DNA of 64,000 nucleotides from Blastocatellia bacterium (GTDB lineage Bacteria; Acidobacteriota; Blastocatellia; Pyrinomonadales; Pyrinomonadaceae), in assembly GCA_003168335.1 (NCBI GenBank), contig PMSM01000014.1:186001-250000 (forward strand), given 5' to 3'. Below are positions 1-64,000 of the stretch, piece by piece. Position 1 is the first letter of the stretch. Each line of letters opens with the position of its first letter. The position numbers were made by a program, and so were the translations under genes. The notes beneath the pieces are model-generated. The model searched no databases and had not been told where the DNA came from. It was given only the letters and a program-made list of their open reading frames with translations.

Positions 1-463
1 GGCCCTTGGCGTTGTGCCGGATTGAAACTTGTCCGGAAGCGAGGTTGACGATTGCCGACGGAATGAAAAAAGGCGAGACGCGGCTCGGGCCGTCTTTCAG
101 GAGCTTTTCATGCTCGCGTTCAATGGCCCAGAAGTCACCGATGCCGCTGCTGATGTAAGTGCCAACGTTTTCCGCAATGCTGTCATCGATCTTCAGACCA
201 CTGCCGCGAACCGCCTCATCAGAGGCAGCGATGGCGTAGTGAATGAAAGCGCCCATCTTGCGCGCTTCCTTCTTCTCGATGTAGTCCAGCGGATCGAAAT
301 TCTTTACTTCGCATGCGAACCGGGCCGCAAATCTGGCAGCATCGAACTTCTTGATGTAATCCGCACCGCTTTGACCTTCCAACAATGCGGACCAGGTGGT
401 CTCGAGCGTATTGCCTACAGGCGTAACCAGACCGAGACCCGTAACGACGACGCGACGATTCAA
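1..463 (-). CDS. fabF: 3-oxoacyl-ACP synthase II (FabF), N-terminal part, cut by window edge
   Basis: The minus-strand frame opening at 463 reads MNRRVVVTGLGLVTPVGN, the typical opening of the FabF condensing enzyme, and stays open to the window edge, giving about 154 residues. FabF elongates acyl-ACP with malonyl-ACP in type II fatty-acid synthesis in the cytoplasm. The start is a TTG with a GGAG ribosome site about 8 bases upstream; an ATG at 482 is in another frame. The active-site cysteine and both histidines lie beyond the edge and cannot be checked. It follows acpP by 84 bases on the same strand, the usual acpP-fabF order. Confidence 0.9.
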   Translation of the reverse strand, partial: MNRRVVVTGLGLVTPVGNTLETTWSALLEGQSGADYIKKFDAARFAARFACEVKNFDPLDYIEKKEARKMGAFIHYAIAASDEAVRGSGLKIDDSIAENVGTYISSGIGDFWAIEREHEKLLKDGPSRVSPFFIPSAIVNLASGQVSIRHNAKG

Positions 464-547
464 AGTTCAGGACTCCTTCCATGACCGGCTTAACCAGTTT
501 ACTGGCGAGCCAGGTGTCTTGCCCGGTCCACCATCACGAGTTACCGG

Positions 548-793
548 TCACTTCGCCTTGTGCTGATCGATATAGTTATACGCGTCGCGCACGCTTTGAA
601 TCTTTTCCGCGTCCTCGTCCGGAATTTCGATGCCGAACTCTTCCTCAAAACGCATAACCAGCTCGACTGTATCGAGCGAGTCGGCGCCAAGATCATCGAT
701 GAACCGGGCATTAGGTGTAACTTCATTTTCGTCGACGCCAAGCTCGTCTACGATGATCTGTTTTACTTTTTGCTCAATCTCTGGATCGGGCAT
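548..793 (-). CDS. acpP: Acyl carrier protein
   Basis: An 81-residue acidic protein with the [10 protein letters not shown] motif; Ser39 is the 4'-phosphopantetheine attachment site. Length and the acidic helix II ([16 protein letters not shown]) match AcpP. It carries growing acyl chains between the Fab enzymes encoded around it. The ATG at 793 has a clean GAGGAG ribosome site. It lies between fabD and fabF on the same strand. The 150-bp gap from fabD is filled by a nested palindromic element, so the two genes may be transcribed together with the palindrome as an intercistronic hairpin, or the gap may hold an acpP promoter. Confidence 0.96.
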
Positions 794-817
794 TTCGTTT
801 TTGCTCCTCTTTGTAAA

Positions 818-941
818 TGTCCGACAAACTCTGGTTTGTCGATGTTAATTGGGGCCCAGACTTTCGGTCTTTGATCCCGCATTGCCGGCACAGACCGAAA
901 AGTCTGGGCCACTCTGACGACAAACTAAAGTTTGCCGGACA
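818..941. repeat. Nested palindromic element: family-A pair with a family-B-like pair inside
   Basis: Outer arms at 818-841 and 918-941 are inverted copies (21 of 24 positions agree) and each is itself a palindrome of the GACAAACT/AGTTTGTC type. Between them, 853-871 and 891-910 form a second inverted pair built on CAGACTTTCGGTCT, related to the element at 5407-5460. The element begins 4 bases after the fabD stop codon and ends 24 bases before the acpP start codon. The layout looks like one paired palindrome inserted into another. Confidence 0.8.
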
Positions 942-945
942 AGCT

Positions 946-1917
946 TTACCCGGAAACGCCGAACGCCTCGCGTGTAACGCACAGACTAGCCTTATCCTCG
1001 ACGTTCACGCAACGCAGGCTGCGATCAATCTGGCGCACCAACCCACTTAGAACTTTTCCGGGACCAATCTCAACCAAGCTTTGTACACCCTGACTGATCA
1101 AAAATTCAACTGATTCAAGCCAGCGAACCGGCTGGGATACCTGTCGCACAAGCGCATCGCGTGCCTCTGCGCCGCTGCTGATAGCCCTGGCGTCGACGTT
1201 GGTTACGATCGGCGCCCCGACATCCTGGAACGGAATTTCGTCCAAATCAACGGCCAAACGCTCCTGCGCCGGCTGCATCAGGGCGCAATGAAATGGTGCG
1301 CTCACGTTCAGTTTCATCGCCCGCTTCGCCCCTCGGTCTTTCAAGAGCGCAATCGCGCGATCGATCGCGGCGGTGTCTCCGGCTATCACCACCTGATTCG
1401 GCGAATTAATGTTAGCCGCGCTACAAACCTGGCCCTCGGCTGCCTCGGCACATGCGCCTATGATCAGATCCAGGTCAGCACCGAGAATCGCGGCCATCGC
1501 TCCGACACCTACAGGTACAGCCTCCTGCATATAACGGCCGCGCGCGCGCACCGTCTTAACCGCGTCACTGAATGAAAGCGAACCGGCGGCGACCAGCGCT
1601 GAATATTCGCCGAGACTGTGGCCGGCAACAAAATCGGGTTTGGGAAAGCCTTCCCGTTCCATCACCCGCAACGCCGCGATCGAAACCGTCAAGATCGCAG
1701 GCTGGGTATTCTCAGTCAATTCCAACTGGTCTGACGGGCCGTTGAAGCATAGTTTCGAGAGCGCAAAGCCAAGCGCTGTGTCCGCTTCTTCAAAGATCTG
1801 TCTGGCTGCCGGAAACTCTTCCGCTAAATCTCTTCCCATGCCCGCATACTGCGAGCCCTGGCCGGGAAACAAAAAAGCAATAGGTCCAATTGGTCGAATA
1901 GGTCCTATATCCTTCAT
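946..1917 (-). CDS. fabD: Malonyl-CoA:ACP transacylase
   Basis: Transfers malonyl from CoA to ACP to supply extender units. From the chosen start the protein has 323 residues; the FLFPGQGSQ opening is at about 15-23 and the GHSLGE nucleophile motif is at 99-104 with Ser101. The start at 1917 gives a TGATG overlap with the fabH stop, indicating translational coupling; an earlier ATG at 1944 would run 28 bases into fabH. Residues 4-13 (IGPIRPIGPI) are encoded by a copy of the ATAGGACCTAT repeat and are absent from usual FabD proteins, which begin close to AFLFPGQG. The stop lies 4 bases from a palindromic element. Confidence 0.94.
   Translation of the reverse strand: MKDIGPIRPIGPIAFLFPGQGSQYAGMGRDLAEEFPAARQIFEEADTALGFALSKLCFNGPSDQLELTENTQPAILTVSIAALRVMEREGFPKPDFVAGHSLGEYSALVAAGSLSFSDAVKTVRARGRYMQEAVPVGVGAMAAILGADLDLIIGACAEAAEGQVCSAANINSPNQVVIAGDTAAIDRAIALLKDRGAKRAMKLNVSAPFHCALMQPAQERLAVDLDEIPFQDVGAPIVTNVDARAISSGAEARDALVRQVSQPVRWLESVEFLISQGVQSLVEIGPGKVLSGLVRQIDRSLRCVNVEDKASLCVTREAFGVSG
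1879..1910. repeat. ATAGGWCCTAT repeat (family C) inside the fabD start region
   Basis: Two imperfect ATAGGWCCTAT units separated by about 8 bases, similar to the copies at 45823-45846 and 47687-47722. Read on the minus strand it encodes IGPIRPIGPI in frame, ten residues between the fabD start codon and the conserved FLFPGQG core. Confidence 0.8.
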
Positions 1918-2903
1918 CACCAGCGGACTACTACTCCACCCCACGTAACGCCACCGCCGAACGACGCCATCAAGATCACGTCACCCTTCTGAACCCGGCC
2001 GGCGGTGACGCATTCATCGAGTCCGATCGGAATCGAGGCTGATGAGGTATTGCCGTGCATGGCAATATTCGAATACACCATTGAGGTATCGACGTTCAGT
2101 TTATTCGCGACGGCATCCGTAATCCGCTGATTAGCCTGATGCGGAATGAACAGCTTCACATCTTCGGTTGTCAATCCCGCTTCTAACAGCACCTCGCGCG
2201 AAATATCCGCCATAGATCGCACCGCTATCTTGAACAACTCATTCCCCTTCATTTTGAAGAAATGATCGCCGCGCGCGATGGTCTCCGCACTAAACCCGCC
2301 CTTGGTGCCCCCGCCGGGCGCATACAACTGATCCTGGTACCGCCCGTCAGAGCGAATCTTTGCGGCCAGAATTCCCCGGCCACTTTCCACCGCTCCCACG
2401 ACGGCCGCACCCGCGCCATCGCCAAACAACACGCAAGTCGAACGGTCGGTGTAGTCAACATAGCGCGTCAGAATCTCAGCCCCGATTACCAGGGCATACT
2501 CTGACTGCCCGCCCCGAATCATCGCGTCCGCCAATGATAATCCGTAAAGAAAGCCGGAACAGGCGGCTACGATGTCCATTGCCGCGGCCTTATGCGCACC
2601 CAATTCGGCCTGAATCAAACAACCGGTCGATGGCAGGATTTGATCCGGCGTGACCGTGGCGCAAAGTATCAGATCGATGTCGGCAGGATCGATCCCTGCC
2701 CGTGCGATAGCTTGACGCGATGCCCGCACAGCAAACTGTGAGGTGTATTCATCGGGGGCGGCCTTCCGTCGCTGCTTGATCCCAGTCCGCGTCGTGATCC
2801 ACTCGTCCGAAGTGTCTACGATTCTTTCCAGGTCGGCATTCGTCAAAATACCTTCCGGAAAGGAATGGCCCGTACCAAGAATGCCCGAATTCAGTTTCGA
2901 CAT
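1917..2903 (-). CDS. fabH: 3-oxoacyl-ACP synthase III (initiating condensing enzyme)
   Basis: Condenses an acyl-CoA primer with malonyl-ACP to start fatty-acid synthesis. The 328 residues match the family length. Visible catalytic residues are Cys115 in the AACSGFLYGL motif, the histidine in FIPHQANQRI and the asparagine in MHGNTSSAS. The TRTGIKQRR substrate-entry motif is at about 38-46. The ATG has a GAGG ribosome site about 9 bases upstream. It lies 38 bases after rpmF; plsX, which commonly sits between rpmF and fabH, is absent. It is translationally coupled to fabD. Confidence 0.97.
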   Translation of the reverse strand: MSKLNSGILGTGHSFPEGILTNADLERIVDTSDEWITTRTGIKQRRKAAPDEYTSQFAVRASRQAIARAGIDPADIDLILCATVTPDQILPSTGCLIQAELGAHKAAAMDIVAACSGFLYGLSLADAMIRGGQSEYALVIGAEILTRYVDYTDRSTCVLFGDGAGAAVVGAVESGRGILAAKIRSDGRYQDQLYAPGGGTKGGFSAETIARGDHFFKMKGNELFKIAVRSMADISREVLLEAGLTTEDVKLFIPHQANQRITDAVANKLNVDTSMVYSNIAMHGNTSSASIPIGLDECVTAGRVQKGDVILMASFGGGVTWGGVVVRW

Positions 2904-2941
2904 TCAACAACCTCTGCACATTGTTTCGGATTCCAAAGCGG

Positions 2942-3127
2942 TCAGGCAGTTTGTTCCACGTGAATGACTTCGCGGCCCTTATAATAGCCGCACTTAGGGC
3001 AGACACGATGCTGCATGCGTGGTTCCTGACAATTTGGGCAGGCGACGGTCTGCGGTATCCGCAGCGCATCATGTGCCCGCCGCTTGCCGCGACGCGATTT
3101 TGAGTGACGACGTTTTGGATTTGGCAT
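2942..3127 (-). CDS. rpmF: Ribosomal protein bL32
   Basis: A 61-residue basic protein opening MPNPKRRHSKSRRGKRRAHD, the hallmark of bL32, followed by a zinc-binding CPNC/CPKC pair (zinc-type paralogue). It is a structural part of the large ribosomal subunit. The start has a GGAG site 7-8 bases upstream. Its place between a DUF177 gene and fabH is the classic link of ribosome and lipid synthesis genes. Confidence 0.97.
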   Translation of the reverse strand: MPNPKRRHSKSRRGKRRAHDALRIPQTVACPNCQEPRMQHRVCPKCGYYKGREVIHVEQTA

Positions 3128-3188
3128 GATTACTCCACAATCTTAATTTTAGAGCCCGGATTTCGAATCTAAGATCAGCTTCTTTCGA

Positions 3189-3264
3189 TACTTTGATCTT
3201 TGAGCTTAGTACTTTCAAACCGCCACTTCCGCGCCGATCAAAGTATCAAGCACAAAGAACAAAG
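3189..3264. repeat. Paired inverted repeat, TACTTTG/CAAAGTA type (family L)
   Basis: Left arm about 3189-3215 and right arm about 3238-3264 are imperfect inverted copies built from TTTGATCTTTG and TTAGTACTTT words. A related pair is at 21127-21245 upstream of the homocysteine methyltransferase gene. It fills most of the 143-bp gap between the DUF177 gene and rpmF. Confidence 0.6.
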
Positions 3265-3270
3265 CTAAAT

Positions 3271-3786
3271 CTACATTTGCAACTCTTTCAGTTTCTCCCA
3301 ACGCGAATCGAGCTCGTTGCTTTCACACTGGCAGTTGCTTAGATTTCGATCAATCCCGCAAACCGGGCAGAGGCCCTGGCACTTCTCACCACACAACACA
3401 TTAACAGGTACAGCCAGAAGAAGCTCTTCGCGCACGAGGTCATCGACTTCGATTGTCTCGCCGTCAAAGACCGCGAGGTTCAAATCTTCTTCCCGTAGTT
3501 CGTGCTGATCTTCGGCGACCCAACTGATTGCGCGCACGAATCTTTCGGTAAATCCCGTGCTAATCGGTAACTCAACCGGCTTCAAACAGCGACCACACAC
3601 GACTTCGAGTTTCGCCTGCAGCTTTCCCCGCAGCACAACTTCGTTCCCATCCCGCCGGACGCGGCCGCTTACCTCAACAGGCCCGACCAGCCGGACTTCC
3701 GCGTCGTCCAGCGAGAGCTCGCCAACATCATAAACGTGCGCGAACCTGCCGCCGTGTTCTTCCAGCTTGTCCAGCTCGATCCGCAT
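3271..3786 (-). CDS. DUF177 (YceD-type) protein
   Basis: A 171-residue member of the DUF177 family, which is linked to 23S rRNA and ribosome metabolism in bacteria and plastids. Evidence is the central VVCGRCLKPVELPI motif, the acidic tail with CGEKCQGLCPVCG and the position directly before rpmF, where this family is almost always found. I start at MRIELDKLEEHGG (3786); an ATG 21 bases earlier is in frame but adds a non-conserved heptapeptide. Neither start has a clear ribosome site. The paired cysteines may bind a metal (inference). Confidence 0.85.
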   Translation of the reverse strand: MRIELDKLEEHGGRFAHVYDVGELSLDDAEVRLVGPVEVSGRVRRDGNEVVLRGKLQAKLEVVCGRCLKPVELPISTGFTERFVRAISWVAEDQHELREEDLNLAVFDGETIEVDDLVREELLLAVPVNVLCGEKCQGLCPVCGIDRNLSNCQCESNELDSRWEKLKELQM

Positions 3787-4011
3787 ATCAGAACCCGTCT
3801 GAATCACATAGGATGCGTCAGGAGGCGGTGCGCAAAGTCGCTAATTATAGCTGGGCGTCCTGCACTTTCAAAGCGGAGCCGAGCTCTTAAGGAGGTTTTC
3901 AGTCTTGATCTGCGTCATTTAGCGCGCCGCCTTCAGTCGGGTTGTAGGTTAAAGAGCCTCACTAAAATTGATACTCGAAACACCGGGCCTAAAGCGGCAC
4001 CCCTCCGATCG

Positions 4012-4464
4012 TCAACCGCTGGCGCTCGCCTTTCGCTTGGCCTTGCGGACCTTCTTCGGTGTGTGCTCCGCGGGGGAGGATTCGGTGGCTTTTTCGTCCA
4101 GCTTCGCGCATTCTGCGCGCCAGATGGATTCCAGGCGATCGTTATCCACCACGCCGCACTCGTTAAGGATTTCGATCAAACCCTTTACCAAAGCATGATT
4201 GGTATACGCTGTTTCCGACTGCCGCAGCAGCAATTTCAAACCCTGCTCAAGCCGTTCAGCCAGCCGCGCCATCGTGTTCTCTAACATCGTCAGGCGTTCC
4301 AGCAAGTGCTCTTCGTGCGGCGTTGTCTCTGCCGGGTCGACGCGCGCTGAAGGGGGCTGGACGACGATCATGAGTCTGGTGCCGCAACGCAGACAGAATT
4401 CCTGCCCGAGCGGGTTCCCCGAGCGACATTTCTGGCAAAAATGTAAGATGGCGCGTTGTTGCAT
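4012..4464 (-). CDS. Zinc-ribbon and coiled-coil protein of unknown function
   Basis: A 150-residue protein. Residues about 10-30 (FCQKCRSGNP, FCLRCGTRL) form a double CxxC zinc ribbon. Residues 50-90 (EEHLLERLTMLENTMARLAERLEQGLKLLL) look like an amphipathic coiled coil. The C-terminus is rich in lysine and serine (KKVRKAKRKASASG). I do not recognise a characterised family. It lies downstream of hbd on the same strand, separated by a paired palindrome that ends 8 bases before its ATG, so its ribosome site (weak, GAAGA) lies close to that hairpin. Confidence 0.75.
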   Translation of the reverse strand: MQQRAILHFCQKCRSGNPLGQEFCLRCGTRLMIVVQPPSARVDPAETTPHEEHLLERLTMLENTMARLAERLEQGLKLLLRQSETAYTNHALVKGLIEILNECGVVDNDRLESIWRAECAKLDEKATESSPAEHTPKKVRKAKRKASASG

Positions 4465-4472
4465 TCTTCAAG

Positions 4473-4551
4473 GTTCGACAAACTTCAGTTTGTCGCCTCT
4501 AACAATAAACTCGCCTATGAAAGTCATCGACAAACTGAAGTTTGTCGAACT
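4473..4551. repeat. Paired palindrome, family A, between hbd and the zinc-ribbon gene
   Basis: Two palindromes, CGACAAACTTCAGTTTGTCG at 4476-4495 and its exact reverse complement at 4528-4547, with matching GTTC/GAAC flanks. They are separated by 32 bases. On the minus strand the element begins directly after the hbd stop codon. Such inverted pairs of short palindromes resemble REP doublets. Confidence 0.9.
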
Positions 4552-5397
4552 TCAGTATTCATAAAACCCACGGCCGCTTTTCTTCCCCAACCATCCCGCA
4601 TCCACATAGCGCTTCAGCAGTGGGCACGGCCGGTACTTTGAATCGCCAAATCCATCATGTAGCACGTTCATAATCGCAAGGCAAACGTCGAGGCCGATGA
4701 AATCAGCGAGCGCCAGCGGCCCCATCGGATGGTTCATGCCCAGTTTCATAATGCCGTCGATGCTTTCGCGCGTCGCCACGCCCTCGTGCAAAGCAAAAAT
4801 GGCTTCGTTAATCATCGGCATCAGCACACGATTCGAGACAAAACCCGGCGAGTCCTGACAGTCCAGCGGAATCTTGCCAAGCCGTTCGGTCAACGAGCGA
4901 ACCTGTTCGTAGGTCGGATCGGAGGTCGCCGCGCCGCGAATGATTTCGACCAACTTCATTACCGGCACCGGATTCATGAAGTGCATCCCAATAGTTTTGT
5001 CGGGCCGCCGGGTTACCGCCCCGAGCTTAGTAATAGAGATCGAAGAAGTATTCGAAGCCAGAATCGCGTCCGGCTTAGTCACTTTATCGAGAGACCTAAA
5101 GATCTCGGTCTTTATGGCAAGGTCTTCCGTGGCCGCCTCGACCACTATGAAAGCATCGCTGAGCGCGCCGATGTCGGTTGTGGTCTTAATCCGCGCTATA
5201 ATCGCGCCCTTTTCATCCGCGTTCAGCCGCTCTTTATCCACGTCGCGCTGCAGACTCTTATCGATAGCCTTCACGCCGCGCACGAGAAATTCGTCCGCCA
5301 CGTCCCGCATGATGACTGCGAAACCGGCACGCGCGGCCACCTGAGCAATGCCCGCTCCCATTGTGCCTGATCCAACTACACCGAAAACTTCGCTCAT
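4552..5397 (-). CDS. hbd: 3-hydroxybutyryl-CoA dehydrogenase
   Basis: NAD(P)-dependent oxidation or reduction between 3-hydroxybutyryl-CoA and acetoacetyl-CoA in the cytoplasm. The 281 residues match the family. A Rossmann motif GVVGSGTMGAGIAQ is at 6-19. The catalytic region has ASNTSS at 114-119 and His139 in MHFMNPVPVMKLVEI. The DSPGFVSNR motif and the GKKSGRGFYEY C-terminus are also typical. It follows a thiolase and two membrane-protein genes on the same strand, so the operon probably serves acetoacetyl-CoA/hydroxybutyryl-CoA metabolism. No enoyl-CoA hydratase is in the window. Confidence 0.94.
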   Translation of the reverse strand: MSEVFGVVGSGTMGAGIAQVAARAGFAVIMRDVADEFLVRGVKAIDKSLQRDVDKERLNADEKGAIIARIKTTTDIGALSDAFIVVEAATEDLAIKTEIFRSLDKVTKPDAILASNTSSISITKLGAVTRRPDKTIGMHFMNPVPVMKLVEIIRGAATSDPTYEQVRSLTERLGKIPLDCQDSPGFVSNRVLMPMINEAIFALHEGVATRESIDGIMKLGMNHPMGPLALADFIGLDVCLAIMNVLHDGFGDSKYRPCPLLKRYVDAGWLGKKSGRGFYEY

Positions 5398-5406
5398 AAA
5401 TTTGTG

Positions 5407-5460
5407 GCACAGACTTTAGTCTGTGGTTACGGCTTTCAAGACACAGACTAAAGTCTGTGC
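5407..5460. repeat. Paired palindrome, family B
   Basis: CACAGACTTTAGTCTGTG at 5408-5425 and its inverted copy at 5442-5459 with 16 bases between; including one flanking base the 19-bp arms are exact inverted copies. It fills the gap between the membrane-protein gene ending at 5464 and the hbd start at 5397, beginning about 3 bases after the former's stop. A variant of the same word forms the inner pair at 853-910. Confidence 0.85.
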
Positions 5461-5463
5461 TAC

Positions 5464-5916
5464 TTACTTCAATCGATCAGCCCAGTTCATTAGCGGCTGC
5501 GCGCCTCGCAGAGCGTCCTGCAACTCGCCTTCGCCGGCCGTTAACGACTTGCCGCCGTAAATCTGTACGCCGCCTTCGCTACGGAAAAACTTGATTGTAT
5601 AAATCCCCAACGCTGTCCCGACGGGGATATTAATCAACGAAATCGCCGCCAGGGAAAGGCCCAGCGGCTTTGCCCACCGTTTTCGTTTCGTCAACCCATA
5701 GCCGACAGCCAGCGGTAGCAACCCTACTACAAAAAGTAGCACCACGAAGATCAAGACGCCGACCGCGAGCCAGAAAGTCGAGACCGAATTGGTCGCCAGC
5801 GACGCAAACCTCACGGCGATGACCAGAAGCAACAAACCTGCCAGCGTTAACCCATGCATTGCACCGTAGATGAAATGCAGAGTGGCCAGGGTCTTGTTGT
5901 GCTCTTCGGCGGTCAT
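5464..5916 (-). CDS. Small integral membrane protein (paralogue of the neighbour)
   Basis: A 150-residue protein opening MTAEEHNKTLATLHFIYGAMH with hydrophobic segments at about 15-37, 45-72 and 83-107 and a soluble tail of about 40 residues. It is clearly related to the product of 5923-6402: both begin MT-x-EEHNK, share a GY...KRK-x-WAK segment before the last membrane span, and an IP-x-GT...IYT segment within it. It starts 6 bases after that gene, indicating a tandem duplication in one operon. Function is not known to me. Confidence 0.8.
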   Translation of the reverse strand: MTAEEHNKTLATLHFIYGAMHGLTLAGLLLLVIAVRFASLATNSVSTFWLAVGVLIFVVLLFVVGLLPLAVGYGLTKRKRWAKPLGLSLAAISLINIPVGTALGIYTIKFFRSEGGVQIYGGKSLTAGEGELQDALRGAQPLMNWADRLK

Positions 5917-5922
5917 CCGATG

Positions 5923-6402
5923 TCAGCGCCAATCCGGTGGCGATGCAGGCGGCGCATATTGATTCTCTCTTCGCTTTTGCTCGCCAATGTCAGTCCAATC
6001 GACCGGCGGCGCCGGCGGCAAGGCTTGCGATCGTCCGTCATAGAGAATCTTCCCTGGCTCGCTAAACAAGAACCAGAACGTGTAGATAGAGACGACGGTG
6101 CCAAACGGAATTCTTACGGCTGACATGACCGCAGCGATGATACCCGCCACCTTTGCCCACGGTTTCCTTTTTAGAAAAGCGTATCCCGCGACGAACGAAG
6201 GGACCGCGAATAAGGCCTGCACGACCACGGCTAATACCGTGATGACGCCGATGAAGGCTGCGGACGGGCCACTATCATTGACGCTCATCATTCCTATCAT
6301 CGCGGCAATGATCACACTCGTCGCAAGCATCATGAGAAGGCTAAGCACCCCGTAAGCCAAGTTCGCGATGCCGACGTACTTGTTGTGTTCCTCAGGAGTC
6401 AT
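5923..6402 (-). CDS. Small integral membrane protein (paralogue of the neighbour)
   Basis: A 159-residue protein from the start MTPEEHNKYVGIANLAYG, chosen because it aligns with its paralogue and lies 8 bases after the thiolase stop with AAGAGA upstream; a longer reading from 6456 would run into the thiolase gene. Hydrophobic spans are at about 12-40, 45-75 and 85-112, and the C-terminal tail is proline-rich (PPAPPVDW, APPASPPDWR). It is part of the thiolase-hbd operon. Function unknown; possibly a membrane accessory of this operon (inference). Confidence 0.8.
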   Translation of the reverse strand: MTPEEHNKYVGIANLAYGVLSLLMMLATSVIIAAMIGMMSVNDSGPSAAFIGVITVLAVVVQALFAVPSFVAGYAFLKRKPWAKVAGIIAAVMSAVRIPFGTVVSIYTFWFLFSEPGKILYDGRSQALPPAPPVDWTDIGEQKRRENQYAPPASPPDWR

Positions 6403-6410
6403 TCTCTTAG

Positions 6411-7598
6411 CTATCGCTCGACCGCCATCGCTACTGCATTGCCGCCGCCGAGACAAAGAGCTGCAATGCCACGATGAACATCGCGTCGCTTCATCTCGTA
6501 AAGCATCGTCGTCAGAATTCGCGAACCGGATTGTCCAATCGCGTGGCCCAGCGCCACGGCGCCACCGTTGACGTTGATCTTCTCAGGATCGAGATTGAGT
6601 TCACGAGTAATTGCGACCGCCTGCACTGCGAATGCTTCATTCAACTCGATCAGATCGACATCGCTCAACGACCAGCCCGTTTTCTTCAAAAGTTTCTTGA
6701 TCGCTTCAACCGGCGCCATCATGACCAGCTTTGGTTCCGTGCCCGAAGTAGCTTGCCCCACGATTCTCGCCATGGGCGCGACCCCCAGCGCTTTCGCACG
6801 TTCGGATGAAGTTACTACGACCGCTGACGCTCCATCATTTACTCCCGGCGCGTTCCCCGCGGTCACCGTCCCACCCTCCTTAAAAGCCGGCTTCAACTTG
6901 CCCAGAGATTCCATTGAAGTGTCTTCACGCACAGGTTCGTCTGTATCAAAGATAGTCGGCGGGCCCTTTCTCTGCTTGATCTCCACCGGCACAATTTCGT
7001 CTTTGAACTTTCCCGTTTTAATGGCTGCGGCCGCCTTGCGATGAGAGTTGAGGGCGTACTCGTCCTGTTCTTCACGCGACACATGAAAGCGTTCGGCAAC
7101 TACTTCACCGGTGCAACCCATATGCTGATCGTCAAACGCGCACCACAGTCCGTCATTAATAACTGTATCGACAAGTTTGCCGTGGCCCAGGCGGTAACCT
7201 TCGCGTGCTTTCGTCAGCAGGTACGGCGCGTTGGACATCGATTCCATGCCACCCGCGACCACGATCTCTGTGTCACCCAGTCGCACTCCCTGGGCGGCCA
7301 TCATAATGGCTTTCAAGCCGGAGCCGCAGACCTTGTTTACCGTCACGGCTGAGACCGTGTTCGGGAGTCCGCCATGCAACGCTGCCTGGCGCGCGGGATT
7401 CTGCCCGAGTCCGGCCTGAATCACACAGCCCATGATTACTTCATCGACATCCTCCGGGCTGACACCTGCACGCTTCACTGCTTCGCGCACGGCTATCGCA
7501 CCGAGGTCAGTTGCTTTAAAGCCTTTGAGCGCGCCCAGAAATTTCCCTACCGGCGTGCGCACGGCGCTAATAATGACTGCTTCTTTAATCTCTGACAT
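6411..7598 (-). CDS. Acetyl-CoA C-acetyltransferase (thiolase)
   Basis: Condenses two acetyl-CoA or cleaves acetoacetyl-CoA in the cytoplasm. The 395 residues match biosynthetic thiolases. The nucleophile is Cys91 in [11 protein letters not shown]; the histidine sits in [14 protein letters not shown] and the second cysteine in [21 protein letters not shown] and [10 protein letters not shown] are family signatures. It heads a minus-strand operon with two membrane proteins and hbd, which supports a role in acetoacetyl-CoA/3-hydroxybutyryl-CoA turnover. Confidence 0.95.
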
Positions 7599-7672
7599 AT
7601 TGATTCAATGCTCACTCATCAAGATGATTTAGCATGACTGTTAATTCCAAAGAGTGTCAAGCGGGCCGATCT

Positions 7673-7782
7673 TGTCAGAAGCCCGACCCGGGGTCCCCGG
7701 CGGGGCAGCCCCGCTGGGGTGGGGGCGGTCAGGGAGGGCCCGGTTAGTTAAGGAGCCCTTGCTCACGCGCGGGCTTCTGACA
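7673..7782. repeat. Inverted-repeat element (family D) carrying a nested 31-nt hairpin
   Basis: Perfect 13-bp terminal inverted repeats TGTCAGAAGCCCG (7673-7685) and CGGGCTTCTGACA (7770-7782). Internal words GGAGGGCCCG and AGCCCTTGCTCACGCGCG recur, rearranged, inside mutM at 13491-13568. Positions 7690-7720 hold a GC-rich hairpin (GGGGTCCCCGG...CTGGGGT) that also occurs inside a different element at 51647-51677. The element lies 14 bases beyond the glycosyltransferase stop codon; the rest of the gap up to the thiolase start shows nothing clear. Confidence 0.85.
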
Positions 7783-7796
7783 CGTGACCCGCGCTA

Positions 7797-9449
7797 TCAC
7801 CGATAATGTCCAATAAGCAACAAACGCTCTCGCCGCGGAGCGCGAATCATATTCAAGCTCAACCCGCCATGTCCGAACGTCTCTGCTTGCGCCAGGATCT
7901 TCAAAACCGGATTTTGCGCGACCAGGCTCGAGTACTCACTTTCGCGCACAACCGCTACTGACTTCGGATCGCTTTTCAACATGAGTAGTAGTCTCTCGTT
8001 GTCGCGGTCGCCTATCAGGCGCTCAACTCTGTGCGGCGAAGGAAGATTGAAGGCGAGGCAGTTGGCCCAATCGCTCGCGGCCCACGACGTGTACAAAACG
8101 CTTCCGGTGGAAACGCTCGCAGCCAGTTGGGTCGCCGGCAGATAACGCGCGAACGCAGGCAAGAAAGCCCATTGCATTGTCAGGATCGTCGCCCACATCG
8201 TGGCTGTAAGCACCAATGTCGCTTGCCAGGTCTTGCGGCGGACGAGAAAGACAACGATTACTCCAAGCCCGACCAGAGCAACCCCCACCGGTACAAATCG
8301 CAGAGATGTAAAGGCCGAAAGGACCGCCGCGGCCTTGAGCGAAAGCGAAGCAATCAGGAGGATGGCGACGGCGCTTAAAATCAGGAAGGCGTCGACTGTG
8401 CGTCGCAGGAAGCGCGGCAACTTTTCAGCGTTCGCGATCACCGGCGCAATTATCAGCGCACTCGCCGGCATCGCCGGCAGGAGGTAGTAATCCAGCTTGA
8501 AACTGGAGAGCGAGAACAAAACAATCGCGCAGCCCAGCCACAGATAAAGCAGCAGCGCGGAATTTGATTCCTGCTCCGCCCGTCGGCGCCAACGAAACCA
8601 GAGCGCGACAAACACAAGCAGTGACCACGGCGCGAAATCACTAAAGAACGCCGCCAGCTCGTACCAAACGGGCCGGCCGGAGGCGCCGTAAATCTGCCCG
8701 GTAAATCGTTGCAGGTTCTCGCCAAAAAAGAAGAAGCGCAGCGGCCCGGCACCTACTCGCGCATACACGAGAAAGAAATAAGGCGCGCTAATCAGCAAGA
8801 AAAGAATCAAGCCCGGAAGTAGTCGCAGCTTTCTTAAGTCCCCGCGATTGAATCTGAACACCAACTCCAAACCAATTGGAGCGGCCACCAGCGCGACGGC
8901 GACGGGCCCTTTCGTTAACACACCCAGAGCGAGGGCAACATAGCCGAGCAACGCCCACGCCCTGGGCCGTGATCCCTGATCAGTCAAAGCGATGACGAAA
9001 CACGCGAGCGAGGCTGTAACACAGAGGGTGAGCAGCATGTCGCTCATCGCCATGCGCGCGAAACTCAGAAAGAGATAACTCGAAGCAAGCATAGCGACTG
9101 AAATCAACCCAGCGCGCTGGCCGTCGAGCCGCACCCCGAGCGAGTAGACAATCGCGAGCACCAGGAGCGCGGCCAACACCGAAGGGAGTCTGGCCGAGCC
9201 ATAGTTCGCGCCGAGCAACTTGTATGAAATCCCGATGAGCCAGTAGGTCAGCGGAGGTTTGTTCAGCGGGAGTTCGTCCGGCGCATGCGGCGTCAGCCAA
9301 TCACCTTGCTCGACCATCAGGCGGGAACCCAGGGCAAAGTAACTTTCGGCGCGTACAAATTCCTTGTAGATCCAGACGTCACTAACAAACAGCACCGCTG
9401 CGAGAGCGATCATGACGAGGAAAGCGCGATGTTGTCGTAGTAAGGTCAC
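7797..9449 (-). CDS. GT39/ArnT-type membrane glycosyltransferase
   Basis: A 550-residue polytopic membrane protein. The N-terminal half has the family pattern: a first membrane span (12-27), then a periplasmic loop with AESYFALGSRLMVEQGDWLTP and LPLNKPPLTYWL, where acidic residues and KPP-x-TYW match the PMT/ArnT superfamily that transfers sugars from polyprenyl phosphate. About 10-11 further hydrophobic spans follow, then a soluble tail from about 450. The start is GTG at 9449 (an inference from the alignment of the first span). The substrate cannot be told from sequence. It stands alone on the minus strand between two repeat-filled gaps. Confidence 0.8.
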   Translation of the reverse strand: MTLLRQHRAFLVMIALAAVLFVSDVWIYKEFVRAESYFALGSRLMVEQGDWLTPHAPDELPLNKPPLTYWLIGISYKLLGANYGSARLPSVLAALLVLAIVYSLGVRLDGQRAGLISVAMLASSYLFLSFARMAMSDMLLTLCVTASLACFVIALTDQGSRPRAWALLGYVALALGVLTKGPVAVALVAAPIGLELVFRFNRGDLRKLRLLPGLILFLLISAPYFFLVYARVGAGPLRFFFFGENLQRFTGQIYGASGRPVWYELAAFFSDFAPWSLLVFVALWFRWRRRAEQESNSALLLYLWLGCAIVLFSLSSFKLDYYLLPAMPASALIIAPVIANAEKLPRFLRRTVDAFLILSAVAILLIASLSLKAAAVLSAFTSLRFVPVGVALVGLGVIVVFLVRRKTWQATLVLTATMWATILTMQWAFLPAFARYLPATQLAASVSTGSVLYTSWAASDWANCLAFNLPSPHRVERLIGDRDNERLLLMLKSDPKSVAVVRESEYSSLVAQNPVLKILAQAETFGHGGLSLNMIRAPRRERLLLIGHYR

Positions 9450-9513
9450 AGAATCATTCAGCTCTGCGCAGGCGCACGTGGAAACCGGCTCTGTTCACGC
9501 CGAGGGCGTGAAA

Positions 9514-9658
9514 TGTAATAGCCGGGGCCAACGCCCCCGGGCAGGGCCACAATCAATTTCGACCCTGAAAGGGTCGCACAGCAGCTGCCATTATGCGACC
9601 CCTTCCGTGTCACGCTCATTTTGTCGTCGGTTCCGGGGGCGTTGCCCCGGCTATTACA
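9514..9658. repeat. Inverted-repeat element (family E) with inner hairpins
   Basis: Left arm 9514-9540 (TGTAATAGCCGGGGC then AACGCCCCCGG) and right arm 9633-9658 are inverted copies with one extra base in the left arm. Inside is a smaller hairpin CGACCCTGAAAGGGTCG at about 9558-9574, and a TTCACGCC/GGCGTGAA hairpin lies just outside at 9494-9512. It occupies most of the 391-bp gap between two divergent genes; nothing else is evident there except the promoter-bearing 100 bases before 9841, where I see no strong consensus. Confidence 0.8.
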
Positions 9659-9840
9659 GGCGACCCCTGAGGAGTCGTACCAAATACCCACCCGCCCACG
9701 CAGGTGTTACTGACCTTATTGCCTGAATCATGAACCAGACGGTCAATCACCCCTAATTGAAAACCATTACGCGCGAGTGCTAGACTCTGCACTTGAAATT
9801 CAACCCCTTCATCATTCTGACTCTAGCGGATTAATCAATC

Positions 9841-10881
9841 ATGCAGGCACTGATTCTGGCAGGCGGAAAAGGCACACGGCTGCGCCCTCTTACCGTTTAC
9901 ACGCCGAAACCAATCGTCCCAATCTGCAACCGGCCGTTTCTCCTTTATCAGATCGACACGCTGCGTCGGGCCGGTGTCACCGACATCACGCTTTCGCTGT
10001 CTTATCAGCCGGAGAAGATCGAACAGCAAATGGGGGATGGTTCCAATTTTGGCGTGAAGTTGAAATACGCAGTCGAGCCGCAGCCGATGGGCACCGCCGG
10101 CGCATACAAGTTCGCCGAAGATTTGATTCGCGAGCCAACCGTGGTTTTCAATGGCGACATTTTAACTGACCTCGATCTCAAAGCAGTTATTCGTCAACAC
10201 AAAGCGCGCAAGGCAATCGCCACTATTGTGCTGACCCCGGTTGAAGACCCGAGTGCATACGGCGTCGTCGAAACTGAAGCAGACGGTCGCGTGCGGCGGT
10301 TTCTGGAAAAGCCGAAGCCTGACGTCTCAACTTGCAAGAACATCAATGCCGGCACCTATGTACTCGAGCCACAGGTGCTCGATCTGATTCCGCGCGGCGA
10401 AAATCATTCGTTCGAGTACGGCCTGTTCCCCAGGCTGCTCGAACAGGGCGAGCCCTTCTTTGCGCACATCCCGCAGCGGACTTACTGGATGGATATCGGC
10501 ACGCCGGAGCGTTACCTGCAGGCGCATCACGACCTGCTGGCCAATCGTGTTTCGCGCATTCATATCAAGGACCGTCGCGGAAGTTTTGATTCGGCCACGC
10601 ACTCAGAGATCGACGAACTGTCCGTGATCGGAGATGAGTGCACGCTAAAGCCAGGCGTGAAAATAATCAACTCGGTTTTGGGCAAGGGTTGCTACCTCGA
10701 AGAGCATGCGCGCATTGAGAATTCGGTAATCTGGAGTCACACGCGGGTGGGCACGGCGGCGCAAGTGAAAGACGCCATTGTCGGACGAGGTTGTTATGTC
10801 GGTCGTTCGACGCTGGTGGGACCGGGCGCTGTGTTGGGAGACAAGACTTCGCTGACCGATTATACGAGGACCTGCGCTTGA
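9841..10881 (+). CDS. Sugar-phosphate nucleotidyltransferase (probable mannose-1-phosphate guanylyltransferase)
   Basis: A 346-residue enzyme. The N-terminal domain (about 1-235) opens MQALILAGGKGTRLRPLT with the GGxGxRxxP nucleotide-binding signature, VFNGDIL metal site and EYGLFPRL. The C-terminal part (about 255-346) shows hexapeptide-like repeats (VLGKGCYLEEHARIENSVIWSHTRVG), a left-handed helix domain. This arrangement fits GDP-mannose or NDP-glucose pyrophosphorylases, making an activated sugar in the cytoplasm. Its neighbour encodes the mutase that would make its sugar-1-phosphate substrate. Base specificity cannot be read with certainty. Confidence 0.85.
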   Translation: MQALILAGGKGTRLRPLTVYTPKPIVPICNRPFLLYQIDTLRRAGVTDITLSLSYQPEKIEQQMGDGSNFGVKLKYAVEPQPMGTAGAYKFAEDLIREPTVVFNGDILTDLDLKAVIRQHKARKAIATIVLTPVEDPSAYGVVETEADGRVRRFLEKPKPDVSTCKNINAGTYVLEPQVLDLIPRGENHSFEYGLFPRLLEQGEPFFAHIPQRTYWMDIGTPERYLQAHHDLLANRVSRIHIKDRRGSFDSATHSEIDELSVIGDECTLKPGVKIINSVLGKGCYLEEHARIENSVIWSHTRVGTAAQVKDAIVGRGCYVGRSTLVGPGAVLGDKTSLTDYTRTCA

Positions 10882-10965
10882 GCGCATTTGAACGTGGCCC
10901 GGGTGTCCCCGCCCGTTAATCACGCGCAAGATGCGCGCGCCACACTCAAAGAAAGGAAGCCGATC

Positions 10966-12324
10966 GTGAACTGGGAAATCTTTCGCGCCTACGACATTAG
11001 AGGCGTCTATCCAACCGATCTGGACGAGGAAGCCTGTTACCGGATCGCGAAAATCTACACCTTGCTCTTTCATCCGAAGGTAGTGGCCGTCGGCCGCGAC
11101 GCGCGTGTCTCTTCGCCGCAATTGTCTGAGAGCGTCATTTCCGGTTTTGTCGACGCCGGCGTTGATGTAATCGATATCGGCGGTATCACCACGGACATGC
11201 TGTACTTTGCCGTAGGCGCTTATGACTACTCGGGTGGAATTGTTGTTTCGGCCTCTCACAATCCCAAAGAATACAACGGCATGAAGATGGTTCGAGAGAA
11301 AGCCGCGGCCATTTCTTCCGACACGGGTCTCTTTGATATTCGCGATGCCCTGAAGGCCGGAAAGGACAAAGAAGTAAAGTCCGACAAGCCAGGCACGATC
11401 AAACAGAAAGACGTACTGGAGGATTATCTCAAGCACGTACTCGGCTTCATCGACCCGACAGTCATTAAGCCGTTCACGTTTGTGGGCAATGCGAACTTCG
11501 GCTATGTCTGTTACGGCGCCTCCGCTATTGTGAAGAAGCTGGGACTAAATTTGCTGCCGTTGAATTTCGTGCCCGACGGTACGTTCCCTAAAGGTCCGCC
11601 GGATCCGATGCTGCCTGAGAATCGGATTGAAACTGAAAGGCTTGTCAGGAACTCGGACGCCAGCTTTGGCGTGGCCTGGGACGCCGACGCCGATCGATGC
11701 ATGTTCTTTACCGAGAAGGGCGAATTTATTTCCGGCGCTTATATTACGGCACTGCTCGCCGACATCCTTTTGACGAAACAAGGAAATGACAACAAGATCG
11801 TTTTCGATCCGCGCGTGATTTGGCCGGCGCAAAAGGTCTGTGCACAGCGCGGCGCGCAGGCGATCATCGCCAAAGGCGGTCATGCTTTCATGAAAGAGCG
11901 GATGCGCCGTGAGAACGCCCTGTTTGCCGGTGAGATGAGCGGGCACTATTACTTCCGCGATAATTTTTACGCTGACAACGGAATGATCCCCTTCCTCCTG
12001 GTGATCGAACACCTTTCAAAGACCGGCAAGCCTTTCTCTGAAATCATGCGGCCTTACATGGAGGGGCATTACATGTCCGGCGAATTGAACTATCACGTCA
12101 AAGACATCAAGAAAGTCATTGGCGACGTCAAGACTCGCTTTAGCAAAGACGGCCAGGAAGACTACACCGACGGCTATTCGCTTGAGACGAGCGATTGGCG
12201 ATTTAACATTCGTCCGTCAAACACCGAGCCACTGCTCCGCTTAAATGTCGAAGCGCGCCGGCCCGGCCTGGTCGAAAAGATCAAGGCAGAGATCGAAACG
12301 ATTATTAATGCCGAACCGCGTTAG
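10966..12324 (+). CDS. Phosphomannomutase/phosphoglucomutase
   Basis: Interconverts hexose-6-phosphate and hexose-1-phosphate. From the GTG at 10966 (AAAGGAAG ribosome site, 6-base spacing) the protein has 452 residues and opens VNWEIFRAYDIRGVYPTDLDE, the family N-terminus. An upstream ATG in frame would add 26 residues encoded by GC-rich intergenic sequence and is rejected. Visible motifs: phosphoserine loop VSASHNPKEYNGMK, metal loop DADADR, sugar loop GEMSGHYYF, and phosphate-binding RPSNTEPLLRLNVEA. It follows the nucleotidyltransferase by 84 bases and probably forms an operon for GDP-mannose or a similar nucleotide sugar. Confidence 0.92.
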   Translation: MNWEIFRAYDIRGVYPTDLDEEACYRIAKIYTLLFHPKVVAVGRDARVSSPQLSESVISGFVDAGVDVIDIGGITTDMLYFAVGAYDYSGGIVVSASHNPKEYNGMKMVREKAAAISSDTGLFDIRDALKAGKDKEVKSDKPGTIKQKDVLEDYLKHVLGFIDPTVIKPFTFVGNANFGYVCYGASAIVKKLGLNLLPLNFVPDGTFPKGPPDPMLPENRIETERLVRNSDASFGVAWDADADRCMFFTEKGEFISGAYITALLADILLTKQGNDNKIVFDPRVIWPAQKVCAQRGAQAIIAKGGHAFMKERMRRENALFAGEMSGHYYFRDNFYADNGMIPFLLVIEHLSKTGKPFSEIMRPYMEGHYMSGELNYHVKDIKKVIGDVKTRFSKDGQEDYTDGYSLETSDWRFNIRPSNTEPLLRLNVEARRPGLVEKIKAEIETIINAEPR

Positions 12325-12943
12325 CCTCAAACCTGTCTCTGGTGACCTTTTGTCTGTGGAACTCTGTGCGACCTCTGCGTCTCTGTGGTTAAAGAACGCC
12401 TGACAAACACTTACCAGGGAGACACATCGCGGCAGACCGCCAACCAGAAGGTAAAGGGCTCAACGAGCCCGCGATAGGGGGCGGCATGTCAGTAGCCCCG
12501 GGCCTAAGCCCGGGGTTTGAACACCACCCCCGACCTCAACCACGCGAAGCGGGCGAAAGGAAATTGGTACGGAACCGCTTGCGGTAGCAAGCGGGTCTTA
12601 CGAGCAACGTTACCCTCTCGCTAACGCGAGGGGTTCTGTACCTGTCGCCCCTTACGGGCTGGGAATTCTTTCGCTGCTCGTTCCCCGGGCTTACGCCCGG
12701 GGCTACTTATATGCCGCCTGCTTTGCAGGCTGGTAGGGCGTTTTCTCTTACGGTCGAAAAGTTTGTCAGAAAACAAGAACTCACGAACTTGCTACACAGA
12801 AAACTGTGGAGGTTGCACCGAGAAGTGATGACACGCCGGCCTACGGCACACGCTTTGCCAAATTAATCCTCGTAAGAAACCAGGCTTTTGCGCAGTTGCT
12901 TCGTCTGGGCCTTTCAAGACACGAAAAGAGGAGGACTAAAGTC
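12325..12943. other. Long intergenic region, palindrome-rich, no gene seen
   Basis: A 619-bp stretch. Its first 70 bases hold a run of CTCTGTG words (12353-12389) that look like a degenerate direct repeat. The middle is the compound palindrome described separately. The last 200 bases have lower GC and may hold the promoter of the DUF3309 gene, but I see no convincing consensus. No open frame with coding character is visible. Confidence 0.6.
12479..12715. repeat. Compound inverted-repeat element (family F) with several inner hairpins
   Basis: About 35-bp arms at 12480-12515 and 12683-12714 are inverted copies (GGCGGCAT, then AGTAGCCCCGGGC and TAAGCCCGGGG); each arm contains its own CCCCGGG...CCCGGGG hairpin. 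Between them are further hairpins: ACCGCTTGCGGTAGCAAGCGG near 12572 and CCTCTCGCTAACGCGAGG near 12612. The whole can fold as a multi-branched cruciform. Confidence 0.8.
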
Positions 12944-13096
12944 ATGGGATTGATTCTGGTTATCGTGCTGGTACTCCTGTTATTGGGCGTGGTGCCAAGG
13001 TGGCCGCACAGCAGAAATTGGGGTTATGGGCCAAGCGGGGGCCTGGGTTTGCTGCTGATTATTGTGCTCATACTGTGGTTGCTCGGAGTGTTCTAA
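12944..13096 (+). CDS. DUF3309-family small membrane protein
   Basis: A 50-residue protein MGLILVIVLVLLLLGVVPRW then a short polar stretch with HSRNWGYGPSGG and a second hydrophobic span ending LILWLLGVF. This two-helix hairpin with the WGYGPSGGLGLLL signature matches DUF3309, common miniproteins of the bacterial inner membrane with no known role. The start has an excellent AGGAGG ribosome site; an in-frame extension from 12806 has neither a ribosome site nor plausible composition. Confidence 0.88.
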   Translation: MGLILVIVLVLLLLGVVPRWPHSRNWGYGPSGGLGLLLIIVLILWLLGVF

Positions 13097-13287
13097 CCTG
13101 AGACGCTCCTCTCGCATCTTGAATTCAAACCATGCACCCGGTCATTTACTCACCCACCCTTCGACGAAAGGGGTGGGGAGAGGGCCTGCGGGCGAACTTC
13201 AACCCGACTCCACCTTTTTCCTTCGCACTGATCCAACCACCTGCGTACCGATTTGACTGAACGCTGAACTGACGACACACTTCGGGA

Positions 13288-14196
13288 ATGCCGGAGCTTC
13301 CTGAAGTAGAACACGTCGTGCGCGCTCTGCGGCCCGTGGTCGTCGGCCGGCGTGTCCTGGCGATTGAGATCAAACTCTCGAAACTAATCGCTCCGACTGC
13401 GTCGTCTCTCTTTAATCGCAAACTCAAGGGAGGAACGATTACTGGCGTTTCGCGCCGCGGCAAATACATCCTGATCGAGCTAGCTCGTAAGCGGGCCCTC
13501 CCTTACGGTCGGGCTTCTGACACGTCTGGCGCCCGCGAGTATCAGAAGCCCGCGCGTCAGCAAGGGCTTGTTTTGATCACGCACCTCCGTATGACCGGCA
13601 AGTTTCTTTCCCTGGCTGCTGACGATCCATTGCCGAAACACGCGCATGCGATTTTCTATCTCGACAACGACCGGCGTCTGGTCTTTTGCGATCAGCGGCA
13701 GTTCGGGGTGATGAAGTTGGTATCACGAACGCGCTTAGCTAAGACGAAAGGGATCAGCGAACTCGCGCCTGAACCATTTGGCGAGGACTTCACTTCGTCT
13801 TACCTGAAAGAAACACTGTCTCGTTCGCGCCGCACCTTGAAAACGCTTTTATTGGATCAGACGAAGGTGCTGGGTCTGGGAAATATCTATGCCGCCGAGG
13901 CTCTGTTTCGCGCGGGCGTCAATCCGTTCAAGATCGCTGCGACTCTTTCATCAAAACGAACTGAGCGCTTGCATCAGGCAATTCTTGACGTGCTGAGCGA
14001 TGCCATCACAGACAGTTCCACGTCCCGAGTCAACCTGGAACAGCCAAACGGTTTTTCTTACGGCGAAGCCTTTGAAAGATTCTGGCAGGTTTACGAACGC
14101 GAAGGCGAACCTTGCGTTAATTGCGGCGCCCGCATAAAACGTGTGACGCACGGTGGGAGATCAACTTACTGGTGCCCGAGGTGTCAGCCGCGATAA
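13288..14196 (+). CDS. mutM: Formamidopyrimidine-DNA glycosylase (MutM/Fpg) with in-frame insertion
   Basis: Removes oxidised purines such as 8-oxoguanine and nicks the abasic site. The catalytic N-terminus PELPEVE is intact (Pro2, Glu3, Glu6), RRGKY carries the conserved lysine, the GNIYAAEALFRAGVNP helix is present, and the C-terminal zinc finger is CVNC...CPRC. The protein has 302 residues, about 27-30 more than typical. The extra segment is residues about 67-93 (ARKRALPYGR through KPARQQG) between ILIEL and LVLITHLRMTGKF, encoded by a palindromic repeat at 13491-13568. In the known fold this is a turn between strands of the N-terminal sandwich, so activity may survive. The ATG at 13288 fixes the catalytic proline. 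Confidence 0.93.
   Translation: MPELPEVEHVVRALRPVVVGRRVLAIEIKLSKLIAPTASSLFNRKLKGGTITGVSRRGKYILIELARKRALPYGRASDTSGAREYQKPARQQGLVLITHLRMTGKFLSLAADDPLPKHAHAIFYLDNDRRLVFCDQRQFGVMKLVSRTRLAKTKGISELAPEPFGEDFTSSYLKETLSRSRRTLKTLLLDQTKVLGLGNIYAAEALFRAGVNPFKIAATLSSKRTERLHQAILDVLSDAITDSSTSRVNLEQPNGFSYGEAFERFWQVYEREGEPCVNCGARIKRVTHGGRSTYWCPRCQPR
13491..13568. repeat. Family-D palindromic element inserted in mutM coding sequence
   Basis: Two inverted halves, GGTCGGGCTTCTGACA at 13508-13523 and ATCAGAAGCCCGCGCG at 13541-13556, with outer words GGGCCCTCCC (13493-13502) and CAGCAAGGGC (13558-13567) also present in the intergenic copy at 7673-7782. The 78-nt length is a multiple of three and no stop codon is introduced. 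Confidence 0.85.
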
Positions 14197-14239
14197 GTTA
14201 TCCGCAGATTACACAGATTTCTCGGTACTGACTTGTCCC

Positions 14240-14674
14240 CTATGACACTCGCTCGATTCCCTCACAGCAAAGCACCAGCGCTTCAATCGCAATCTCATTG
14301 CCATCGCCGCGCAGCCCCGGCCCCTCCCACCTTCGCGGGAAAGCGTTCGAAAAGTTCCAACGCACCACCTCGTTCCGCTGATCGTCCAGGAGAACGATGG
14401 AACCGTTACGGCGGTCGAGTACGCCATCCAGGATCTTCCGATGCCAGCTTTGAAGCTCACCCGACTTCGTGACCCCACGTTTGAGTGTAATGTCGCCATA
14501 ATTCGGACGGCCCGGGAGCTTTCTGGTCAAGAAGTCCCCGCCTTCGCGATACTCGATCACGGCAACTTCAGTTTCCAGGCCAGTGCATTCAGAAAAACTC
14601 GCGATCGTCATCGAGTCGATCTCGACTCGAAAGTTGAAGTTCTTGTAGGGATCCACACGTGTTCCTTTTGGCAT
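14240..14674 (-). CDS. Contractile-tail tube protein (T4 gp19-like), solitary
   Basis: A 144-residue protein opening with NFNFRVEIDSMTIASFSECTGLETE and continuing VIEYREGGDFLTRKLPGRPNYGDITLKRG and SGELQSWH. These are signatures of the T4 gp19-like inner tube proteins of phage tails and extracellular contractile injection systems. Such proteins stack into a hexameric tube. No sheath, baseplate, spike or ATPase gene is in the window, so it is either an orphan or encoded away from its cluster. It follows an unknown gene by 21 bases on the same strand. Confidence 0.8.
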   Translation of the reverse strand: MPKGTRVDPYKNFNFRVEIDSMTIASFSECTGLETEVAVIEYREGGDFLTRKLPGRPNYGDITLKRGVTKSGELQSWHRKILDGVLDRRNGSIVLLDDQRNEVVRWNFSNAFPRRWEGPGLRGDGNEIAIEALVLCCEGIERVS

Positions 14675-14695
14675 TGTTATCGCACCTCCATCGGT

Positions 14696-15127
14696 TCACC
14701 TGGCGCAATCAGGATCTGCCGGGCGCGAGACCAGGTAAGGCAGTTCCCGGTAGATTTCAAGGTCATGCTTGATAGTCACTTCGTACTTCTGTTTTTCGGA
14801 ATCGCTGTAACAGACTCGGGCCGCGATCTGCGTCGGCTGCTTGCGTCTGAAATAGGAGTGACTGGCGTCGATAAAAGCAACGATCTCTCTCCCCGGTCCC
14901 AGAAACCTAATGTTGCTGAATAGCGGGAGCGCCGAAATATCTTTCTTGCCGTCCGGCCCGATGATTCGCTTGCTGAATTTTACGGAAACTCTGATCGCCG
15001 GCCGGTTGCCAATGTTGTTGACGGAAATGAAAAGCAGTCCCTCATCAAACAGGAACTCCACAATAACGTCGGGCCTGTCCCGGCGAGCCTCAAGCCCAGG
15101 TGTCGAAACTTGCTCTCGTCTAATCAT
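14696..15127 (-). CDS. Hypothetical protein next to the tail-tube gene
   Basis: A 143-residue soluble protein with mostly beta-type segments: DVIVEFLFDEGLLFISVNNIGNRPAIRVSVKF, then FLGPGREIVAFIDASHSYFRR and ARVCYSDSEKQKYEVTIKHDLE. The pattern of an Ig-like strand set with NIGNRPA suggests a beta-sandwich (inference). It has no signal peptide. It lies 32 bases downstream of the peptidase gene and 21 bases upstream of the tube gene on the same strand, so it probably shares a transcript with the tube gene. Confidence 0.65.
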   Translation of the reverse strand: MIRREQVSTPGLEARRDRPDVIVEFLFDEGLLFISVNNIGNRPAIRVSVKFSKRIIGPDGKKDISALPLFSNIRFLGPGREIVAFIDASHSYFRRKQPTQIAARVCYSDSEKQKYEVTIKHDLEIYRELPYLVSRPADPDCAR

Positions 15128-15159
15128 CGCCGCAACCGAGGCCCAGGCCCTAGATGTCG

Positions 15160-17364
15160 CTACAAATTACCCAGAATAAAATCCGTCATCATCTGCTGCA
15201 TGTGCTTGACCAGAACCGGATCGACTACGCCGTGGCGGGACTTGGGGTAGATCATGAACTGGACCTGCTTACCCGACTTCTGTAGCTCGTAAAGGAATTG
15301 CACGGTGTTCGCCATGTGCACGTTGTCGTCGATCGCGCCGTGAATCAGCAAGAGCTTTCCATGCAGGTCCTTCGCAAAATGGACCGGCGAACTCTTCTGG
15401 TAACCGTCCACGTTATTCTGCGGCGTCTGCATGTAACGCTCGGTGTAGATCGAGTCATAGTTGCGCCAGTCGGCAACTGTGCCACCGGCGATGCCGATCT
15501 TAAATGTCTGGCTGTGCGTGAGCGCATAACTGGTCATGAACCCGCCGTAGCTCCACCCCCAAAGACCTATCCGCGAGCCATCCACGTAAGGCTGACTCTT
15601 CAGCCATGCATATCCGTCCTCTAGATCGCGTAACTCCAGTTCGCCGAAATTCTTGTAAAGCGGCCAGGCTGAGTTGACGCCCTTGTTGCTGGCCGTACGG
15701 TTGTCGCAGATCCAGATGATGTAGCCTTTCTGCGCCAGCATCTGATGCCACATGTACCGCGTGCCGCCCCAGGAATCGCGCACCGTTTGCGCTTGCGGAC
15801 CGCTGTATGTGTATGACCAGACGGGATACTTCTTTGACGGATCAAAGTCCGGCGGCTTAATCATCATCGCTTCCATCGTGAAGCCGTCGCGCGTCTTCAC
15901 GTTCATGAATTCAACTTTGCCGAGCTTGTATTGCTTCAACGCATCAACTTTGTTCTCGTCAACCAGTCTTACAAGCTTGCCGTCAGAGTCGTACAGGCGC
16001 ATCTGCGTCGGCGTATTGACGTCATTCCAGAAATCCATGAAGTGCGAAGAGGTCGAGTTAAACGATGTGCGGTGATTCCCTTCCGTCGGTGTTAGTCGCT
16101 TGAGGCCCGAACCGTCGAGGGCGATCGAATACTCATGATTAGCAATGAAGCTGTGCTCGCTCGCGCTGAAGTAAACAGAACCCTTCGCTTCATCGACCGA
16201 ATCAAGTCCGCGCACGTCCCAATCGCCGTTTGTGACCTGTTTGATGAGCTTGCCATCGCCGCCATAATGATAGATTGCCCGCCAGCCGCTGCGGTCGCTT
16301 AACCAAAGAAACGATCCGTCTTTGAGCCAGCGCAGGCCTTCGTCAACGACTTCCACCCAGGCTTTGCTCGTCTCGCGAAACATGTTTGACGACTTGCCGT
16401 CATCAGGATTTGCCGAATTCAGATCAAGAAACGTTTGCGCGCGATTCTGAGCCTGATACCAAATCTTCTTGCCATCCGGAAACCAGCCGACGCGCACAAT
16501 CAGGCGATCTTCCGCCGGGTACTGGTAGGTATCGACCCAACGGACGTCCCCACCCGCGGTATTTACGACGCCGAGCTTAACAATCGGATTCGGATCGCCG
16601 GACTTCGGATAAGGACTGATTTCAACGTTCTGATCATAAGGGATGTGATCGACCACGACGAAGTCCGGCACCGGACTTTCATCGATGCGCAGGAAGGCTA
16701 TGCGCGTCGAGTCAGGACTCCACCAGTAGGCGCCAAAGTTCCCGCGGCCGTAGAGCTCTTCCTGGTAGACCCAATCCAGACGGCCATTCAAGACCTTCGC
16801 ACTGCCATCGCGAGTCAACGCATGCTCTCGCTGCGTGGCGATGTCTTCCACGTACAAGTTGTTGTTGCGCGCAAAGCTGACCATGCGCCCGTCAGGACTA
16901 AAGCTCTCACCGACCTCTTCTTCCGGATTGTGCGTCAAGCGGATCGCGTGGTCGCTGCCGAACTCGTAATAAAAGAGATCGTTGGCTTGATTGATGAGCA
17001 CGCCGGTCTCTTCCGGATTCATTCGATAGTTATTCTGGTTAGCCAGACGCTTCGCAGTCTCTTTACCGATACCCGACAGGGCAGCAAACGCCGCTTCCAT
17101 CTTCGCGGCGTTATAGAACGGCTCGGACTTGCCCGTGGTGGCGTTGACTTTGAGTAGCCGCGGCGACGCGCTCCGATCCTTGCTGGCGACGATGTAATGC
17201 AGGCCATCCTTTAACCATTGACCATTTACCGGCGTGCCGCTGAAATTGACCCGCCTGGCTGGATCGAAGATGTCATCAATGGTGAGCAGCTTTTCCTGGG
17301 CGAGAGTAGGAAGCGCAACGGTCAGCAAAACCAAAAGCGCCGCAAGAAGTGATTTTCGATTCAA
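15160..17364 (-). CDS. Dipeptidyl peptidase IV (S9B serine peptidase), exported
   Basis: Cleaves X-Pro (or similar) dipeptides from peptide N-termini. The 734 residues include a signal peptide (1-22, ending TLAQ), a beta-propeller domain (about 45-490) and an alpha/beta-hydrolase domain. The catalytic triad is visible: Ser605 in GWSYGGF, Asp679 in AIDDNVH and His711 in SRHGV. The EELYGRGNFGAYWW stretch corresponds to the double-Glu region that anchors the substrate N-terminus (DWVYQEELYG). The start is TTG with an AGGAG site about 10 bases upstream. It lies 52 bases after the POT transporter gene, so exported peptide cleavage and peptide uptake are probably coupled. Confidence 0.94.
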   Translation of the reverse strand: MNRKSLLAALLVLLTVALPTLAQEKLLTIDDIFDPARRVNFSGTPVNGQWLKDGLHYIVASKDRSASPRLLKVNATTGKSEPFYNAAKMEAAFAALSGIGKETAKRLANQNNYRMNPEETGVLINQANDLFYYEFGSDHAIRLTHNPEEEVGESFSPDGRMVSFARNNNLYVEDIATQREHALTRDGSAKVLNGRLDWVYQEELYGRGNFGAYWWSPDSTRIAFLRIDESPVPDFVVVDHIPYDQNVEISPYPKSGDPNPIVKLGVVNTAGGDVRWVDTYQYPAEDRLIVRVGWFPDGKKIWYQAQNRAQTFLDLNSANPDDGKSSNMFRETSKAWVEVVDEGLRWLKDGSFLWLSDRSGWRAIYHYGGDGKLIKQVTNGDWDVRGLDSVDEAKGSVYFSASEHSFIANHEYSIALDGSGLKRLTPTEGNHRTSFNSTSSHFMDFWNDVNTPTQMRLYDSDGKLVRLVDENKVDALKQYKLGKVEFMNVKTRDGFTMEAMMIKPPDFDPSKKYPVWSYTYSGPQAQTVRDSWGGTRYMWHQMLAQKGYIIWICDNRTASNKGVNSAWPLYKNFGELELRDLEDGYAWLKSQPYVDGSRIGLWGWSYGGFMTSYALTHSQTFKIGIAGGTVADWRNYDSIYTERYMQTPQNNVDGYQKSSPVHFAKDLHGKLLLIHGAIDDNVHMANTVQFLYELQKSGKQVQFMIYPKSRHGVVDPVLVKHMQQMMTDFILGNL

Positions 17365-17416
17365 GGTGTCCTATCTCCTGAAGTTTTGTTTCTAACGACC
17401 CGCGAGCGGGTGTCAT

Positions 17417-18955
17417 TTATGCAGCTTGCGGCGTCATCTTCCTGATAAGCGGCGTCAGGGCTAACAACACGACCGAAGCAATGATAGTGATGACCGCGAC
17501 GATGCCAAACAAGTGCACCAGCGCGCCTTCAGCCTTTTCATTGAACATTCCACCCATGATGCCGGCGACAAAGTTGCCGATTGAAATTGAAAGAAACCAG
17601 ACGCCCATCATCAACCCCACCAATCGGGCAGGCGACACTTTTGTTACCGTGCTCAAGCCGACGGGACTCAGGCAGAGTTCACCGAGGGTCTGCAGAAAGT
17701 AAACACCGACCAGCCACAGCGGTCCGATCTTCTGTGCTTCGGTAAGCTCCGCACCGCCGGTCATCGGAATCAGCGTAGAGGCAAGCGCCACGACGGCGAA
17801 TGCTAACGCGGCAAAGAACAGTCCGATCGAAAACTTCGCCGGGCTCGAAGGATTGCGCTTTCCCAGCTTCAGCCAAATGGCGGCAAACACCGGGGCCAGT
17901 AGTACGACGAACGTGGGCTGGACTGATTGATACCAACTGGATGGAAACTTAAAACCAAGTATGTTTAGCCGCGTCAGTTTGTCGGCGAACAGCGTCAGGC
18001 TGGTCGCTGCCTGCTCGAACGACATCCAGAAGATTACGGAAAACACGAAGAGGATGAAGATAACCGCTACGCGAAGAACATCACCCCGGCTGAGACCGCG
18101 GAGAGTGCCCAGGATGTATCCAAGGAAAAAGAACATTACGCCGGGAAAAAGTCCGCCGACCAAACCTGCGCCGCCCCATTTCCAGCCGCCGAGGAATCCG
18201 AGCACACCACCTATGGCGGCAAGGGCCGCCGTTATGAAATCAAATCCAGAAGCTGATTCGTCAAGGCCCTTCGTAACCTGCGCAATATCCGGTTGTCTCG
18301 CCGGTTTCTCGCCAACACCGCGTAAGCGCTTCCGACCGACGACGTATTGGATCAGGCCCATCACCATGAACACGCCGGCGGCGCCGAAGCCATAGTGCCA
18401 CTCAACGCGTTGGCCCAGGTAACCAACCACCAATGGAGCGAGGAGCGCGCCCAAATTTATTCCCATGTAGAAGATCGAGAAGCCCGCGTCGCGACGCGCG
18501 TCACCTTCGTCGTAGAGATATCCCACCATCGTGCTGACATTCGGTTTTAGGAAGCCTGTGCCAATCGCAATGAGAGTGAGTCCGAGATAAAAGGTAGGCA
18601 TGCTGTCGATCGCCATAGAGAAGTGGCCACAGGCGATAATGATTCCACCGATGAGCACGGCACGACGAGCGCCGAGCCATTTATCCGCAAGCCAGCCGCC
18701 GATCAGTGGCGTCCAGTAAACGCTCGACGCATATGTGGCCATGATCAAACCCGCGTAGGGTCGAGGAAGAGCGAGCCCGCCCTTCGCTAGTTCGGTGGTC
18801 ATGTAGAGAAAGAGGATCGCCCGCAGGCCGTAGAAGCTGAACCGCTCCCACATCTCAGTAAAGAAAAGCGTGGACAGTCCCCGCGGGTGGCCAAAGAAAC
18901 CCCGGTCGTCGATGCTGGCTGAACTAACTCCTGTTCCGTCAATCGGTGTGCTCAT
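17417..18955 (-). CDS. POT-family proton-coupled oligopeptide transporter
   Basis: Imports di- and tripeptides with protons across the inner membrane. The 512 residues show the family motif FFTEMWERFSFYGLRAIL (ExxERFxYYG) in helix 1 and GFLKPNVSTMVGYLYDEGD plus DAGFSIFYMGINLGAL, all POT signatures, and about 12-14 hydrophobic spans. It lies directly upstream of the dipeptidyl peptidase gene on the same strand; the peptidase would supply its substrates. Confidence 0.94.
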   Translation of the reverse strand: MSTPIDGTGVSSASIDDRGFFGHPRGLSTLFFTEMWERFSFYGLRAILFLYMTTELAKGGLALPRPYAGLIMATYASSVYWTPLIGGWLADKWLGARRAVLIGGIIIACGHFSMAIDSMPTFYLGLTLIAIGTGFLKPNVSTMVGYLYDEGDARRDAGFSIFYMGINLGALLAPLVVGYLGQRVEWHYGFGAAGVFMVMGLIQYVVGRKRLRGVGEKPARQPDIAQVTKGLDESASGFDFITAALAAIGGVLGFLGGWKWGGAGLVGGLFPGVMFFFLGYILGTLRGLSRGDVLRVAVIFILFVFSVIFWMSFEQAATSLTLFADKLTRLNILGFKFPSSWYQSVQPTFVVLLAPVFAAIWLKLGKRNPSSPAKFSIGLFFAALAFAVVALASTLIPMTGGAELTEAQKIGPLWLVGVYFLQTLGELCLSPVGLSTVTKVSPARLVGLMMGVWFLSISIGNFVAGIMGGMFNEKAEGALVHLFGIVAVITIIASVVLLALTPLIRKMTPQAA

Positions 18956-19118
18956 TTACTAGAGTTCTCCATTTCGACAAATTCGAAAGAGCGCGAAAGC
19001 AAGCTTCGTTCTCACTCAAACCAAGTAGATTGTGGGAAAGTTGCGAGCATTCAGCCAGAAGCAGGCGAAGGTGTCAAGACCATTCCGCGTGGAGCCGGGC
19101 GGGAGGCTGTCAGGCAGA

Positions 19119-20819
19119 TCAACGCGGAACTAACGGTCGAGGACTCGGAGGCCGGGGGCGACTAGGCGTGGATTCCAACAACATCGTTACCTCTGAAACC
19201 TTATCATCCGGAATGGTAAGCTGCTGTTCAGCTTTCCACTCGGGGCTGTTCGCGCCGTGGGCAAAGACTGCCAGCGTGTACCCACCCGCAGAAAGATGTT
19301 GGAAGCGAAACTCGCCGTGCGGATCAAGGGATGCGCTGTCGACCAACTTGCCATATTGAAGAACAACGGCTCTGCCAACTACGCCTGGTGGCAACGGACC
19401 ATTGTCGAGTTTGACGATGCCGTGAATGCTGCTGTTCGCATAACCAAGCACCACACGCAGACCGGTGATTTGATCGCCAGCCACAATCTCCGGGTCGGAA
19501 TCCAGCCTGACGCCGTCGCGCTCGGTGCGCACCAGACGTAATGGCATTCGCCCACCTACACTGGGGGCGTCGAAATTGAACTGAAGCTTGCCCGGTAAGA
19601 GTCCCCTGAAAACAAACGATCCATCAGGCTTAATGTTTGTCCGCATGATAGGGTTCGCGCCGCCTGGTTTGGGCATAACCAAGGCAACGATGTGCATCTG
19701 CGGCACCTTGGCGAGGATATCCATACCTACGGATCCTTCAATTACAACGAAGCCCGATACGGTTGCGGCCCTGACAACTCGAATCTCAATCTCGCTTACA
19801 TCCTTGTCAGCCACCTCAAAGCGTTTCGATTCTCCAAAAATATTAGGAGCCGGGGGAATCTCCCCGGCAGGCCAAAGGCCCGACCCGCCGGGGACCCTGA
19901 TTGAATATTCACCGGGCGGAACGTTATCGATCGTGATCTCTCCGCGGCTGTTCGAACGACCTCGGGGATGTGCTCCACCGATTCGCTTCCCATTTGAGAA
20001 AACGTCCAAGCCGTAATCGATATCCTCAACTGGCTTTCCATTTTGACTGTCAACGATCCTGGCGCTTACCGAGAATGTTTTCACCGGGTGACCCAGGTTG
20101 ATGTTCACGTTGGTGACTTCTGAGCCCTCGGAAATCTCGATCACCTTTGCGCTCGCTTCATCGTTCGCGTCTGAGTAGAACACGCGCCGGTATCCGACGC
20201 GTCCAGAGAGCGTCGCGTACGCTACTGGCTGATACCCGGCAGCAATTCGGTAGCGGCCCGCAGGTATGCCACTAACTTTATACGTTCCCTGATCGTCGGT
20301 GCTGAGGTCCCGAGCATAACGACGAGGCCCTACATCGGCTGGTAACGATTCCGGAAATACCGTGATTGGTGCCCGTGCGACAGGCTTGCCTGCGGCGTCC
20401 GTCACCGCACCCTTAATGACACCTTCGGGCAACAGTTCAAAGTTGATCGGATCGATTGCGTTACATCCGACAATGATCAAGAGGCGAAGGTTTGCCGGGA
20501 ATTTGTTTTCTTTACCGGTCACAAAGCCGGCGGCCGTCGCCGAGATGTAGTAGTTTCCCGGACTCACATTAGTCAGTTCATAATTACCATCCGCGTCCGT
20601 CCGGCCCTTGGCCGCTGTGGTGCTCGGCGTCGGTTCGTCGTACCCTTGCCAAACGGTGATCACAGCTCCCTCAAGAGCCTTACCTCGCGCCACGACCCGA
20701 CCGGTAATAGTGCTGCCGCTCGCAGCTGAAAGACTTTTGTTGTTGGATTGAGCAACGGGAGCTGAAAGGCAAAGACCCAGCGCAAGAGCCGAGATAAGGA
20801 CATTCGTGAGTCTCATCAT
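19119..20819 (-). CDS. Secreted carboxypeptidase-regulatory-like domain protein
   Basis: A 566-residue exported protein of unknown role. A signal peptide (MMRLTNVLISALALGLCLSA) is followed by several carboxypeptidase-regulatory/transthyretin-like beta domains: ITGRVVARGKALEGAVITVW...GRTDADGNYELTNVSPGNYYISATAAGF (about 35-100), IKGAVTDAAGKPVARAPITVF with DDQGTYKVSGIPAGRYRIA (about 135-205), a middle one with GEITIDNVPPGEYSIRVP, and SIHGIVKLDNGPLPPG near the end. The start at 20819 has AAAGGA 8 bases upstream; the frame is open further upstream but without a ribosome site. Such proteins are abundant in acidobacteria, often at the cell surface. No anchoring signal is seen. Confidence 0.8.
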   Translation of the reverse strand: MMRLTNVLISALALGLCLSAPVAQSNNKSLSAASGSTITGRVVARGKALEGAVITVWQGYDEPTPSTTAAKGRTDADGNYELTNVSPGNYYISATAAGFVTGKENKFPANLRLLIIVGCNAIDPINFELLPEGVIKGAVTDAAGKPVARAPITVFPESLPADVGPRRYARDLSTDDQGTYKVSGIPAGRYRIAAGYQPVAYATLSGRVGYRRVFYSDANDEASAKVIEISEGSEVTNVNINLGHPVKTFSVSARIVDSQNGKPVEDIDYGLDVFSNGKRIGGAHPRGRSNSRGEITIDNVPPGEYSIRVPGGSGLWPAGEIPPAPNIFGESKRFEVADKDVSEIEIRVVRAATVSGFVVIEGSVGMDILAKVPQMHIVALVMPKPGGANPIMRTNIKPDGSFVFRGLLPGKLQFNFDAPSVGGRMPLRLVRTERDGVRLDSDPEIVAGDQITGLRVVLGYANSSIHGIVKLDNGPLPPGVVGRAVVLQYGKLVDSASLDPHGEFRFQHLSAGGYTLAVFAHGANSPEWKAEQQLTIPDDKVSEVTMLLESTPSRPRPPSPRPLVPR

Positions 20820-20952
20820 TGCGACATTCCTTTGAGAGACGTTTTGGGCGTGGCCCCATCTTACCTCCACCAGTCTGTTTGTCCCAGCATCAGGGAGGTC
20901 TATTGAGAAGGGTGACACTAGTCCGACGAGCCGAAACCAGCCGAAACCAGCC

Positions 20953-20982
20953 TTGACACAGGCTGCTCACCAGGGCTATAAA
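20953..20982 (+). promoter_or_regulatory. Sigma-70-type promoter ahead of the SAM-II-like leader
   Basis: TTGACA at 20953-20958 and TATAAA at 20977-20982 with an 18-base spacer (17 if CTATAA is used). Transcription would start near 20989, just ahead of the predicted riboswitch, on the strand of the methyltransferase gene. Confidence 0.75.
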
Positions 20983-20993
20983 GCCAATTGAAA

Positions 20994-21046
20994 AACGTGG
21001 TGAGTTAAGGCGACTTGCGGCCACGTAAAACAAACGGCTAAACAGC
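20994..21046 (+). ncRNA. SAM-II-like riboswitch
   Basis: The sequence has the arrangement of the SAM-II (metX-type) aptamer: a closing stem ACGTGG (20995-21000) with CCACGT (21021-21026), the internal TGAGTTAAGG and ACTTGCGG stretches, then an A-rich linker AAAACAAAC and the GGCTAAA tail (21036-21042) that would form the pseudoknot. It begins about 6 bases after the expected transcription start and precedes a gene making methionine from homocysteine, which is the expected target of S-adenosylmethionine repression. I recognise it from the known SAM-II pattern; a covariance-model search was not possible. Confidence 0.72.
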
Positions 21047-21094
21047 ACGGCGCGTTCCCAAGGGACGAACCGAAAAACTTCAGAGGAATTGAAG

Positions 21095-21122
21095 TCCCGC
21101 GTTGTTTAGCGCGGGATTTTTT
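21095..21122 (+). terminator. Rho-independent terminator in the methyltransferase leader
   Basis: Stem TCCCGCG (21095-21101) with CGCGGGA (21110-21116), 8-base loop, followed by six T. A competing hairpin ACTTC...GAAGT at 21078-21095 touches its first base. It lies 50 bases after the riboswitch and 135 bases before the start codon, so transcription attenuation is plausible. Confidence 0.85.
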
Positions 21123-21126
21123 GTTT

Positions 21127-21245
21127 AGTACTTAGTGCTTTGTTCTTTGTACTTCGTTCTTACTGCTTCGCGCGCTGCTCGATATTTCGCCGACTGGTCG
21201 ACGCGCGCCAAACGTCAAAGTACAAAGCTCAAAGTACTAAGCACA
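21127..21245. repeat. Paired inverted repeat, family L
   Basis: Left arm about 21127-21154 (TTAGTGCTTTGTTCTTTGTA) and right arm about 21217-21245 (GTACAAAGCTCAAAGTACTA) are imperfect inverted copies, separated by about 62 bases. It is related to 3189-3264. It sits between the leader terminator and the start codon, so it would be part of the read-through mRNA. Confidence 0.7.
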
Positions 21246-21257
21246 GCATAAAAAGAT

Positions 21258-23156
21258 ATGCGGAACTTTAGAGAAGTTCTTGATTCCGACACCATCCAGG
21301 TCTTCGATGGCGCGATGGGCACGATGCTCTATTCAAAGGGCATCTATATCAATCGCTCTTACGACGAGCTGAATCTCGTCGCGCCCGACCTCGTGCGCGA
21401 AGTCCACGCTGAATACGTTCGCGCCGGCGCCGACATCATCGAGACAAATACTTACAGCGCCACCGCGCATAAGTTACAGCCCTACGGTTTGGAAGCCAAT
21501 CTGCGCGAAATCAACATCAGGGCCGCGCGCATCGCTCGCGAGGCGGCAGGCAATCGCGTGTTTGTGGCCGGCGCCGTTGGCCCGCTCGGCTTGCGGATTG
21601 AACCGTACGGACCCACCTCGTTCGACGAAGCCAAGGAGATGTTTACGGCGCAGGTATCGGCCCTGCTCGAAGGCGGCGTCGATCTGTTCGTGCTGGAAAC
21701 ATTCTCAGACCTTTCCGAAATGCATCAGGCAATCAGGGCCGTGCAGGAATTGTGCGACTTGCCGATTGTGGCTCAGGTGACGATTCAGATCGACGGCAAC
21801 ACTGTCTTCGGGGCGACTCCCGAGATGTTTACCAGCCAACTGGATGAATGGGGCGCCGACGTCATCGGTCTCAACTGCGGTGTCGGTCCGGCGATCGTGC
21901 TCAACGCGATCGAAAAGATGCGCCCGTTTACGACTCGCAAGCTGTCGGCACAGCCGAATGCCGGCTTGCCCCGCGACGTGCAGGGCCGCCAGTTTTACAT
22001 GTGCTCACCAGAGTACATGGCCGAATATTCGCGGCGCATCATCCAGGCGGGCGCCAGATTCGTGGGCGGCTGTTGTGGCACGACGCCGGCGCACATCAAA
22101 ATGATCGCCGACGCAATTCGCCAGTTTAGCCCGCGCACTCAGCAAGTCACAGTGGGCGATCAAGTGAAAGTGGCGGTACATGATTTGAAACCGCCAGACG
22201 TGACCGTCGTCCCGCCAGAGGAGCGATCGAATTGGTCACGTAAGATCGCCAGAGGTGAATTTGTCACAACCTGCGAGGTACTACCACCGAAGGGCTGCGA
22301 TCCGCAGAAGACCCTGGATTCCATCAGACTTTTGAAAACCGCCGGCGTCGATGGCGTAAACATTCCGGATGGACCTCGAGCGCAGACACGCATGGGTGCA
22401 ATGGCCACGGCGATTCTGGTAGAGCGCGAAATCGGAATTGAGTCGGTGCTCCACTATTGTTGCCGCGATCGCAATCTGCTCGGCATGATGTCGGACCTTT
22501 TGGGTGCGGCCGCGCTCGGACTGCGGAACCTGCTTTTGATTACCGGAGATCCGCCGAAGATGGGTCCTTACCCCGACGCCACCGCGGTCTTCGACATCGA
22601 CGCGATCGGCCTGACGAACATGGTGAACAAGCTGAACCATGGTCTGGATCTCGGCAACAATCCGACCGGCAAGCCAACGGCATTCTCGATCGGGGTCGGC
22701 GTCAATCCGGGCGCGGTGAACATGGATGAAGAGATTAAGCGCTTTGAGTGGAAGATCGAAGCGGGCGCCGAGTACGCCATCACCCAACCGGTATTCGACA
22801 CTGAGCAGCTGCGCGAGTTTCTCAAACGCATCGAGCACTGCCGCATTCCCATCGTCGCCGGCATCTGGCCTCTCGTCTCTTTCCGCAATGCCGAGTTTCT
22901 TCACAACGAAGTACCGGGCGTGCGCGTCACGCCTTCGATCATGGAGCGCATGCGCGTCGCTTCGACGATCAGCAAGGAAGCGGGCCGCGACGAAGGCCTG
23001 AAGATCGCGCGCGAATGTCTTCTGGAAGTCCGCGATCTAATTCAAGGCGTGCAAGTATCAGCGCCATTTGGAAATGTGAAGTACGCGCTCGAAGTCTTTG
23101 AGGTCCTGCCGGAGTTTTCTGCCAAAAAGGAAGACGCCGCGCCCGTGATCGGTTGA
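21258..23156 (+). CDS. Bifunctional homocysteine S-methyltransferase / 5,10-methylenetetrahydrofolate reductase
   Basis: A 632-residue fusion. The N-terminal half (about 1-285) is a homocysteine methyltransferase: FDGAMGTMLYSKG, ETNTYSA, and zinc-binding cysteines in GLNCGVGPA and GGCCGTTPAHI. The C-terminal half (about 320-615) is MTHFR: CEVLPPKGCDP, GVDGVNIPDGPRAQTRMG, LGLRNLLLITGDPPKMG and YAITQPVFD. The enzyme would reduce methylene-THF and use the methyl group, or another donor, to make methionine. The same fusion is known in Bacillus YitJ-type proteins. It is preceded by a promoter, a SAM-II-like riboswitch and a terminator, which fits feedback by S-adenosylmethionine. The ATG at 21258 has only a weak A-rich ribosome site. 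Confidence 0.93.
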   Translation: MRNFREVLDSDTIQVFDGAMGTMLYSKGIYINRSYDELNLVAPDLVREVHAEYVRAGADIIETNTYSATAHKLQPYGLEANLREINIRAARIAREAAGNRVFVAGAVGPLGLRIEPYGPTSFDEAKEMFTAQVSALLEGGVDLFVLETFSDLSEMHQAIRAVQELCDLPIVAQVTIQIDGNTVFGATPEMFTSQLDEWGADVIGLNCGVGPAIVLNAIEKMRPFTTRKLSAQPNAGLPRDVQGRQFYMCSPEYMAEYSRRIIQAGARFVGGCCGTTPAHIKMIADAIRQFSPRTQQVTVGDQVKVAVHDLKPPDVTVVPPEERSNWSRKIARGEFVTTCEVLPPKGCDPQKTLDSIRLLKTAGVDGVNIPDGPRAQTRMGAMATAILVEREIGIESVLHYCCRDRNLLGMMSDLLGAAALGLRNLLLITGDPPKMGPYPDATAVFDIDAIGLTNMVNKLNHGLDLGNNPTGKPTAFSIGVGVNPGAVNMDEEIKRFEWKIEAGAEYAITQPVFDTEQLREFLKRIEHCRIPIVAGIWPLVSFRNAEFLHNEVPGVRVTPSIMERMRVASTISKEAGRDEGLKIARECLLEVRDLIQGVQVSAPFGNVKYALEVFEVLPEFSAKKEDAAPVIG

Positions 23157-23259
23157 TATCCACAGATTACACAGGCAGGCGATTGAGTTGGCGTGCATTT
23201 CCTCAGCGGATTCTGCTCGTTCTATTTCTTCATCTGTGTAATCTGTGAAATCTGCGGAT
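23157..23259. repeat. Inverted repeat of ATCCACAGATTACACAG type (family J)
   Basis: TATCCACAGATTACACAG at 23157-23174 and CTGTGTAATCTGTGAAATCT at 23234-23253 (then GCGGAT) are inverted copies. A single related half lies at 14199-14220 just after mutM. It begins directly after the methyltransferase stop codon. Confidence 0.7.
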
Positions 23260-23314
23260 GGCTTAGCTGAGGTCCATAGAAACACCTCACCTCTATGCTA
23301 AACTCAACGCCGCA

Positions 23315-24799
23315 GTGGAACAGCAGGCGTTTGCCAAACGAACTCACGAACATCAGCGTGTTCGCAAGATCAGGACTCGCGCGCGGTACGGCCAGCGACG
23401 ACTGAGACAAATTTCGCGCACCGCAACCCTGGGCGGACTCTTTCTCTCGTTCCTCAAAATCGGACTTACCGGATTCGGCGGCGGCTTTGCCGTCCTTTCA
23501 CAAATAAGAAGTATCGTGGTGCTCGAGCGCCGTTGGCTCGGCGAGCAGGACTTTGTCGAAGCACTGGCTCTGGGTCAGAGCCTACCGGGCACCGCCGCCG
23601 GCAACGCCGTCACTTATATTGGATACCGTCTGCGTGGATGGCGCGGTGCCGGCGTTTCTCTTTCAGCTTTCATTCTTCCCTCGATGCTCATGATGATCGC
23701 GCTCGCGATCTTCTATGATCGTTTTCGCGCGCTGCCTAACACCGAACAGTTGTTTCATGGCTTCAACGCCGCCGTGGTGGCGCTAATCGCGGTGACTGCC
23801 TGGCGCATGGGCAAACAAACCGTGAGCAAGCCCTGGCAGCGGATTTTGATGGTGCTCGCTTGTGCGGCCGTGGTGATCTTCAAAGCGACCGTCGTCGAAG
23901 TTATTTTGCTTTCCGGCCTGGTTGGCATCGGGATCGAAGCCTTCAGTGAAAGGCAGTTGTCGCGTCTGGAGAGGATTCGCGGGTTCGCGCATCGTCGCCA
24001 GCAACGCATTCGCAACCGCCTGATAAAGAGGCGCACCAAGCCGCACAAATTCGTTGGCGGCTATCTGACGGAAGCGATGGCCGAAGAGCGTCTGCGCCGA
24101 ATGAGTGAGGCCGGCATCTCCCAGCCGGACGATCTGGACGAATACGAGCGCGACGATCTCTCGGAAGAGTTTGAATTGGAAGAGCCCGGATCGGACGGAA
24201 CGGAACCCGAGGAGAAGCCGCCTTTTTCGCGCGCGTTCTTTTTGGTGGCCATACCAGGCCTGGCGAAGCTCGGGCTCGCGCTCTCTCTGGCGTTTATCTT
24301 TTTGCGCATCGGCGCAGTCACCTTCGGCGGCGGCTTTGTGATGATTCCGGAGATCGAGGCCGAAGTCGTTAACGCACATCACTGGCTCACGCATCAGGAA
24401 TTTGCCGATGCGACGGCGCTGGGACAGATTACGCCCGGTCCGGTTTTGATCATGGCGACGTTTGTCGGTTATCGCGTGGCGGGAACGGTCGGGGCCCTAT
24501 TCGCGACCATCTGCGTTTTCCTGCCCTCGTTTATGATGACGATCGCGGCGGGTACCTCGTTTAGACGCTTTCGATCTAATCGCCAGATGCAGGCATTCCT
24601 GCGCGGAGTCGCGCCCGCGGTCGCAGGTCTGCTGGTTGCCGCCGCGTGGAGCGTCGGCCGATCCGGCATTCATTCGATCATCGGTCTATTGATGGCGGTG
24701 ATCATTGCTGCGATCCTGCTGCGCTACCGAGCGAACGCCTTCTGGGTGCTGATCGGAGCGGGCGTGTTTCGATACCTGTTGGCGTTGGTGCTGGGGTGA
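23315..24799 (+). CDS. chrA: Chromate transporter ChrA, two-domain form with long charged linker
   Basis: A 494-residue inner-membrane protein of the CHR superfamily, which exports chromate in characterised members. Two homologous halves are visible: FLKIGLTGFGGGFAVLSQI...ALGQSLPGTAAGNAVTYIGYR (about 45-205) and FLRIGAVTFGGGFVMIPEIE...ALGQITPGPVLIMATFVGYR (about 320-494). Between them, residues about 210-315 form a long hydrophilic stretch rich in Arg, Glu and Asp, longer than I expect for the family. The start is GTG at 23315. It stands alone; no chrB or sulfur-transport neighbour is seen, so another anion may be the substrate. Confidence 0.88.
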   Translation: MEQQAFAKRTHEHQRVRKIRTRARYGQRRLRQISRTATLGGLFLSFLKIGLTGFGGGFAVLSQIRSIVVLERRWLGEQDFVEALALGQSLPGTAAGNAVTYIGYRLRGWRGAGVSLSAFILPSMLMMIALAIFYDRFRALPNTEQLFHGFNAAVVALIAVTAWRMGKQTVSKPWQRILMVLACAAVVIFKATVVEVILLSGLVGIGIEAFSERQLSRLERIRGFAHRRQQRIRNRLIKRRTKPHKFVGGYLTEAMAEERLRRMSEAGISQPDDLDEYERDDLSEEFELEEPGSDGTEPEEKPPFSRAFFLVAIPGLAKLGLALSLAFIFLRIGAVTFGGGFVMIPEIEAEVVNAHHWLTHQEFADATALGQITPGPVLIMATFVGYRVAGTVGALFATICVFLPSFMMTIAAGTSFRRFRSNRQMQAFLRGVAPAVAGLLVAAAWSVGRSGIHSIIGLLMAVIIAAILLRYRANAFWVLIGAGVFRYLLALVLG

Positions 24800-24911
24800 G
24801 CTGTTTATGAGCGAGCGCGGGATCAAAAGGAAAAGACGTTGGAAGAGTTGGGTGCGAAGGAATAAATACGAAGGCGAAACAATCGTTGGCGTGATGAACA
24901 GTTAAAGTCAC

Positions 24912-25044
24912 GTAGGGACGAAATGTTTATAGCTCCCACCAAACCACTAAATTCCTGAGCCCATTTATGGGCGGCAGAACATCCCGCTCCTCTGGAGCGA
25001 TGAATCAAATTGAGATTGCGTTGCTATAAACATTTCGCCGCTAC
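24912..25044. repeat. Inverted-repeat element (family G)
   Basis: Left arm 24912-24933 (GTAGGGACGAAATGTTTATA) and right arm 25023-25044 (TATAAACATTTCGCCGCTAC) agree at 20 of 22 positions when inverted. Smaller hairpins lie beside it: GCCGCTACGCGGC at about 25038-25050 and GAGCGGGA/TCTGGAGCG words inside. It occupies the middle of the 356-bp gap between the converging chrA and nuclease genes; nothing else is evident there. Confidence 0.8.
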
Positions 25045-25155
25045 GCGGCGAGAGGTGGTCGTGGAATAACGATCACCAATGATCGCGAAGCTGGCGACAG
25101 AGACGCGTTCCCTTCTCTGCCGCCTGCCACGCAGGTTAATTCTCTCCGAGTTCGG

Positions 25156-26067
25156 TCAAGGCCAAATCGCATTCAACAGTGCCGCCAGCCGGTATCCGCC
25201 CCAGGCGACCCGCTTGCGGGCGACCTTGAGGGCTTTACTCCGGTAGGTCGCGTTTGGCTTCGCGCCGTTTGTCATGCCCGGGTAAGCGGTGTCCTTCGCC
25301 GCAGTCAGGCTCTCGGCCGCCCACGCCTGAAAGTTGAACGGATCATTCAGTTTCAAATCCGGATCAGTATCAGGATTGCCCACCTTTGCCCTGGCCGCCG
25401 CTGGGCCGATTTTGCTAAGCGCTGGTGGTTTGAAGTTAGCGCCCGTCTTGGGAAAGCTGCCAATGCCTCCGTCCCAATAACTGTGAAGGTTGGTCGTCTT
25501 CAGCTTGCCGCCTGTAACGGGAACCTTAATCGACACCAGATTGCCGCCGCGATCTCCCTGGGGGTGAGCACTATCGACCCTGGTAGCACAGTGAAGTGGT
25601 TGATGAATGTCACCGACAAAGTGAATGATGAACCGCAACGCTTGCGCCTGGGCGTTCTTGTCCGTGCTCGTCTTGAGGATGTTTACATTGTCCGCCAAAG
25701 CCGTGACTATGTCCGGCGTGGGCACGGCCGGCAACGGCGTTCCATCAAGTGAGAACGGTTGGTCGATGAAATGAAGCGGTTTGAAGAGATCAAACTCCGG
25801 AAACTGTCTGAGGTCGTCAGGCCAGTGCGCAGCGTTGACGAAGTCTTTGCTTTTCGCTGATACGGCGGCAGGATTTATCGCAATCGCGAGCAGCGTTTTC
25901 GCTTGAGCTTTGGCTCTTGGATTCAGGCGGCCGAAAGCGATGGACGCTACCATCATGTGCCCGCCCGCTCCCCAACCAAGGGAGATCGATGGGGTACAAA
26001 GAATAAGGAATGCGACACCAATGGCAATTACGCGATTGAACTGCCGACGATTTGTTTCGTTGTTCAT
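25156..26067 (-). CDS. S1/P1-type zinc nuclease, Tat-exported
   Basis: A 303-residue secreted phosphodiesterase/nuclease. The signal region has a twin-arginine motif (TNRRQFNRVIAIG). After cleavage the mature protein begins at WGAGGHMMVASIA, where the N-terminal Trp and the His are zinc ligands in this family. Further ligands are visible in AAHWPDDL, LHFIDQPF, HFVGDIHQPLHC, DRGGN and LHSYWDGGIG. These trinuclear zinc enzymes cut single-stranded nucleic acid and 3'-nucleotides. It stands alone on the minus strand and may serve phosphate or nucleotide scavenging (inference). Confidence 0.9.
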   Translation of the reverse strand: MNNETNRRQFNRVIAIGVAFLILCTPSISLGWGAGGHMMVASIAFGRLNPRAKAQAKTLLAIAINPAAVSAKSKDFVNAAHWPDDLRQFPEFDLFKPLHFIDQPFSLDGTPLPAVPTPDIVTALADNVNILKTSTDKNAQAQALRFIIHFVGDIHQPLHCATRVDSAHPQGDRGGNLVSIKVPVTGGKLKTTNLHSYWDGGIGSFPKTGANFKPPALSKIGPAAARAKVGNPDTDPDLKLNDPFNFQAWAAESLTAAKDTAYPGMTNGAKPNATYRSKALKVARKRVAWGGYRLAALLNAIWP

Positions 26068-26276
26068 GGGATCCTCCTTCAGGGTGAATGGTTCAGAGTA
26101 AAGCCAGCCGAACCAAGATTGAGGCTTTGGGATTCGACGCTATCGTTTTTTCGCTGGCCCGTACCATGAGAGGCGTGAGAATCAACTTCGTCGGATCCCG
26201 GTGAAAGGAGGGCAATCTATACCACAGTTCTCCGCGGAGTTCCATGCTGGATTCGGTTCGCCGAGTCGGCGGCCGG

Positions 26277-27167
26277 CTACCCCAGATGCTTCCGCAACGC
26301 GCCTTCCAACTCAGGTTGCAGGAACTCATAACCCGCATCATTCAGCTTCTTTGGAATGACGCGCTGGCTGGTGAGAAGCATCTCGTCGGCCATTTCGCCG
26401 AATGCTAACCGCACCGCGAACGCGGGCATGGCCAGGGCCGTCGGGCGAGAGAGCACGTGGCCGAGCGTCTTGGTGAATACCTCGTTCGTCACCGGATTCG
26501 GAGAGACTATATTCAAGGGTCCGCGTAACGAGGCGTCATTAAGCGCTAACTTGATTGCGTTAACGACATCATCGATGGCCACCCAGCTTATGTACTGCTT
26601 GCCCGAACCGACTTTTCCGCCCATTCCCATTTTGAAGGGAGTCAGAAGCTTCGCCAGCATGCCGCCTTCGCGCGCGAGGATCGGTCCGAACCGCAGCGTG
26701 ACTGTCCGCACCCCGGCCTGGAGAGCAGGCTCAGTTGCCTGCTCCCATTCGCGGCAGACGCCGGCGAGAAAACCGCTGCCCGATTCACTCTGTTCATCGA
26801 GAGTCTCATCGCCGCGATCGCCGTAGATTCCGGTGGCCGACGCGCACAGGAATACCGCTGGGCGTTGCTTGAGCCTGGCTATTGCTTCGCTCAACAGACG
26901 GGTGCCGTTCACGCGACTGTCGTGGATCTTCCGCTTCACCTCGTCGGTCCAGCGGCCGGCGGCGATGTTTTCACCGGCGAGATTGATTACCGCGTCGAAG
27001 CCTTCCAGCTGAGTGCCATCAATCTGATCAATATTCGGATGCCATTCAATCTCTCCCGCTCCGGCTGACGAACGGACGAGGCGCGTGACGTCAGCGCCTT
27101 CGGCCTCCAGCGCCGGAATCAGCGCCGAGCCCACCAGTCCACTCGCACCCGCGATCAAAACTCTCAT
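26277..27167 (-). CDS. TIGR01777-family NAD(P)-dependent epimerase-like protein
   Basis: A 296-residue short-chain-dehydrogenase-like protein. MRVLIAGASGLVGSALIPALEAEG is the Rossmann glycine-rich start; AVINLAGENIAAGRWTDEVKRKI, SRVNGTRLL and the C-terminal DUF1731-type segment (RPTALAMPAFAVRLAFGEMADEMLL...RVIPKKLNDAGYEFLQPELEGALR) identify the family (YfcH-like). Substrate unknown. I use the start at 27167, with GGGAGA upstream, rather than the in-frame ATG at 27188. A small mobile unit is inserted just upstream. Confidence 0.87.
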   Translation of the reverse strand: MRVLIAGASGLVGSALIPALEAEGADVTRLVRSSAGAGEIEWHPNIDQIDGTQLEGFDAVINLAGENIAAGRWTDEVKRKIHDSRVNGTRLLSEAIARLKQRPAVFLCASATGIYGDRGDETLDEQSESGSGFLAGVCREWEQATEPALQAGVRTVTLRFGPILAREGGMLAKLLTPFKMGMGGKVGSGKQYISWVAIDDVVNAIKLALNDASLRGPLNIVSPNPVTNEVFTKTLGHVLSRPTALAMPAFAVRLAFGEMADEMLLTSQRVIPKKLNDAGYEFLQPELEGALRKHLG

Positions 27168-27198
27168 GCTCTCGGTCTCCCTGGACACACCACCTGTC

Positions 27199-27861
27199 GG
27201 TAGTGTCCTAAAGTTGTGTTGCTGACCTATGAGAAAGTTTACCGCGTGTCCGGTTTGAGAAGCACGCTGTCCCGCGCTCCGGTGTAATGGTTGTTTGACC
27301 GCGCTTCATTGCTCTTTTTCCCATTTGATTTGCGACATGGCTCCCTCTAAGGCCATCTCTATCGTCCAGAGTTCTAATGGCCCTTCCGACCCATAGTTCC
27401 TTATCGTTTTTCGTTGGCCTGCGTAAGCAACGCTGGTAACCATATATCCCTCATCTTCAGCTGTAGGCCCATATTGCTCTTTGAAATTCAGGTATTCATT
27501 TCTAGCCATCAGTTTCGCAATCTGCGTGAAGTAATACTCATTGTAACTTGATTTGTAATTCCCTTTGCGCTCGGCATAACGAGCGCCAAGGTAAGAAGCT
27601 GTGCCATCTTTACGTAAGACGACTTTATACATTGGGCACTCACCTTCACAGCCGAAAACCCTCTCATAGGTTATCTCATTTATTTCTTCAATCGGCAGAC
27701 GGGCACTTTTCGGCCCTTTCGGCTCTTCGCGCGCATGGCTACAGTTAAGAAACAAGGCAAGCGCAATGGCGGCTAACAGACTGAGATTGCCTTTTAGCCT
27801 CATAGCTCTTCCTCTTTGCTTTTATGAGCGCTTTGCTACCACGCGATTTTAGGACACTACC
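27199..27861. mobile_element. Non-autonomous transposon-like unit with 8-bp target duplication, carrying a DUF6438 gene
   Basis: GGTAGTGTCCTAAA at 27199-27212 is repeated in inverted form (TTTAGGACACTACC) at 27848-27861. Directly outside both ends is the same octamer CACCTGTC (27191-27198 and 27862-27869), as expected for a target-site duplication. The 663-bp unit has no transposase; its only gene is the DUF6438 protein. Eight-base duplications are known for IS1595-type elements, but I cannot assign the family. The interior looks less GC-rich than the flanks. Confidence 0.75.
27306..27803 (-). CDS. DUF6438-type exported protein
   Basis: A 165-residue protein with a signal peptide (MRLKGNLSLLAAIALALFLNCSHA); LFLNC may be a lipobox, so it may be a lipoprotein. 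The core ITYERVFGCEGECPMYKVVLRKDGTASYLGARYAERKG matches the DUF6438 pattern of a CxGxCPxY motif followed by a strand-rich region. Two cysteines in that motif could form a disulfide. Role unknown. It lies wholly inside an inverted-repeat unit flanked by an 8-bp duplication, so it probably arrived by transposition. Confidence 0.8.
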   Translation of the reverse strand: MRLKGNLSLLAAIALALFLNCSHAREEPKGPKSARLPIEEINEITYERVFGCEGECPMYKVVLRKDGTASYLGARYAERKGNYKSSYNEYYFTQIAKLMARNEYLNFKEQYGPTAEDEGYMVTSVAYAGQRKTIRNYGSEGPLELWTIEMALEGAMSQIKWEKEQ

Positions 27862-28061
27862 CACCTGTCATAGAGGGCGGAGGTAACTTCCATTTCTCGG
27901 CGATCGAATGAATCGTAACCCAGCGATACCAAAGATGCTATCAGCGAACGACTTACCCCGACAAGAGCGGGCCCACCACTCACCGAGGTTGCAATATCCG
28001 TTGGATTGTATTTCCCGGACAACTCTGTAGAATCCCCGCGCTTCTTTCGCGGAGTTTCCCT

Positions 28062-31000
28062 GTGAGTCGTCCTCGAATACTCGCCCTAATTTTCGCCGGC
28101 GCAACCGCGCTATGCCTCATCGGCCTGCGCGGAGCGCGCACGCAATCTATCGGTTTGCGTCGTGTCACAGACACCACCGAAGAAGGTATCAACATCAATC
28201 CGTCGATCAGTGGTGACGGCAGAGTACTCGCCTTCGAGTCAACGGAGGACATCGCCGGCGCGGGGGGCACGGACCACTTCCGAGCAATTCGCGCCAACAT
28301 CGCCGTCGATCCCGCGACTCTCTTGCAAATGGGAGGCACGCGCGCGGTGGCTCCGGCAATTTCCCGCGATGGCTCGCGCATCGCGTTTGCTTCAAAGGAC
28401 GATCCGCTGACGACCAACCCGGACGGCAACTCGGAAATTTTTCTCTGCGACGGCGCAAAGCTGACCCAGGTCACAAACACTTCGCCCGGCGACCTCGCGA
28501 ACCGCGTGACGAACGGAAACTTTCAACCTTCAGTCAGTGACGACGGCCGGTTCATAGCTTTCTCTTCAAACCGCGACCTGGCGGGACAGAACGCCGACGC
28601 CAACCTGGAGATTTTCATCTACGACGCGCTCGTGAGCAGCTTTACTCAGTTGACGAACACATCAGGAATAGTTGGATCGAGCGACGCCAAGATTAGCGGC
28701 AACGGCGCCATTGTTGCCTACATCCGCGATAGCGGAACCACGCCGAGTGCAGAGCGCGATTTACTGGAGCAGCTCCGCACAGGCTTCGGCCCAGCCACCG
28801 TCCTCGCCGAGAAAGTTCGGTCCCTGGCTATGACGTATGGCCGCGCGATCAGCAGCGACGGCACGCGAGTCGTTTACTCCGCCGAGATTGCCACAAACTC
28901 AGACCAGGTCTTTCTTTTCGACGGCCGCGGTGGCACCGCGACGAGACAAATCACTTCGCTCGGCGTGCGTACGACAGAAGTACCGCTGCACCCGACTATC
29001 AGTGGAGACGGTACGCACATCGCCTTTGCGGCACGGCGGAGTGTACCCGGCGCGCCCGCCAACTCAGACGGGGGAGTCGAGCTTTATGTCCTGGACATTC
29101 CATCATCGCAACTGTCGAAGATTACTAACGCGCCTGCCAACGCCACCGCGGACGTCGTCTCTTCCCTTAACGATGATGGGTCGATCGTCGCTTTTAATTT
29201 TCCGCGCCTCCTTTCGGGCGCGGTCGCCAACAGCGACTCCGCAAATAATTCTGAGATCTATGTGACGGGAACTCCATCGCGTCCGCCCTTCGGCGCGATC
29301 ACGGTCCTAAACGGGGCCTCGTTCGGAAAGGAACCTTCGACAACCAAAGCGATTGCGCCTGATAGCATTGCGGTGGCTATAGGTGGTGCGTTGGCGAACT
29401 CAACCCGGCAGTCGCAAAAGTTTTCAAACGGAACCTTCCCGACGAACCTTGGCGGCACAACCGTGACGGTCAATGGTCGGGCCGCGCAGATCCTTTTCGT
29501 GTCGCCAGGCCAGGTCAATTTTCTCGTGCCATCGCAAACGGAAATCGGAACTGCTGATGTAGTGGTCGCTAATTCTGAAAACTTCACCTCAGTTGGAACT
29601 GTTCCGACGCTGCGTTCGGCGCCCGGCGTGTTTACGACGATCGGCTTTGGCGCCGGCCCGGGAGTGATTCTAAACAGCGAGGGCCTACAGGAAGGCCCTT
29701 TCGATCCGACGAACGGGAACCTGCGTTTGACGATCTTCGCGACCGGCGCGCGCAATGCGAGTCAAGCCGTCGTCTCGATGGGCGGCCGCGTCGTCAATGC
29801 CGAGTTGGTACTTCCCTCGCCTGATATGGCGGGACTCGACGAGGTCACCGTCCTCGTTCCGGCAGACCTGCGGGGCGCAGGCACAGTCGACCTCTTTATT
29901 CAATCCGATAGCCGCGCGAGCAATCCGGTGTCGGTTACTTTCTCCGGCGACTCCAGCCGTGACATAGCCCTCAACGAAGTGCTGGTAGATCCGCCGCCGG
30001 GAACTGCCGGCGACGCCAACCACGACGGCACGCGCGACTCTTCACAGGATGAATTCGTCGAGTTTGTCAACGCGACGACACGCGACCTCGACATCAGCGG
30101 ATACCAGTTGTTTACGCGCAGCTCGACGACGACGACCGACACTCTGCAACACACGTTTGCGGGTGGCACCATCCTCCCGGCATGCTCGGCGATAGTCGTC
30201 TTTGGCGGCGGGACTTTCGATCCTGCTAATCCGGTTTTCGGCGGCTCGCAGGTGGTGAAGGCTTCAACGAACGGTCTCTCGCTGACTAATTCGGGCGGGG
30301 TAGTTACCCTGCACAATCAATCCGGCGCGATCGTCACTTTCTTATCGTACGGCGGCTCGACCGCTCTCAACGGGCAAGCCAATCAGTCGCTCACGAGGTC
30401 CCCTGATGTCACCGGTCCATTTACTCTGCACCAGTCTGCGACTGGAAACGGCGGTAGAGCTTTCAGTCCTGGAACGCAAGTAAACGGTGCGCCGTTCATC
30501 GCCTGTCCACCGATCGCGCGCATCGACGTATCACCTTCGTCCGCGGCGATCGAGGCCGGAGCGAAACAGCAATTCACCGCCCAGGGATTTGATTCCGCCA
30601 ACAACCCTGTGGCGGGCGTCATCTTCTCGTGGCAGTCGAGCAATACTTCAGTGGCCACAATTGATCAGAACGGTCTGGCGACCAGTTCCACGGCAGGATC
30701 GACTGAGATTCGGGCTTTCGCTCGGGGTGTTCAATCGGCTCCAGCGACCCTGACCGTGCGCGAAGTCCAGCGCGTGCTCATGCGCGTTGACGTAACGCCG
30801 GAGTCCCCGACCATTCCGGCGGCCGGTGCCCAGCAGTTTACGGCCAGGGGAATCGATCAATTCGGCAACGAGATAATAGGCCTGACTTTCGCCTGGGAGT
30901 CTTCGAACACGAGTGCGGCGACCATTGACCAGACAGGCCTGGCGACGGGAATAGCTCAGGGTCAGTCAACGATCAAGGCCACTGCTCAGAATGTAAGCGG

Positions 31001-34000
31001 CACTGCGACGCTGAACGTTTCAGCGCCAACCGTTGTCGTGAACGAGGTGCTTGCTGACCCGCCCACCGGAATTAACGGCGACGCCAACCGTGATGGCACG
31101 CGCGACTCTTCACAGGATGAGTTCGTCGAGTTGGTTAATTCGACGGGCGGCGGCATCAACATCTCAGAGTGGACGGTGCGAACGCATTCGACTACCAGCT
31201 CGACCGAAACCGTGCGGCATACTTTTGCTGCCAACACCACGCTACCCGCGGGCCAGGCGATGCTCGTTTTCGGTGGCGGCACTTTCAACCCAGGCGATCC
31301 GTTGTTTGGTTGTGCTCAAGTAGTGAAGGCCTCATCCGGCGGTTTGTCGCTGACAAATGGCGGGCTGACTATCCTGGTGCGCGACGGATCGGGAAATCTG
31401 GTCACTCAGTTATCTTACGGCGGCACGACCGGTTTGAACGGCGGTAATGCTCAATCGCTGACGAGGTCGCCAGACATTACCGGCAACTTTGTGCTGCACA
31501 CGACGATTGCAGGGGCTCGAACATTCTCTGCGGGTTTGCAGACTGATGGCACGCCCTTTGGAAACTGCCCCGGCCACCCGGCTACCGTCACGATCTCGCC
31601 GCCGTCTAGCACCATTAACGTCGGGCAGACGACGCAGTTTACGGCGCAGGCTTTCGATCAGTTCGGCCGGGCGATGACTGGTGTGGCGATCACCTTTGCC
31701 TCAGACAACACCAGCGCGGCGCCCGTTGATTCAGTCGCGACCAACCCCAGCACGGGAATCGCGACGGCAAATGTCTCCGCGCACAATCCCGGAACAGCGC
31801 ACATCAACGCCTCGGTCACCGACGGCACCACGACGGCCCATAGCCCTCAGGCAGCGCTGACTGTAAACGGTCCGTCGTTGAGGATTAGTGATGTCAGCCT
31901 GAATGAGGGCGACTCTGGCGCAACCACTTTCACTTTCACGGTCAGCCTTTCCCAGCCGGCGCCAAACGGGGGCGTCACGTTCAATATCGCGACGCAGGAT
32001 GGTACGGCAACCACCGCCAACAACGACTATGTTGCGCGCAGTCTAACCGGACAAACGGTCGCCGCGGGTCAGTCGACTTATGCCTTCGCGGTAACTGTCA
32101 ACGGAGACTTGAGTATTGAGCCAAACGAAACGTTCTTTGTGAATGTCACGAACGTCACCGGCGCAAGCGTCGCTGATGCTCAAGGAATAGGGACGATCCT
32201 AAACGACGATAGTCCGTCGCTGAGCGTTAACGATGTCTTGGCCAATGAAGGCAACGGAGGCACAACAACGTTCAGGTTCACAGTTACTTCGACGTTATCC
32301 GCGCCGGCTGGCGGAATCACGTTCGACATTACGACGGCTGATGGAACAGCTACTACGGCGGGCGGCGACTATGTCCCTCGCAGTCTGACGAATCAGACAA
32401 TTCCCGCCGGGCAACAGACGTACACGTTCGACGTGACGGTGAACGGCGACACGCTCGTCGAGCCAAACGAGACTTTCACCGTCAACATCACGAATGTCTC
32501 TGGCGCGAGCGTCGCGGATGCTTCGGCAATGGGAATAATTCAAAACGATGACACTGCTAGTCTGGTCATCAGTCAGGTCTATGGCGGCGGCGATAATTCG
32601 GGCGCCCCTTTCCGCAATGATTTCGTCGAAATTTACAACCACGGCGTGACGACCGTGGACTTCTCGATCACGCCCTACTCGATCCAGAGTGCGAGCGTCG
32701 GGTCGAGTTTTGGTACTAATAAGACGAACCTGACCGTCGGCATGATTACTCCCGGCCGATACTTCCTGGTTCAGGAATCAGGCGGCACGACAAATGGCGT
32801 GGCCCTACCAACTCCTGACGCCACCGGCACAATCGCCATGGCCGGCACCGCCGGCAAAGTCGCCCTGGTCGCGGGCACGACAGCGCTCGCAACTGCGACT
32901 TGCCCCGGCGATGACGGCACGTCACCGTTCAATCCGAGCAGCGCCGCCATCGCCGACCTTGTCGGCTATGGCAACAGCGCTACCACCACGGGCCATTGCT
33001 ATGAAGGGCCAGGCCCCGCGCCCACTCCGTCGAACACCACGGCCGCCTTCCGCAAGGCGGGCGGCTGCGTAGACACCGACGACAACGCGGCTGACTTCTT
33101 TGTCGCCACGCCAAATCCGCGCAACACGAGTTCTCCAATTGGAGACTGCAAACCGGACGTCACCATTAATGACGTCACGGTCACCGAAGGAAACACGGGG
33201 ACGGTAAACGCGACCTTCACCGTTACGCTATCGGCTGCCAGCGCCAATACTGTCACGGTGAACTTCGCGACAGCCGGTGGAACGGCGACTCACCCGGCGG
33301 ATTATCAATCGACCAGCGGCACACTCACCTTTAATCCTGGCGACCTGACTAAGACGATCACGGTGCTGGTCAACGGCGACCCTTTGGACGAGCCGAACGA
33401 GACTTTCTTCGTTAATCTCACAAATGCTACAAACGGGGTGATCGTCGACAATCAGGGTCAGGGCACAATCAACGACAACGATCCCACTCCGTCTCTCTCA
33501 ATCAACGACCTGTCGGTCGCTGAAGGGGACGCCGGCACCACGCCGGCGACTTTCACGGTCACGCTTTCCGCCGCCAGCGGTCAGACCGTGACGGTGAACT
33601 ACGCGACGGCCGATAACTCTGCCGTTGCCGGCAGTGATTATCAGCCGGCCAGCGGCATGCTCACGTTCAACCCCGGGGATACGACCGAGACCGTCACCGT
33701 GCTGGTGAATGGCGATACAACGTTTGAACAGAACGAAACTTTCTTCGTCACTCTCAGCGGTCCGACGAACGCTACGATTTTAGATAGTCAGGGCCAGGGC
33801 ACGATCTTTAACGATGACGCTGCGCCGCCAACTCCGACACTCTCGATCAATGATGTCAACATCGTCGAAGCCAACAGCGGCACGTCCATCGCCACTTTCA
33901 ATGTCACGCTGTCACCCTCGAGCAGCCAGACCGTCACGGTGGATTTCGCGACGGCAAACGGTACGGCAACTATCGCGGGAATTGATTATCAGTCAGCGAC

Positions 34001-37000
34001 GGGCACGCTCACGTTCAATCCGGGCGATACCAGCAAGCCAATCAGCGTGACCATCAACGGCGACACTCTGGTCGAACCTGATGAAACGTTCCTTCTAAAC
34101 CTGACGAACGCGACCGGCGGGGCGACGATCGGAACACCATTCGGCACCGGAACAATCCAGAATGACGATACGGCCAATCTGGTGATTAGTCAGGTCTACG
34201 GTGGCGGCGGTAATACGGGAGCTACCTTTAAGAATGATTTCATAGAAGTCTTCAATCGAGGTACGACGACCGTTGATGTTGCCGGGTGGTCGGTCCAATA
34301 CACGTCTGCCGCAGGTACAGGCGCCTGGTCAGTCACTCCGTTGTGTGCGGCCGGTCCGTGTCTGCTTCCTCCGGACCGTTACTTCCTCGTGCAGGAGGGC
34401 CAGGGCGCGGGCGGCACCAGCAATTTACCGACGCCCGACGCTCTGGGAACTATCATCATGACCACGGGCGCCGGAAAGGTGGCCCTTAGTTCGAGCACGA
34501 CGCCGTTTTCCGGTTCGTGCCCATTGAACACCAATATCTTCGACATAGCAGGCTATGGAGCGTCGGCGACATGCTTTGAAGGAACGGGACCTACCGCCGC
34601 GCCGGACAATTCAACCGCGGACTTCAGAAAAGCGGGTGGCTGCACCGACACGAACGACAACGCTGCTGACTTTTTCGTCTCTGCGCCGTTTCCGCGCAAC
34701 ACGAGTTCGCCGACTAATAATTGTACGGCCGGCCCTGCCCCGAACCTGACGATCAATGATGTCACCGTCGCCGAAGGCAATAGCGGAACGACTACGGCAA
34801 GCTTTACCGTCAGTTTGTCCGCGCCGGCGCCGTCGACTGATGTCACTTTCGATATCGCCACCCGGGACGGCACCGCCACAACCGCGAACAGCGATTATGT
34901 TGCGCGGACCCTGACGAATCAGATTATCCCCGCCGGTCAGACGACGTACACATTCAGCGTGACTGTGAACAGCGATCTGACGATCGAATCTGACGAGACT
35001 TTCTTTGTTAACGTGACGAATGTCAGCGGCACGCCAGTCACCGATGGTCAGGGCCTGGGCACAATTCAAAATGATGACCTGCCCACACTTTCAGTCAATG
35101 ATGCGTCAGCACCCGAAGGCAATAGCGGAACAACTACGATCACCTTTACGGTCAGCCTATCCGCACCCGCTCCGGCAACTGTCACCTTCGATATCGCAAC
35201 CCAGGATAACAGTGGCACAGTCGCGGACAACGATTACCTCGCGCGCAGTCTTAGCAGTCAAACGATCGCCGCGGGCCAAACGACTTACAAGTTCGCTGTA
35301 ACAGTGGCCGGCGATCTGAACGTCGAGGCAAATGAAAGCTTTTTTGTGAACGTGACGAACGTCTCGGGAGCAACTATGGTCGACGGGCAGGGAGTGGGCA
35401 CAATTCAAAACGACGACAGTCGGGTGCTTTCCATTACGCCAGCGGTATCAGTTGCGGAAGGCGACAGTGGATTGACTCTGGCAACCTTCACCGTCACACT
35501 CTCGCCCGCCAGCAATCAGACCATTACTGTGGACTACGCTACCGCCAACGGAACCGCAACCGCCGGCAGCGACTATCAGGCGACCAACGGCACCTTGACC
35601 TTCAGCCCGTTGGAAACGACTAAGCCGATCAATGTCGCCGTCAGCGGTGACCCGCTGGTTGAACCTGACGAGACATTTACAGTTAGTCTGTCGAATGCAT
35701 CAGCGAATGCCTCGATCTCCGCTCCCCAGGGAACCGGCACTGGAACGATCACCAACGACGACGCGCCTTTGGTGGTCATCAGTCAGGTCTATGGTGGTGG
35801 CGGAAACAGCGGTGCCACGCTCAAGAATGACTTTATTGAAGTATTTAACCGCGGCACCACCACTGTCGACATCGCGGGTTGGTCGGTTCAGGAGACCACC
35901 GACACCGGCTCGGCAACCTGGTCAGTAACATCCCTATGCACCACCGGTCCCTGTTTCCTTGTGCCGGGTAAGTACTTCCTGGTGCAGGAAGCCGCCGGCG
36001 CAGGTGGCGCGTCGAATCTACCCACGCCTGACGCGACGGGCACCATCAACGTGAACGGGACGGCCGCCAAAGTCGCTTTAGTTTCCTCCACCACAGCGCT
36101 CACGGGATCATGCCCATCCGGCGCGAACATTCTTGATCTCGTCGGCTATGGCAACACCGCGTCCTGTTTCGAAGGAACGGGTCGAGCCCCAGCGCCCTCA
36201 AATACAACGGCCGATTTTAGAAAGTCGGGAGGATGCCTTGACACCAACGATAACGCGGCTGACTTTGTAACGTCGGCGCCGAATCCGCGCAATAGCAGTT
36301 CGGCAGCGAACGATTGCAGTACTGGCTTCCGGCCCGACATCAGCATCAGTGACCTAACTGTGACTGAAGGAGACAGCGGGACTGTTAACGCAACCTTCAA
36401 TGTCACCCTCTCCGCCGCCGGCGCCCAGACCGTTACCGTAGCCTTTGCAACTGCAGACGGCACCGCGACCGCCGGAGCGGATTATCAGGCAAGCAGTGGG
36501 ACGCTGACTTTCAACCCGGGTGATCTGGCCAGGCCGGTTACCGTCCAGGTCAACGGCGATACTCTGGATGAAGCGAACGAGACGTTTTTCGTCAATCTAT
36601 CGAACGCGACAAGCGCGGCGATCCTCGATGCCCGGGGGCAAGGGACGATCACCGATAACGATCCGACACCATCGCTTTCGATTAATGATCTGCCGAACAT
36701 TCCGGAAGGTGATACCGGAACAAGTATCGCTAACTTTACCGTTAACCTCTCTGCCGCGAGCGGCCAGACGGTAACTGTGAATTACGCGACTGCCGACGGC
36801 ACTGCCACTGTAGGCAGCGATTACGCGTCAACAAGTGGGACGTTAACCTTCAACCCCGGCGAGACTAACAAGCAGATTCCAGTCACCATTAACGGCGACA
36901 CGACCTTCGAGCCGAATGAAACCTTCTTCGTCAATCTTACGACGCCGGTGAACGCCACTATCTCTGATACACAGAGCCAGGGAACAATCACCAATGACGA

Positions 37001-37940
37001 TGCGGCGCCGCCAACGCCGAAGATAACCATTGACGATCCCGGCATCACCGAGGGGGATACCGGAACGAAGACTCTCAACTTCACGGTTTCACTCTCGATT
37101 CCGAGTGCACAGATCGTGACGGTCGACTACGCGACTGCCAGCGCCGCGCCCGCAAGCGGGATCGCCACTGCCGGCACGGACTACGTAGTTGCTGCGGGAA
37201 CGGTCACTTTTAATCCCGGGCAGCAGAGCAAGCCGATCTCGATCACAATCAATGGTGACAAACTCGTCGAGCCTAACGAGAATTTCTTTGTGAATCTAAG
37301 CAACGCTTCGGCGGGGTCGACTATCACCGATCCGCAGGGTGTGGGCACTATTACCAACGATGACACGCCGCTCTTGGTTATCAGTCAAATTTACGGTGGT
37401 GGTGGAAATGGTGGGGCTGCCTATCAGAATGATTTCGTTGAGCTCTTCAACCGGGGGACGACCACTGTTGATTTCTCTATTACACCTTACTCAGTGCAAT
37501 ACGCATCGAGCACAGGTACTTTCAGCTCGACAAACAAATTTGATGTCACTACTGGATCGCTGACGCCCGGTCAGTACTTTTTAGTGAAGCTAGCCACTGG
37601 TGGCGCCGTGGGGCAAACTCTTACTGCAGACATAACGAACCCCGCCATTAATATGTCGGCGACTGACGGCAAGGTCGCGCTCGTCATAGGAACGACGGTT
37701 GCCACAACAGCTTCCGGCTGTCCAACTGCCGTGACAGTTGCCGATTTGCTTGGCTACGGTACCGCCAATTGTGCCGAAGGAACTGCGACTGCTGCTCTCA
37801 GTGCGACGAAGGTGGCAATCAGGAATAACCACGGCTGCACAGACACGGGTGCTAACTCGACCGACTTCACGACCCCAACGGTGAACACATCAAGTGCGCT
37901 TCCACGAAATTCAAGTTCGACCTTGGCTCCTTGCCCATAG
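28062..37940 (+). CDS. Giant exported repeat protein (PD40 propeller, TIGR03437, lamin-tail, Big and Calx-beta domains)
   Basis: A 3292-residue secreted protein starting at GTG 28062 (GGAG 7 bases upstream), with a signal peptide at 1-28. Domains by eye: PD40/WD40-like propeller repeats (about 35-400), a TIGR03437-type domain (about 413-630, starting ITVLNGASFG), lamin-tail domain 1 (634-815), two Ig-like Big domains (819-990), lamin-tail 2 (991-1170), another Big domain (1173-1270), then 11 Calx-beta domains interspersed with four more lamin-tail domains starting at 1501, 2040, 2570 and 3105. Lamin-tails 1 and 2 carry a DANxDGTRD calcium-type loop. From 1501 on the order is lamin-tail plus three Calx-beta, repeated with a period of 530-539 residues. 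Calx-beta domains bind calcium in known proteins. No membrane anchor or sorting motif is seen at the C-terminus. Adhesion or matrix function is inference. Confidence 0.88.
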   Translation: MSRPRILALIFAGATALCLIGLRGARTQSIGLRRVTDTTEEGININPSISGDGRVLAFESTEDIAGAGGTDHFRAIRANIAVDPATLLQMGGTRAVAPAISRDGSRIAFASKDDPLTTNPDGNSEIFLCDGAKLTQVTNTSPGDLANRVTNGNFQPSVSDDGRFIAFSSNRDLAGQNADANLEIFIYDALVSSFTQLTNTSGIVGSSDAKISGNGAIVAYIRDSGTTPSAERDLLEQLRTGFGPATVLAEKVRSLAMTYGRAISSDGTRVVYSAEIATNSDQVFLFDGRGGTATRQITSLGVRTTEVPLHPTISGDGTHIAFAARRSVPGAPANSDGGVELYVLDIPSSQLSKITNAPANATADVVSSLNDDGSIVAFNFPRLLSGAVANSDSANNSEIYVTGTPSRPPFGAITVLNGASFGKEPSTTKAIAPDSIAVAIGGALANSTRQSQKFSNGTFPTNLGGTTVTVNGRAAQILFVSPGQVNFLVPSQTEIGTADVVVANSENFTSVGTVPTLRSAPGVFTTIGFGAGPGVILNSEGLQEGPFDPTNGNLRLTIFATGARNASQAVVSMGGRVVNAELVLPSPDMAGLDEVTVLVPADLRGAGTVDLFIQSDSRASNPVSVTFSGDSSRDIALNEVLVDPPPGTAGDANHDGTRDSSQDEFVEFVNATTRDLDISGYQLFTRSSTTTTDTLQHTFAGGTILPACSAIVVFGGGTFDPANPVFGGSQVVKASTNGLSLTNSGGVVTLHNQSGAIVTFLSYGGSTALNGQANQSLTRSPDVTGPFTLHQSATGNGGRAFSPGTQVNGAPFIACPPIARIDVSPSSAAIEAGAKQQFTAQGFDSANNPVAGVIFSWQSSNTSVATIDQNGLATSSTAGSTEIRAFARGVQSAPATLTVREVQRVLMRVDVTPESPTIPAAGAQQFTARGIDQFGNEIIGLTFAWESSNTSAATIDQTGLATGIAQGQSTIKATAQNVSGTATLNVSAPTVVVNEVLADPPTGINGDANRDGTRDSSQDEFVELVNSTGGGINISEWTVRTHSTTSSTETVRHTFAANTTLPAGQAMLVFGGGTFNPGDPLFGCAQVVKASSGGLSLTNGGLTILVRDGSGNLVTQLSYGGTTGLNGGNAQSLTRSPDITGNFVLHTTIAGARTFSAGLQTDGTPFGNCPGHPATVTISPPSSTINVGQTTQFTAQAFDQFGRAMTGVAITFASDNTSAAPVDSVATNPSTGIATANVSAHNPGTAHINASVTDGTTTAHSPQAALTVNGPSLRISDVSLNEGDSGATTFTFTVSLSQPAPNGGVTFNIATQDGTATTANNDYVARSLTGQTVAAGQSTYAFAVTVNGDLSIEPNETFFVNVTNVTGASVADAQGIGTILNDDSPSLSVNDVLANEGNGGTTTFRFTVTSTLSAPAGGITFDITTADGTATTAGGDYVPRSLTNQTIPAGQQTYTFDVTVNGDTLVEPNETFTVNITNVSGASVADASAMGIIQNDDTASLVISQVYGGGDNSGAPFRNDFVEIYNHGVTTVDFSITPYSIQSASVGSSFGTNKTNLTVGMITPGRYFLVQESGGTTNGVALPTPDATGTIAMAGTAGKVALVAGTTALATATCPGDDGTSPFNPSSAAIADLVGYGNSATTTGHCYEGPGPAPTPSNTTAAFRKAGGCVDTDDNAADFFVATPNPRNTSSPIGDCKPDVTINDVTVTEGNTGTVNATFTVTLSAASANTVTVNFATAGGTATHPADYQSTSGTLTFNPGDLTKTITVLVNGDPLDEPNETFFVNLTNATNGVIVDNQGQGTINDNDPTPSLSINDLSVAEGDAGTTPATFTVTLSAASGQTVTVNYATADNSAVAGSDYQPASGMLTFNPGDTTETVTVLVNGDTTFEQNETFFVTLSGPTNATILDSQGQGTIFNDDAAPPTPTLSINDVNIVEANSGTSIATFNVTLSPSSSQTVTVDFATANGTATIAGIDYQSATGTLTFNPGDTSKPISVTINGDTLVEPDETFLLNLTNATGGATIGTPFGTGTIQNDDTANLVISQVYGGGGNTGATFKNDFIEVFNRGTTTVDVAGWSVQYTSAAGTGAWSVTPLCAAGPCLLPPDRYFLVQEGQGAGGTSNLPTPDALGTIIMTTGAGKVALSSSTTPFSGSCPLNTNIFDIAGYGASATCFEGTGPTAAPDNSTADFRKAGGCTDTNDNAADFFVSAPFPRNTSSPTNNCTAGPAPNLTINDVTVAEGNSGTTTASFTVSLSAPAPSTDVTFDIATRDGTATTANSDYVARTLTNQIIPAGQTTYTFSVTVNSDLTIESDETFFVNVTNVSGTPVTDGQGLGTIQNDDLPTLSVNDASAPEGNSGTTTITFTVSLSAPAPATVTFDIATQDNSGTVADNDYLARSLSSQTIAAGQTTYKFAVTVAGDLNVEANESFFVNVTNVSGATMVDGQGVGTIQNDDSRVLSITPAVSVAEGDSGLTLATFTVTLSPASNQTITVDYATANGTATAGSDYQATNGTLTFSPLETTKPINVAVSGDPLVEPDETFTVSLSNASANASISAPQGTGTGTITNDDAPLVVISQVYGGGGNSGATLKNDFIEVFNRGTTTVDIAGWSVQETTDTGSATWSVTSLCTTGPCFLVPGKYFLVQEAAGAGGASNLPTPDATGTINVNGTAAKVALVSSTTALTGSCPSGANILDLVGYGNTASCFEGTGRAPAPSNTTADFRKSGGCLDTNDNAADFVTSAPNPRNSSSAANDCSTGFRPDISISDLTVTEGDSGTVNATFNVTLSAAGAQTVTVAFATADGTATAGADYQASSGTLTFNPGDLARPVTVQVNGDTLDEANETFFVNLSNATSAAILDARGQGTITDNDPTPSLSINDLPNIPEGDTGTSIANFTVNLSAASGQTVTVNYATADGTATVGSDYASTSGTLTFNPGETNKQIPVTINGDTTFEPNETFFVNLTTPVNATISDTQSQGTITNDDAAPPTPKITIDDPGITEGDTGTKTLNFTVSLSIPSAQIVTVDYATASAAPASGIATAGTDYVVAAGTVTFNPGQQSKPISITINGDKLVEPNENFFVNLSNASAGSTITDPQGVGTITNDDTPLLVISQIYGGGGNGGAAYQNDFVELFNRGTTTVDFSITPYSVQYASSTGTFSSTNKFDVTTGSLTPGQYFLVKLATGGAVGQTLTADITNPAINMSATDGKVALVIGTTVATTASGCPTAVTVADLLGYGTANCAEGTATAALSATKVAIRNNHGCTDTGANSTDFTTPTVNTSSALPRNSSSTLAPCP

Positions 37941-38171
37941 CTTTCAAACAAAGCAAATGAGTCATTCCCTCCTCTCCCTATAACGGAGAACCAGCCTTCA
38001 ATCAGCCGCGATGGCTAGCCGACGACGCTCGCGGTCGCACTCGAAGCGTTGGCATAGGTTCGGGTCTGGACTCGCGCGGACCAGCAACCGGACTGGTTTG
38101 CCCCAGCCTATGCTTTGCTAATGAACTTTCAGCCTCTTGGATCACTGACTTATCGGCTTAACTTTTTGTGA
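37941..38171. other. Intergenic region after the giant gene, nothing firm
   Basis: A gap of 375 bp in all up to the Crp gene. An imperfect inverted repeat GCATAGG (38052-38058) with CCTATGC (38107-38113) and GGTC/GACC words between may be a decayed palindromic element. I see no terminator with a T-run directly after the giant gene and no coding frame. Confidence 0.4.
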
Positions 38172-38200
38172 TTGATGGGGACTCTGGTTAAAGCTACAAT
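38172..38200 (+). promoter_or_regulatory. Sigma-70-type promoter for the Crp/Fnr gene
   Basis: TTGATG (38172-38177) and TACAAT (38195-38200) separated by 17 bases, giving an untranslated leader of about 108 bases before the start at 38316. Confidence 0.55.
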
Positions 38201-38315
38201 TCCTTCCATCATTCGTCCCAACAATTCATAGCAAGCTCCTTCAAACATATGCTGAGAAGGATCATATTTCACCAACGTTCACCCAACGCAAGTATAGAAG
38301 GGGAGAATCCTTACC

Positions 38316-39023
38316 ATGTCCTCAGCGGGAGCCATCGCATTAACCTTAAGGACACCGCTTGATAACCCAGGCGCACCCGATCCGATCTGTTCGCAGGTCT
38401 TGCAGAGAGCTATCGGCGACCTGGATTCGCAAGGGTATCCCGCCGGCATGGAGCTTTTTCGTCAGGATGCCAGTCCGGGTAGTATCTATTTCGTAGAGAC
38501 GGGATTAGCGAAGCTGACCCGGTACGAAGAGAACGGATCCGAATTCATTTTGGACATACGGTTTCCCGGCTCCCTCCTCGGTTCTGAGGCAGCGATACAA
38601 AAGAAGCCTCATCCGTTCTCAGCCGTGACGGCTACCTACTGCAGACTAACGCGCCTTTCGGCGACGCGTTTTCTTGATCTATTAGGCACAGAGCTTGAAC
38701 TCGGAGTTTATATTCACAAGGTTCTAAGTGAGGAAGTATTCAGTCAGGCCGCGCGGATGTCAGAGATCGCCTGTCTGCCGGCGAGACAACGTTTGGAGCA
38801 GTTGCTTTGGAAGATTGCTGAGCAGACAGGTCAGGGGCCCGCAATAGATTCGAAGCTCCAACTGCCCGTTAAGTACCGGGAGGCTGCCCAGATGCTTGCC
38901 ATTACCCCAACATATCTTAGTCGCCTGTTCGCTGAACTAGAGTCGGAGGAAATAATCAGTCGCAGAAATGGTTGGATCATCATCCGCAAACCTGCAAGTC
39001 TCTGGCATCGGGTTGATCTCTAA
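38316..39023 (+). CDS. Crp/Fnr-family transcription regulator
   Basis: A 235-residue regulator. The N-terminal part (about 30-150) is a cyclic-nucleotide-binding-type beta-barrel (AGMELFRQDASPGSIYFVETGLAKLTRYEENGSEFILDIRFPGSLLGSEAAI); the canonical cAMP-binding RS pair is not present, nor are Fnr cysteines in an N-terminal cluster. The C-terminal part (about 180-228) is a winged helix-turn-helix with KYREAAQMLAITPTYLSRLFAELESEEII. Start ATG has AAGGGGAG upstream. It precedes three small-to-large exported or membrane protein genes on the same strand and may regulate them (inference). Confidence 0.88.
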   Translation: MSSAGAIALTLRTPLDNPGAPDPICSQVLQRAIGDLDSQGYPAGMELFRQDASPGSIYFVETGLAKLTRYEENGSEFILDIRFPGSLLGSEAAIQKKPHPFSAVTATYCRLTRLSATRFLDLLGTELELGVYIHKVLSEEVFSQAARMSEIACLPARQRLEQLLWKIAEQTGQGPAIDSKLQLPVKYREAAQMLAITPTYLSRLFAELESEEIISRRNGWIIIRKPASLWHRVDL

Positions 39024-39126
39024 CTCAGTTCCACCGATGGAATCAACGTAATTTGAAAAGTGGGTTGTACTAGTTGAGCGACACAGCATACTGAATTTTT
39101 CTAGAATCCTCTTAGGTTGAAGGCAA

Positions 39127-39390
39127 ATGGCCAAAGAAGAACGTGCCAGTGGAGATGAAGTGGCCACCAGGTTGGTGGTTCTCTTTGTTCCGATAGTCTT
39201 AACAGCGCATTTGCTCAGTCTCCGCTTACCAAAGCCCATAGCTTGGGCGGTTAGTATGTTCGCGTGGATGCTGGCGATCTACTGGTTACCATCACGGACA
39301 GACCTGAGCCTCCGGCGCTGGTTGATTATCGTTTCAGCCTCGGCAGTCTTAGCCTTCCTCCTCGCGACAATTCAACCGGGTATGTTTTAA
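39127..39390 (+). CDS. Small membrane protein of unknown function
   Basis: An 87-residue protein with three predicted membrane spans (about 15-33, 36-54 and 64-82) and short charged loops (RTDLSLRRW). No family recognised. It lies between the regulator and the cysteine-rich protein gene on the same strand, with gaps of about 100 and 81 bases. Confidence 0.6.
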   Translation: MAKEERASGDEVATRLVVLFVPIVLTAHLLSLRLPKPIAWAVSMFAWMLAIYWLPSRTDLSLRRWLIIVSASAVLAFLLATIQPGMF

Positions 39391-39471
39391 CGAATGTTGT
39401 CATTCAAACCAGCAGTTGAAGCGGTTCTTCCGCTGGCACGAAGACAACTCTAAACCACCTTGGAGGACCCT

Positions 39472-40056
39472 ATGAAAAGCAAAGTTTACACATCGTCACT
39501 CGCGAAACGCATCATACTGGCACTGGGATTAGTCGTTCTCCCGTTGTCAGTAGTGAGTCAAACGCATGCTAGCGGTGCGGGAAGTATTCTGGGCAAACCG
39601 ACCATTGCCGTTGTCTCCGTTGACAGTCATCCAGGAATGAACATTAAGAACGCCGCAGAGCTTAAGGCCCGGCTGCTTCACCTGATTCTACGTAATGCGA
39701 AATTGAATCCGAAGTCGGTTAGAGTCCTGTCGAAGGGCTGCGGCTGCGCCGTGGTCGCACAGGAAGATGCAAACGGTTTTGGGTCGTGCATGAGGGGTTG
39801 TCTTCAAGACGCCGGGGCGAGCTACTATGGAGTTATATTGTGCGGAGGAACCTGCGCCTTGGGAGCTATTCCGATTTGCGCGCTTTGCCTCGGACTGACG
39901 GTAACCGCCGTCGAAGTATGCGCAATCGGCTGCGCGGCGTACCCGGGCCCGTTCCATCCCAAAGGATTCATGGGACGCGGCATCAAGCCCCGTCATGCAA
40001 CTTCCGGATCGTTGCAAGCAAAGCTCCGACTGCAACCAGCCAAAGGCAAGTCCTGA
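39472..40056 (+). CDS. Exported ten-cysteine protein, possible halocin C8-like peptide precursor
   Basis: A 194-residue protein starting at ATG 39472, chosen for its GGAGGA ribosome site. Residues 1-33 are a signal peptide ending THA. A leader-like segment (34-88) follows. Then ten cysteines at 90, 92, 106, 110, 124, 128, 136, 139, 150 and 154 lie in a glycine- and alanine-rich hydrophobic core (GCGC, CMRGC, CGGTC, CALC, CAIGC), ending in a basic tail. The cysteine-rich hydrophobic core after a long leader resembles the halocin C8-like bacteriocin domain, which also has ten cysteines, but the match is by eye only. No immunity or transporter gene is obvious beside it. Confidence 0.7.
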   Translation: MKSKVYTSSLAKRIILALGLVVLPLSVVSQTHASGAGSILGKPTIAVVSVDSHPGMNIKNAAELKARLLHLILRNAKLNPKSVRVLSKGCGCAVVAQEDANGFGSCMRGCLQDAGASYYGVILCGGTCALGAIPICALCLGLTVTAVEVCAIGCAAYPGPFHPKGFMGRGIKPRHATSGSLQAKLRLQPAKGKS

Positions 40057-40211
40057 CCAGGCGTCAAATCAGTAAGACCGAAGGGTGCTGGCTTAGTTTG
40101 GTTCTGGCACGCGCGTCTCGCAGGTGCATGACGGAGTTGCCGGCGCTATGACTCCAAACTGAGCCAGTATCGGCTGAAGCAATTGCCTCGACAATGACAT
40201 GGAGGAGACTT

Positions 40212-41921
40212 ATGTTAACCAAGCTACTCATCTCGCTGGCGCTCTTGCTCGCGCCCGTTCAACTGTGGGCCCAAACGCAGGTTTTTCCACCTGGTTCCCA
40301 GACGATCAAACAGACAGCAGCAGCAGAGCTGGAGGCGATCATTGCCGAGGCCGGCAAACTGGATGACAAGCTTGCAATCATCAACGTGAAAGCCAGGGCC
40401 GCAGAGCTCGTTTCCCTTTCTGATCCCGTTAGGTCTGAGATGATGTTCCTTGAAATCTGGAAGTTCGCTAAGGAACAACCTGATAAGGATTTTGACAAGG
40501 AGCAGGCCCTGACTCTTATTTTGAAACATATCTTCCCGCGAAATCCGAAACTTGCTAAACAGTTGCTGAGCGAAGAGCCTAAGCCTGACGAGTCTTCGCT
40601 CGAATTGCGGGCAACCGGTCATGATCCAAGTCTTCGCCGCACGGCGAATTTAGCTTTTCAATTGGTGGATGAGGATCCGCGAGCGGCTTCGGAGCTATTG
40701 GAACGCAACCTGTCTACTGGTATGACACCCGGCGGGCTTAATGCTCTCCTTTCTCTGCGGGAAAAGGACCCGCTCCTTTCTGATTTTGTCGCTGCCAAAG
40801 CATTGGATGGCCTCAAGGCTCAGCCCGATGTCGTGTCTCTGAGTGGACTACATCTACTCAGTGCATACGTGTTTCCCGAAGGTAATACCGTCGAGGTCAA
40901 CGCATCCCTACAGTCGTTGCAAATCCAGTACTTCTCAACAACCTGCGAAGTGTTGAAAGCATCGTTAGCGGAATCAGAGGCCGCCTTGTTGAAGGATCAG
41001 CACTACACTCAAGCCGACCTGCGCTTTCGCGCCATGTATCAAGCCCGGGTGTCCCTGACTCTCGCCGCATTAGCGCCGCGCTACCGGCCCGATTTATCGG
41101 CTGAGCTAGACGCCCTCGCCATCAAACTTGGGGGCCGGCTACCCGACAATGTGGCCCAGTTGGCGAAACTCACGGCCGCGAGGCTGGGCGGTAATCAAAC
41201 AGTCCCCGACAACCCTGAGCTGGCGATCCCGCTCGCGATTTCAAGCGGTGATTTTGAGGAAGCCGCGCGGCTGGTCGACGATCTGAAGAGCGAGGAGTTG
41301 CGAAAAACCTATTCTCAGTTATTGGCAAAGCTCGAAACCAGGGCCCTTTTGGCTAGGTCAGACGTGATCGGAGCGTTAACCCGCATTCGCAAGGTCGAAG
41401 ATCAAAGTGCGCGGCTGGTCCTCTACCTGGAAGCGGTAAAGGTAGCACAAAAGAAACGCGATGCGCCCTTGTCCAGCCTGGTGATTAACGAAGCGCGGAC
41501 CCTGATTCCACAAGTGGACCGGAACGGATTGCATGTGCGGGCCCTGCTGGCTTTTGCTTCCCAACTTCCTGCGCTGGCCTCGACGGATGAAGCTGTGGAT
41601 TTTCTCGACGCCGCCGTTGTTGCAATCAACTCTTTGCCTAAAAAGTCTGAGGAACCTGCGGCAACAAAGTCGCCCGCCGAGCTTGCCTGGGATGAAATCA
41701 ATGATCCTGGCAGCTTGTTGGACGCGCCGGAATTAGACCATGCCTTTTCTTCGATTGGCGCCGTTGACTTTGATCGTGCAACTAATGAAGCGCGGAAGAT
41801 CGGCGTTAAATCCGTCCAACTCGTAGCTCGGTTGGAGGCAATCAGAGAAGTGATGAGAATTGACGCTCGCAAGCCCCGATCCAAGCCGGCGACTAAGGCC
41901 GTCACCCGTTCTGGGCGATAG
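40212..41921 (+). CDS. Exported alpha-helical protein of unknown function
   Basis: A 569-residue protein with a clear signal peptide (MLTKLLISLALLLAPVQLWA) and a GGAGGAG site before ATG 40212. The mature part is rich in Ala, Leu and Glu with repeated helix-pair character (for example DPRAASELLERNL, FEEAARLVDDLKSEELRKTYSQLLAKLE, ARLVLYLEAVKVAQKKRD), suggesting a TPR-like alpha-solenoid (inference). It ends in a basic tail KPRSKPATKAVTRSGR. I do not recognise a characterised family. It follows the ten-cysteine protein by 155 bases on the same strand, so they may act together. Confidence 0.75.
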   Translation: MLTKLLISLALLLAPVQLWAQTQVFPPGSQTIKQTAAAELEAIIAEAGKLDDKLAIINVKARAAELVSLSDPVRSEMMFLEIWKFAKEQPDKDFDKEQALTLILKHIFPRNPKLAKQLLSEEPKPDESSLELRATGHDPSLRRTANLAFQLVDEDPRAASELLERNLSTGMTPGGLNALLSLREKDPLLSDFVAAKALDGLKAQPDVVSLSGLHLLSAYVFPEGNTVEVNASLQSLQIQYFSTTCEVLKASLAESEAALLKDQHYTQADLRFRAMYQARVSLTLAALAPRYRPDLSAELDALAIKLGGRLPDNVAQLAKLTAARLGGNQTVPDNPELAIPLAISSGDFEEAARLVDDLKSEELRKTYSQLLAKLETRALLARSDVIGALTRIRKVEDQSARLVLYLEAVKVAQKKRDAPLSSLVINEARTLIPQVDRNGLHVRALLAFASQLPALASTDEAVDFLDAAVVAINSLPKKSEEPAATKSPAELAWDEINDPGSLLDAPELDHAFSSIGAVDFDRATNEARKIGVKSVQLVARLEAIREVMRIDARKPRSKPATKAVTRSGR

Positions 41922-41983
41922 CACCCCAACGGCGACGCGCTTTGATCGCTCATTGTTTAAGGGATGATGGCAAACGGTCGGGC

Positions 41984-42775
41984 TTACCGAATCACTCCCG
42001 TAGAGGGACTTGAAGCGCTCGCATACAATCGCTTCTGCATTCGTCCTGCGACGTAAGCCAGGCGGCCGGCTTTGATCGCGAGCTTCATGGCCTCGGCCAT
42101 CTTTGCCGGCTCCTCAGCCTCAGCGATTGCAGTATTCATCAACACTGCGTCGGCCCCCAGCTCCATGGCGATAGTGGCATCGCTGGCTGTGCCCACTCCG
42201 GCATCGACGATAATGGTGGCGTCCGGAAGTTGTTCGCGCATGATGCGGAGGTTCGTAGGATTCTGTACGCCGAGGCCGGATCCGATTGGCGCCGCCAGAG
42301 GCATGACCGCCGCACAACCGGCGTCAAGAAGTTTTTTGGCCATGATCAAATCGTCGCTAAAGTAAGGCAGCACGATAAAACCTTCTTTGACGAGAATGCG
42401 GGCCGCCTCCAGGGTCTGTTCGTTGTCGGGAAAGAGCGTGGTTTGGTCGCCGATTACTTCCAGCTTGATCCATTCCGTCTGCAGGGCTTCGCGCGCCAGG
42501 CGCGCCGTGCGCACGGCTTCATCCGCCGAATAGCAGCCGGCCGTGTTCGGCAGGAGTTTGAGTGACGGATCCAAATGATCCAGAAATGATTCGCTGCTTC
42601 GATCCAGCGGTACGCGACGGACCGCGATGGTCACCATCTCGGTGCCCGACGAACGATGGGCGGCCTTCATCTCGTCATAACTTCGATACTTGCCGGTGCC
42701 AATGATTATTCGCGAATTAAACGCGTGGCCGGCAATTTCAAAGCCATCGGTTAGTGCTGCTACTGCGGTGGACAT
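41984..42775 (-). CDS. thiG: Thiazole synthase
   Basis: Forms the thiazole phosphate of thiamine from deoxyxylulose phosphate, dehydroglycine and ThiS thiocarboxylate. The 263 residues match Thi[11 protein letters not shown] near the N-terminus, the Schiff-base lysine in WIKLEVIGD, and phosphate-binding [16 protein letters not shown] and [21 protein letters not shown]. It follows thiS by 48 bases on the same strand. No other thiamine gene (thiF, thiO/thiH, thiE) and no TPP riboswitch is visible in the window. Confidence 0.95.
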
Positions 42776-42823
42776 GAAATCGAGCTTCCTTCTTTCCGAA
42801 TCCTGGAAAGACTGTACACCTGA

Positions 42824-43093
42824 CTAAAGCGAAACCAGAAACTGCTCAACTGCTTTAAAGCCGCCGCCTGCTTCCTGCCTACTGCTTTCCGCATCTCCCC
42901 CGCCTACGAAATGAACAATCTCAATTCGGTCACCATCAGCGAGTATCGTTTCCGCCCACTTATCGCGTCGGACTACCCGTTGATTGAGCTCGACGGCGAT
43001 TCGCGTCGGCGCCAAAGACAGTTCGCCGACGAGATCGTCCAAAGTCGTGCCGGCCCCCACTTCGCGACTTTCACCGTTGATTTGAACCCACAA
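42824..43093 (-). CDS. thiS: Sulfur carrier protein ThiS with C-terminal extension past Gly-Gly
   Basis: A small ubiquitin-like sulfur carrier. Residues 1-66 are typical: [49 protein letters not shown]. Normal ThiS ends at the Gly-Gly so that its carboxylate can be adenylated and thiolated. Here the frame continues for 23 residues ([20 protein letters not shown] and three more) before a stop. The DNA for the extension is rich in GCAG words and looks like intergenic repeat sequence read through. The start is TTG at 43093 without a strong ribosome site. Function would need cleavage after the Gly-Gly, or the gene is inactive. Confidence 0.88.
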
Positions 43094-43108
43094 GGTTTGT
43101 TTTCCAAT

Positions 43109-43864
43109 TCAGGAGGATTTAGCCGGCAGGATGATCCTCCGCAGCTCGGCGGTTTCGCCGTCTATGTCCGCTTGCACCAGGATTGCCGCCCGTCCTGTTT
43201 CGAACGTCGGGAACAGCACCGGAATCGACGCGATGCCTTCGGTATTAGTGGTGGACGAAATCGAGGTGGGCCGAAAATTCGTACCAAGTATTTTCACAAC
43301 TATGCGCGCCTGCCGCGCAGGCTCCCCCCGGTTGCCGCCAGCGCGGCCCACCAGCACCCGCAAGGTCACCGACTTCCCGGCCCTCAGCTCTTCTTCGTCG
43401 AGCAAGATCACTTTTAGTTCTTGGTCTTCCGCGCGCTGGGAAATCGGAAACCGATCCGGCGCGGCAGCGACGCCTTTGCTTTCGGTTTTTTCATTCGCGC
43501 CATCCGCTTTGTTTGTTTGGGCTCCATCAGTCGCTTCCTGAGTTGGAGTCTGAGCAACAGATTGCTGGCGCCGCATAGTCTTCTCAGCCAGGTCGCGCTC
43601 GCTCAAACGCTTGAGATCCTCAATCCGACCAGCGTGCACGGCGGCGCAGATCAGTTTGTGCTGCCGAGAAAGACGCTGTGCGAGGACCCCTTCATCAAAG
43701 CCGCGAGAAATGAGATCGTCATACGGCGAGCGCTTACTGGCCAGGATCGCGCCCCCGGCGTACACCAGCGAAAGAATGAACGGCGTCTGCAGACCTTTAT
43801 CTTCGGTCTGAACGTGATAGACGACGCCGTCGTACTCGACATCTGTGTTAAAGCCCGTAAGCAC
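43109..43864 (-). CDS. Hypothetical protein upstream of thiS
   Basis: A 251-residue soluble protein. The N-terminal part (MLTGFNTDVEYDGVVYHVQTEDKGLQTPFILSLVYAGGAILASKR, 1-100) looks like a conserved acidobacterial domain; a low-complexity linker (about 105-145, Gln/Thr/Lys) leads to a C-terminal beta-rich domain (about 148-251) with GKSVTLRVLVGR, ARIVVKILGTNFRPTSISSTTNTEGIASIPVLFP, an Ig-like pattern. It ends 15 bases before thiS, so it shares the thi transcript. I do not know its function; a link to thiamine is inference from position only. Confidence 0.7.
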   Translation of the reverse strand: MLTGFNTDVEYDGVVYHVQTEDKGLQTPFILSLVYAGGAILASKRSPYDDLISRGFDEGVLAQRLSRQHKLICAAVHAGRIEDLKRLSERDLAEKTMRRQQSVAQTPTQEATDGAQTNKADGANEKTESKGVAAAPDRFPISQRAEDQELKVILLDEEELRAGKSVTLRVLVGRAGGNRGEPARQARIVVKILGTNFRPTSISSTTNTEGIASIPVLFPTFETGRAAILVQADIDGETAELRRIILPAKSS

Positions 43865-43993
43865 TGTTAAAGTCGCGTTTCAAGTCGGGAGTTAATTTCA
43901 AGAACTTCAGAGAGGCAATGCGAACGTTAACACAACGATTTTTCCACGGTCAATCTATTCCGATTGGGAAGGTCAAATCGACAGAGAAACAGC

Positions 43994-44022
43994 TTGACAC
44001 TCTCTGATCCTTCCCCTACGAT
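43994..44022 (+). promoter_or_regulatory. Sigma-70-type promoter of the nuo operon
   Basis: TTGACA (43994-43999) and TACGAT (44017-44022) with an ideal 17-base spacer, 87 bases upstream of nuoA and pointing into it. The region from 43865 to here also serves the divergent unknown-thiS-thiG operon. Confidence 0.75.
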
Positions 44023-44108
44023 CAGCTTGTACAATGATTCTCAAGCTGAGCTTTCAGTAATCCGGCGTCGCACATCTGGGCGCTCGAACTGCGGTCAGTC
44101 TAACAGAG

Positions 44109-44576
44109 ATGACTTTCAATCTAATCGATTACCTGCCGGTGCTGTTGATGTTCGTCGTCGCGGCCGGGTTCGCGATCACGTTCATTGGCCTATCTCAACT
44201 TGTCGGCCAGCGCAAACGCACGCGCACCAAGCTGATGCCTTACGAATGCGGTAAGGATCCAGTCGGGTCCGCGCGCGAACGGTTCTCGGTCAAGTTTTAT
44301 CTGATCGCAATGCTCTTCATCCTGTTCGACATTGAAGTCATCTTTCTGGTGCCCTGGGCCGTCGTCTTCAAGCGGCTTTCGAGCCCTGAATATGGCCTGA
44401 GCAATGTCGTCTATTTTGAAATGCTCATTTTTATCACCCTGCTGGCGGCGGGCCTGATTTATGTGATTAAGAAGGGGGCGTTGGATTGGACTGAAGGAGC
44501 CCGCCGCGAAGCGGAAGCCGAAGGGCGTCTGCTGGAAGCGACCGAAGAGCGAGACACGCGGGTGAAAGCGGCTTAA
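44109..44576 (+). CDS. nuoA: NADH-quinone oxidoreductase subunit A
   Basis: A 155-residue membrane subunit of complex I with three spans (about 8-30, 62-90 and 100-122). The conserved loop [35 protein letters not shown] is intact. The C-terminal 25 residues are charged and longer than in most NuoA. First gene of the operon, 35 bases before nuoB. Confidence 0.96.
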
Positions 44577-44611
44577 CAAGCGCGCAAGTTATCAACCTGC
44601 GCAACAAGATT

Positions 44612-45235
44612 ATGGGACTGGAAAACATCATTGCTGAGGCGCTGCCGGAAGTTTTGACGACCCGGCTGGATTCGCTGATCAATTGGGCGCGCAAATCGTC
44701 GCTGTGGCCGGCAACGTTTGGCCTGGCCTGCTGCGCGATTGAGATGATGAATGCGACCAGTGCGCGAAATGACCTGGCTCGGTTCGGTTCGGAAGTCTTT
44801 CGGGCCTCGCCCAGGCAGGCGGACGTGATGATTGTTTCGGGCCGAGTTTCGCGCAAGATGGCCCCAGTGCTGCGACGCATCTACGATCAGATGCCGGAAC
44901 CAAAATGGGTCATCTCAATGGGCGCGTGCGCCACCTCGGGCGGCGTGTTCGACAACTACGCGATCGTCCAGGGCGTCGACAAGATCGTGCCCGTTGACGT
45001 TTACATTCCCGGCTGTCCGCCGCGGCCTGAGATGCTCATTCATGCCGTGATGATGTTGCAAGACAAAGTGATGAAGGAATCGATCAGGGATCGCCGGGAC
45101 GCTCCTGACGAAGAAGCGCGCGAGGCGATGACGCCGGGCACGTTGCCAGTTACCGATGGCTCGACCCTGCGGGACACCGCCAGACCGCAGGCTTACACCA
45201 TCGCTTCGAAGCACGAAAAGCGGCGTTCGTTTTAA
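44612..45235 (+). CDS. nuoB: NADH-quinone oxidoreductase subunit B
   Basis: Carries iron-sulfur cluster N2 next to the quinone site. The 207 residues include the ligand pair Cys40-Cys41 in ACCAIEMM, the GACATSGG cysteine and [23 protein letters not shown] is conserved. The C-terminus extends about 35 polar residues past the core. It lies between nuoA and nuoC. Confidence 0.96.
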
Positions 45236-45271
45236 GATTCAATCCTAGGAAGGGACTTCCCGGAAAGTCAG

Positions 45272-45814
45272 ATGGAAGCACAGAACACGCAAGCGGGCCT
45301 GTCCAATAACTCAACATCCAGCACGCCGGAAGGCCCAGCGCCGTCGCCTATCGCGGCGGCGTTACAGCGTGAACATCCGGGGTGGGCGCATGAAGTCATC
45401 GAAGCTCTGGGTGAGACAACGATCGTTGTTCCCCGCGAACACATCGTGGCCGCGTGCGCCTTTCTAAAGGTCACCCCAGGTTTGGAGTTCAACTTTCTCG
45501 CCGATCTGTGCGGCTTTGATCGCGGACCTGAAGAAGAGCCGCGGTTTGAGGTCAACTACCATCTGTTCTCGACTACCAGGCATCATCGAGTTCGTTTGAA
45601 GGTGGTTGTGACCGAAGACGACATTCACGTTCCGACCGTGTCGACTGTCTGGCGCACCGCAAATTGGCATGAACGAGAGACTTACGATCTATTCGGCGTG
45701 ATCTTCGATGATCATCCCGATCTGCGGCGCATTCTTTTGCCAGAGGACTGGCAGGGTCATGCCCTGCGGAAGGATTTTCCATTGAGAGGGTACGAGCCGT
45801 ACAGCCTGGAATAG
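45272..45814 (+). CDS. nuoC: NADH-quinone oxidoreductase subunit C
   Basis: A 180-residue peripheral-arm subunit (30-kDa type). The core LEFNFLADLCGFDRG, FEVNYHLFSTTRHHRVRLKVVV, STVWRTANWHERETYDLFGVIFDDHPDLRRILLPEDWQGHALRKDFPL is complete. It is separate from nuoD, unlike the E. coli fusion. An ATAGGACCT repeat follows 8 bases after its stop. Confidence 0.95.
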   Translation: MEAQNTQAGLSNNSTSSTPEGPAPSPIAAALQREHPGWAHEVIEALGETTIVVPREHIVAACAFLKVTPGLEFNFLADLCGFDRGPEEEPRFEVNYHLFSTTRHHRVRLKVVVTEDDIHVPTVSTVWRTANWHERETYDLFGVIFDDHPDLRRILLPEDWQGHALRKDFPLRGYEPYSLE

Positions 45815-45822
45815 ACTTAACC

Positions 45823-45846
45823 CATAGGACCTGTCAGACCTATTCG
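45823..45846. repeat. ATAGGWCCTAT repeat (family C) between nuoC and nuoD
   Basis: CATAGGACCTGTCAGACCTA then TTCG: two imperfect units close to those in fabD and after nuoE. It ends 12 bases before the nuoD start. Confidence 0.65.
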
Positions 45847-45858
45847 CCCAAAGCTCAG

Positions 45859-47076
45859 ATGACTGCAACACTAGACATTCCGCCGCAATTCGAGATTGTC
45901 GATCGCCCGCTCGACACACAGATGACCATCTCGATGGGGCCGCAGCATCCATCCACACATGGAGTGCTGCGTCTCGAACTAGTGCTCGACGGCGAGATGG
46001 TGGTCAAGTCCACGCCCGACATCGGGTATCTACACACCGGGATGGAGAAGTTGTTCGAGTACCGAAAGTATCAACAGGGGATCGTCATCACCGATCGGAT
46101 GGATTACCTCAATCCCCTCGGAAACAACCTGGCCTACGTAATGGCTGTGGAGAAACTGTTGCAGCTCGAGATTCCAGAGCGCGCCCAGACAATTCGCGTC
46201 CTGATGTGCGAACTGCAGCGGATCGCATCGCATCTTGTCTGGCTCGGCACCCACGCGCTGGATCTTGGCGCCATGACGGTTTTCTTTTACTGCTTCCGCG
46301 AGCGCGAAAAGATCCTGAACCTGATCGAAGCGGCATCGGGTGGCCGTCTGACGCCATCTTACTTTCGCATCGGCGGTTTGATGATGGACTTGCCATCGGG
46401 TTTCGAGCGGCGAGTCAAACAGTTCCAGGACGCCTTTCCGAAAGCACTCAACGATTTTGACAAGCTGGTTACCGGCAATAGAATTTTTCAAAAGCGCACG
46501 CAGGGCGTCGGTTACATTTCGGCCGAGGACGCGATTGATTGGGGTTTGTCGGGGCCCTGCCTGCGCGGCAGCGGCGTCGCAATCGACATTCGTCGCGTGA
46601 ACCCATACACCGGCTATGAAAAGTATGACTTCGAAATTGTGACTGAGGACGACGGCGACGTTTGGGCGCGCTACCTGGTCCGCATGCGCGAGATGAAAGA
46701 GTCACACAAGATTGTTGAGCAGGCGCTGGCGCGTCTGGCGCCCGGACCCGTCAAAGCCGATGCGCCGAAGGTCGTGCTTCCCGATCGCGAAGCGATGAAG
46801 ACACACATGGACGCCTTGATTCATCATTTCCTGATCGTGGCTGAAGGATTCGATGTGCCGGCCGGCGAAGTCTATCACCCGATCGAAGCTTCGAAGGGTG
46901 AACTCGGCGTTTACATCAAGTCGACCGGCGGCCCAAAACCGGCACGCGTGCACTTTCGCGGCCCGAGCTTTGTTAATCTTTCGGCGCTGCCGCATATGTC
47001 GCACGGCGCCATGGTGGCGGACATTGTCGCGATAATCGGATCGCTGGATATTGTGCTGGGGGAGATCGATCGCTAA
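45859..47076 (+). CDS. nuoD: NADH-quinone oxidoreductase subunit D
   Basis: The 405-residue 49-kDa-type subunit that forms the quinone pocket with NuoB. Visible signatures: MTISMGPQHPSTHGVLRLELVLDGE, IGYLHTGMEKLFEYRKYQQGIVITDRMDYLNPLGNN, CELQRIASHLVWLGTHALDLGAMT, GLSGPCLRGSG and the C-terminal LGEIDR. A family-A paired palindrome starts 4 bases after its stop. Confidence 0.97.
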   Translation: MTATLDIPPQFEIVDRPLDTQMTISMGPQHPSTHGVLRLELVLDGEMVVKSTPDIGYLHTGMEKLFEYRKYQQGIVITDRMDYLNPLGNNLAYVMAVEKLLQLEIPERAQTIRVLMCELQRIASHLVWLGTHALDLGAMTVFFYCFREREKILNLIEAASGGRLTPSYFRIGGLMMDLPSGFERRVKQFQDAFPKALNDFDKLVTGNRIFQKRTQGVGYISAEDAIDWGLSGPCLRGSGVAIDIRRVNPYTGYEKYDFEIVTEDDGDVWARYLVRMREMKESHKIVEQALARLAPGPVKADAPKVVLPDREAMKTHMDALIHHFLIVAEGFDVPAGEVYHPIEASKGELGVYIKSTGGPKPARVHFRGPSFVNLSALPHMSHGAMVADIVAIIGSLDIVLGEIDR

Positions 47077-47080
47077 TTGA

Positions 47081-47151
47081 TGTCCGACAAACTTCAGTTT
47101 GTCGCTTGATAGTCTTAATGAGACCAACGACAAACTGAAGTTTGTCGGACA
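47081..47151. repeat. Paired palindrome, family A, between nuoD and nuoE
   Basis: Arms at 47081-47104 and 47128-47151 are exact 24-bp inverted copies around the palindromic core GACAAACTTCAGTTTGTC. The 23-base spacer is AT-rich. The right arm ends 4 bases before the nuoE ATG, so any ribosome site for nuoE would lie inside the hairpin. Confidence 0.92.
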
Positions 47152-47155
47152 GTTT

Positions 47156-47686
47156 ATGAGTCAGCAGCCAATCAACATTCAACGCCTTTCACAGCCGGTG
47201 CAGATGCCCGATGAGATCGCGACTTTTTCGCCTAAGGTCGAGGCGGAAATCGACAGGCATCTGGCGAAATATCCGGTGATGCGTTCGGCGATTTTGCCGC
47301 TCATGTTCATTGTGCAGCGTGAGCGTGGGTATCTGGATCCTCCCGGGGTCTCTTATCTGGCCAAGCGTTTGAATTTGCGGATCACGGACATCTGGGAGGT
47401 CGCAACCTTCTATTCGATGCTCCATCTCAAGCCGATTGGCAAATATCACATCCAGGTGTGCAAAACCCTTTCGTGCAAACTTCTTGGCTCGGACAAGATC
47501 ACGCAGCTTTGCGTAAAGAAGCTCGGCATTAAGGTGGGCGAGATGACGGCTGACGGCCGCTTCTCTCTATCAGAAGTTGAATGTCTCGGTTCGTGCGGGA
47601 CCGCCCCGATGTTTCAGATTAATTTTGATTATCACGAGAATCTGACGGCTGAGAAAGTCGATCAGATTCTGGAGTCGTTAGCGTGA
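47156..47686 (+). CDS. nuoE: NADH-quinone oxidoreductase subunit E
   Basis: A 176-residue subunit binding the N1a [2Fe-2S] cluster: the four ligands are in CKTLSCKLLG and CLGSCGTAPM. ATFYSMLHLKPIGKYHIQVC is conserved. I start at MSQQPINIQRL (47156); reading from further upstream would translate the palindrome. The stop is directly followed by an ATAGGTCCTAT repeat. Confidence 0.95.
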   Translation: MSQQPINIQRLSQPVQMPDEIATFSPKVEAEIDRHLAKYPVMRSAILPLMFIVQRERGYLDPPGVSYLAKRLNLRITDIWEVATFYSMLHLKPIGKYHIQVCKTLSCKLLGSDKITQLCVKKLGIKVGEMTADGRFSLSEVECLGSCGTAPMFQINFDYHENLTAEKVDQILESLA

Positions 47687-47722
47687 AATAGGTCCTATAT
47701 GACTGATAGGTCCTATAGGAAC
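47687..47722. repeat. ATAGGTCCTAT repeat (family C) between nuoE and nuoF
   Basis: Two perfect ATAGGTCCTAT palindromic units at 47688-47698 and 47705-47715, 6 bases apart, starting directly after the nuoE stop codon. Confidence 0.85.
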
Positions 47723-47743
47723 TAAGCAAAGCACAAGAAGATC

Positions 47744-49060
47744 ATGTTTATTGGCGCCATCGGATGTGAACCACTTCAGCTCCGGCGAGTTCATCTCGAG
47801 AACTCGCGGTGGCTCGACGTCTATCGCCGGAACGGCGGCTACGAAGCGATCAAGAAGGTGCTTGATACGATGTCGCCTGACGACGTCATCAACGAAATGA
47901 AGAAGTCCGCGCTGCGCGGTCGCGGCGGCGCCGGATTTCCGACCGGAATGAAATGGAGTTTCGTCCCCAAAGACTCGCCGAAGGCCAAGTATGTCGTCTG
48001 CAATGCGGACGAGTCGGAGCCCGGCACGTTCAAGGATCGCTACTTAATGGAACGCGATCCGCACATGCTGATCGAAGGCATCCTGATCGCAGCCTACGCG
48101 CTCGGCGCGAAAACGAATTACATCTACACCCGCGGTGAATACAAATACCTGATCGACATCATGGACGTCGCCCTGGATGAAGCGCGCGCCGCCGGTCTGC
48201 TCGGCAACAAGATTCTCGGCTCTGACTTCTCCTGTGAAATCTACACGCACACCGGAGCAGGTGCGTACATCTGCGGTGAAGAGACCGCTTTGCTTAGCTC
48301 GCTGGAAGGCATGCGTGGTCATCCGCGCATGAAACCTCCCTTCCCTGCTATCTCCGGTCTTTACGCATCGCCGACAGTCGTCAACAACGTCGAGACGCTT
48401 ACCGCGGTGCCCGACATCATCAAGATGGGCGGCGAAGCTTATCAGAAACTCGGCACTGAGAAGAGCGGCGGCACAAAGCTTTGGGCAGTCTCAGGCCATG
48501 TCAATCAGCCCGGTGTTTACGAGTTGCCGATGGGCTATGACGACATGGAGAAGTTCATCATGGAAGACTGCGGCGGCATTGCTAACGGCAAGCAGTTGAA
48601 GGCGGTGATTCCCGGCGGGTCCTCGGTGTACATCATGCGAGCCGATCAAATTATCGGGAAAGACGTGCGCATGGATTACGAGGGTTTGGTTGCGGGCGGC
48701 TCGATGGTTGGCTCCGGCGGGTTCATCGTCATGGACGAGACGGTCGACATATTTGAATCGACCAAGAACCTGACTGAGTTTTACAAACACGAATCGTGCG
48801 GCTGGTGCACGCCCTGCCGCGAAGGCACCGACTGGCTGGTTAAGATTTTCAAGCGCATCGAAAATGGCGGCGGCCGTCCGGAGGACGCGCAACTGCTGCT
48901 CGATATTTGTGACAACATTGAAGGCAAATCGTTTTGCCCGCTCGGCGATGCGGCGGCCTGGCCGATTCAATCGGCGGTTAAGAGATTCCCGGAAGATTTT
49001 GAGAAGCATCTCGTTAACAATTCTCGCGGTGAGTCGAAACATAAAGGAGAGTTGCTATGA
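47744..49060 (+). CDS. nuoF: NADH-quinone oxidoreductase subunit F
   Basis: The 438-residue NADH- and FMN-binding subunit. GRGGAGFPTGMKWSFV binds FMN/NADH, YICGEETALLSSLEG is the second nucleotide motif, and the N3 [4Fe-4S] ligands lie in ESCGWCTPCREG and a later cysteine in KSFCPLGD. It overlaps the next small gene by 4 bases (ATGA). Confidence 0.96.
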   Translation: MFIGAIGCEPLQLRRVHLENSRWLDVYRRNGGYEAIKKVLDTMSPDDVINEMKKSALRGRGGAGFPTGMKWSFVPKDSPKAKYVVCNADESEPGTFKDRYLMERDPHMLIEGILIAAYALGAKTNYIYTRGEYKYLIDIMDVALDEARAAGLLGNKILGSDFSCEIYTHTGAGAYICGEETALLSSLEGMRGHPRMKPPFPAISGLYASPTVVNNVETLTAVPDIIKMGGEAYQKLGTEKSGGTKLWAVSGHVNQPGVYELPMGYDDMEKFIMEDCGGIANGKQLKAVIPGGSSVYIMRADQIIGKDVRMDYEGLVAGGSMVGSGGFIVMDETVDIFESTKNLTEFYKHESCGWCTPCREGTDWLVKIFKRIENGGGRPEDAQLLLDICDNIEGKSFCPLGDAAAWPIQSAVKRFPEDFEKHLVNNSRGESKHKGELL

Positions 49061-49290
49061 CCGACCAGGAGTATCAGCGTCTGCAGAATCTTTTAAGTAC
49101 TGTCATCGAACAACAAGCAACTTTCGCCGAAAACCAAGCGAAAGCTGACGCGCGAATGACCCGGCACGAAGAGTCAATTGGGGCGCTTCTTACGATTGCT
49201 GAAATACATGATCAGCAGTTTGCGGAAACCGACGAGCGTATCAATGCTCTAGTGAACGTTGTAGAAAAATATATATCTAAAGAACACTAA
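49057..49290 (+). CDS. Small coiled-coil protein encoded between nuoF and nuoG
   Basis: A 77-residue, highly charged helical protein (MTDQEYQRLQNLLSTVIEQQ... IHDQQFAETDERINALVNVVEKYIS) with heptad-like spacing of Leu, Ile and Val, so a coiled coil is likely. Its ATG overlaps the nuoF stop (ATGA), showing translational coupling with a GGAGAG ribosome site inside nuoF, and nuoG follows 12 bases later. I know no complex I subunit of this type. Its arrangement argues that it is expressed with complex I. Confidence 0.75.
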   Translation: MTDQEYQRLQNLLSTVIEQQATFAENQAKADARMTRHEESIGALLTIAEIHDQQFAETDERINALVNVVEKYISKEH

Positions 49291-49302
49291 CAGAACCCTC
49301 TC

Positions 49303-51576
49303 ATGTCAACAGAGCTAGTAAAAGTCACTATCAACGCCAAAGACTTTCAGGTGCCCAAAGGCGCGCGCCTGATCGACGTGTGTCGTGAAAACCAATTCGA
49401 CATTCCGTCGTTCTGTTACTACGCCGACCTCGCTTTGCAGGCGTCCTGCCGCATGTGTCTGGTGCGCATCGAGAAGATGCCGAAGCTTCAGACCTCCTGC
49501 ACCATCATCTGCACCGACGGGATGGTGGTCACGACGCAGAGTGAAGAGATTGAGAAGGCCCGACGGTCGATGCTCGAGTTCCTGCTTGCCAATCACCCGC
49601 TCGATTGTCCGGTCTGCGATCGTGGCGGCGAATGCGAGTTGCAGGAACTGACCTTTGATTGGGGCAATCTGGAAGAACGCTTTATCGAACAAAAAAATGC
49701 CAGGGCTGAGAAGTACCTTTCGCCGATGGTCGCTAACGATCCGCAGCGCTGCATCCTTTGCAAACGCTGCACGCGCGTCTGTGACGAATGGATGGGCGAA
49801 GACGCGATCGAAGCCGGCAATCGTGGGGCGAACACCGTCATCGGGACGTACGGTGGTTGGTTGAATTGCTCTCAGTGTGGCAACTGCATCGAGGTCTGTC
49901 CCACGGGAACTCTGCTCGACGGCACCTATCGCCATCAGGCGCGGCCATGGGAGCTAACCCAGACGATTTCGACGTGTACTTATTGTTCTGACGGTTGTCA
50001 GATGTCGCTCGGCTCTCGCGGCGATGAACTGATGCGCATCGTGGCGCGCGATCGCTATGTCAATGGGTTGAACGGAGAATTCCTTTGTATCAAAGGCCGC
50101 TTCGGCCATCCTTTCGTCAATCATGAAGAACGAATCCGCACGCCGCTGATTCGTTACCAGAAAGGCGGTAGGCTTGTCCCGGCAACCTGGGATGAAGCGA
50201 TTCGCTTTACGGCGCAGAAGCTCGACGGCATAGTCGCAGCCCGCGGCAATAACTCACTCGCGGTGGTCGGCAGTCCACGCCTCACGAACGAAGCGCTCTA
50301 TTGCCTGCGAAAGTTCGCAGCTGAAGTAGTCGAAACTGAGAACTACGCGGTGGCGGACGCGTTCAGTCTCAAGCCTTTTTTCGAAAGTCTTGGCGGGCCG
50401 CTGGCGACCCATCAAGACATTCGGCACGCGAAAACGATCGTCCTGATTGGCGGCGAGCCGGAAGAACTTCAGCCGCTGACTGCAAAGCAGATCCGGCAGG
50501 CCGTGCGTAATGGTGGCGCGAAGTTGATTCTGATAAACAGCGTGCCGATCCGTCTGCGCGAGCAGGCCGCGCAGTTCATTCATATTCGGCCAGGCACTGA
50601 GAACGCGGCGGCGCTGGCTTTGGCCGGTAACGCTGACGATGCTCTGGCGGCGCGGAAGATGGGAGTGGAAGCAGCCGAACTGGAGATTTTACGACAGACG
50701 ATTAGCGAGACCCAGGGCGATGTTGTGTTGATGTTCGGCGGCGAGTTGAGCGCGGAAGCACAGGCCGTCGTGGCCCAAATGCCTTACACGTTTGCCGGCG
50801 AAGGACGCCGCATCCTCCTGCATCCGCTGGCGCTATTCAATAACAGCGTGGGCGCGCTCGACCTGGACGTGAATGGTAAGAGCGTAAGCGACTTGCTTGA
50901 TGCCGCGGGTGTTTCCATTCATGCGATGTACATGGCCGGAAGCCTGCTGCCTGAACATATGCCGAAATGTGGACTCAGCAAACTCGACTTCCTCGTCGTG
51001 CAGGAACTTTTCGAAACAGAAACGACTGCATTTGCCGATGTCGTTTTTCCGGCTGCTTCCTTCGCTGAAATCGACGGCACGTTCACCAACAATGACGGCT
51101 TCGTGCAGAGGGTGCGCAAGTCGATCGAGCCGGTGCATCAGTCAAAGCCTGATTGGCTAATCGTATCGGAGTTGGCCAAAGAATTGGGTGTTGATTTCGG
51201 ATTCGAGCGGTCGGCCAGTGCCGTCTTTCGCGAGATCGCCGAGCGAATCCCCGCTTACGCTGATCTTCGCTATCCCCTTTTGAAAGACGAAAGCCACCCG
51301 CTTCAGGTAAAACACGCCATCGCTTCAAAGCGTGAATTGGCGAAAGAGATTGCCGGGATTCGTCGTGCAGTGGCAGAGCTTAGCGATGATGGTGTGAAAG
51401 TCAGCGAAACACCACAGGTCGGACATGAACTATTTAAGTTGGGGACGCTGACGGACAAGGTGCCGCAGTTTCATCTGCTGGCTGCGGGCAATCCAACGCC
51501 CGCGTCGTTCGCGATTTCTCCCCTTTATCAGATTACGATTGATGAAGGGATCAAGCGAGAGAAGGCAGTGGCGTGA
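49303..51576 (+). CDS. nuoG: NADH-quinone oxidoreductase subunit G
   Basis: The 757-residue iron-sulfur subunit of the peripheral arm. An N-terminal [2Fe-2S] ferredoxin domain (DIPSFCYYADLALQASCRMCLV and the SC of TSCTIIC), the HPLDCPVCDRGGECELQ His/Cys cluster, the CILCKRCTRVCDE and CSQCGNCIEVCP [4Fe-4S] motifs, and a molybdopterin-oxidoreductase-like domain from about 215 with CTYCSDGCQM (an N7-type site). Start ATG 49303. A nested palindromic element begins 4 bases after its stop. Confidence 0.96.
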   Translation: MSTELVKVTINAKDFQVPKGARLIDVCRENQFDIPSFCYYADLALQASCRMCLVRIEKMPKLQTSCTIICTDGMVVTTQSEEIEKARRSMLEFLLANHPLDCPVCDRGGECELQELTFDWGNLEERFIEQKNARAEKYLSPMVANDPQRCILCKRCTRVCDEWMGEDAIEAGNRGANTVIGTYGGWLNCSQCGNCIEVCPTGTLLDGTYRHQARPWELTQTISTCTYCSDGCQMSLGSRGDELMRIVARDRYVNGLNGEFLCIKGRFGHPFVNHEERIRTPLIRYQKGGRLVPATWDEAIRFTAQKLDGIVAARGNNSLAVVGSPRLTNEALYCLRKFAAEVVETENYAVADAFSLKPFFESLGGPLATHQDIRHAKTIVLIGGEPEELQPLTAKQIRQAVRNGGAKLILINSVPIRLREQAAQFIHIRPGTENAAALALAGNADDALAARKMGVEAAELEILRQTISETQGDVVLMFGGELSAEAQAVVAQMPYTFAGEGRRILLHPLALFNNSVGALDLDVNGKSVSDLLDAAGVSIHAMYMAGSLLPEHMPKCGLSKLDFLVVQELFETETTAFADVVFPAASFAEIDGTFTNNDGFVQRVRKSIEPVHQSKPDWLIVSELAKELGVDFGFERSASAVFREIAERIPAYADLRYPLLKDESHPLQVKHAIASKRELAKEIAGIRRAVAELSDDGVKVSETPQVGHELFKLGTLTDKVPQFHLLAAGNPTPASFAISPLYQITIDEGIKREKAVA

Positions 51577-51580
51577 GTTA

Positions 51581-51697
51581 TGGAGTGCGGCGACCTGTCG
51601 CCGCTTTGGTTCAACCTGCTTCAGCCATGAATAAGCGGCGACAGGCGGGGTCCCCGGCGCGGCAGCCGCGCTGGGGTGCTCAAGTCGCCGCACTCCA
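51581..51697. repeat. Palindromic element (family H) with nested 31-nt hairpin, between nuoG and nuoH
   Basis: Left arm 51581-51607 (TGGAGTGCGGCGAC then TGTCGCCGCTTT) pairs with a right arm split into 51633-51645 (AAGCGGCGACAGG) and 51681-51697 (AAGTCGCCGCACTCCA). The split is caused by 51647-51677, a GC-rich hairpin that also occurs inside the family-D element at 7690-7720. The right arm ends 6 bases before the nuoH start codon. Confidence 0.85.
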
Positions 51698-51703
51698 AGA
51701 CCG

Positions 51704-52792
51704 ATGGAAGATCTAACTCAACTTGGTCTTAAATTGGCCGGCATCCTCGTCGCCTTCACGGTAGTGATGACGATGGTGGCTTATACGGTGCTCGCAGAGC
51801 GGCGCGTGCTCGGGTTTATCCAGGGCCGGCTCGGACCGAACCGCGTTGGACCAGGTGGGTTTCTCCAGCCGATCGCCGATCTGCTCAAGTTCATTTTTAA
51901 GGAAGACATTGTTCCCGACAAGTCGACGCGTTTTGTTTACTTCCTGGCCCCGGTTATCGTCACCGTGGCCGCGTTGATGAGTATCGTAGTCTATCCGTTC
52001 GGGCCGGACATTCATCTTCCGTTTAGTCTGCCGCTGATTGGCGATACGATACCTCTGGTGGTTGCGCGCTTCGACGTAGCGCTCCTGTACGTGCTTGGGG
52101 TTACGTCGGTCGGCGTTTATGGCATTGCGCTCGCTGGCTGGTCGTCGAACAACAAGTACAGCCTGATGGGCGGTCTGCGTTCGTCGGCCCAGATGATTTC
52201 ATATGAGCTGGCGCTGGGACTCGGACTGATCGGCGTGATCCTGCAGTCCGGCACCCTCGATCTCCAAAGCATTGTCGAACAGCAGGCGGGTCATCTCGGC
52301 ATCAGCGGTTGGAACGTGTTCTGGGTGCAGCCAATCGGTTTTCTGATCTATTTGATCGCGGCCATAGCTGAAACGAACCGCGTGCCGTTCGATCTGCCGG
52401 AAGCTGAGACTGAACTCGTCGCTGGATTCCACACCGAATACAGCGCGATGAAGTTTGCGCTGTTCTTCATGGCAGAGTACGTCAACATGTTTACTGTTTC
52501 GATGTTGGCCACAACTCTATTCTTGGGTGGTTGGAATGGTCCATTCGTCCATCAAATCCCAATACTGGGTGTGTTCTACTTCCTGGGTAAGGTGGTCCTG
52601 TTTTTGTTCCTCTACATCTGGCTGCGCGGGACGCTGCCGCGCTTTCGCTTCGATCAATTGATGAGCTTTGGTTGGAAGTTTCTGGTGCCGGCGGCACTCA
52701 TAAACATCGTGATCACGGCTACCATCGAATGGTCGGGTTTGTTTGATTTGTTAAGCAGGTACCTCAAAGTGTCCGCGGGTTGGTGGGGATGA
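51704..52792 (+). CDS. nuoH: NADH-quinone oxidoreductase subunit H
   Basis: A 362-residue membrane subunit at the junction of the arms, with about eight spans. Conserved stretches: [39 protein letters not shown] and [35 protein letters not shown], with the acidic loop that faces quinone. Its stop overlaps the nuoJ start (ATGA). nuoI, which normally follows, is absent. Confidence 0.96.
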
Positions 52793-53454
52793 TCGCGCTC
52801 CTTTTCATTCTGTTTGCCGGCATGGCCGTCGGCTGCGCCATCTCGATGGTGGCGCAACGCAATCCACTTTACGGCGCCATCTCGCTGATTGGCGTCTTCA
52901 TCTCGCTGGCTTGTTTGTACGTAACATTGGCCGCGCCCTTTATTGCAGCGGTGCAAGTGATCGTCTACGCGGGCGCAATTATGGTCCTGGTCGTCTTCGT
53001 GATCATGTTGCTCAACGTCGAAGAAGAAGATCGGCGACCGATGCGCCTGCGCTCTTTGGTTCCGATCGCGGTAGGTCTGGCGGCTGTTCTCTTCGCGGAA
53101 GCGGCGTTTATTATTTTCTTCGTGCAGGCGTCACCGGCGACGCCGACTCGCGACCTTTCAGATGTGGGGCTGACGTCTTCAATCGGCGCGGGACTCTTTA
53201 CGAGTTACCTGCTCCCTTTCGAAATCACTTCAATCCTTTTGCTGATGGCGATAGTGGGTGCGATAACTCTGGCGCGACGTGGCGGTTTGTTGCCGGCGAA
53301 TGCTGGCGTCGTTCCGGGCGATCAAGTCCTTCCGCAGGGAATGCTGGATCGGCGAGACCCGAGTAATCGGACACCGGTTGCGACACATACGACAAAGGAA
53401 GCGGCGCATTTGCTGGGAGTCGAACACCGGCATGATGAAGGCGAATCAGGGTAA
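52789..53454 (+). CDS. nuoJ: NADH-quinone oxidoreductase subunit J
   Basis: A 221-residue membrane subunit with five spans; MVAQRNPLYGAISLIGVFISLACLYVTLAAPFIAAVQVIVYAGAIMVLVVFVIMLLN is the family core including the pi-bulge helix. It starts at ATG 52789 inside the nuoH stop. The C-terminal 50 residues are polar and not conserved. Confidence 0.95.
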   Translation: MIALLFILFAGMAVGCAISMVAQRNPLYGAISLIGVFISLACLYVTLAAPFIAAVQVIVYAGAIMVLVVFVIMLLNVEEEDRRPMRLRSLVPIAVGLAAVLFAEAAFIIFFVQASPATPTRDLSDVGLTSSIGAGLFTSYLLPFEITSILLLMAIVGAITLARRGGLLPANAGVVPGDQVLPQGMLDRRDPSNRTPVATHTTKEAAHLLGVEHRHDEGESG

Positions 53455-53494
53455 AGATTGAGAACTACTGACGACTAACAACTGTCTATTGACA

Positions 53495-53800
53495 ATGACT
53501 CCACAACTTTCATGGTATCTGGCGCTTTCCGCCATGCTGTTCACGATTGGCGTGGTGGGCGTGCTGATCAAGCGCAACGTGATCTCGATGTTCATGTGCA
53601 TTGAGCTGATGCTCAACGCGGTCAACCTGACCTTCGTGGCTTTCTCGAGTTTCTTCCACGACGTCTCAGGACAGTTGTTCGTCTTTATCGTAATGACCGT
53701 AGCGGCCGCGGAAGCGGCAGTTGGTTTAGGAATTATCATCACCATCTTTCGCAATCGTGAATCGTTGGATGTCGACGATGCGAGTGTTTTGAAGCTGTGA
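53495..53800 (+). CDS. nuoK: NADH-quinone oxidoreductase subunit K
   Basis: A 101-residue antiporter-like subunit with three spans and two buried glutamates ([17 protein letters not shown] and [16 protein letters not shown]). The ATG at 53495 gives the usual length; a TTG two codons earlier is possible. Neither has a good ribosome site. Confidence 0.95.
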
Positions 53801-53810
53801 GCTGGTTTGT

Positions 53811-53960
53811 GGCTTTGCCACCTGATGTGCGGAAAGGCTTTGCCTTTCCGGAAACGAGGGGCGAGAAGAATGGCTACGCCTGATCAGTGAGGCCTAGCCT
53901 CCTTAGGGGCAGAGTCGCAACGGAAAGCCATAGGCCTTCCGCACATCAGGCGGCAAAGCC
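53811..53960. repeat. Inverted-repeat element (family I) between nuoK and nuoL
   Basis: Left arm 53811-53838 (GGCTTTGCCACCTGATGTGC then GGAAAGGC) and right arm 53934-53960 (inverted, ending CAGGCGGCAAAGCC) differ at one position and one indel. A second hairpin GGAAAGGC...GCCTTTCC lies within the left half. The element fills most of the 205-bp gap between nuoK and nuoL. Confidence 0.85.
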
Positions 53961-54005
53961 GCGTACATCAGACGGAGAAGTCGCGATAAAGACAACCCTT
54001 AATTG

Positions 54006-56171
54006 ATGCAAACGAACCTTCTGAGTCTAATAATCTTCGCCCCGCTTGCCGGCGCGCTTATTAATTGGCTTATTGGTCGCCGTGTGCGCAACGAGCGCTT
54101 CATCGGAGTCGTCGCGTGCGCATCTGTTGGCGTTTCGACGATTGTCGCTCTCTACCTGACCTTGAGATCGGACGGCGCGCTGCGAGCGACGCAGCCCGTT
54201 ATGGATCACCTGTGGACCTGGGTTCAGGTGGGAGCGTTTCGCGCAGACTTTGGCCTGGCCATGGATCGCCTGAGCGGCATCTACGCTCTGTTCGTCACGT
54301 TCGTGGGTTTCCTGATTCACGTTTTCGCCACCGGATACATGCATGGCGATCGCGGTTACTACCGTTTCTTTGCGTACCTGAATCTCTTCATGTTCGCGAT
54401 GCTGACGCTGGTGCTCGCGGACAATCTGCTCTTGATGTTTGTCGGCTGGGAGGGCGTGGGCCTCTGCTCGTATCTGCTGATCGGTTTTTATCTCGATAAG
54501 GAAGAGGCCGCGCCCGCCGCCAAGAAAGCTTTCATCGCCAACCGGGTTGGCGATTGGGGCTTCGTGCTCGGGATTCTGCTGCTCTTCTGGCTGACCTCGC
54601 ACGCCGGCAAGCCTTCGATCAGCTTCTTTGATAAGACCGGCGTCACCAGCGCGTTGGCGACGGTTGCCAGCCTGCCCATGGATGGTTTTACCTGGCACGC
54701 GATCTTCGCCGGCGGTCTGACCTCCGTAGCGATTCTGCTCTTCATTGGCGCGACCGGAAAAAGCGCGCAGATTCCTTTGTTTGTGTGGCTGCCGGACGCA
54801 ATGGCGGGGCCGACGCCAGTGTCCGCGTTGATTCACGCGGCCACGATGGTTACGGCCGGCGTTTACATGGTGGTTCGTTGCTCGGCCATCTTCACACATG
54901 CGCCGTTCGCCATGTTCATTGTCGCGATCATCGGCGCGGCAACGGCTCTCTTCGCCGCAACGATCGGGCTGGCGCAGAACGATATCAAGAAGGTGCTGGC
55001 GTACTCGACCATCTCGCAGCTCGGCTACATGTTCATGGCCTGTGGCGTGGGTGCCTTTGTCGCGGCGATCTTTCACGTGATGATGCACGCATTTTTCAAA
55101 GCGCAACTGTTCCTCGGTTCCGGGTCAGTCATTCACGGCATGCATCACGAGCAGGACATGCGCCGAATGGGCGGCCTGCGCAAATACATGCCAGTCACCT
55201 GGCTGACCATGTGCGCGGGCTGGCTGGCAATCTGCGGTATCCCAATCTGGGCCGGTTTCTTCTCGAAAGACGAAATTCTCTGGAAGACCTGGAGCGCGGG
55301 TTCACCGGGTATCCCACCGGGCCTTAACAAGGCGCTCTGGTTCATAGGAGCGGTGACGGCGCTGCTGACAGCGATCTATATGACGCGCTTGATGGTCATG
55401 ACTTTCTGGGGCGGCGAGCGTTTTCGCGCAGAGCATGTCGAGCATGTAGACGAACATGACCACGGCCACCTGGCCCACACACCGCACGAATCGCCGCTAT
55501 CGATGACGATTCCGCTAATCGTGCTGGCGCTGTTATCGACCGTTGGCGGGCTGGTCGGTGTTCCCTACGCGCTCAGTTCATTAACCGGGGGTCATCCGGA
55601 AAATTATTTCGAGCGGACACTGCAACCGGTGGTGAGCGAAGTTCCCGGGCAGTCTGCCGGCTCTGGCGAAGCCACGACGCTACATTGGCTTTCGCCTCCC
55701 CCGCAGCCCGTCGATGGCAAACCTGCGGTCACAGTGGTGAAAGCAGATCACGGTGAAACCATTCCCAGCGCGGAGGAGATTTCACAGGAGCGCATTTTTA
55801 CTTTGATCTCAGTTCTGATTGCCCTCACTGGGATCAGCATTGGTTGGTTCATGTTCAAGAACCAACCACTCCGGCGCCTGCCGCGCTTGCTCGAGAACAG
55901 GTACTACGTAGATGAGATTTATGACGCTACGATTATCCGCCCCATTCTGGTCATCTCGCGCGAGGGTCTGTGGAAAGTATTCGATATCGGAGTTATTGAC
56001 GGTTTGCTCCACAGCCTGGGGCGGACCGTGGTCAACTTTGGCCAGACGCTTCGATACATGCAGATTGGGTTTGTGCGCGTGTATGCGGCGATCATTCTGG
56101 CGGGCGCCATAGTCATCATCGGTTATTTCGCCTACAACGGCGTGCACGTATTGCAGTTTCTGACGCGATAG
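54006..56171 (+). CDS. nuoL: NADH-quinone oxidoreductase subunit L
   Basis: A 721-residue antiporter-type proton-pumping subunit with about 15-16 spans and the long lateral helix at the C-terminus. Key stretches: VGWEGVGLCSYLLIGFY with the conserved glutamate, TGKSAQIPLFVWLPDAMAGPTPVSALIHAATMVTAGVYMV with conserved lysine, and LAYSTISQLGYMFMACGVGAF, HAFFKAQLFLGSGSVIHGMHHEQDMR. A histidine-rich loop (VEHVDEHDHGHLAH) occurs near 480-493. Start ATG 54006. Confidence 0.96.
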   Translation: MQTNLLSLIIFAPLAGALINWLIGRRVRNERFIGVVACASVGVSTIVALYLTLRSDGALRATQPVMDHLWTWVQVGAFRADFGLAMDRLSGIYALFVTFVGFLIHVFATGYMHGDRGYYRFFAYLNLFMFAMLTLVLADNLLLMFVGWEGVGLCSYLLIGFYLDKEEAAPAAKKAFIANRVGDWGFVLGILLLFWLTSHAGKPSISFFDKTGVTSALATVASLPMDGFTWHAIFAGGLTSVAILLFIGATGKSAQIPLFVWLPDAMAGPTPVSALIHAATMVTAGVYMVVRCSAIFTHAPFAMFIVAIIGAATALFAATIGLAQNDIKKVLAYSTISQLGYMFMACGVGAFVAAIFHVMMHAFFKAQLFLGSGSVIHGMHHEQDMRRMGGLRKYMPVTWLTMCAGWLAICGIPIWAGFFSKDEILWKTWSAGSPGIPPGLNKALWFIGAVTALLTAIYMTRLMVMTFWGGERFRAEHVEHVDEHDHGHLAHTPHESPLSMTIPLIVLALLSTVGGLVGVPYALSSLTGGHPENYFERTLQPVVSEVPGQSAGSGEATTLHWLSPPPQPVDGKPAVTVVKADHGETIPSAEEISQERIFTLISVLIALTGISIGWFMFKNQPLRRLPRLLENRYYVDEIYDATIIRPILVISREGLWKVFDIGVIDGLLHSLGRTVVNFGQTLRYMQIGFVRVYAAIILAGAIVIIGYFAYNGVHVLQFLTR

Positions 56172-56175
56172 AAAA

Positions 56176-56265
56176 TGTCTGACAAACTTCAGTTTGTCGT
56201 GTTCGTTGGTTGTTGTTCAGGCTATTCATTGCGAGCAGTAGCGACAAACTAAAGTTTGTCGAACA
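56176..56265. repeat. Paired palindrome, family A, between nuoL and nuoM
   Basis: Palindrome arms at 56176-56199 (GACAAACTTCAGTTTGTC core) and 56242-56265 (GACAAACTAAAGTTTGTC core) are inverted copies with a few differences. The left arm begins 4 bases after the nuoL stop and the right arm ends just before the GAGG ribosome site of nuoM. Confidence 0.9.
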
Positions 56266-56273
56266 CGAGGTTG

Positions 56274-57854
56274 ATGCAAAGTCATCTGTTAACAATTCTG
56301 ATTCTGCTGCCGGTCATCGGCGCCGGCACTACGGTGATTTACAGTCTGACGCCGGGCGCACGAGAGTCGCATCTCCGCTGGATCGCGCTCGCGTTCACTA
56401 CGCTTTCATTCCTCGTCTCGCTCCTGCTGATTCAGGGCGCCGGCGGCGGCCTGGCCGCATTTCGTTTTGCCGAGAACTACTCGTGGATAACTGCGATTGG
56501 CGCGCGCTATCACCTCGGGGTCGACGGCATCAGCCTCTGGCTAGTGCTGCTGACGACGCTGCTGATGCCAATCGCGATCCTTTCAAGCTGGACTGCAATC
56601 GCCCAGCGGCAACTTACGTATTTCGTCCTGATGCTGCTGCTTGAGTCGGCGATGATCGGCGTCTTTGTCTCGCTCGATCTGCTGCTCTTCTATCTCTTCT
56701 TTGAAGCCTCGCTGGTGCCCATGTTTTTTCTCATCGGCGTTTGGGGGGGCGAACGACGGATTTATGCCGCCGTCAAATTCTTTATCTACACGGCGGTCGG
56801 CTCGCTCTTGATGCTGGTTGGCATCATCGCGCTCTATTTCATCCATCAAACGGCGACCGGCATCGGAACATTTGATTACGTGGTGCTCACCGAAACGCTG
56901 AGGACCAACGTGATGGCAATTTCGCCACGCGCAGAGTTTTGGTTGTTCCTGGCTTTCGCCCTGGCGTTCTGTATCAAGGTGCCTTTGTGGCCATTGCATA
57001 CGTGGCTGCCGGATGCGCACACGGAAGCGCCCACCGCTGGCTCAGTGATTTTGGCAGGTGTCCTTTTGAAGATGGGCACCTACGGATTGCTGCGATTCAA
57101 CTTCGGCTTGTTTCCGAACGCGTCCAGGCAATTTGCTCCGCTCATGATCACTCTGGCGGTGATTGGGATCATTTATGGCGCGCTGGTCGCGATGGTCCAG
57201 CCCGACGTGAAGCGGCTGGTCGCTTATTCATCAGTGAGTCACATGGGTTTTGTCGTACTCGGATTGTTTTCGTTTACCGAGCAGGGAATGCAGGGCGCGC
57301 TTTATCAAATGTTGAGTCATGGCGTCTCAACCGGGGCGTTGTTCCTGTTTGTAGGAATGATTTACGAGCGGCGCCATACGAGGATGATCAGCGATTTTGG
57401 CGGACTGGCCCGGCCCATGCCATGGTTCTCTGCCCTTTTCGTGATCGCGTCGCTTTCGTCGATCGGATTGCCGTTCTTAAATGGGTTTGTGGGCGAGTTT
57501 CTGATCATGCTGGGCTCTTGGACATCAAGCGCCGTCCAGCACGCGTGGATCGTGACCATGCTGGCGGGCACCGGGGTCATCTGGGCAGCAGTGTACATGC
57601 TCTGGATGTTGCAGCGCGTCGTCTTCGGTACCAAGACCAGCGAGGCAAACGCGAAACTATCAGACCTGAACCTGCGCGAGTTCGCGCTGGTGTTGCCGCT
57701 GATGGTGTTGATGCTTTTCATGGGCGTATATCCCGGCCCGTTTTTGAGTCGTACGCGCGCCAGTATCGAGGCCACACGCCGTTTCCTGGTCAACCCGCGG
57801 CCCGCAGGTGCTCCGGACGTGGCCAAAGGGCCCAGAGACAATCAATCTCGTTAA
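56274..57854 (+). CDS. nuoM: NADH-quinone oxidoreductase subunit M
   Basis: A 526-residue antiporter-type proton-pumping subunit. Signatures: LGVDGISLWLVLLTTLLMPIAIL, FFEASLVPMFFLIGVWGG with the conserved glutamate, KVPLWPLHTWLPDAHTEAPTAGSVILAGVLLKMGTYGLLRF and KRLVAYSSVSHMGFVVLGLF. I start at MQSHLLTILILLP (56274) with GAGG upstream; an in-frame TTG further up lies inside the palindrome. Confidence 0.96.
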   Translation: MQSHLLTILILLPVIGAGTTVIYSLTPGARESHLRWIALAFTTLSFLVSLLLIQGAGGGLAAFRFAENYSWITAIGARYHLGVDGISLWLVLLTTLLMPIAILSSWTAIAQRQLTYFVLMLLLESAMIGVFVSLDLLLFYLFFEASLVPMFFLIGVWGGERRIYAAVKFFIYTAVGSLLMLVGIIALYFIHQTATGIGTFDYVVLTETLRTNVMAISPRAEFWLFLAFALAFCIKVPLWPLHTWLPDAHTEAPTAGSVILAGVLLKMGTYGLLRFNFGLFPNASRQFAPLMITLAVIGIIYGALVAMVQPDVKRLVAYSSVSHMGFVVLGLFSFTEQGMQGALYQMLSHGVSTGALFLFVGMIYERRHTRMISDFGGLARPMPWFSALFVIASLSSIGLPFLNGFVGEFLIMLGSWTSSAVQHAWIVTMLAGTGVIWAAVYMLWMLQRVVFGTKTSEANAKLSDLNLREFALVLPLMVLMLFMGVYPGPFLSRTRASIEATRRFLVNPRPAGAPDVAKGPRDNQSR

Positions 57855-57866
57855 CTTTCGAGCAGG

Positions 57867-58430
57867 ATGAAAAAGAAAATTCAGCACCGAGCACGAGTCA
57901 AGACGCTCCTGGCGATTGCCATCCTCGGCGTCGTGTTTCTGCCTGTGGCAAGTCAGGTATCAACCACACCCACCGCGCCAAAGATGAAGTTGCAGGGGCT
58001 CGATGGTCGCGTCTATGACATGAATGACTTGCGCGGCAACGTAGTGCTGGTTTCCTTCGGCGCCACCTGGTGCGCGCCGTGCAGCAATGAACTGCGGGCT
58101 TTGGAAGAACTCCTGATTGAATATCGCGGCAAGCCGGTAAAGTTTTACTGGGTAAGCATTGAAAGTTCGGATCAGGTTACCAACGGCGCGTTGAAACAGT
58201 ACGCGAAAGAGCGGAAAGTAAGCTTCCCGGTTTTGCGCGACACAGCCAGGATGGTTTTCTCGCAATTTTCACCGCGCGTGCGTCTGCCGATGATCGTTCT
58301 ACTGGGCAAAGACGGACGAGTCGACGCGCCGGTTCAATTCGGCCTGCGCTCGCCGGCGGACGCTTACAAAGCTGACCTGCGCGCGCGGCTTAATAAACTA
58401 CTGGCAGCTCCGGCCGATTCTGATCGCTGA
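57867..58430 (+). CDS. TlpA-like thioredoxin-fold protein inserted in the nuo operon
   Basis: A 187-residue protein with an N-terminal signal or anchor (about 12-30, ending PVASQ) and a thioredoxin domain (about 38-180) with the redox motif ATWCAPCSNEL at about 68-78. Related proteins act outside the inner membrane in thiol reduction, for example in cytochrome maturation. It lies 12 bases after nuoM and 10 before nuoN, so it is co-expressed with complex I. A role in complex I assembly is inference; similar thioredoxin genes are otherwise not a standard part of nuo operons. Confidence 0.88.
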   Translation: MKKKIQHRARVKTLLAIAILGVVFLPVASQVSTTPTAPKMKLQGLDGRVYDMNDLRGNVVLVSFGATWCAPCSNELRALEELLIEYRGKPVKFYWVSIESSDQVTNGALKQYAKERKVSFPVLRDTARMVFSQFSPRVRLPMIVLLGKDGRVDAPVQFGLRSPADAYKADLRARLNKLLAAPADSDR

Positions 58431-58440
58431 TGGGAAATAG

Positions 58441-59994
58441 ATGTCGCTGATCGCACTCCAGGCAACGAACCCCGATATTAATCTGACGCTCATCGCGCCA
58501 GAACTGATTATTGGTATCGCGGGCGTGCTCGTCATGATGATCGACGCCTTCGCGCGCCGCGGCCAGCGTTGGCTGACCGGAGGGCTCTCAATCGTGGCGC
58601 TGATCGCCGCGGGCGGCGCTTCAATCTGGCTGGGCGCAGGGTGGCGGGGTGCGCGCAGCGCCTTCAACGGCATGATCGTGCTGGACGACTTGCGGCTGAG
58701 CTTCACTTTGATCTTTGTAGTCGTTTCAATTCTCACCATCCTGATTGCCGCGGCCTGGATCGACATAGAAAAGCTGCCGGCCGGCGAGTTCCATGCCCTG
58801 CTATTGTTCGCCACGTGTGGGATGATGCTGATGGCCTCGGCCGGAGACCTGGTTATTGTCTTCCTCGGCCTGGAAATTCTGTCGATTGCGACTTATGTGA
58901 TGGCGGGATTTCGGCGCACCGATGTTCGCTCGAACGAATCATCCTTGAAGTATTTCATTCTCGGTTCGTTTGCTTCGGCGTTCCTTCTCTATGGTATCGC
59001 GTTGATCTATGGAGCCACGGCCACAGCGACTCTACCCGGCACGACGAACATTGCCACGATCGCCGGACGTTTGAATCATTCGTTGTATCCGCCGTTGTTG
59101 CTTGCGGGTGCAGCGATGCTGCTGGTGGGTTTCGGCTTCAAGATCGCCACCGCTCCTTTCCATGTGTGGACGCCTGATGTCTACGAAGGCGCACCTACTC
59201 CGGTAACTGCTTTTATGGCGGCCGGACCAAAGGCTGCGGGGTTCGCGTCATTCATGCGCGTTTTTGTTTTCGGATTCCCGATCGCGACCGCGGCTGCGAG
59301 CACCGCTGGCTACACCCACAAAAGCTGGCTGGGCACTTTGGCTATCATGGCGGCGCTGACGATGAGCGTCGGCAACATAGTCGCGATCGTGCAGAACAAC
59401 GTCAAGCGAATGCTGGCCTACTCTTCGATTGCCCACGCCGGTTATGCCCTGGTTGGATTCGTGGCTGCGGGCGCGGCCACCGACGCGGAACAGCGGAGTG
59501 CCGCGCTGACCTCGGTAGCCTTTTATTTGCTGACCTACGCAGTGATGAATATGGGCGCCTTTGCTATCGTCACCCTGATTGCCCGCGGCAACGATCGCCG
59601 TACCGCAGTCGAAGACTACAACGGAATCGGCTTTCTGTCTCCAGTACTGGCCTTTTCGCTTTCGTTGTTCTTGTTGAGCCTTTTGGGGATGCCTTTGACG
59701 GCGGGATTTATGGGAAAGGTAATGGTGTTCACCACAGCCGTGCGTCAGGGTTATCTCTGGCTGGTAGTGATTGGCGTTCTGAACACTGCCGTGTCGGCTT
59801 ACTATTATCTGCGGCTAATCATTGTCATGTTCTTCCGCGAGCGGAACACGCCGTGGGACGCGCCGCGGCTTCCAGTCAGTGTCGCGCTCGCGTTGGTAAT
59901 TACCATCGCCGGAGTTTTCTATCTGGGCCTTTTTCCGGGGCGCGTGCTCAATGCCTTTGGCGCTCACCCATCCATCTCGCTTTCAATCAGGTAA
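58441..59994 (+). CDS. nuoN: NADH-quinone oxidoreductase subunit N
   Basis: A 517-residue antiporter-type proton-pumping subunit with about 14 spans. Conserved parts: VFLGLEILSIATYVMAGF with glutamate, SSLKYFILGSFASAFLLYG, FKIATAPFHVWTPDVYEGAPTPVTAFMA, RMLAYSSIAHAGYALVG and MPLTAGFMGKVMVF. Last structural nuo gene; the next unknown gene starts 4 bases later. Confidence 0.96.
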   Translation: MSLIALQATNPDINLTLIAPELIIGIAGVLVMMIDAFARRGQRWLTGGLSIVALIAAGGASIWLGAGWRGARSAFNGMIVLDDLRLSFTLIFVVVSILTILIAAAWIDIEKLPAGEFHALLLFATCGMMLMASAGDLVIVFLGLEILSIATYVMAGFRRTDVRSNESSLKYFILGSFASAFLLYGIALIYGATATATLPGTTNIATIAGRLNHSLYPPLLLAGAAMLLVGFGFKIATAPFHVWTPDVYEGAPTPVTAFMAAGPKAAGFASFMRVFVFGFPIATAAASTAGYTHKSWLGTLAIMAALTMSVGNIVAIVQNNVKRMLAYSSIAHAGYALVGFVAAGAATDAEQRSAALTSVAFYLLTYAVMNMGAFAIVTLIARGNDRRTAVEDYNGIGFLSPVLAFSLSLFLLSLLGMPLTAGFMGKVMVFTTAVRQGYLWLVVIGVLNTAVSAYYYLRLIIVMFFRERNTPWDAPRLPVSVALALVITIAGVFYLGLFPGRVLNAFGAHPSISLSIR

Positions 59995-59998
59995 CCTC

Positions 59999-60598
59999 AT
60001 GATTGTCTCTCGCACTGACCCGCCCCTTGATTCAACCAGAAAAACAGAACCAGTAAGAACATCAAAGCACCCGGAACGATCTGCGGACGCGCTGGTAATG
60101 GAAATTGAAAGCACGATGGGCGAATCGTGGTTGCCGGGAATCTATCGCGATCGGATCTTAAAGTTGCGCACGCGCTCGTACGTCTTCCCTTCGATAGCTA
60201 AACCATCAGTACCCCAGATTCAACACACACTGCTCGGGATTGAGTTGAAGGTTGGCCGCAAGCGGATGCTTTGTCCTGACCTGGCTACGGCGCGTTACCT
60301 CGCGGTTTTCGTTCGCGCCGGTTGCGCAGCGATTGCGATTCCCTATGACATCACAAAGATTTCACATCTGGCTGATGAGCTGGAAAGTTCATGGCACCGC
60401 ATGTTGTTGCTGGCCGACAGTCTGGCGGGAAATCGCAGTGAGGCTTTCGCCACTCGCGTTCGCCGACTGTTAATTGGTAAAGTACGAACTGCAATCGCTA
60501 TGGCCGGCGCGGGCCCGCGGATTCCGGAATTCAAACAGAGCACCAGGCAAGGAGAGCGGCCACCAGAAAGCGCCGAGAGCAAACAACCGCAGGAATGA
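59999..60598 (+). CDS. Hypothetical protein at the end of the nuo operon
   Basis: A 199-residue soluble protein starting at ATG 59999, 4 bases after the nuoN stop. A polar N-terminus (1-30) is followed by ESTMGESWLPGIYRDRILKLRTRSYVFP, VPQIQHTLLGIELKVGRKRMLCPDLATARYLAVFVRAGCAAIAIPYDITKISHLADELESSWHRMLLL, a mixed alpha/beta pattern, and a basic, disordered tail. No family recognised. The start could also be at MEIESTMGESW further in. Co-transcription with nuoN is likely. Confidence 0.65.
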   Translation: MIVSRTDPPLDSTRKTEPVRTSKHPERSADALVMEIESTMGESWLPGIYRDRILKLRTRSYVFPSIAKPSVPQIQHTLLGIELKVGRKRMLCPDLATARYLAVFVRAGCAAIAIPYDITKISHLADELESSWHRMLLLADSLAGNRSEAFATRVRRLLIGKVRTAIAMAGAGPRIPEFKQSTRQGERPPESAESKQPQE

Positions 60599-60660
60599 AA
60601 AAGTTCGCTGTCAGTTTGTCTCTTGTAACTTTCCCTGGCAGGGCTTAATTAACAAATAAG

Positions 60661-61596
60661 ATGACCGCCGACACAAACCTGGACGAAACGCAGGCCGCAG
60701 AGACTCTTGACCGGCTGCCCTTCCCGTTTAACCAGCAGACGTTCTGTCGCTACGAACCAATCGAGAAAAGCATCGATGGAGCGCGCGTGCTGATCGTCGA
60801 TAATCTCTTGCGCGACGAAGGGGATCTCTCAGACGTGGCGCGGGCCGATTGGGGTAAGGAAGCCTCGACGCATCTGAAGCGCGAGCGCCAGATTGCTGAG
60901 TTGGCCCTCCAGAATATTGTCAGCAACGTACAGCGCCTGGTGAAGAGCCCCCAAGCGCAGATTGTGCATGTATCGGCCCTGGCTGCGGTCGCTGAAGAAT
61001 TCCGGCCCGATGCCATTGTTCTCAGCGGCACTCTGCGCGATTTTGATTACTACAAACCAGAAATCCTCTCCGATTTCTCTGACTTCATCCGGGCTACCCG
61101 GACTCCGGTGCTCGGCATCTGTGGGGGGCATCAGCTGATCGGCTTGAGCTTCGGCGCCCGAGTCGTCACGCTCGATAGCCAGGAGCAAAGTGAACGCCGC
61201 GACAATCGCGTTACTGAGTATCAATACCGTCTGGTTCGCATCGTGGAACCGAATGATCCGATTTTTGAGGAGATCGACAACCCGCAATCCAGAGTCTGGC
61301 AGGCTTACACAAAGGAAGGACGCATCCTGCGCGTCTGGCAAAACCACGGGTTGCAACTCGATCACGTTCCCGAAGGCTTCAAGCTCCTGGCCACCTCATA
61401 CCTCTGCCGCAATCAGATGATGGTCAAGCGTTCTGAAGGCCAGTTAATCTACACCGTGCAGTTTCATCTCGAAAAATCCTTCGAAGACTGGAACAAAAGC
61501 CGTACCCGCTGGGAACATCCGAACGAATCGCGTGACGGCAGAATTCTGTTTGAGAATTTTCTGCGGCTGGCCCTGCGGCATGGCTCCCCTTTGTGA
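60661..61596 (+). CDS. Class I glutamine amidotransferase-like protein
   Basis: A 311-residue protein with a class I glutamine amidotransferase domain (about 38-280). The nucleophile elbow is GICGGHQLIGLSFG with Cys154; the paired His269 and Glu271 lie in VQFHLEKSF, so the catalytic triad is complete. No synthase domain is fused, unlike GMP synthase. It may hydrolyse a glutamine-like amide or partner with another protein. It follows the nuo operon by 62 bases on the same strand. Exact substrate unknown. Confidence 0.82.
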   Translation: MTADTNLDETQAAETLDRLPFPFNQQTFCRYEPIEKSIDGARVLIVDNLLRDEGDLSDVARADWGKEASTHLKRERQIAELALQNIVSNVQRLVKSPQAQIVHVSALAAVAEEFRPDAIVLSGTLRDFDYYKPEILSDFSDFIRATRTPVLGICGGHQLIGLSFGARVVTLDSQEQSERRDNRVTEYQYRLVRIVEPNDPIFEEIDNPQSRVWQAYTKEGRILRVWQNHGLQLDHVPEGFKLLATSYLCRNQMMVKRSEGQLIYTVQFHLEKSFEDWNKSRTRWEHPNESRDGRILFENFLRLALRHGSPL

Positions 61597-61657
61597 CGGA
61601 GGGCTGAATTCCGGACTTAAGCGACTCCGAGATACGTTTCGGTTTGAGTCTTACCTA

Positions 61658-61685
61658 TTGACGTACGGTGGAACTCTGCTATAAG
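61658..61685 (+). promoter_or_regulatory. Sigma-70-type promoter for the LolA-like gene
   Basis: TTGACG (61658-61663) and TATAAG (61680-61685) separated by 16 bases, 46 bases before the start codon at 61732. Confidence 0.6.
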
Positions 61686-61731
61686 GGTCAGTGATCGCGC
61701 ACATTCAAATACAATCGGGAGGAATTCAATC

Positions 61732-62520
61732 ATGTTACGACCAACCGGAAAAAGAGCTTTGCTCCTCGCTTTTTGCTGCCTGGCGGCTCTGGCACTAATC
61801 ATAACGACGACGACCGTTCCCAATGCGGCTGCCGACTTTACCGGCCGCGAGATTCTCAGCGTGGCTCGGATCGCTCACGGCGGGGCTGATTATGCTGGTT
61901 TGCAAAACGTTACGGTGCAAGCCAGTGGCTTTGTGAATGCGGCCGCCTTTGGCGGGTTGGCTGCGAACCCGCTCGGGGCGATGGCTGAAATCAAGCTCAG
62001 GATCACCGACTACCAGGACAAGCAGATGCGCCGGAGACTTGATGTCGCCCCCACCGCGGCCCTTGGGCCGGGGCCGACCTATCTGGTCTTCACCGGCGCC
62101 CAGGGCGGAGGAATGATGTTCGGCAACGAGTTTCGAGTTCGCGAGACTGCCGTATCGCGCCACTGGGCGATGATGGGCTTTGACACGCTGAATCGGGCCA
62201 TCGAGGGCCAACTTGTCAGCGCGCGTCAGAGCGATGACGGCGGCGACTATGTCGTGGAAGTGAAGTTTAACTCGGAAGACACGGTGCGTTACTGGATTAA
62301 CAAGCAGTCCTTCCTGATCGACAAAATAACCACGCGCTACCGAAGTCAGGTTCTGATCGAAGAGCAGCGCAGCGAATATCGCCGGGCCGATTGCATGATG
62401 CTGCCCTTTCACATCATGACGCGTCTGCAGGGCCAACCGTTCGCAGACCTCGCGATTGACAGCTATGATTTGAAATCCAACGTTCCGGCTTCGCGGTTCA
62501 CCATCTCGGCTACGCCATAA
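61732..62520 (+). CDS. Exported LolA-like (outer-membrane lipoprotein sorting-type) protein of unknown function
   Basis: A 262-residue protein with a signal peptide (MLRPTGKRALLLAFCCLAAL... NAAA, 1-33) and a mature part with the strand pattern of LolA-like half-barrels: GREILSVARIAHGGADYAGLQNVTVQASGFVN, YWINKQSFLIDKITTRYRSQVLIEEQRSEYRRADCMMLPFHIMTRLQGQPFADLAIDSYDLKSNVPASRF. The final clause (YxxxxGMxLPxxI-type followed by a strand and NxxxPxxxF) is typical of this superfamily. The GGGAGGAA ribosome site is strong. Role unknown. Confidence 0.75.
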   Translation: MLRPTGKRALLLAFCCLAALALIITTTTVPNAAADFTGREILSVARIAHGGADYAGLQNVTVQASGFVNAAAFGGLAANPLGAMAEIKLRITDYQDKQMRRRLDVAPTAALGPGPTYLVFTGAQGGGMMFGNEFRVRETAVSRHWAMMGFDTLNRAIEGQLVSARQSDDGGDYVVEVKFNSEDTVRYWINKQSFLIDKITTRYRSQVLIEEQRSEYRRADCMMLPFHIMTRLQGQPFADLAIDSYDLKSNVPASRFTISATP

Positions 62521-62653
62521 GCCCGAGCCTGCAACTGATCGGATTCCGCAGGTTACAAGGTCCTGCCGGCTTGTGCCTGCGGAAGACGATCCGACGCTTG
62601 ACCACTCAGAACGAGGGCGCTCGACGATGTGCCCTGACAAAGGGTGAGAAAGC

Positions 62654-63889
62654 TTGAGCCCTAAACCTCGCCTTTGGTCGATCACCGTAATCGCCTTCGG
62701 GTTTTTCTTTGTCTTCACTCCGTCGTGCACCCGTTCCGTCAACCAGAACAGACCCAACCAAGCCGCTGCTTCATCGACCGGCACGGCAGGAAATGTATTT
62801 GACGATTACCTCAAGTCAGACTTTGCTCCGGCCGACGGCTTTGATTTCGCCGTCGGGGACCAGGACGGCAAAGGAGCTTACCAGGACAAATCAACCGGAA
62901 AGACTTACTCCGGCTGGTATGTGGCCACGCACTTCGCCGACAAATACAGCTACGGAATTCACACCGGAGAGGACTGGAGCGGCCTGGGCCCGCCCGCGAG
63001 CGATCTGGGTCAGGACGTTCACGCGGTCGCCAACGGCCGCGTCGCGTTTGCGGATTCTTGCGGCAGGCTCTGGGGCAACGTGGTGATGATCGATCACGTC
63101 TTCTACGAGAACAATGAAAAGAAAAGCATTCGCTCGGTATACGCGCACCTGCACGAGATCAAGGTCAAGCTTGGAGAGGTGGTTCAACGACGGCAAGTGA
63201 TCGCCACCGTCGGTCAGGATCCCGACAAACTATTTGCCCCCCATCTACATCTTGAAATGCGTTGGGACCCGTCGCTTGGTCCAACGTACTGGCCCTCTTC
63301 AAACGGCAGGGACGTGGCGTGGGTGAAAGAGCATTACGCCTCGCCTTCCGCGTTCATCAGCAGCCACCGCAGCGCACCCACGCCGCAACGAGAGGCTACT
63401 TTAGTCCTGGTGGATCAGCACAGTTACAAGATGCGCCTGTACCAGAATGGCCGGATGTCTGGTGAATTTGACGTTAGCTTCGGTCAGGGAAACGGCGCGA
63501 AGCAAGTTCAAGGCGACAACAAGACTCCGACCGGAATGTACTTCGTAATTCAGAAGCATCAGGGACAATTCGAGGGTCCTTACGGAGCGTATTACGGCGG
63601 CTATTGGATCAAAGTTAACTATCCAAATGCCTTTGACGCAGCGCGGGCCAACTCTGAGAAGCTGATTAGCTCTCAACAACAGGAGACGATCAGCAAGCAA
63701 TGGCGCCAGCGCGCGCCCACACTCGAAAAGACGCGGCTGGGCGGCGGCATCGGCTTCCACGGCTGGATAAAGGAATGGTCGAATGACGGGCCGCGTCATC
63801 TTTCGTGGGGCTGTGTAGTAATGCACATCTATGACATCAGCAAAGTCTACGACCAGATTCCGGAAGGATCGATGGTGGTCATCTTTTGA
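62654..63889 (+). CDS. Exported M23 peptidase-like and L,D-transpeptidase-like (YkuD) fusion
   Basis: A 411-residue envelope protein starting at TTG 62654 with AGGGTGAG upstream. The signal segment WSITVIAFGFFFVFTPSC may be a lipoprotein signal. Residues about 90-200 are M23-like: YGIHTGEDWSG, a VVMIDH strand, YAHLHEIKVKLGEVV, and PHLHLEMRW; the zinc histidines and aspartate-like positions are visible. Residues about 245-411 are YkuD-like: ATLVLVDQHSYKMRLYQNG, KTPTGMYFV, FHGWIKE and the active-site HLSWGC. M23 domains cut peptidoglycan cross-links and YkuD domains form 3-3 cross-links, so one chain would combine both. This pairing is unusual. Confidence 0.82.
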   Translation: MSPKPRLWSITVIAFGFFFVFTPSCTRSVNQNRPNQAAASSTGTAGNVFDDYLKSDFAPADGFDFAVGDQDGKGAYQDKSTGKTYSGWYVATHFADKYSYGIHTGEDWSGLGPPASDLGQDVHAVANGRVAFADSCGRLWGNVVMIDHVFYENNEKKSIRSVYAHLHEIKVKLGEVVQRRQVIATVGQDPDKLFAPHLHLEMRWDPSLGPTYWPSSNGRDVAWVKEHYASPSAFISSHRSAPTPQREATLVLVDQHSYKMRLYQNGRMSGEFDVSFGQGNGAKQVQGDNKTPTGMYFVIQKHQGQFEGPYGAYYGGYWIKVNYPNAFDAARANSEKLISSQQQETISKQWRQRAPTLEKTRLGGGIGFHGWIKEWSNDGPRHLSWGCVVMHIYDISKVYDQIPEGSMVVIF

Positions 63890-64000
63890 GTAACGTGCCC
63901 GTACAAAGCCGTCTTACTAACGAGCGCCTCGCTGCCGCGACCGAAGCGTTGGCCGCGCGTGATCACGACCTCGCCTCCATCTACAGGCTTCATGGCCCGC
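63886..64000 (+). CDS. Start of a probable DNA-3-methyladenine glycosylase-like gene, cut by window edge
   Basis: A frame that begins at TTG 63886 (overlapping the previous stop as TTGA) or GTG 63895 and stays open to the window end: VPVQSRLTNERLAAATEALA then ARDHDLASIYRLHGP. The segment LAARDHDLASIYRLHGP resembles the N-terminus of AlkA-type HhH-GPD glycosylases, but only 38 residues are visible, so the assignment is tentative. Confidence 0.45.
   Translation, partial: MSNVPVQSRLTNERLAAATEALAARDHDLASIYRLHGP

Follow-up and report, generated by a model that had tools for sequence, protein, structure and literature searches.

How a DNA-repair enzyme comes to carry palindromic DNA within its reading frame, and whether it can still function, is the question raised by the mutM gene in the window, i.e. 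the whole stretch of 64,000 nucleotides analysed here. Very probably the insert is an intragenic REPIN: an inverted pair of REP units from a dispersed, non-autonomous family, presumably mobilised by a Y1 (HUH) transposase, whose copies can be accommodated in flexible protein loops if they are stop-free and add a multiple of 3 nt.

MutM and its insert

The gene mutM (fpg; 13288..14196, plus strand) encodes a bifunctional formamidopyrimidine-DNA glycosylase/AP lyase of 302 amino acids, which scores above the cut-offs of NCBIfam PRK01103.1 (275.9 bits, cut-off 212) and TIGR00577 (266.5, cut-off 203.3) and contains the Pfam domains Fapy_DNA_glyco, H2TH and zf-FPG_IleRS. An equivalog HMM match, the catalytic N-terminus, H2TH and the zinc finger, which together define a bifunctional MutM/Fpg, are all found in it. 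When the host protein is aligned to 21 further MutM proteins drawn from many phyla, every invariant residue is present (E3, K59, M102, R137, N199 and C276/C279/C296/C299), as a preliminary description of this DNA had stated for the catalytic and zinc residues. The same alignment exhibits a 25-column gap in all 21 other proteins, corresponding to an in-frame insert of 25 codons (13489..13563, plus strand, about residues 68-92, edges accurate to within a few codons). The addition had been put at about 26 residues; it is indeed in frame, its size relative to the aligned proteins being 25. The nearest empty sites are found in relatives with about 75% protein identity, which limits how precisely the insertion boundaries can be placed.

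At the DNA level, the 78-nt palindrome previously described at 13491-13568 is present and comprises two inverted repeat units. Unit 1, TGTCAGAAGCCCGACCGTAAGGGAGGGC, lies on the minus strand (13495..13522) and matches the family pattern without mismatches; unit 2, TATCAGAAGCCCGCGCGTCAGCAAGGGC, lies on the plus strand (13540..13567) and shows 2 mismatches. Between them, sequence and fold place a spacer at the tip of a hairpin (13523..13539). The segment folds with -47.1 kcal/mol (z = -4.45), a value reached by none of 200 shuffled sequences.

An intergenic copy of the element is found at 7671..7782; its left end is degenerate (7671-7686), and its right unit (7755-7782) lies on the minus strand. 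The words said to be shared between the two elements (7673-7782 for the intergenic one) can be recognized: positions 7754-7783 are 93% complementary to 13539-13568 over 30 nt, and 7755-7785 match 13495-13525 at 84%. Nested in the intergenic element is a 33-nt GC-rich repeat (7689-7721), which occurs again 44 kb away at 51646-51678 and at locus L036.

The AlphaFold2 model of MutM has a mean pLDDT of 91.3. The insert, with values of 55-59, is modelled as a loop between the strands 60-67 and 94-99, in agreement with the earlier placement between two strands of the N-terminal domain. The best PDB matches of the model are MutM-DNA complexes (TM-score 0.92-0.95 by target). Outside the loop, dN is about 0.10-0.19 and dS above 1.3 between insert-bearing species and relatives (crude NG86 estimates with dS near saturation). 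Because of the normal predicted fold, the position of the insert as a loop and the low dN compared to dS outside it, we favour the reading of an intact, constrained gene for a working enzyme with a tolerated loop. MutM is predicted to stay folded with the insert and probably retains its activity.

The repeat family in the host genome

The family unit has the form TGTCAGAAGCCCG-NN-CGTNAGNGAGGGC, the inner part existing in two versions, ACCGTNAGGGAGGGC and GCGCGTNAGCAAGGGC. With up to 3 mismatches allowed, the 28-nt unit is present in 146 copies in the 5.16-Mb host genome, compared to 0 for the reversed control. A search of the whole genome for GCGGGCTTCTGACACG with up to 2 mismatches gave 76 matches versus 2 in the control, and within the window the 14-mer CGGGCTTCTGACAC was found 4 times (0.65 expected), a number reached in 0 of 100 shuffles. 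The DNA word is thus far from unique to mutM, well over 100 copies being present.

Sampling by genome stretches yielded 70 unique sites, mostly inverted pairs of about 61-80 nt. Their layout is plus-minus in 37 cases and minus-plus in 5, the remainder being 27 single units and 1 tandem minus-minus pair; the order in mutM, minus then plus, is therefore the less usual one. By the ORF test 54 of the 70 sites are not genic. A palindromic unit of 20-40 nt in high copy number, frequent inverted pairs with a short spacer and a mostly extragenic location are the features of REP sequences and REPINs, and this family shows all three. Most units carry the tag GAAG in front of the stem (CAGAAGC, 81), a minority GTAG (CAGTAGC, about 11). 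A GTAG at the hairpin foot marks the GTAG-tagged REP superfamily, of which this family may be a member. A 9-bp repeat is possible as a target-site duplication at one site (L179) and none is seen at the other sites shown, so that we claim no such duplications.

The family extends to relatives of the host. Counts of the 28-nt unit are 32-226 in six congeners and 0-14 in four other genera. Relatives share the family core with GTAG, CTAG and TTAG tags, tag variants being common in G128, a genome of a sister genus; among them, the GTAG-tagged version is common in G128 and present in the congener G001.

The window holds further repeats. A separate palindrome family, CGACAAACTTCAGTTTGTCG, has at least 7 copies, several of them as inverted pairs (817-841, 4471-4547, 47080-47147, 56175-56261). 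About 570 nt upstream of mutM lies a GTAG-tagged inverted pair (CAGTAGCCCCGGGC..., 12480-12718) with 167 nt between its arms and further palindromes inside. At 31904-37364, diverged repeats of about 340 nt form a long array that probably encodes a large repeat protein.

The MutM loop in related genomes

Comparison with mutM of close relatives, which had been proposed as a check, reveals both empty and occupied sites. The nearest insert-free proteins are those of the sister genus g9, which are 73-76% identical after the loop. The loop (RRGK..HLRM) is short in all proteins fetched from other genera of the family except that of G121, which has 6 extra residues, and in further family genomes the paired match coordinates leave no space for an insert. 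A scan of genome contigs yielded only distant MutM loci, and these served as insert-free references. Extra residues conserved in MutM of distant taxa, which would speak against a mobile insert, were accordingly not observed.

Within the genus, all five congeners with a readable loop (G001, G002, G003, G005, G006) carry extra residues; the mutM of G004 stops at a contig edge before the loop and lies outside this comparison. G006 and G002 contain an exact unit of the host mutM family in the same position and orientation as the host. In G001 the loop is formed by a unit of another palindrome family, GAGCGCGGACGTCCCGTCCGC, which has 140 copies in the host genome, and in G003 by a related palindrome, GCGCGGGCATCCTGCCCGC. 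The extra sequence of G005 is unassigned to a palindrome type, its stretch HGRAVGTR being faintly similar. A tree of four genes groups G001 with G002 and G003 with G006 as sisters, so that each of the sister pairs contains both palindrome types.

In-frame elements in other genes

Copies of the translated element in unrelated proteins had been predicted, and they were found in about 15 genes (peptides GRASDT, QKPDRQGG, SPTVREG and others). At 16 of the 70 sampled sites, belonging to 15 genes, an ORF runs through the element and extends beyond it on either side. Pfam domains detected in the computed ORFs back most of these genes, which encode a zinc-type alcohol dehydrogenase, MetG, MutM, pyruvate:ferredoxin oxidoreductase, a penicillin-binding/SpoIID protein, the formiminoglutamate deiminase HutF (two sites), an aconitase-family protein, an AddB-like protein, Mfd, a PBP1-type transglycosylase/transpeptidase, a radical SAM protein, BshC, an RNA uracil-5 methyltransferase, an alpha-2-macroglobulin and the E1 component of 2-oxoglutarate dehydrogenase. 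Three of the 15, encoding MutM, Mfd and the AddB-like protein, are DNA-repair genes, a number from which we claim no enrichment. ORFs through the elements at L185 and L172 were judged spurious. A second palindrome family has through-ORFs at 6 of 49 sites, including PurL and an alpha-2-macroglobulin (two sites); 2 of these 6 ORFs lack Pfam support.

Stop codons occur in no more than one of the six frames of each unit, and the frames used in genes, read from the sequence, are all three forward and two reverse ones. Among the genic pairs 5 of 6 have a core of 2 mod 3 length, compared to 9 of 31 among the intergenic ones (Fisher p = 0.02, with only six genic pairs). Such an excess is expected if only frame-keeping insertions survive.

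HutF resembles MutM in that one of its loops is occupied differently between species. Recognisable units with at least three tag types are found in loop 1 in the host and G003 (GAAG), G006 (GAAA), G001 (TTAG/CTAG) and G128, which belongs to another genus (GAAA); G131, G014 and G126 have no insert there. REP-derived sequence is present in loop 2 in the host, G002 and G121. The hutF gene of G001 (L256, L258) matches in six pieces that REP units and runs of N separate from each other, which perhaps reflects an insertion-broken gene or an assembly gap.

In Mfd of the host a single unit occupies a loop which the congeners likewise have in a longer form and genus g9 in a short one; a search of the congeners' Mfd loop for decayed REP sequence recognised no unit. 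The MetG element sits in a linker and is weak evidence, because this linker is hypervariable across all relatives. In the MetG linker before the tRNA-binding domain of congeners and the sister genus (L260-L269), the peptide HATEADAVPG is repeated and might represent another coding palindrome family.

Possible mechanism and mobiliser

REPINs have been proposed to move in the form of single-stranded hairpins through the action of a Y1 tyrosine transposase (PMC3116915), and by analogy transposition of the mutM element by such an enzyme is most likely. A REPIN would be copied as a single-stranded hairpin by the Y1 (HUH) transposase. If the copy adds a multiple of 3 nt it can leave the frame open in either orientation, because the unit is stop-free in nearly all frames. 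Insertions out of frame or in the structural core would be purged by selection, and copies in flexible loops or linkers would persist and then decay like ordinary coding sequence. In MutM, the element would extend the turn from the strand after the active-site lysine to the strand leading to the DNA-wedge methionine. We infer that the insert is neutral.

The search for a cognate transposase covered 14 Y1_Tnp loci in the host genome and 30 further loci in five relatives. Many of the host matches have flanking inverted repeats of their own, and none of the 14 is flanked by units of the mutM family (assembly 96.6% complete). In the relatives, related units on both sides were found only at L214 (G001) and L209 (G003), where they are not clearly element ends. 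The family units at L214 lie outside what look like the closer palindromes of the transposase itself; L214 and L209 were rejected as cognate loci, the units being outside closer palindromes or having a different tag. As no host Y1 locus has family flanks, the mobiliser is a putative one; it may have been lost, be unassembled or act in trans. The flanking sequences of one of the host Y1 transposase genes, L034, recur in the window as an inverted pair (about 9494-9540 and 9635-9658). This pair (9494-9660), starting with TGTAATAGCCGGGG, is likely a REPIN with L034 as its likely cognate transposase.

Alternative explanations

The presence of a lengthened loop in all readable congeners, and in almost no other genera, would also fit one insertion in the ancestor of the genus, rewritten later by decay and gene conversion from REP copies without any repeated insertion. 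The shared position and orientation of the units in G006 and G002 and the faint similarity in G005 agree with this. However, the palindrome type differs between the sisters G001 and G002 as well as between G003 and G006, the tags in loop 1 of HutF differ between the host, G001 and G128, and simple decay does not explain how one repeat family turns into a clean copy of another. We therefore regard a single ancestral insertion as rather doubtful. It is unlikely that the insert has been co-opted, so that the mRNA hairpin or the extra loop alters translation of MutM or its handling of DNA. The mRNA fold is far more stable than in shuffled sequences, the loop sits on a hairpin adjoining the DNA-wedge methionine, and every readable congener has kept some insert; but sequence and length of the insert vary among congeners, which together with the low confidence of the modelled loop does not suggest a conserved role, and many unrelated enzymes carry similar inserts.

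Adding 25 residues to a small catalytic domain could do damage, and mutM might be inactivated and on the way to a pseudogene. This is very improbable in view of the retained catalytic and zinc residues, the low dN relative to dS outside the loop between insert-bearing species, the reading frame that is intact in five species and the fold modelled with high confidence. Misassembly is frequent at repeats, and the mutM gene of G004 does stop at a contig edge; nevertheless, an assembly or binning artefact has hardly any likelihood, as five congener genomes exhibit differing in-frame extra residues at the same site and the host contig, at 447 kb, is a long one. The intragenic REPIN in a tolerated loop is thus the explanation we prefer.

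Relation to known elements and significance

The preliminary description had compared the insert to Rickettsia palindromic elements and considered a similar process in this lineage, with a DNA-repair enzyme as its target, to be probably new. The process is alike, since those elements too are palindromic repeats in frame in apparently functional proteins, an analogy taken from PMC3733652. The element type is a different one: the lineage is unrelated, and the REP units with their tag and dimer layout set the element apart by description, so that by its anatomy it is a REP/REPIN and not a Rickettsia palindromic element.

As a principle this is not new, because in-frame REPs in repair genes have already been published. 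According to Di Nocera and colleagues (2013, PMC3733652), REPs are located inside genes of several species, many of these being replication or repair genes; intragenic dimers give inserts of 20-30 residues, and recB carries REPs at about one site in two Xanthomonas species. The GTAG- and CGTC-tagged REPs described there resemble ours as short palindromic units, single or in inverted dimers, in frame in ORFs, and their hosts are often DNA-repair genes. Differences from that account are the mostly GAAG-tagged units, with GTAG, CTAG and TTAG being minor or occurring in relatives, the genic share of the sampled sites (16/70) with loops shared across several species, and the gene itself, MutM being absent from those named in the relevant main-text section. 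Typical REPINs (PMC3116915) are likewise inverted pairs that fold into hairpins of about 70 nt, in high copy number with related subfamilies. They are described as extragenic and accompanied by a cognate RAYT, whereas here about a fifth of the sampled sites are genic and a search of the host genome found no such RAYT.

The type of event is known, and it is unusually frequent in this acidobacterial genome. What is added here is a GAAG-tagged acidobacterial family with a high genic share, together with loops that different REP families have occupied repeatedly. It is conceivable, with a chance we put somewhat below even, that the REPINs of this lineage continually supply protein loops with sequence and that certain surface loops and linkers, in MutM, HutF (twice) and perhaps Mfd and MetG, are permissive landing pads, re-entered by different subfamilies across species and genera. 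If this is true, loop length and sequence in housekeeping enzymes would partly be written by a family of mobile DNA.

With empty, occupied and differently occupied sites in related genomes, the family is a clear example of selfish repeat DNA that is turning into part of working enzymes. The rate at which palindromes are converted into protein, the choice of tolerant loops and the neutrality of the inserts thereby become testable. The case also calls for caution, as an odd loop in an acidobacterial enzyme may stem from recent mobile DNA and not be an adaptation.
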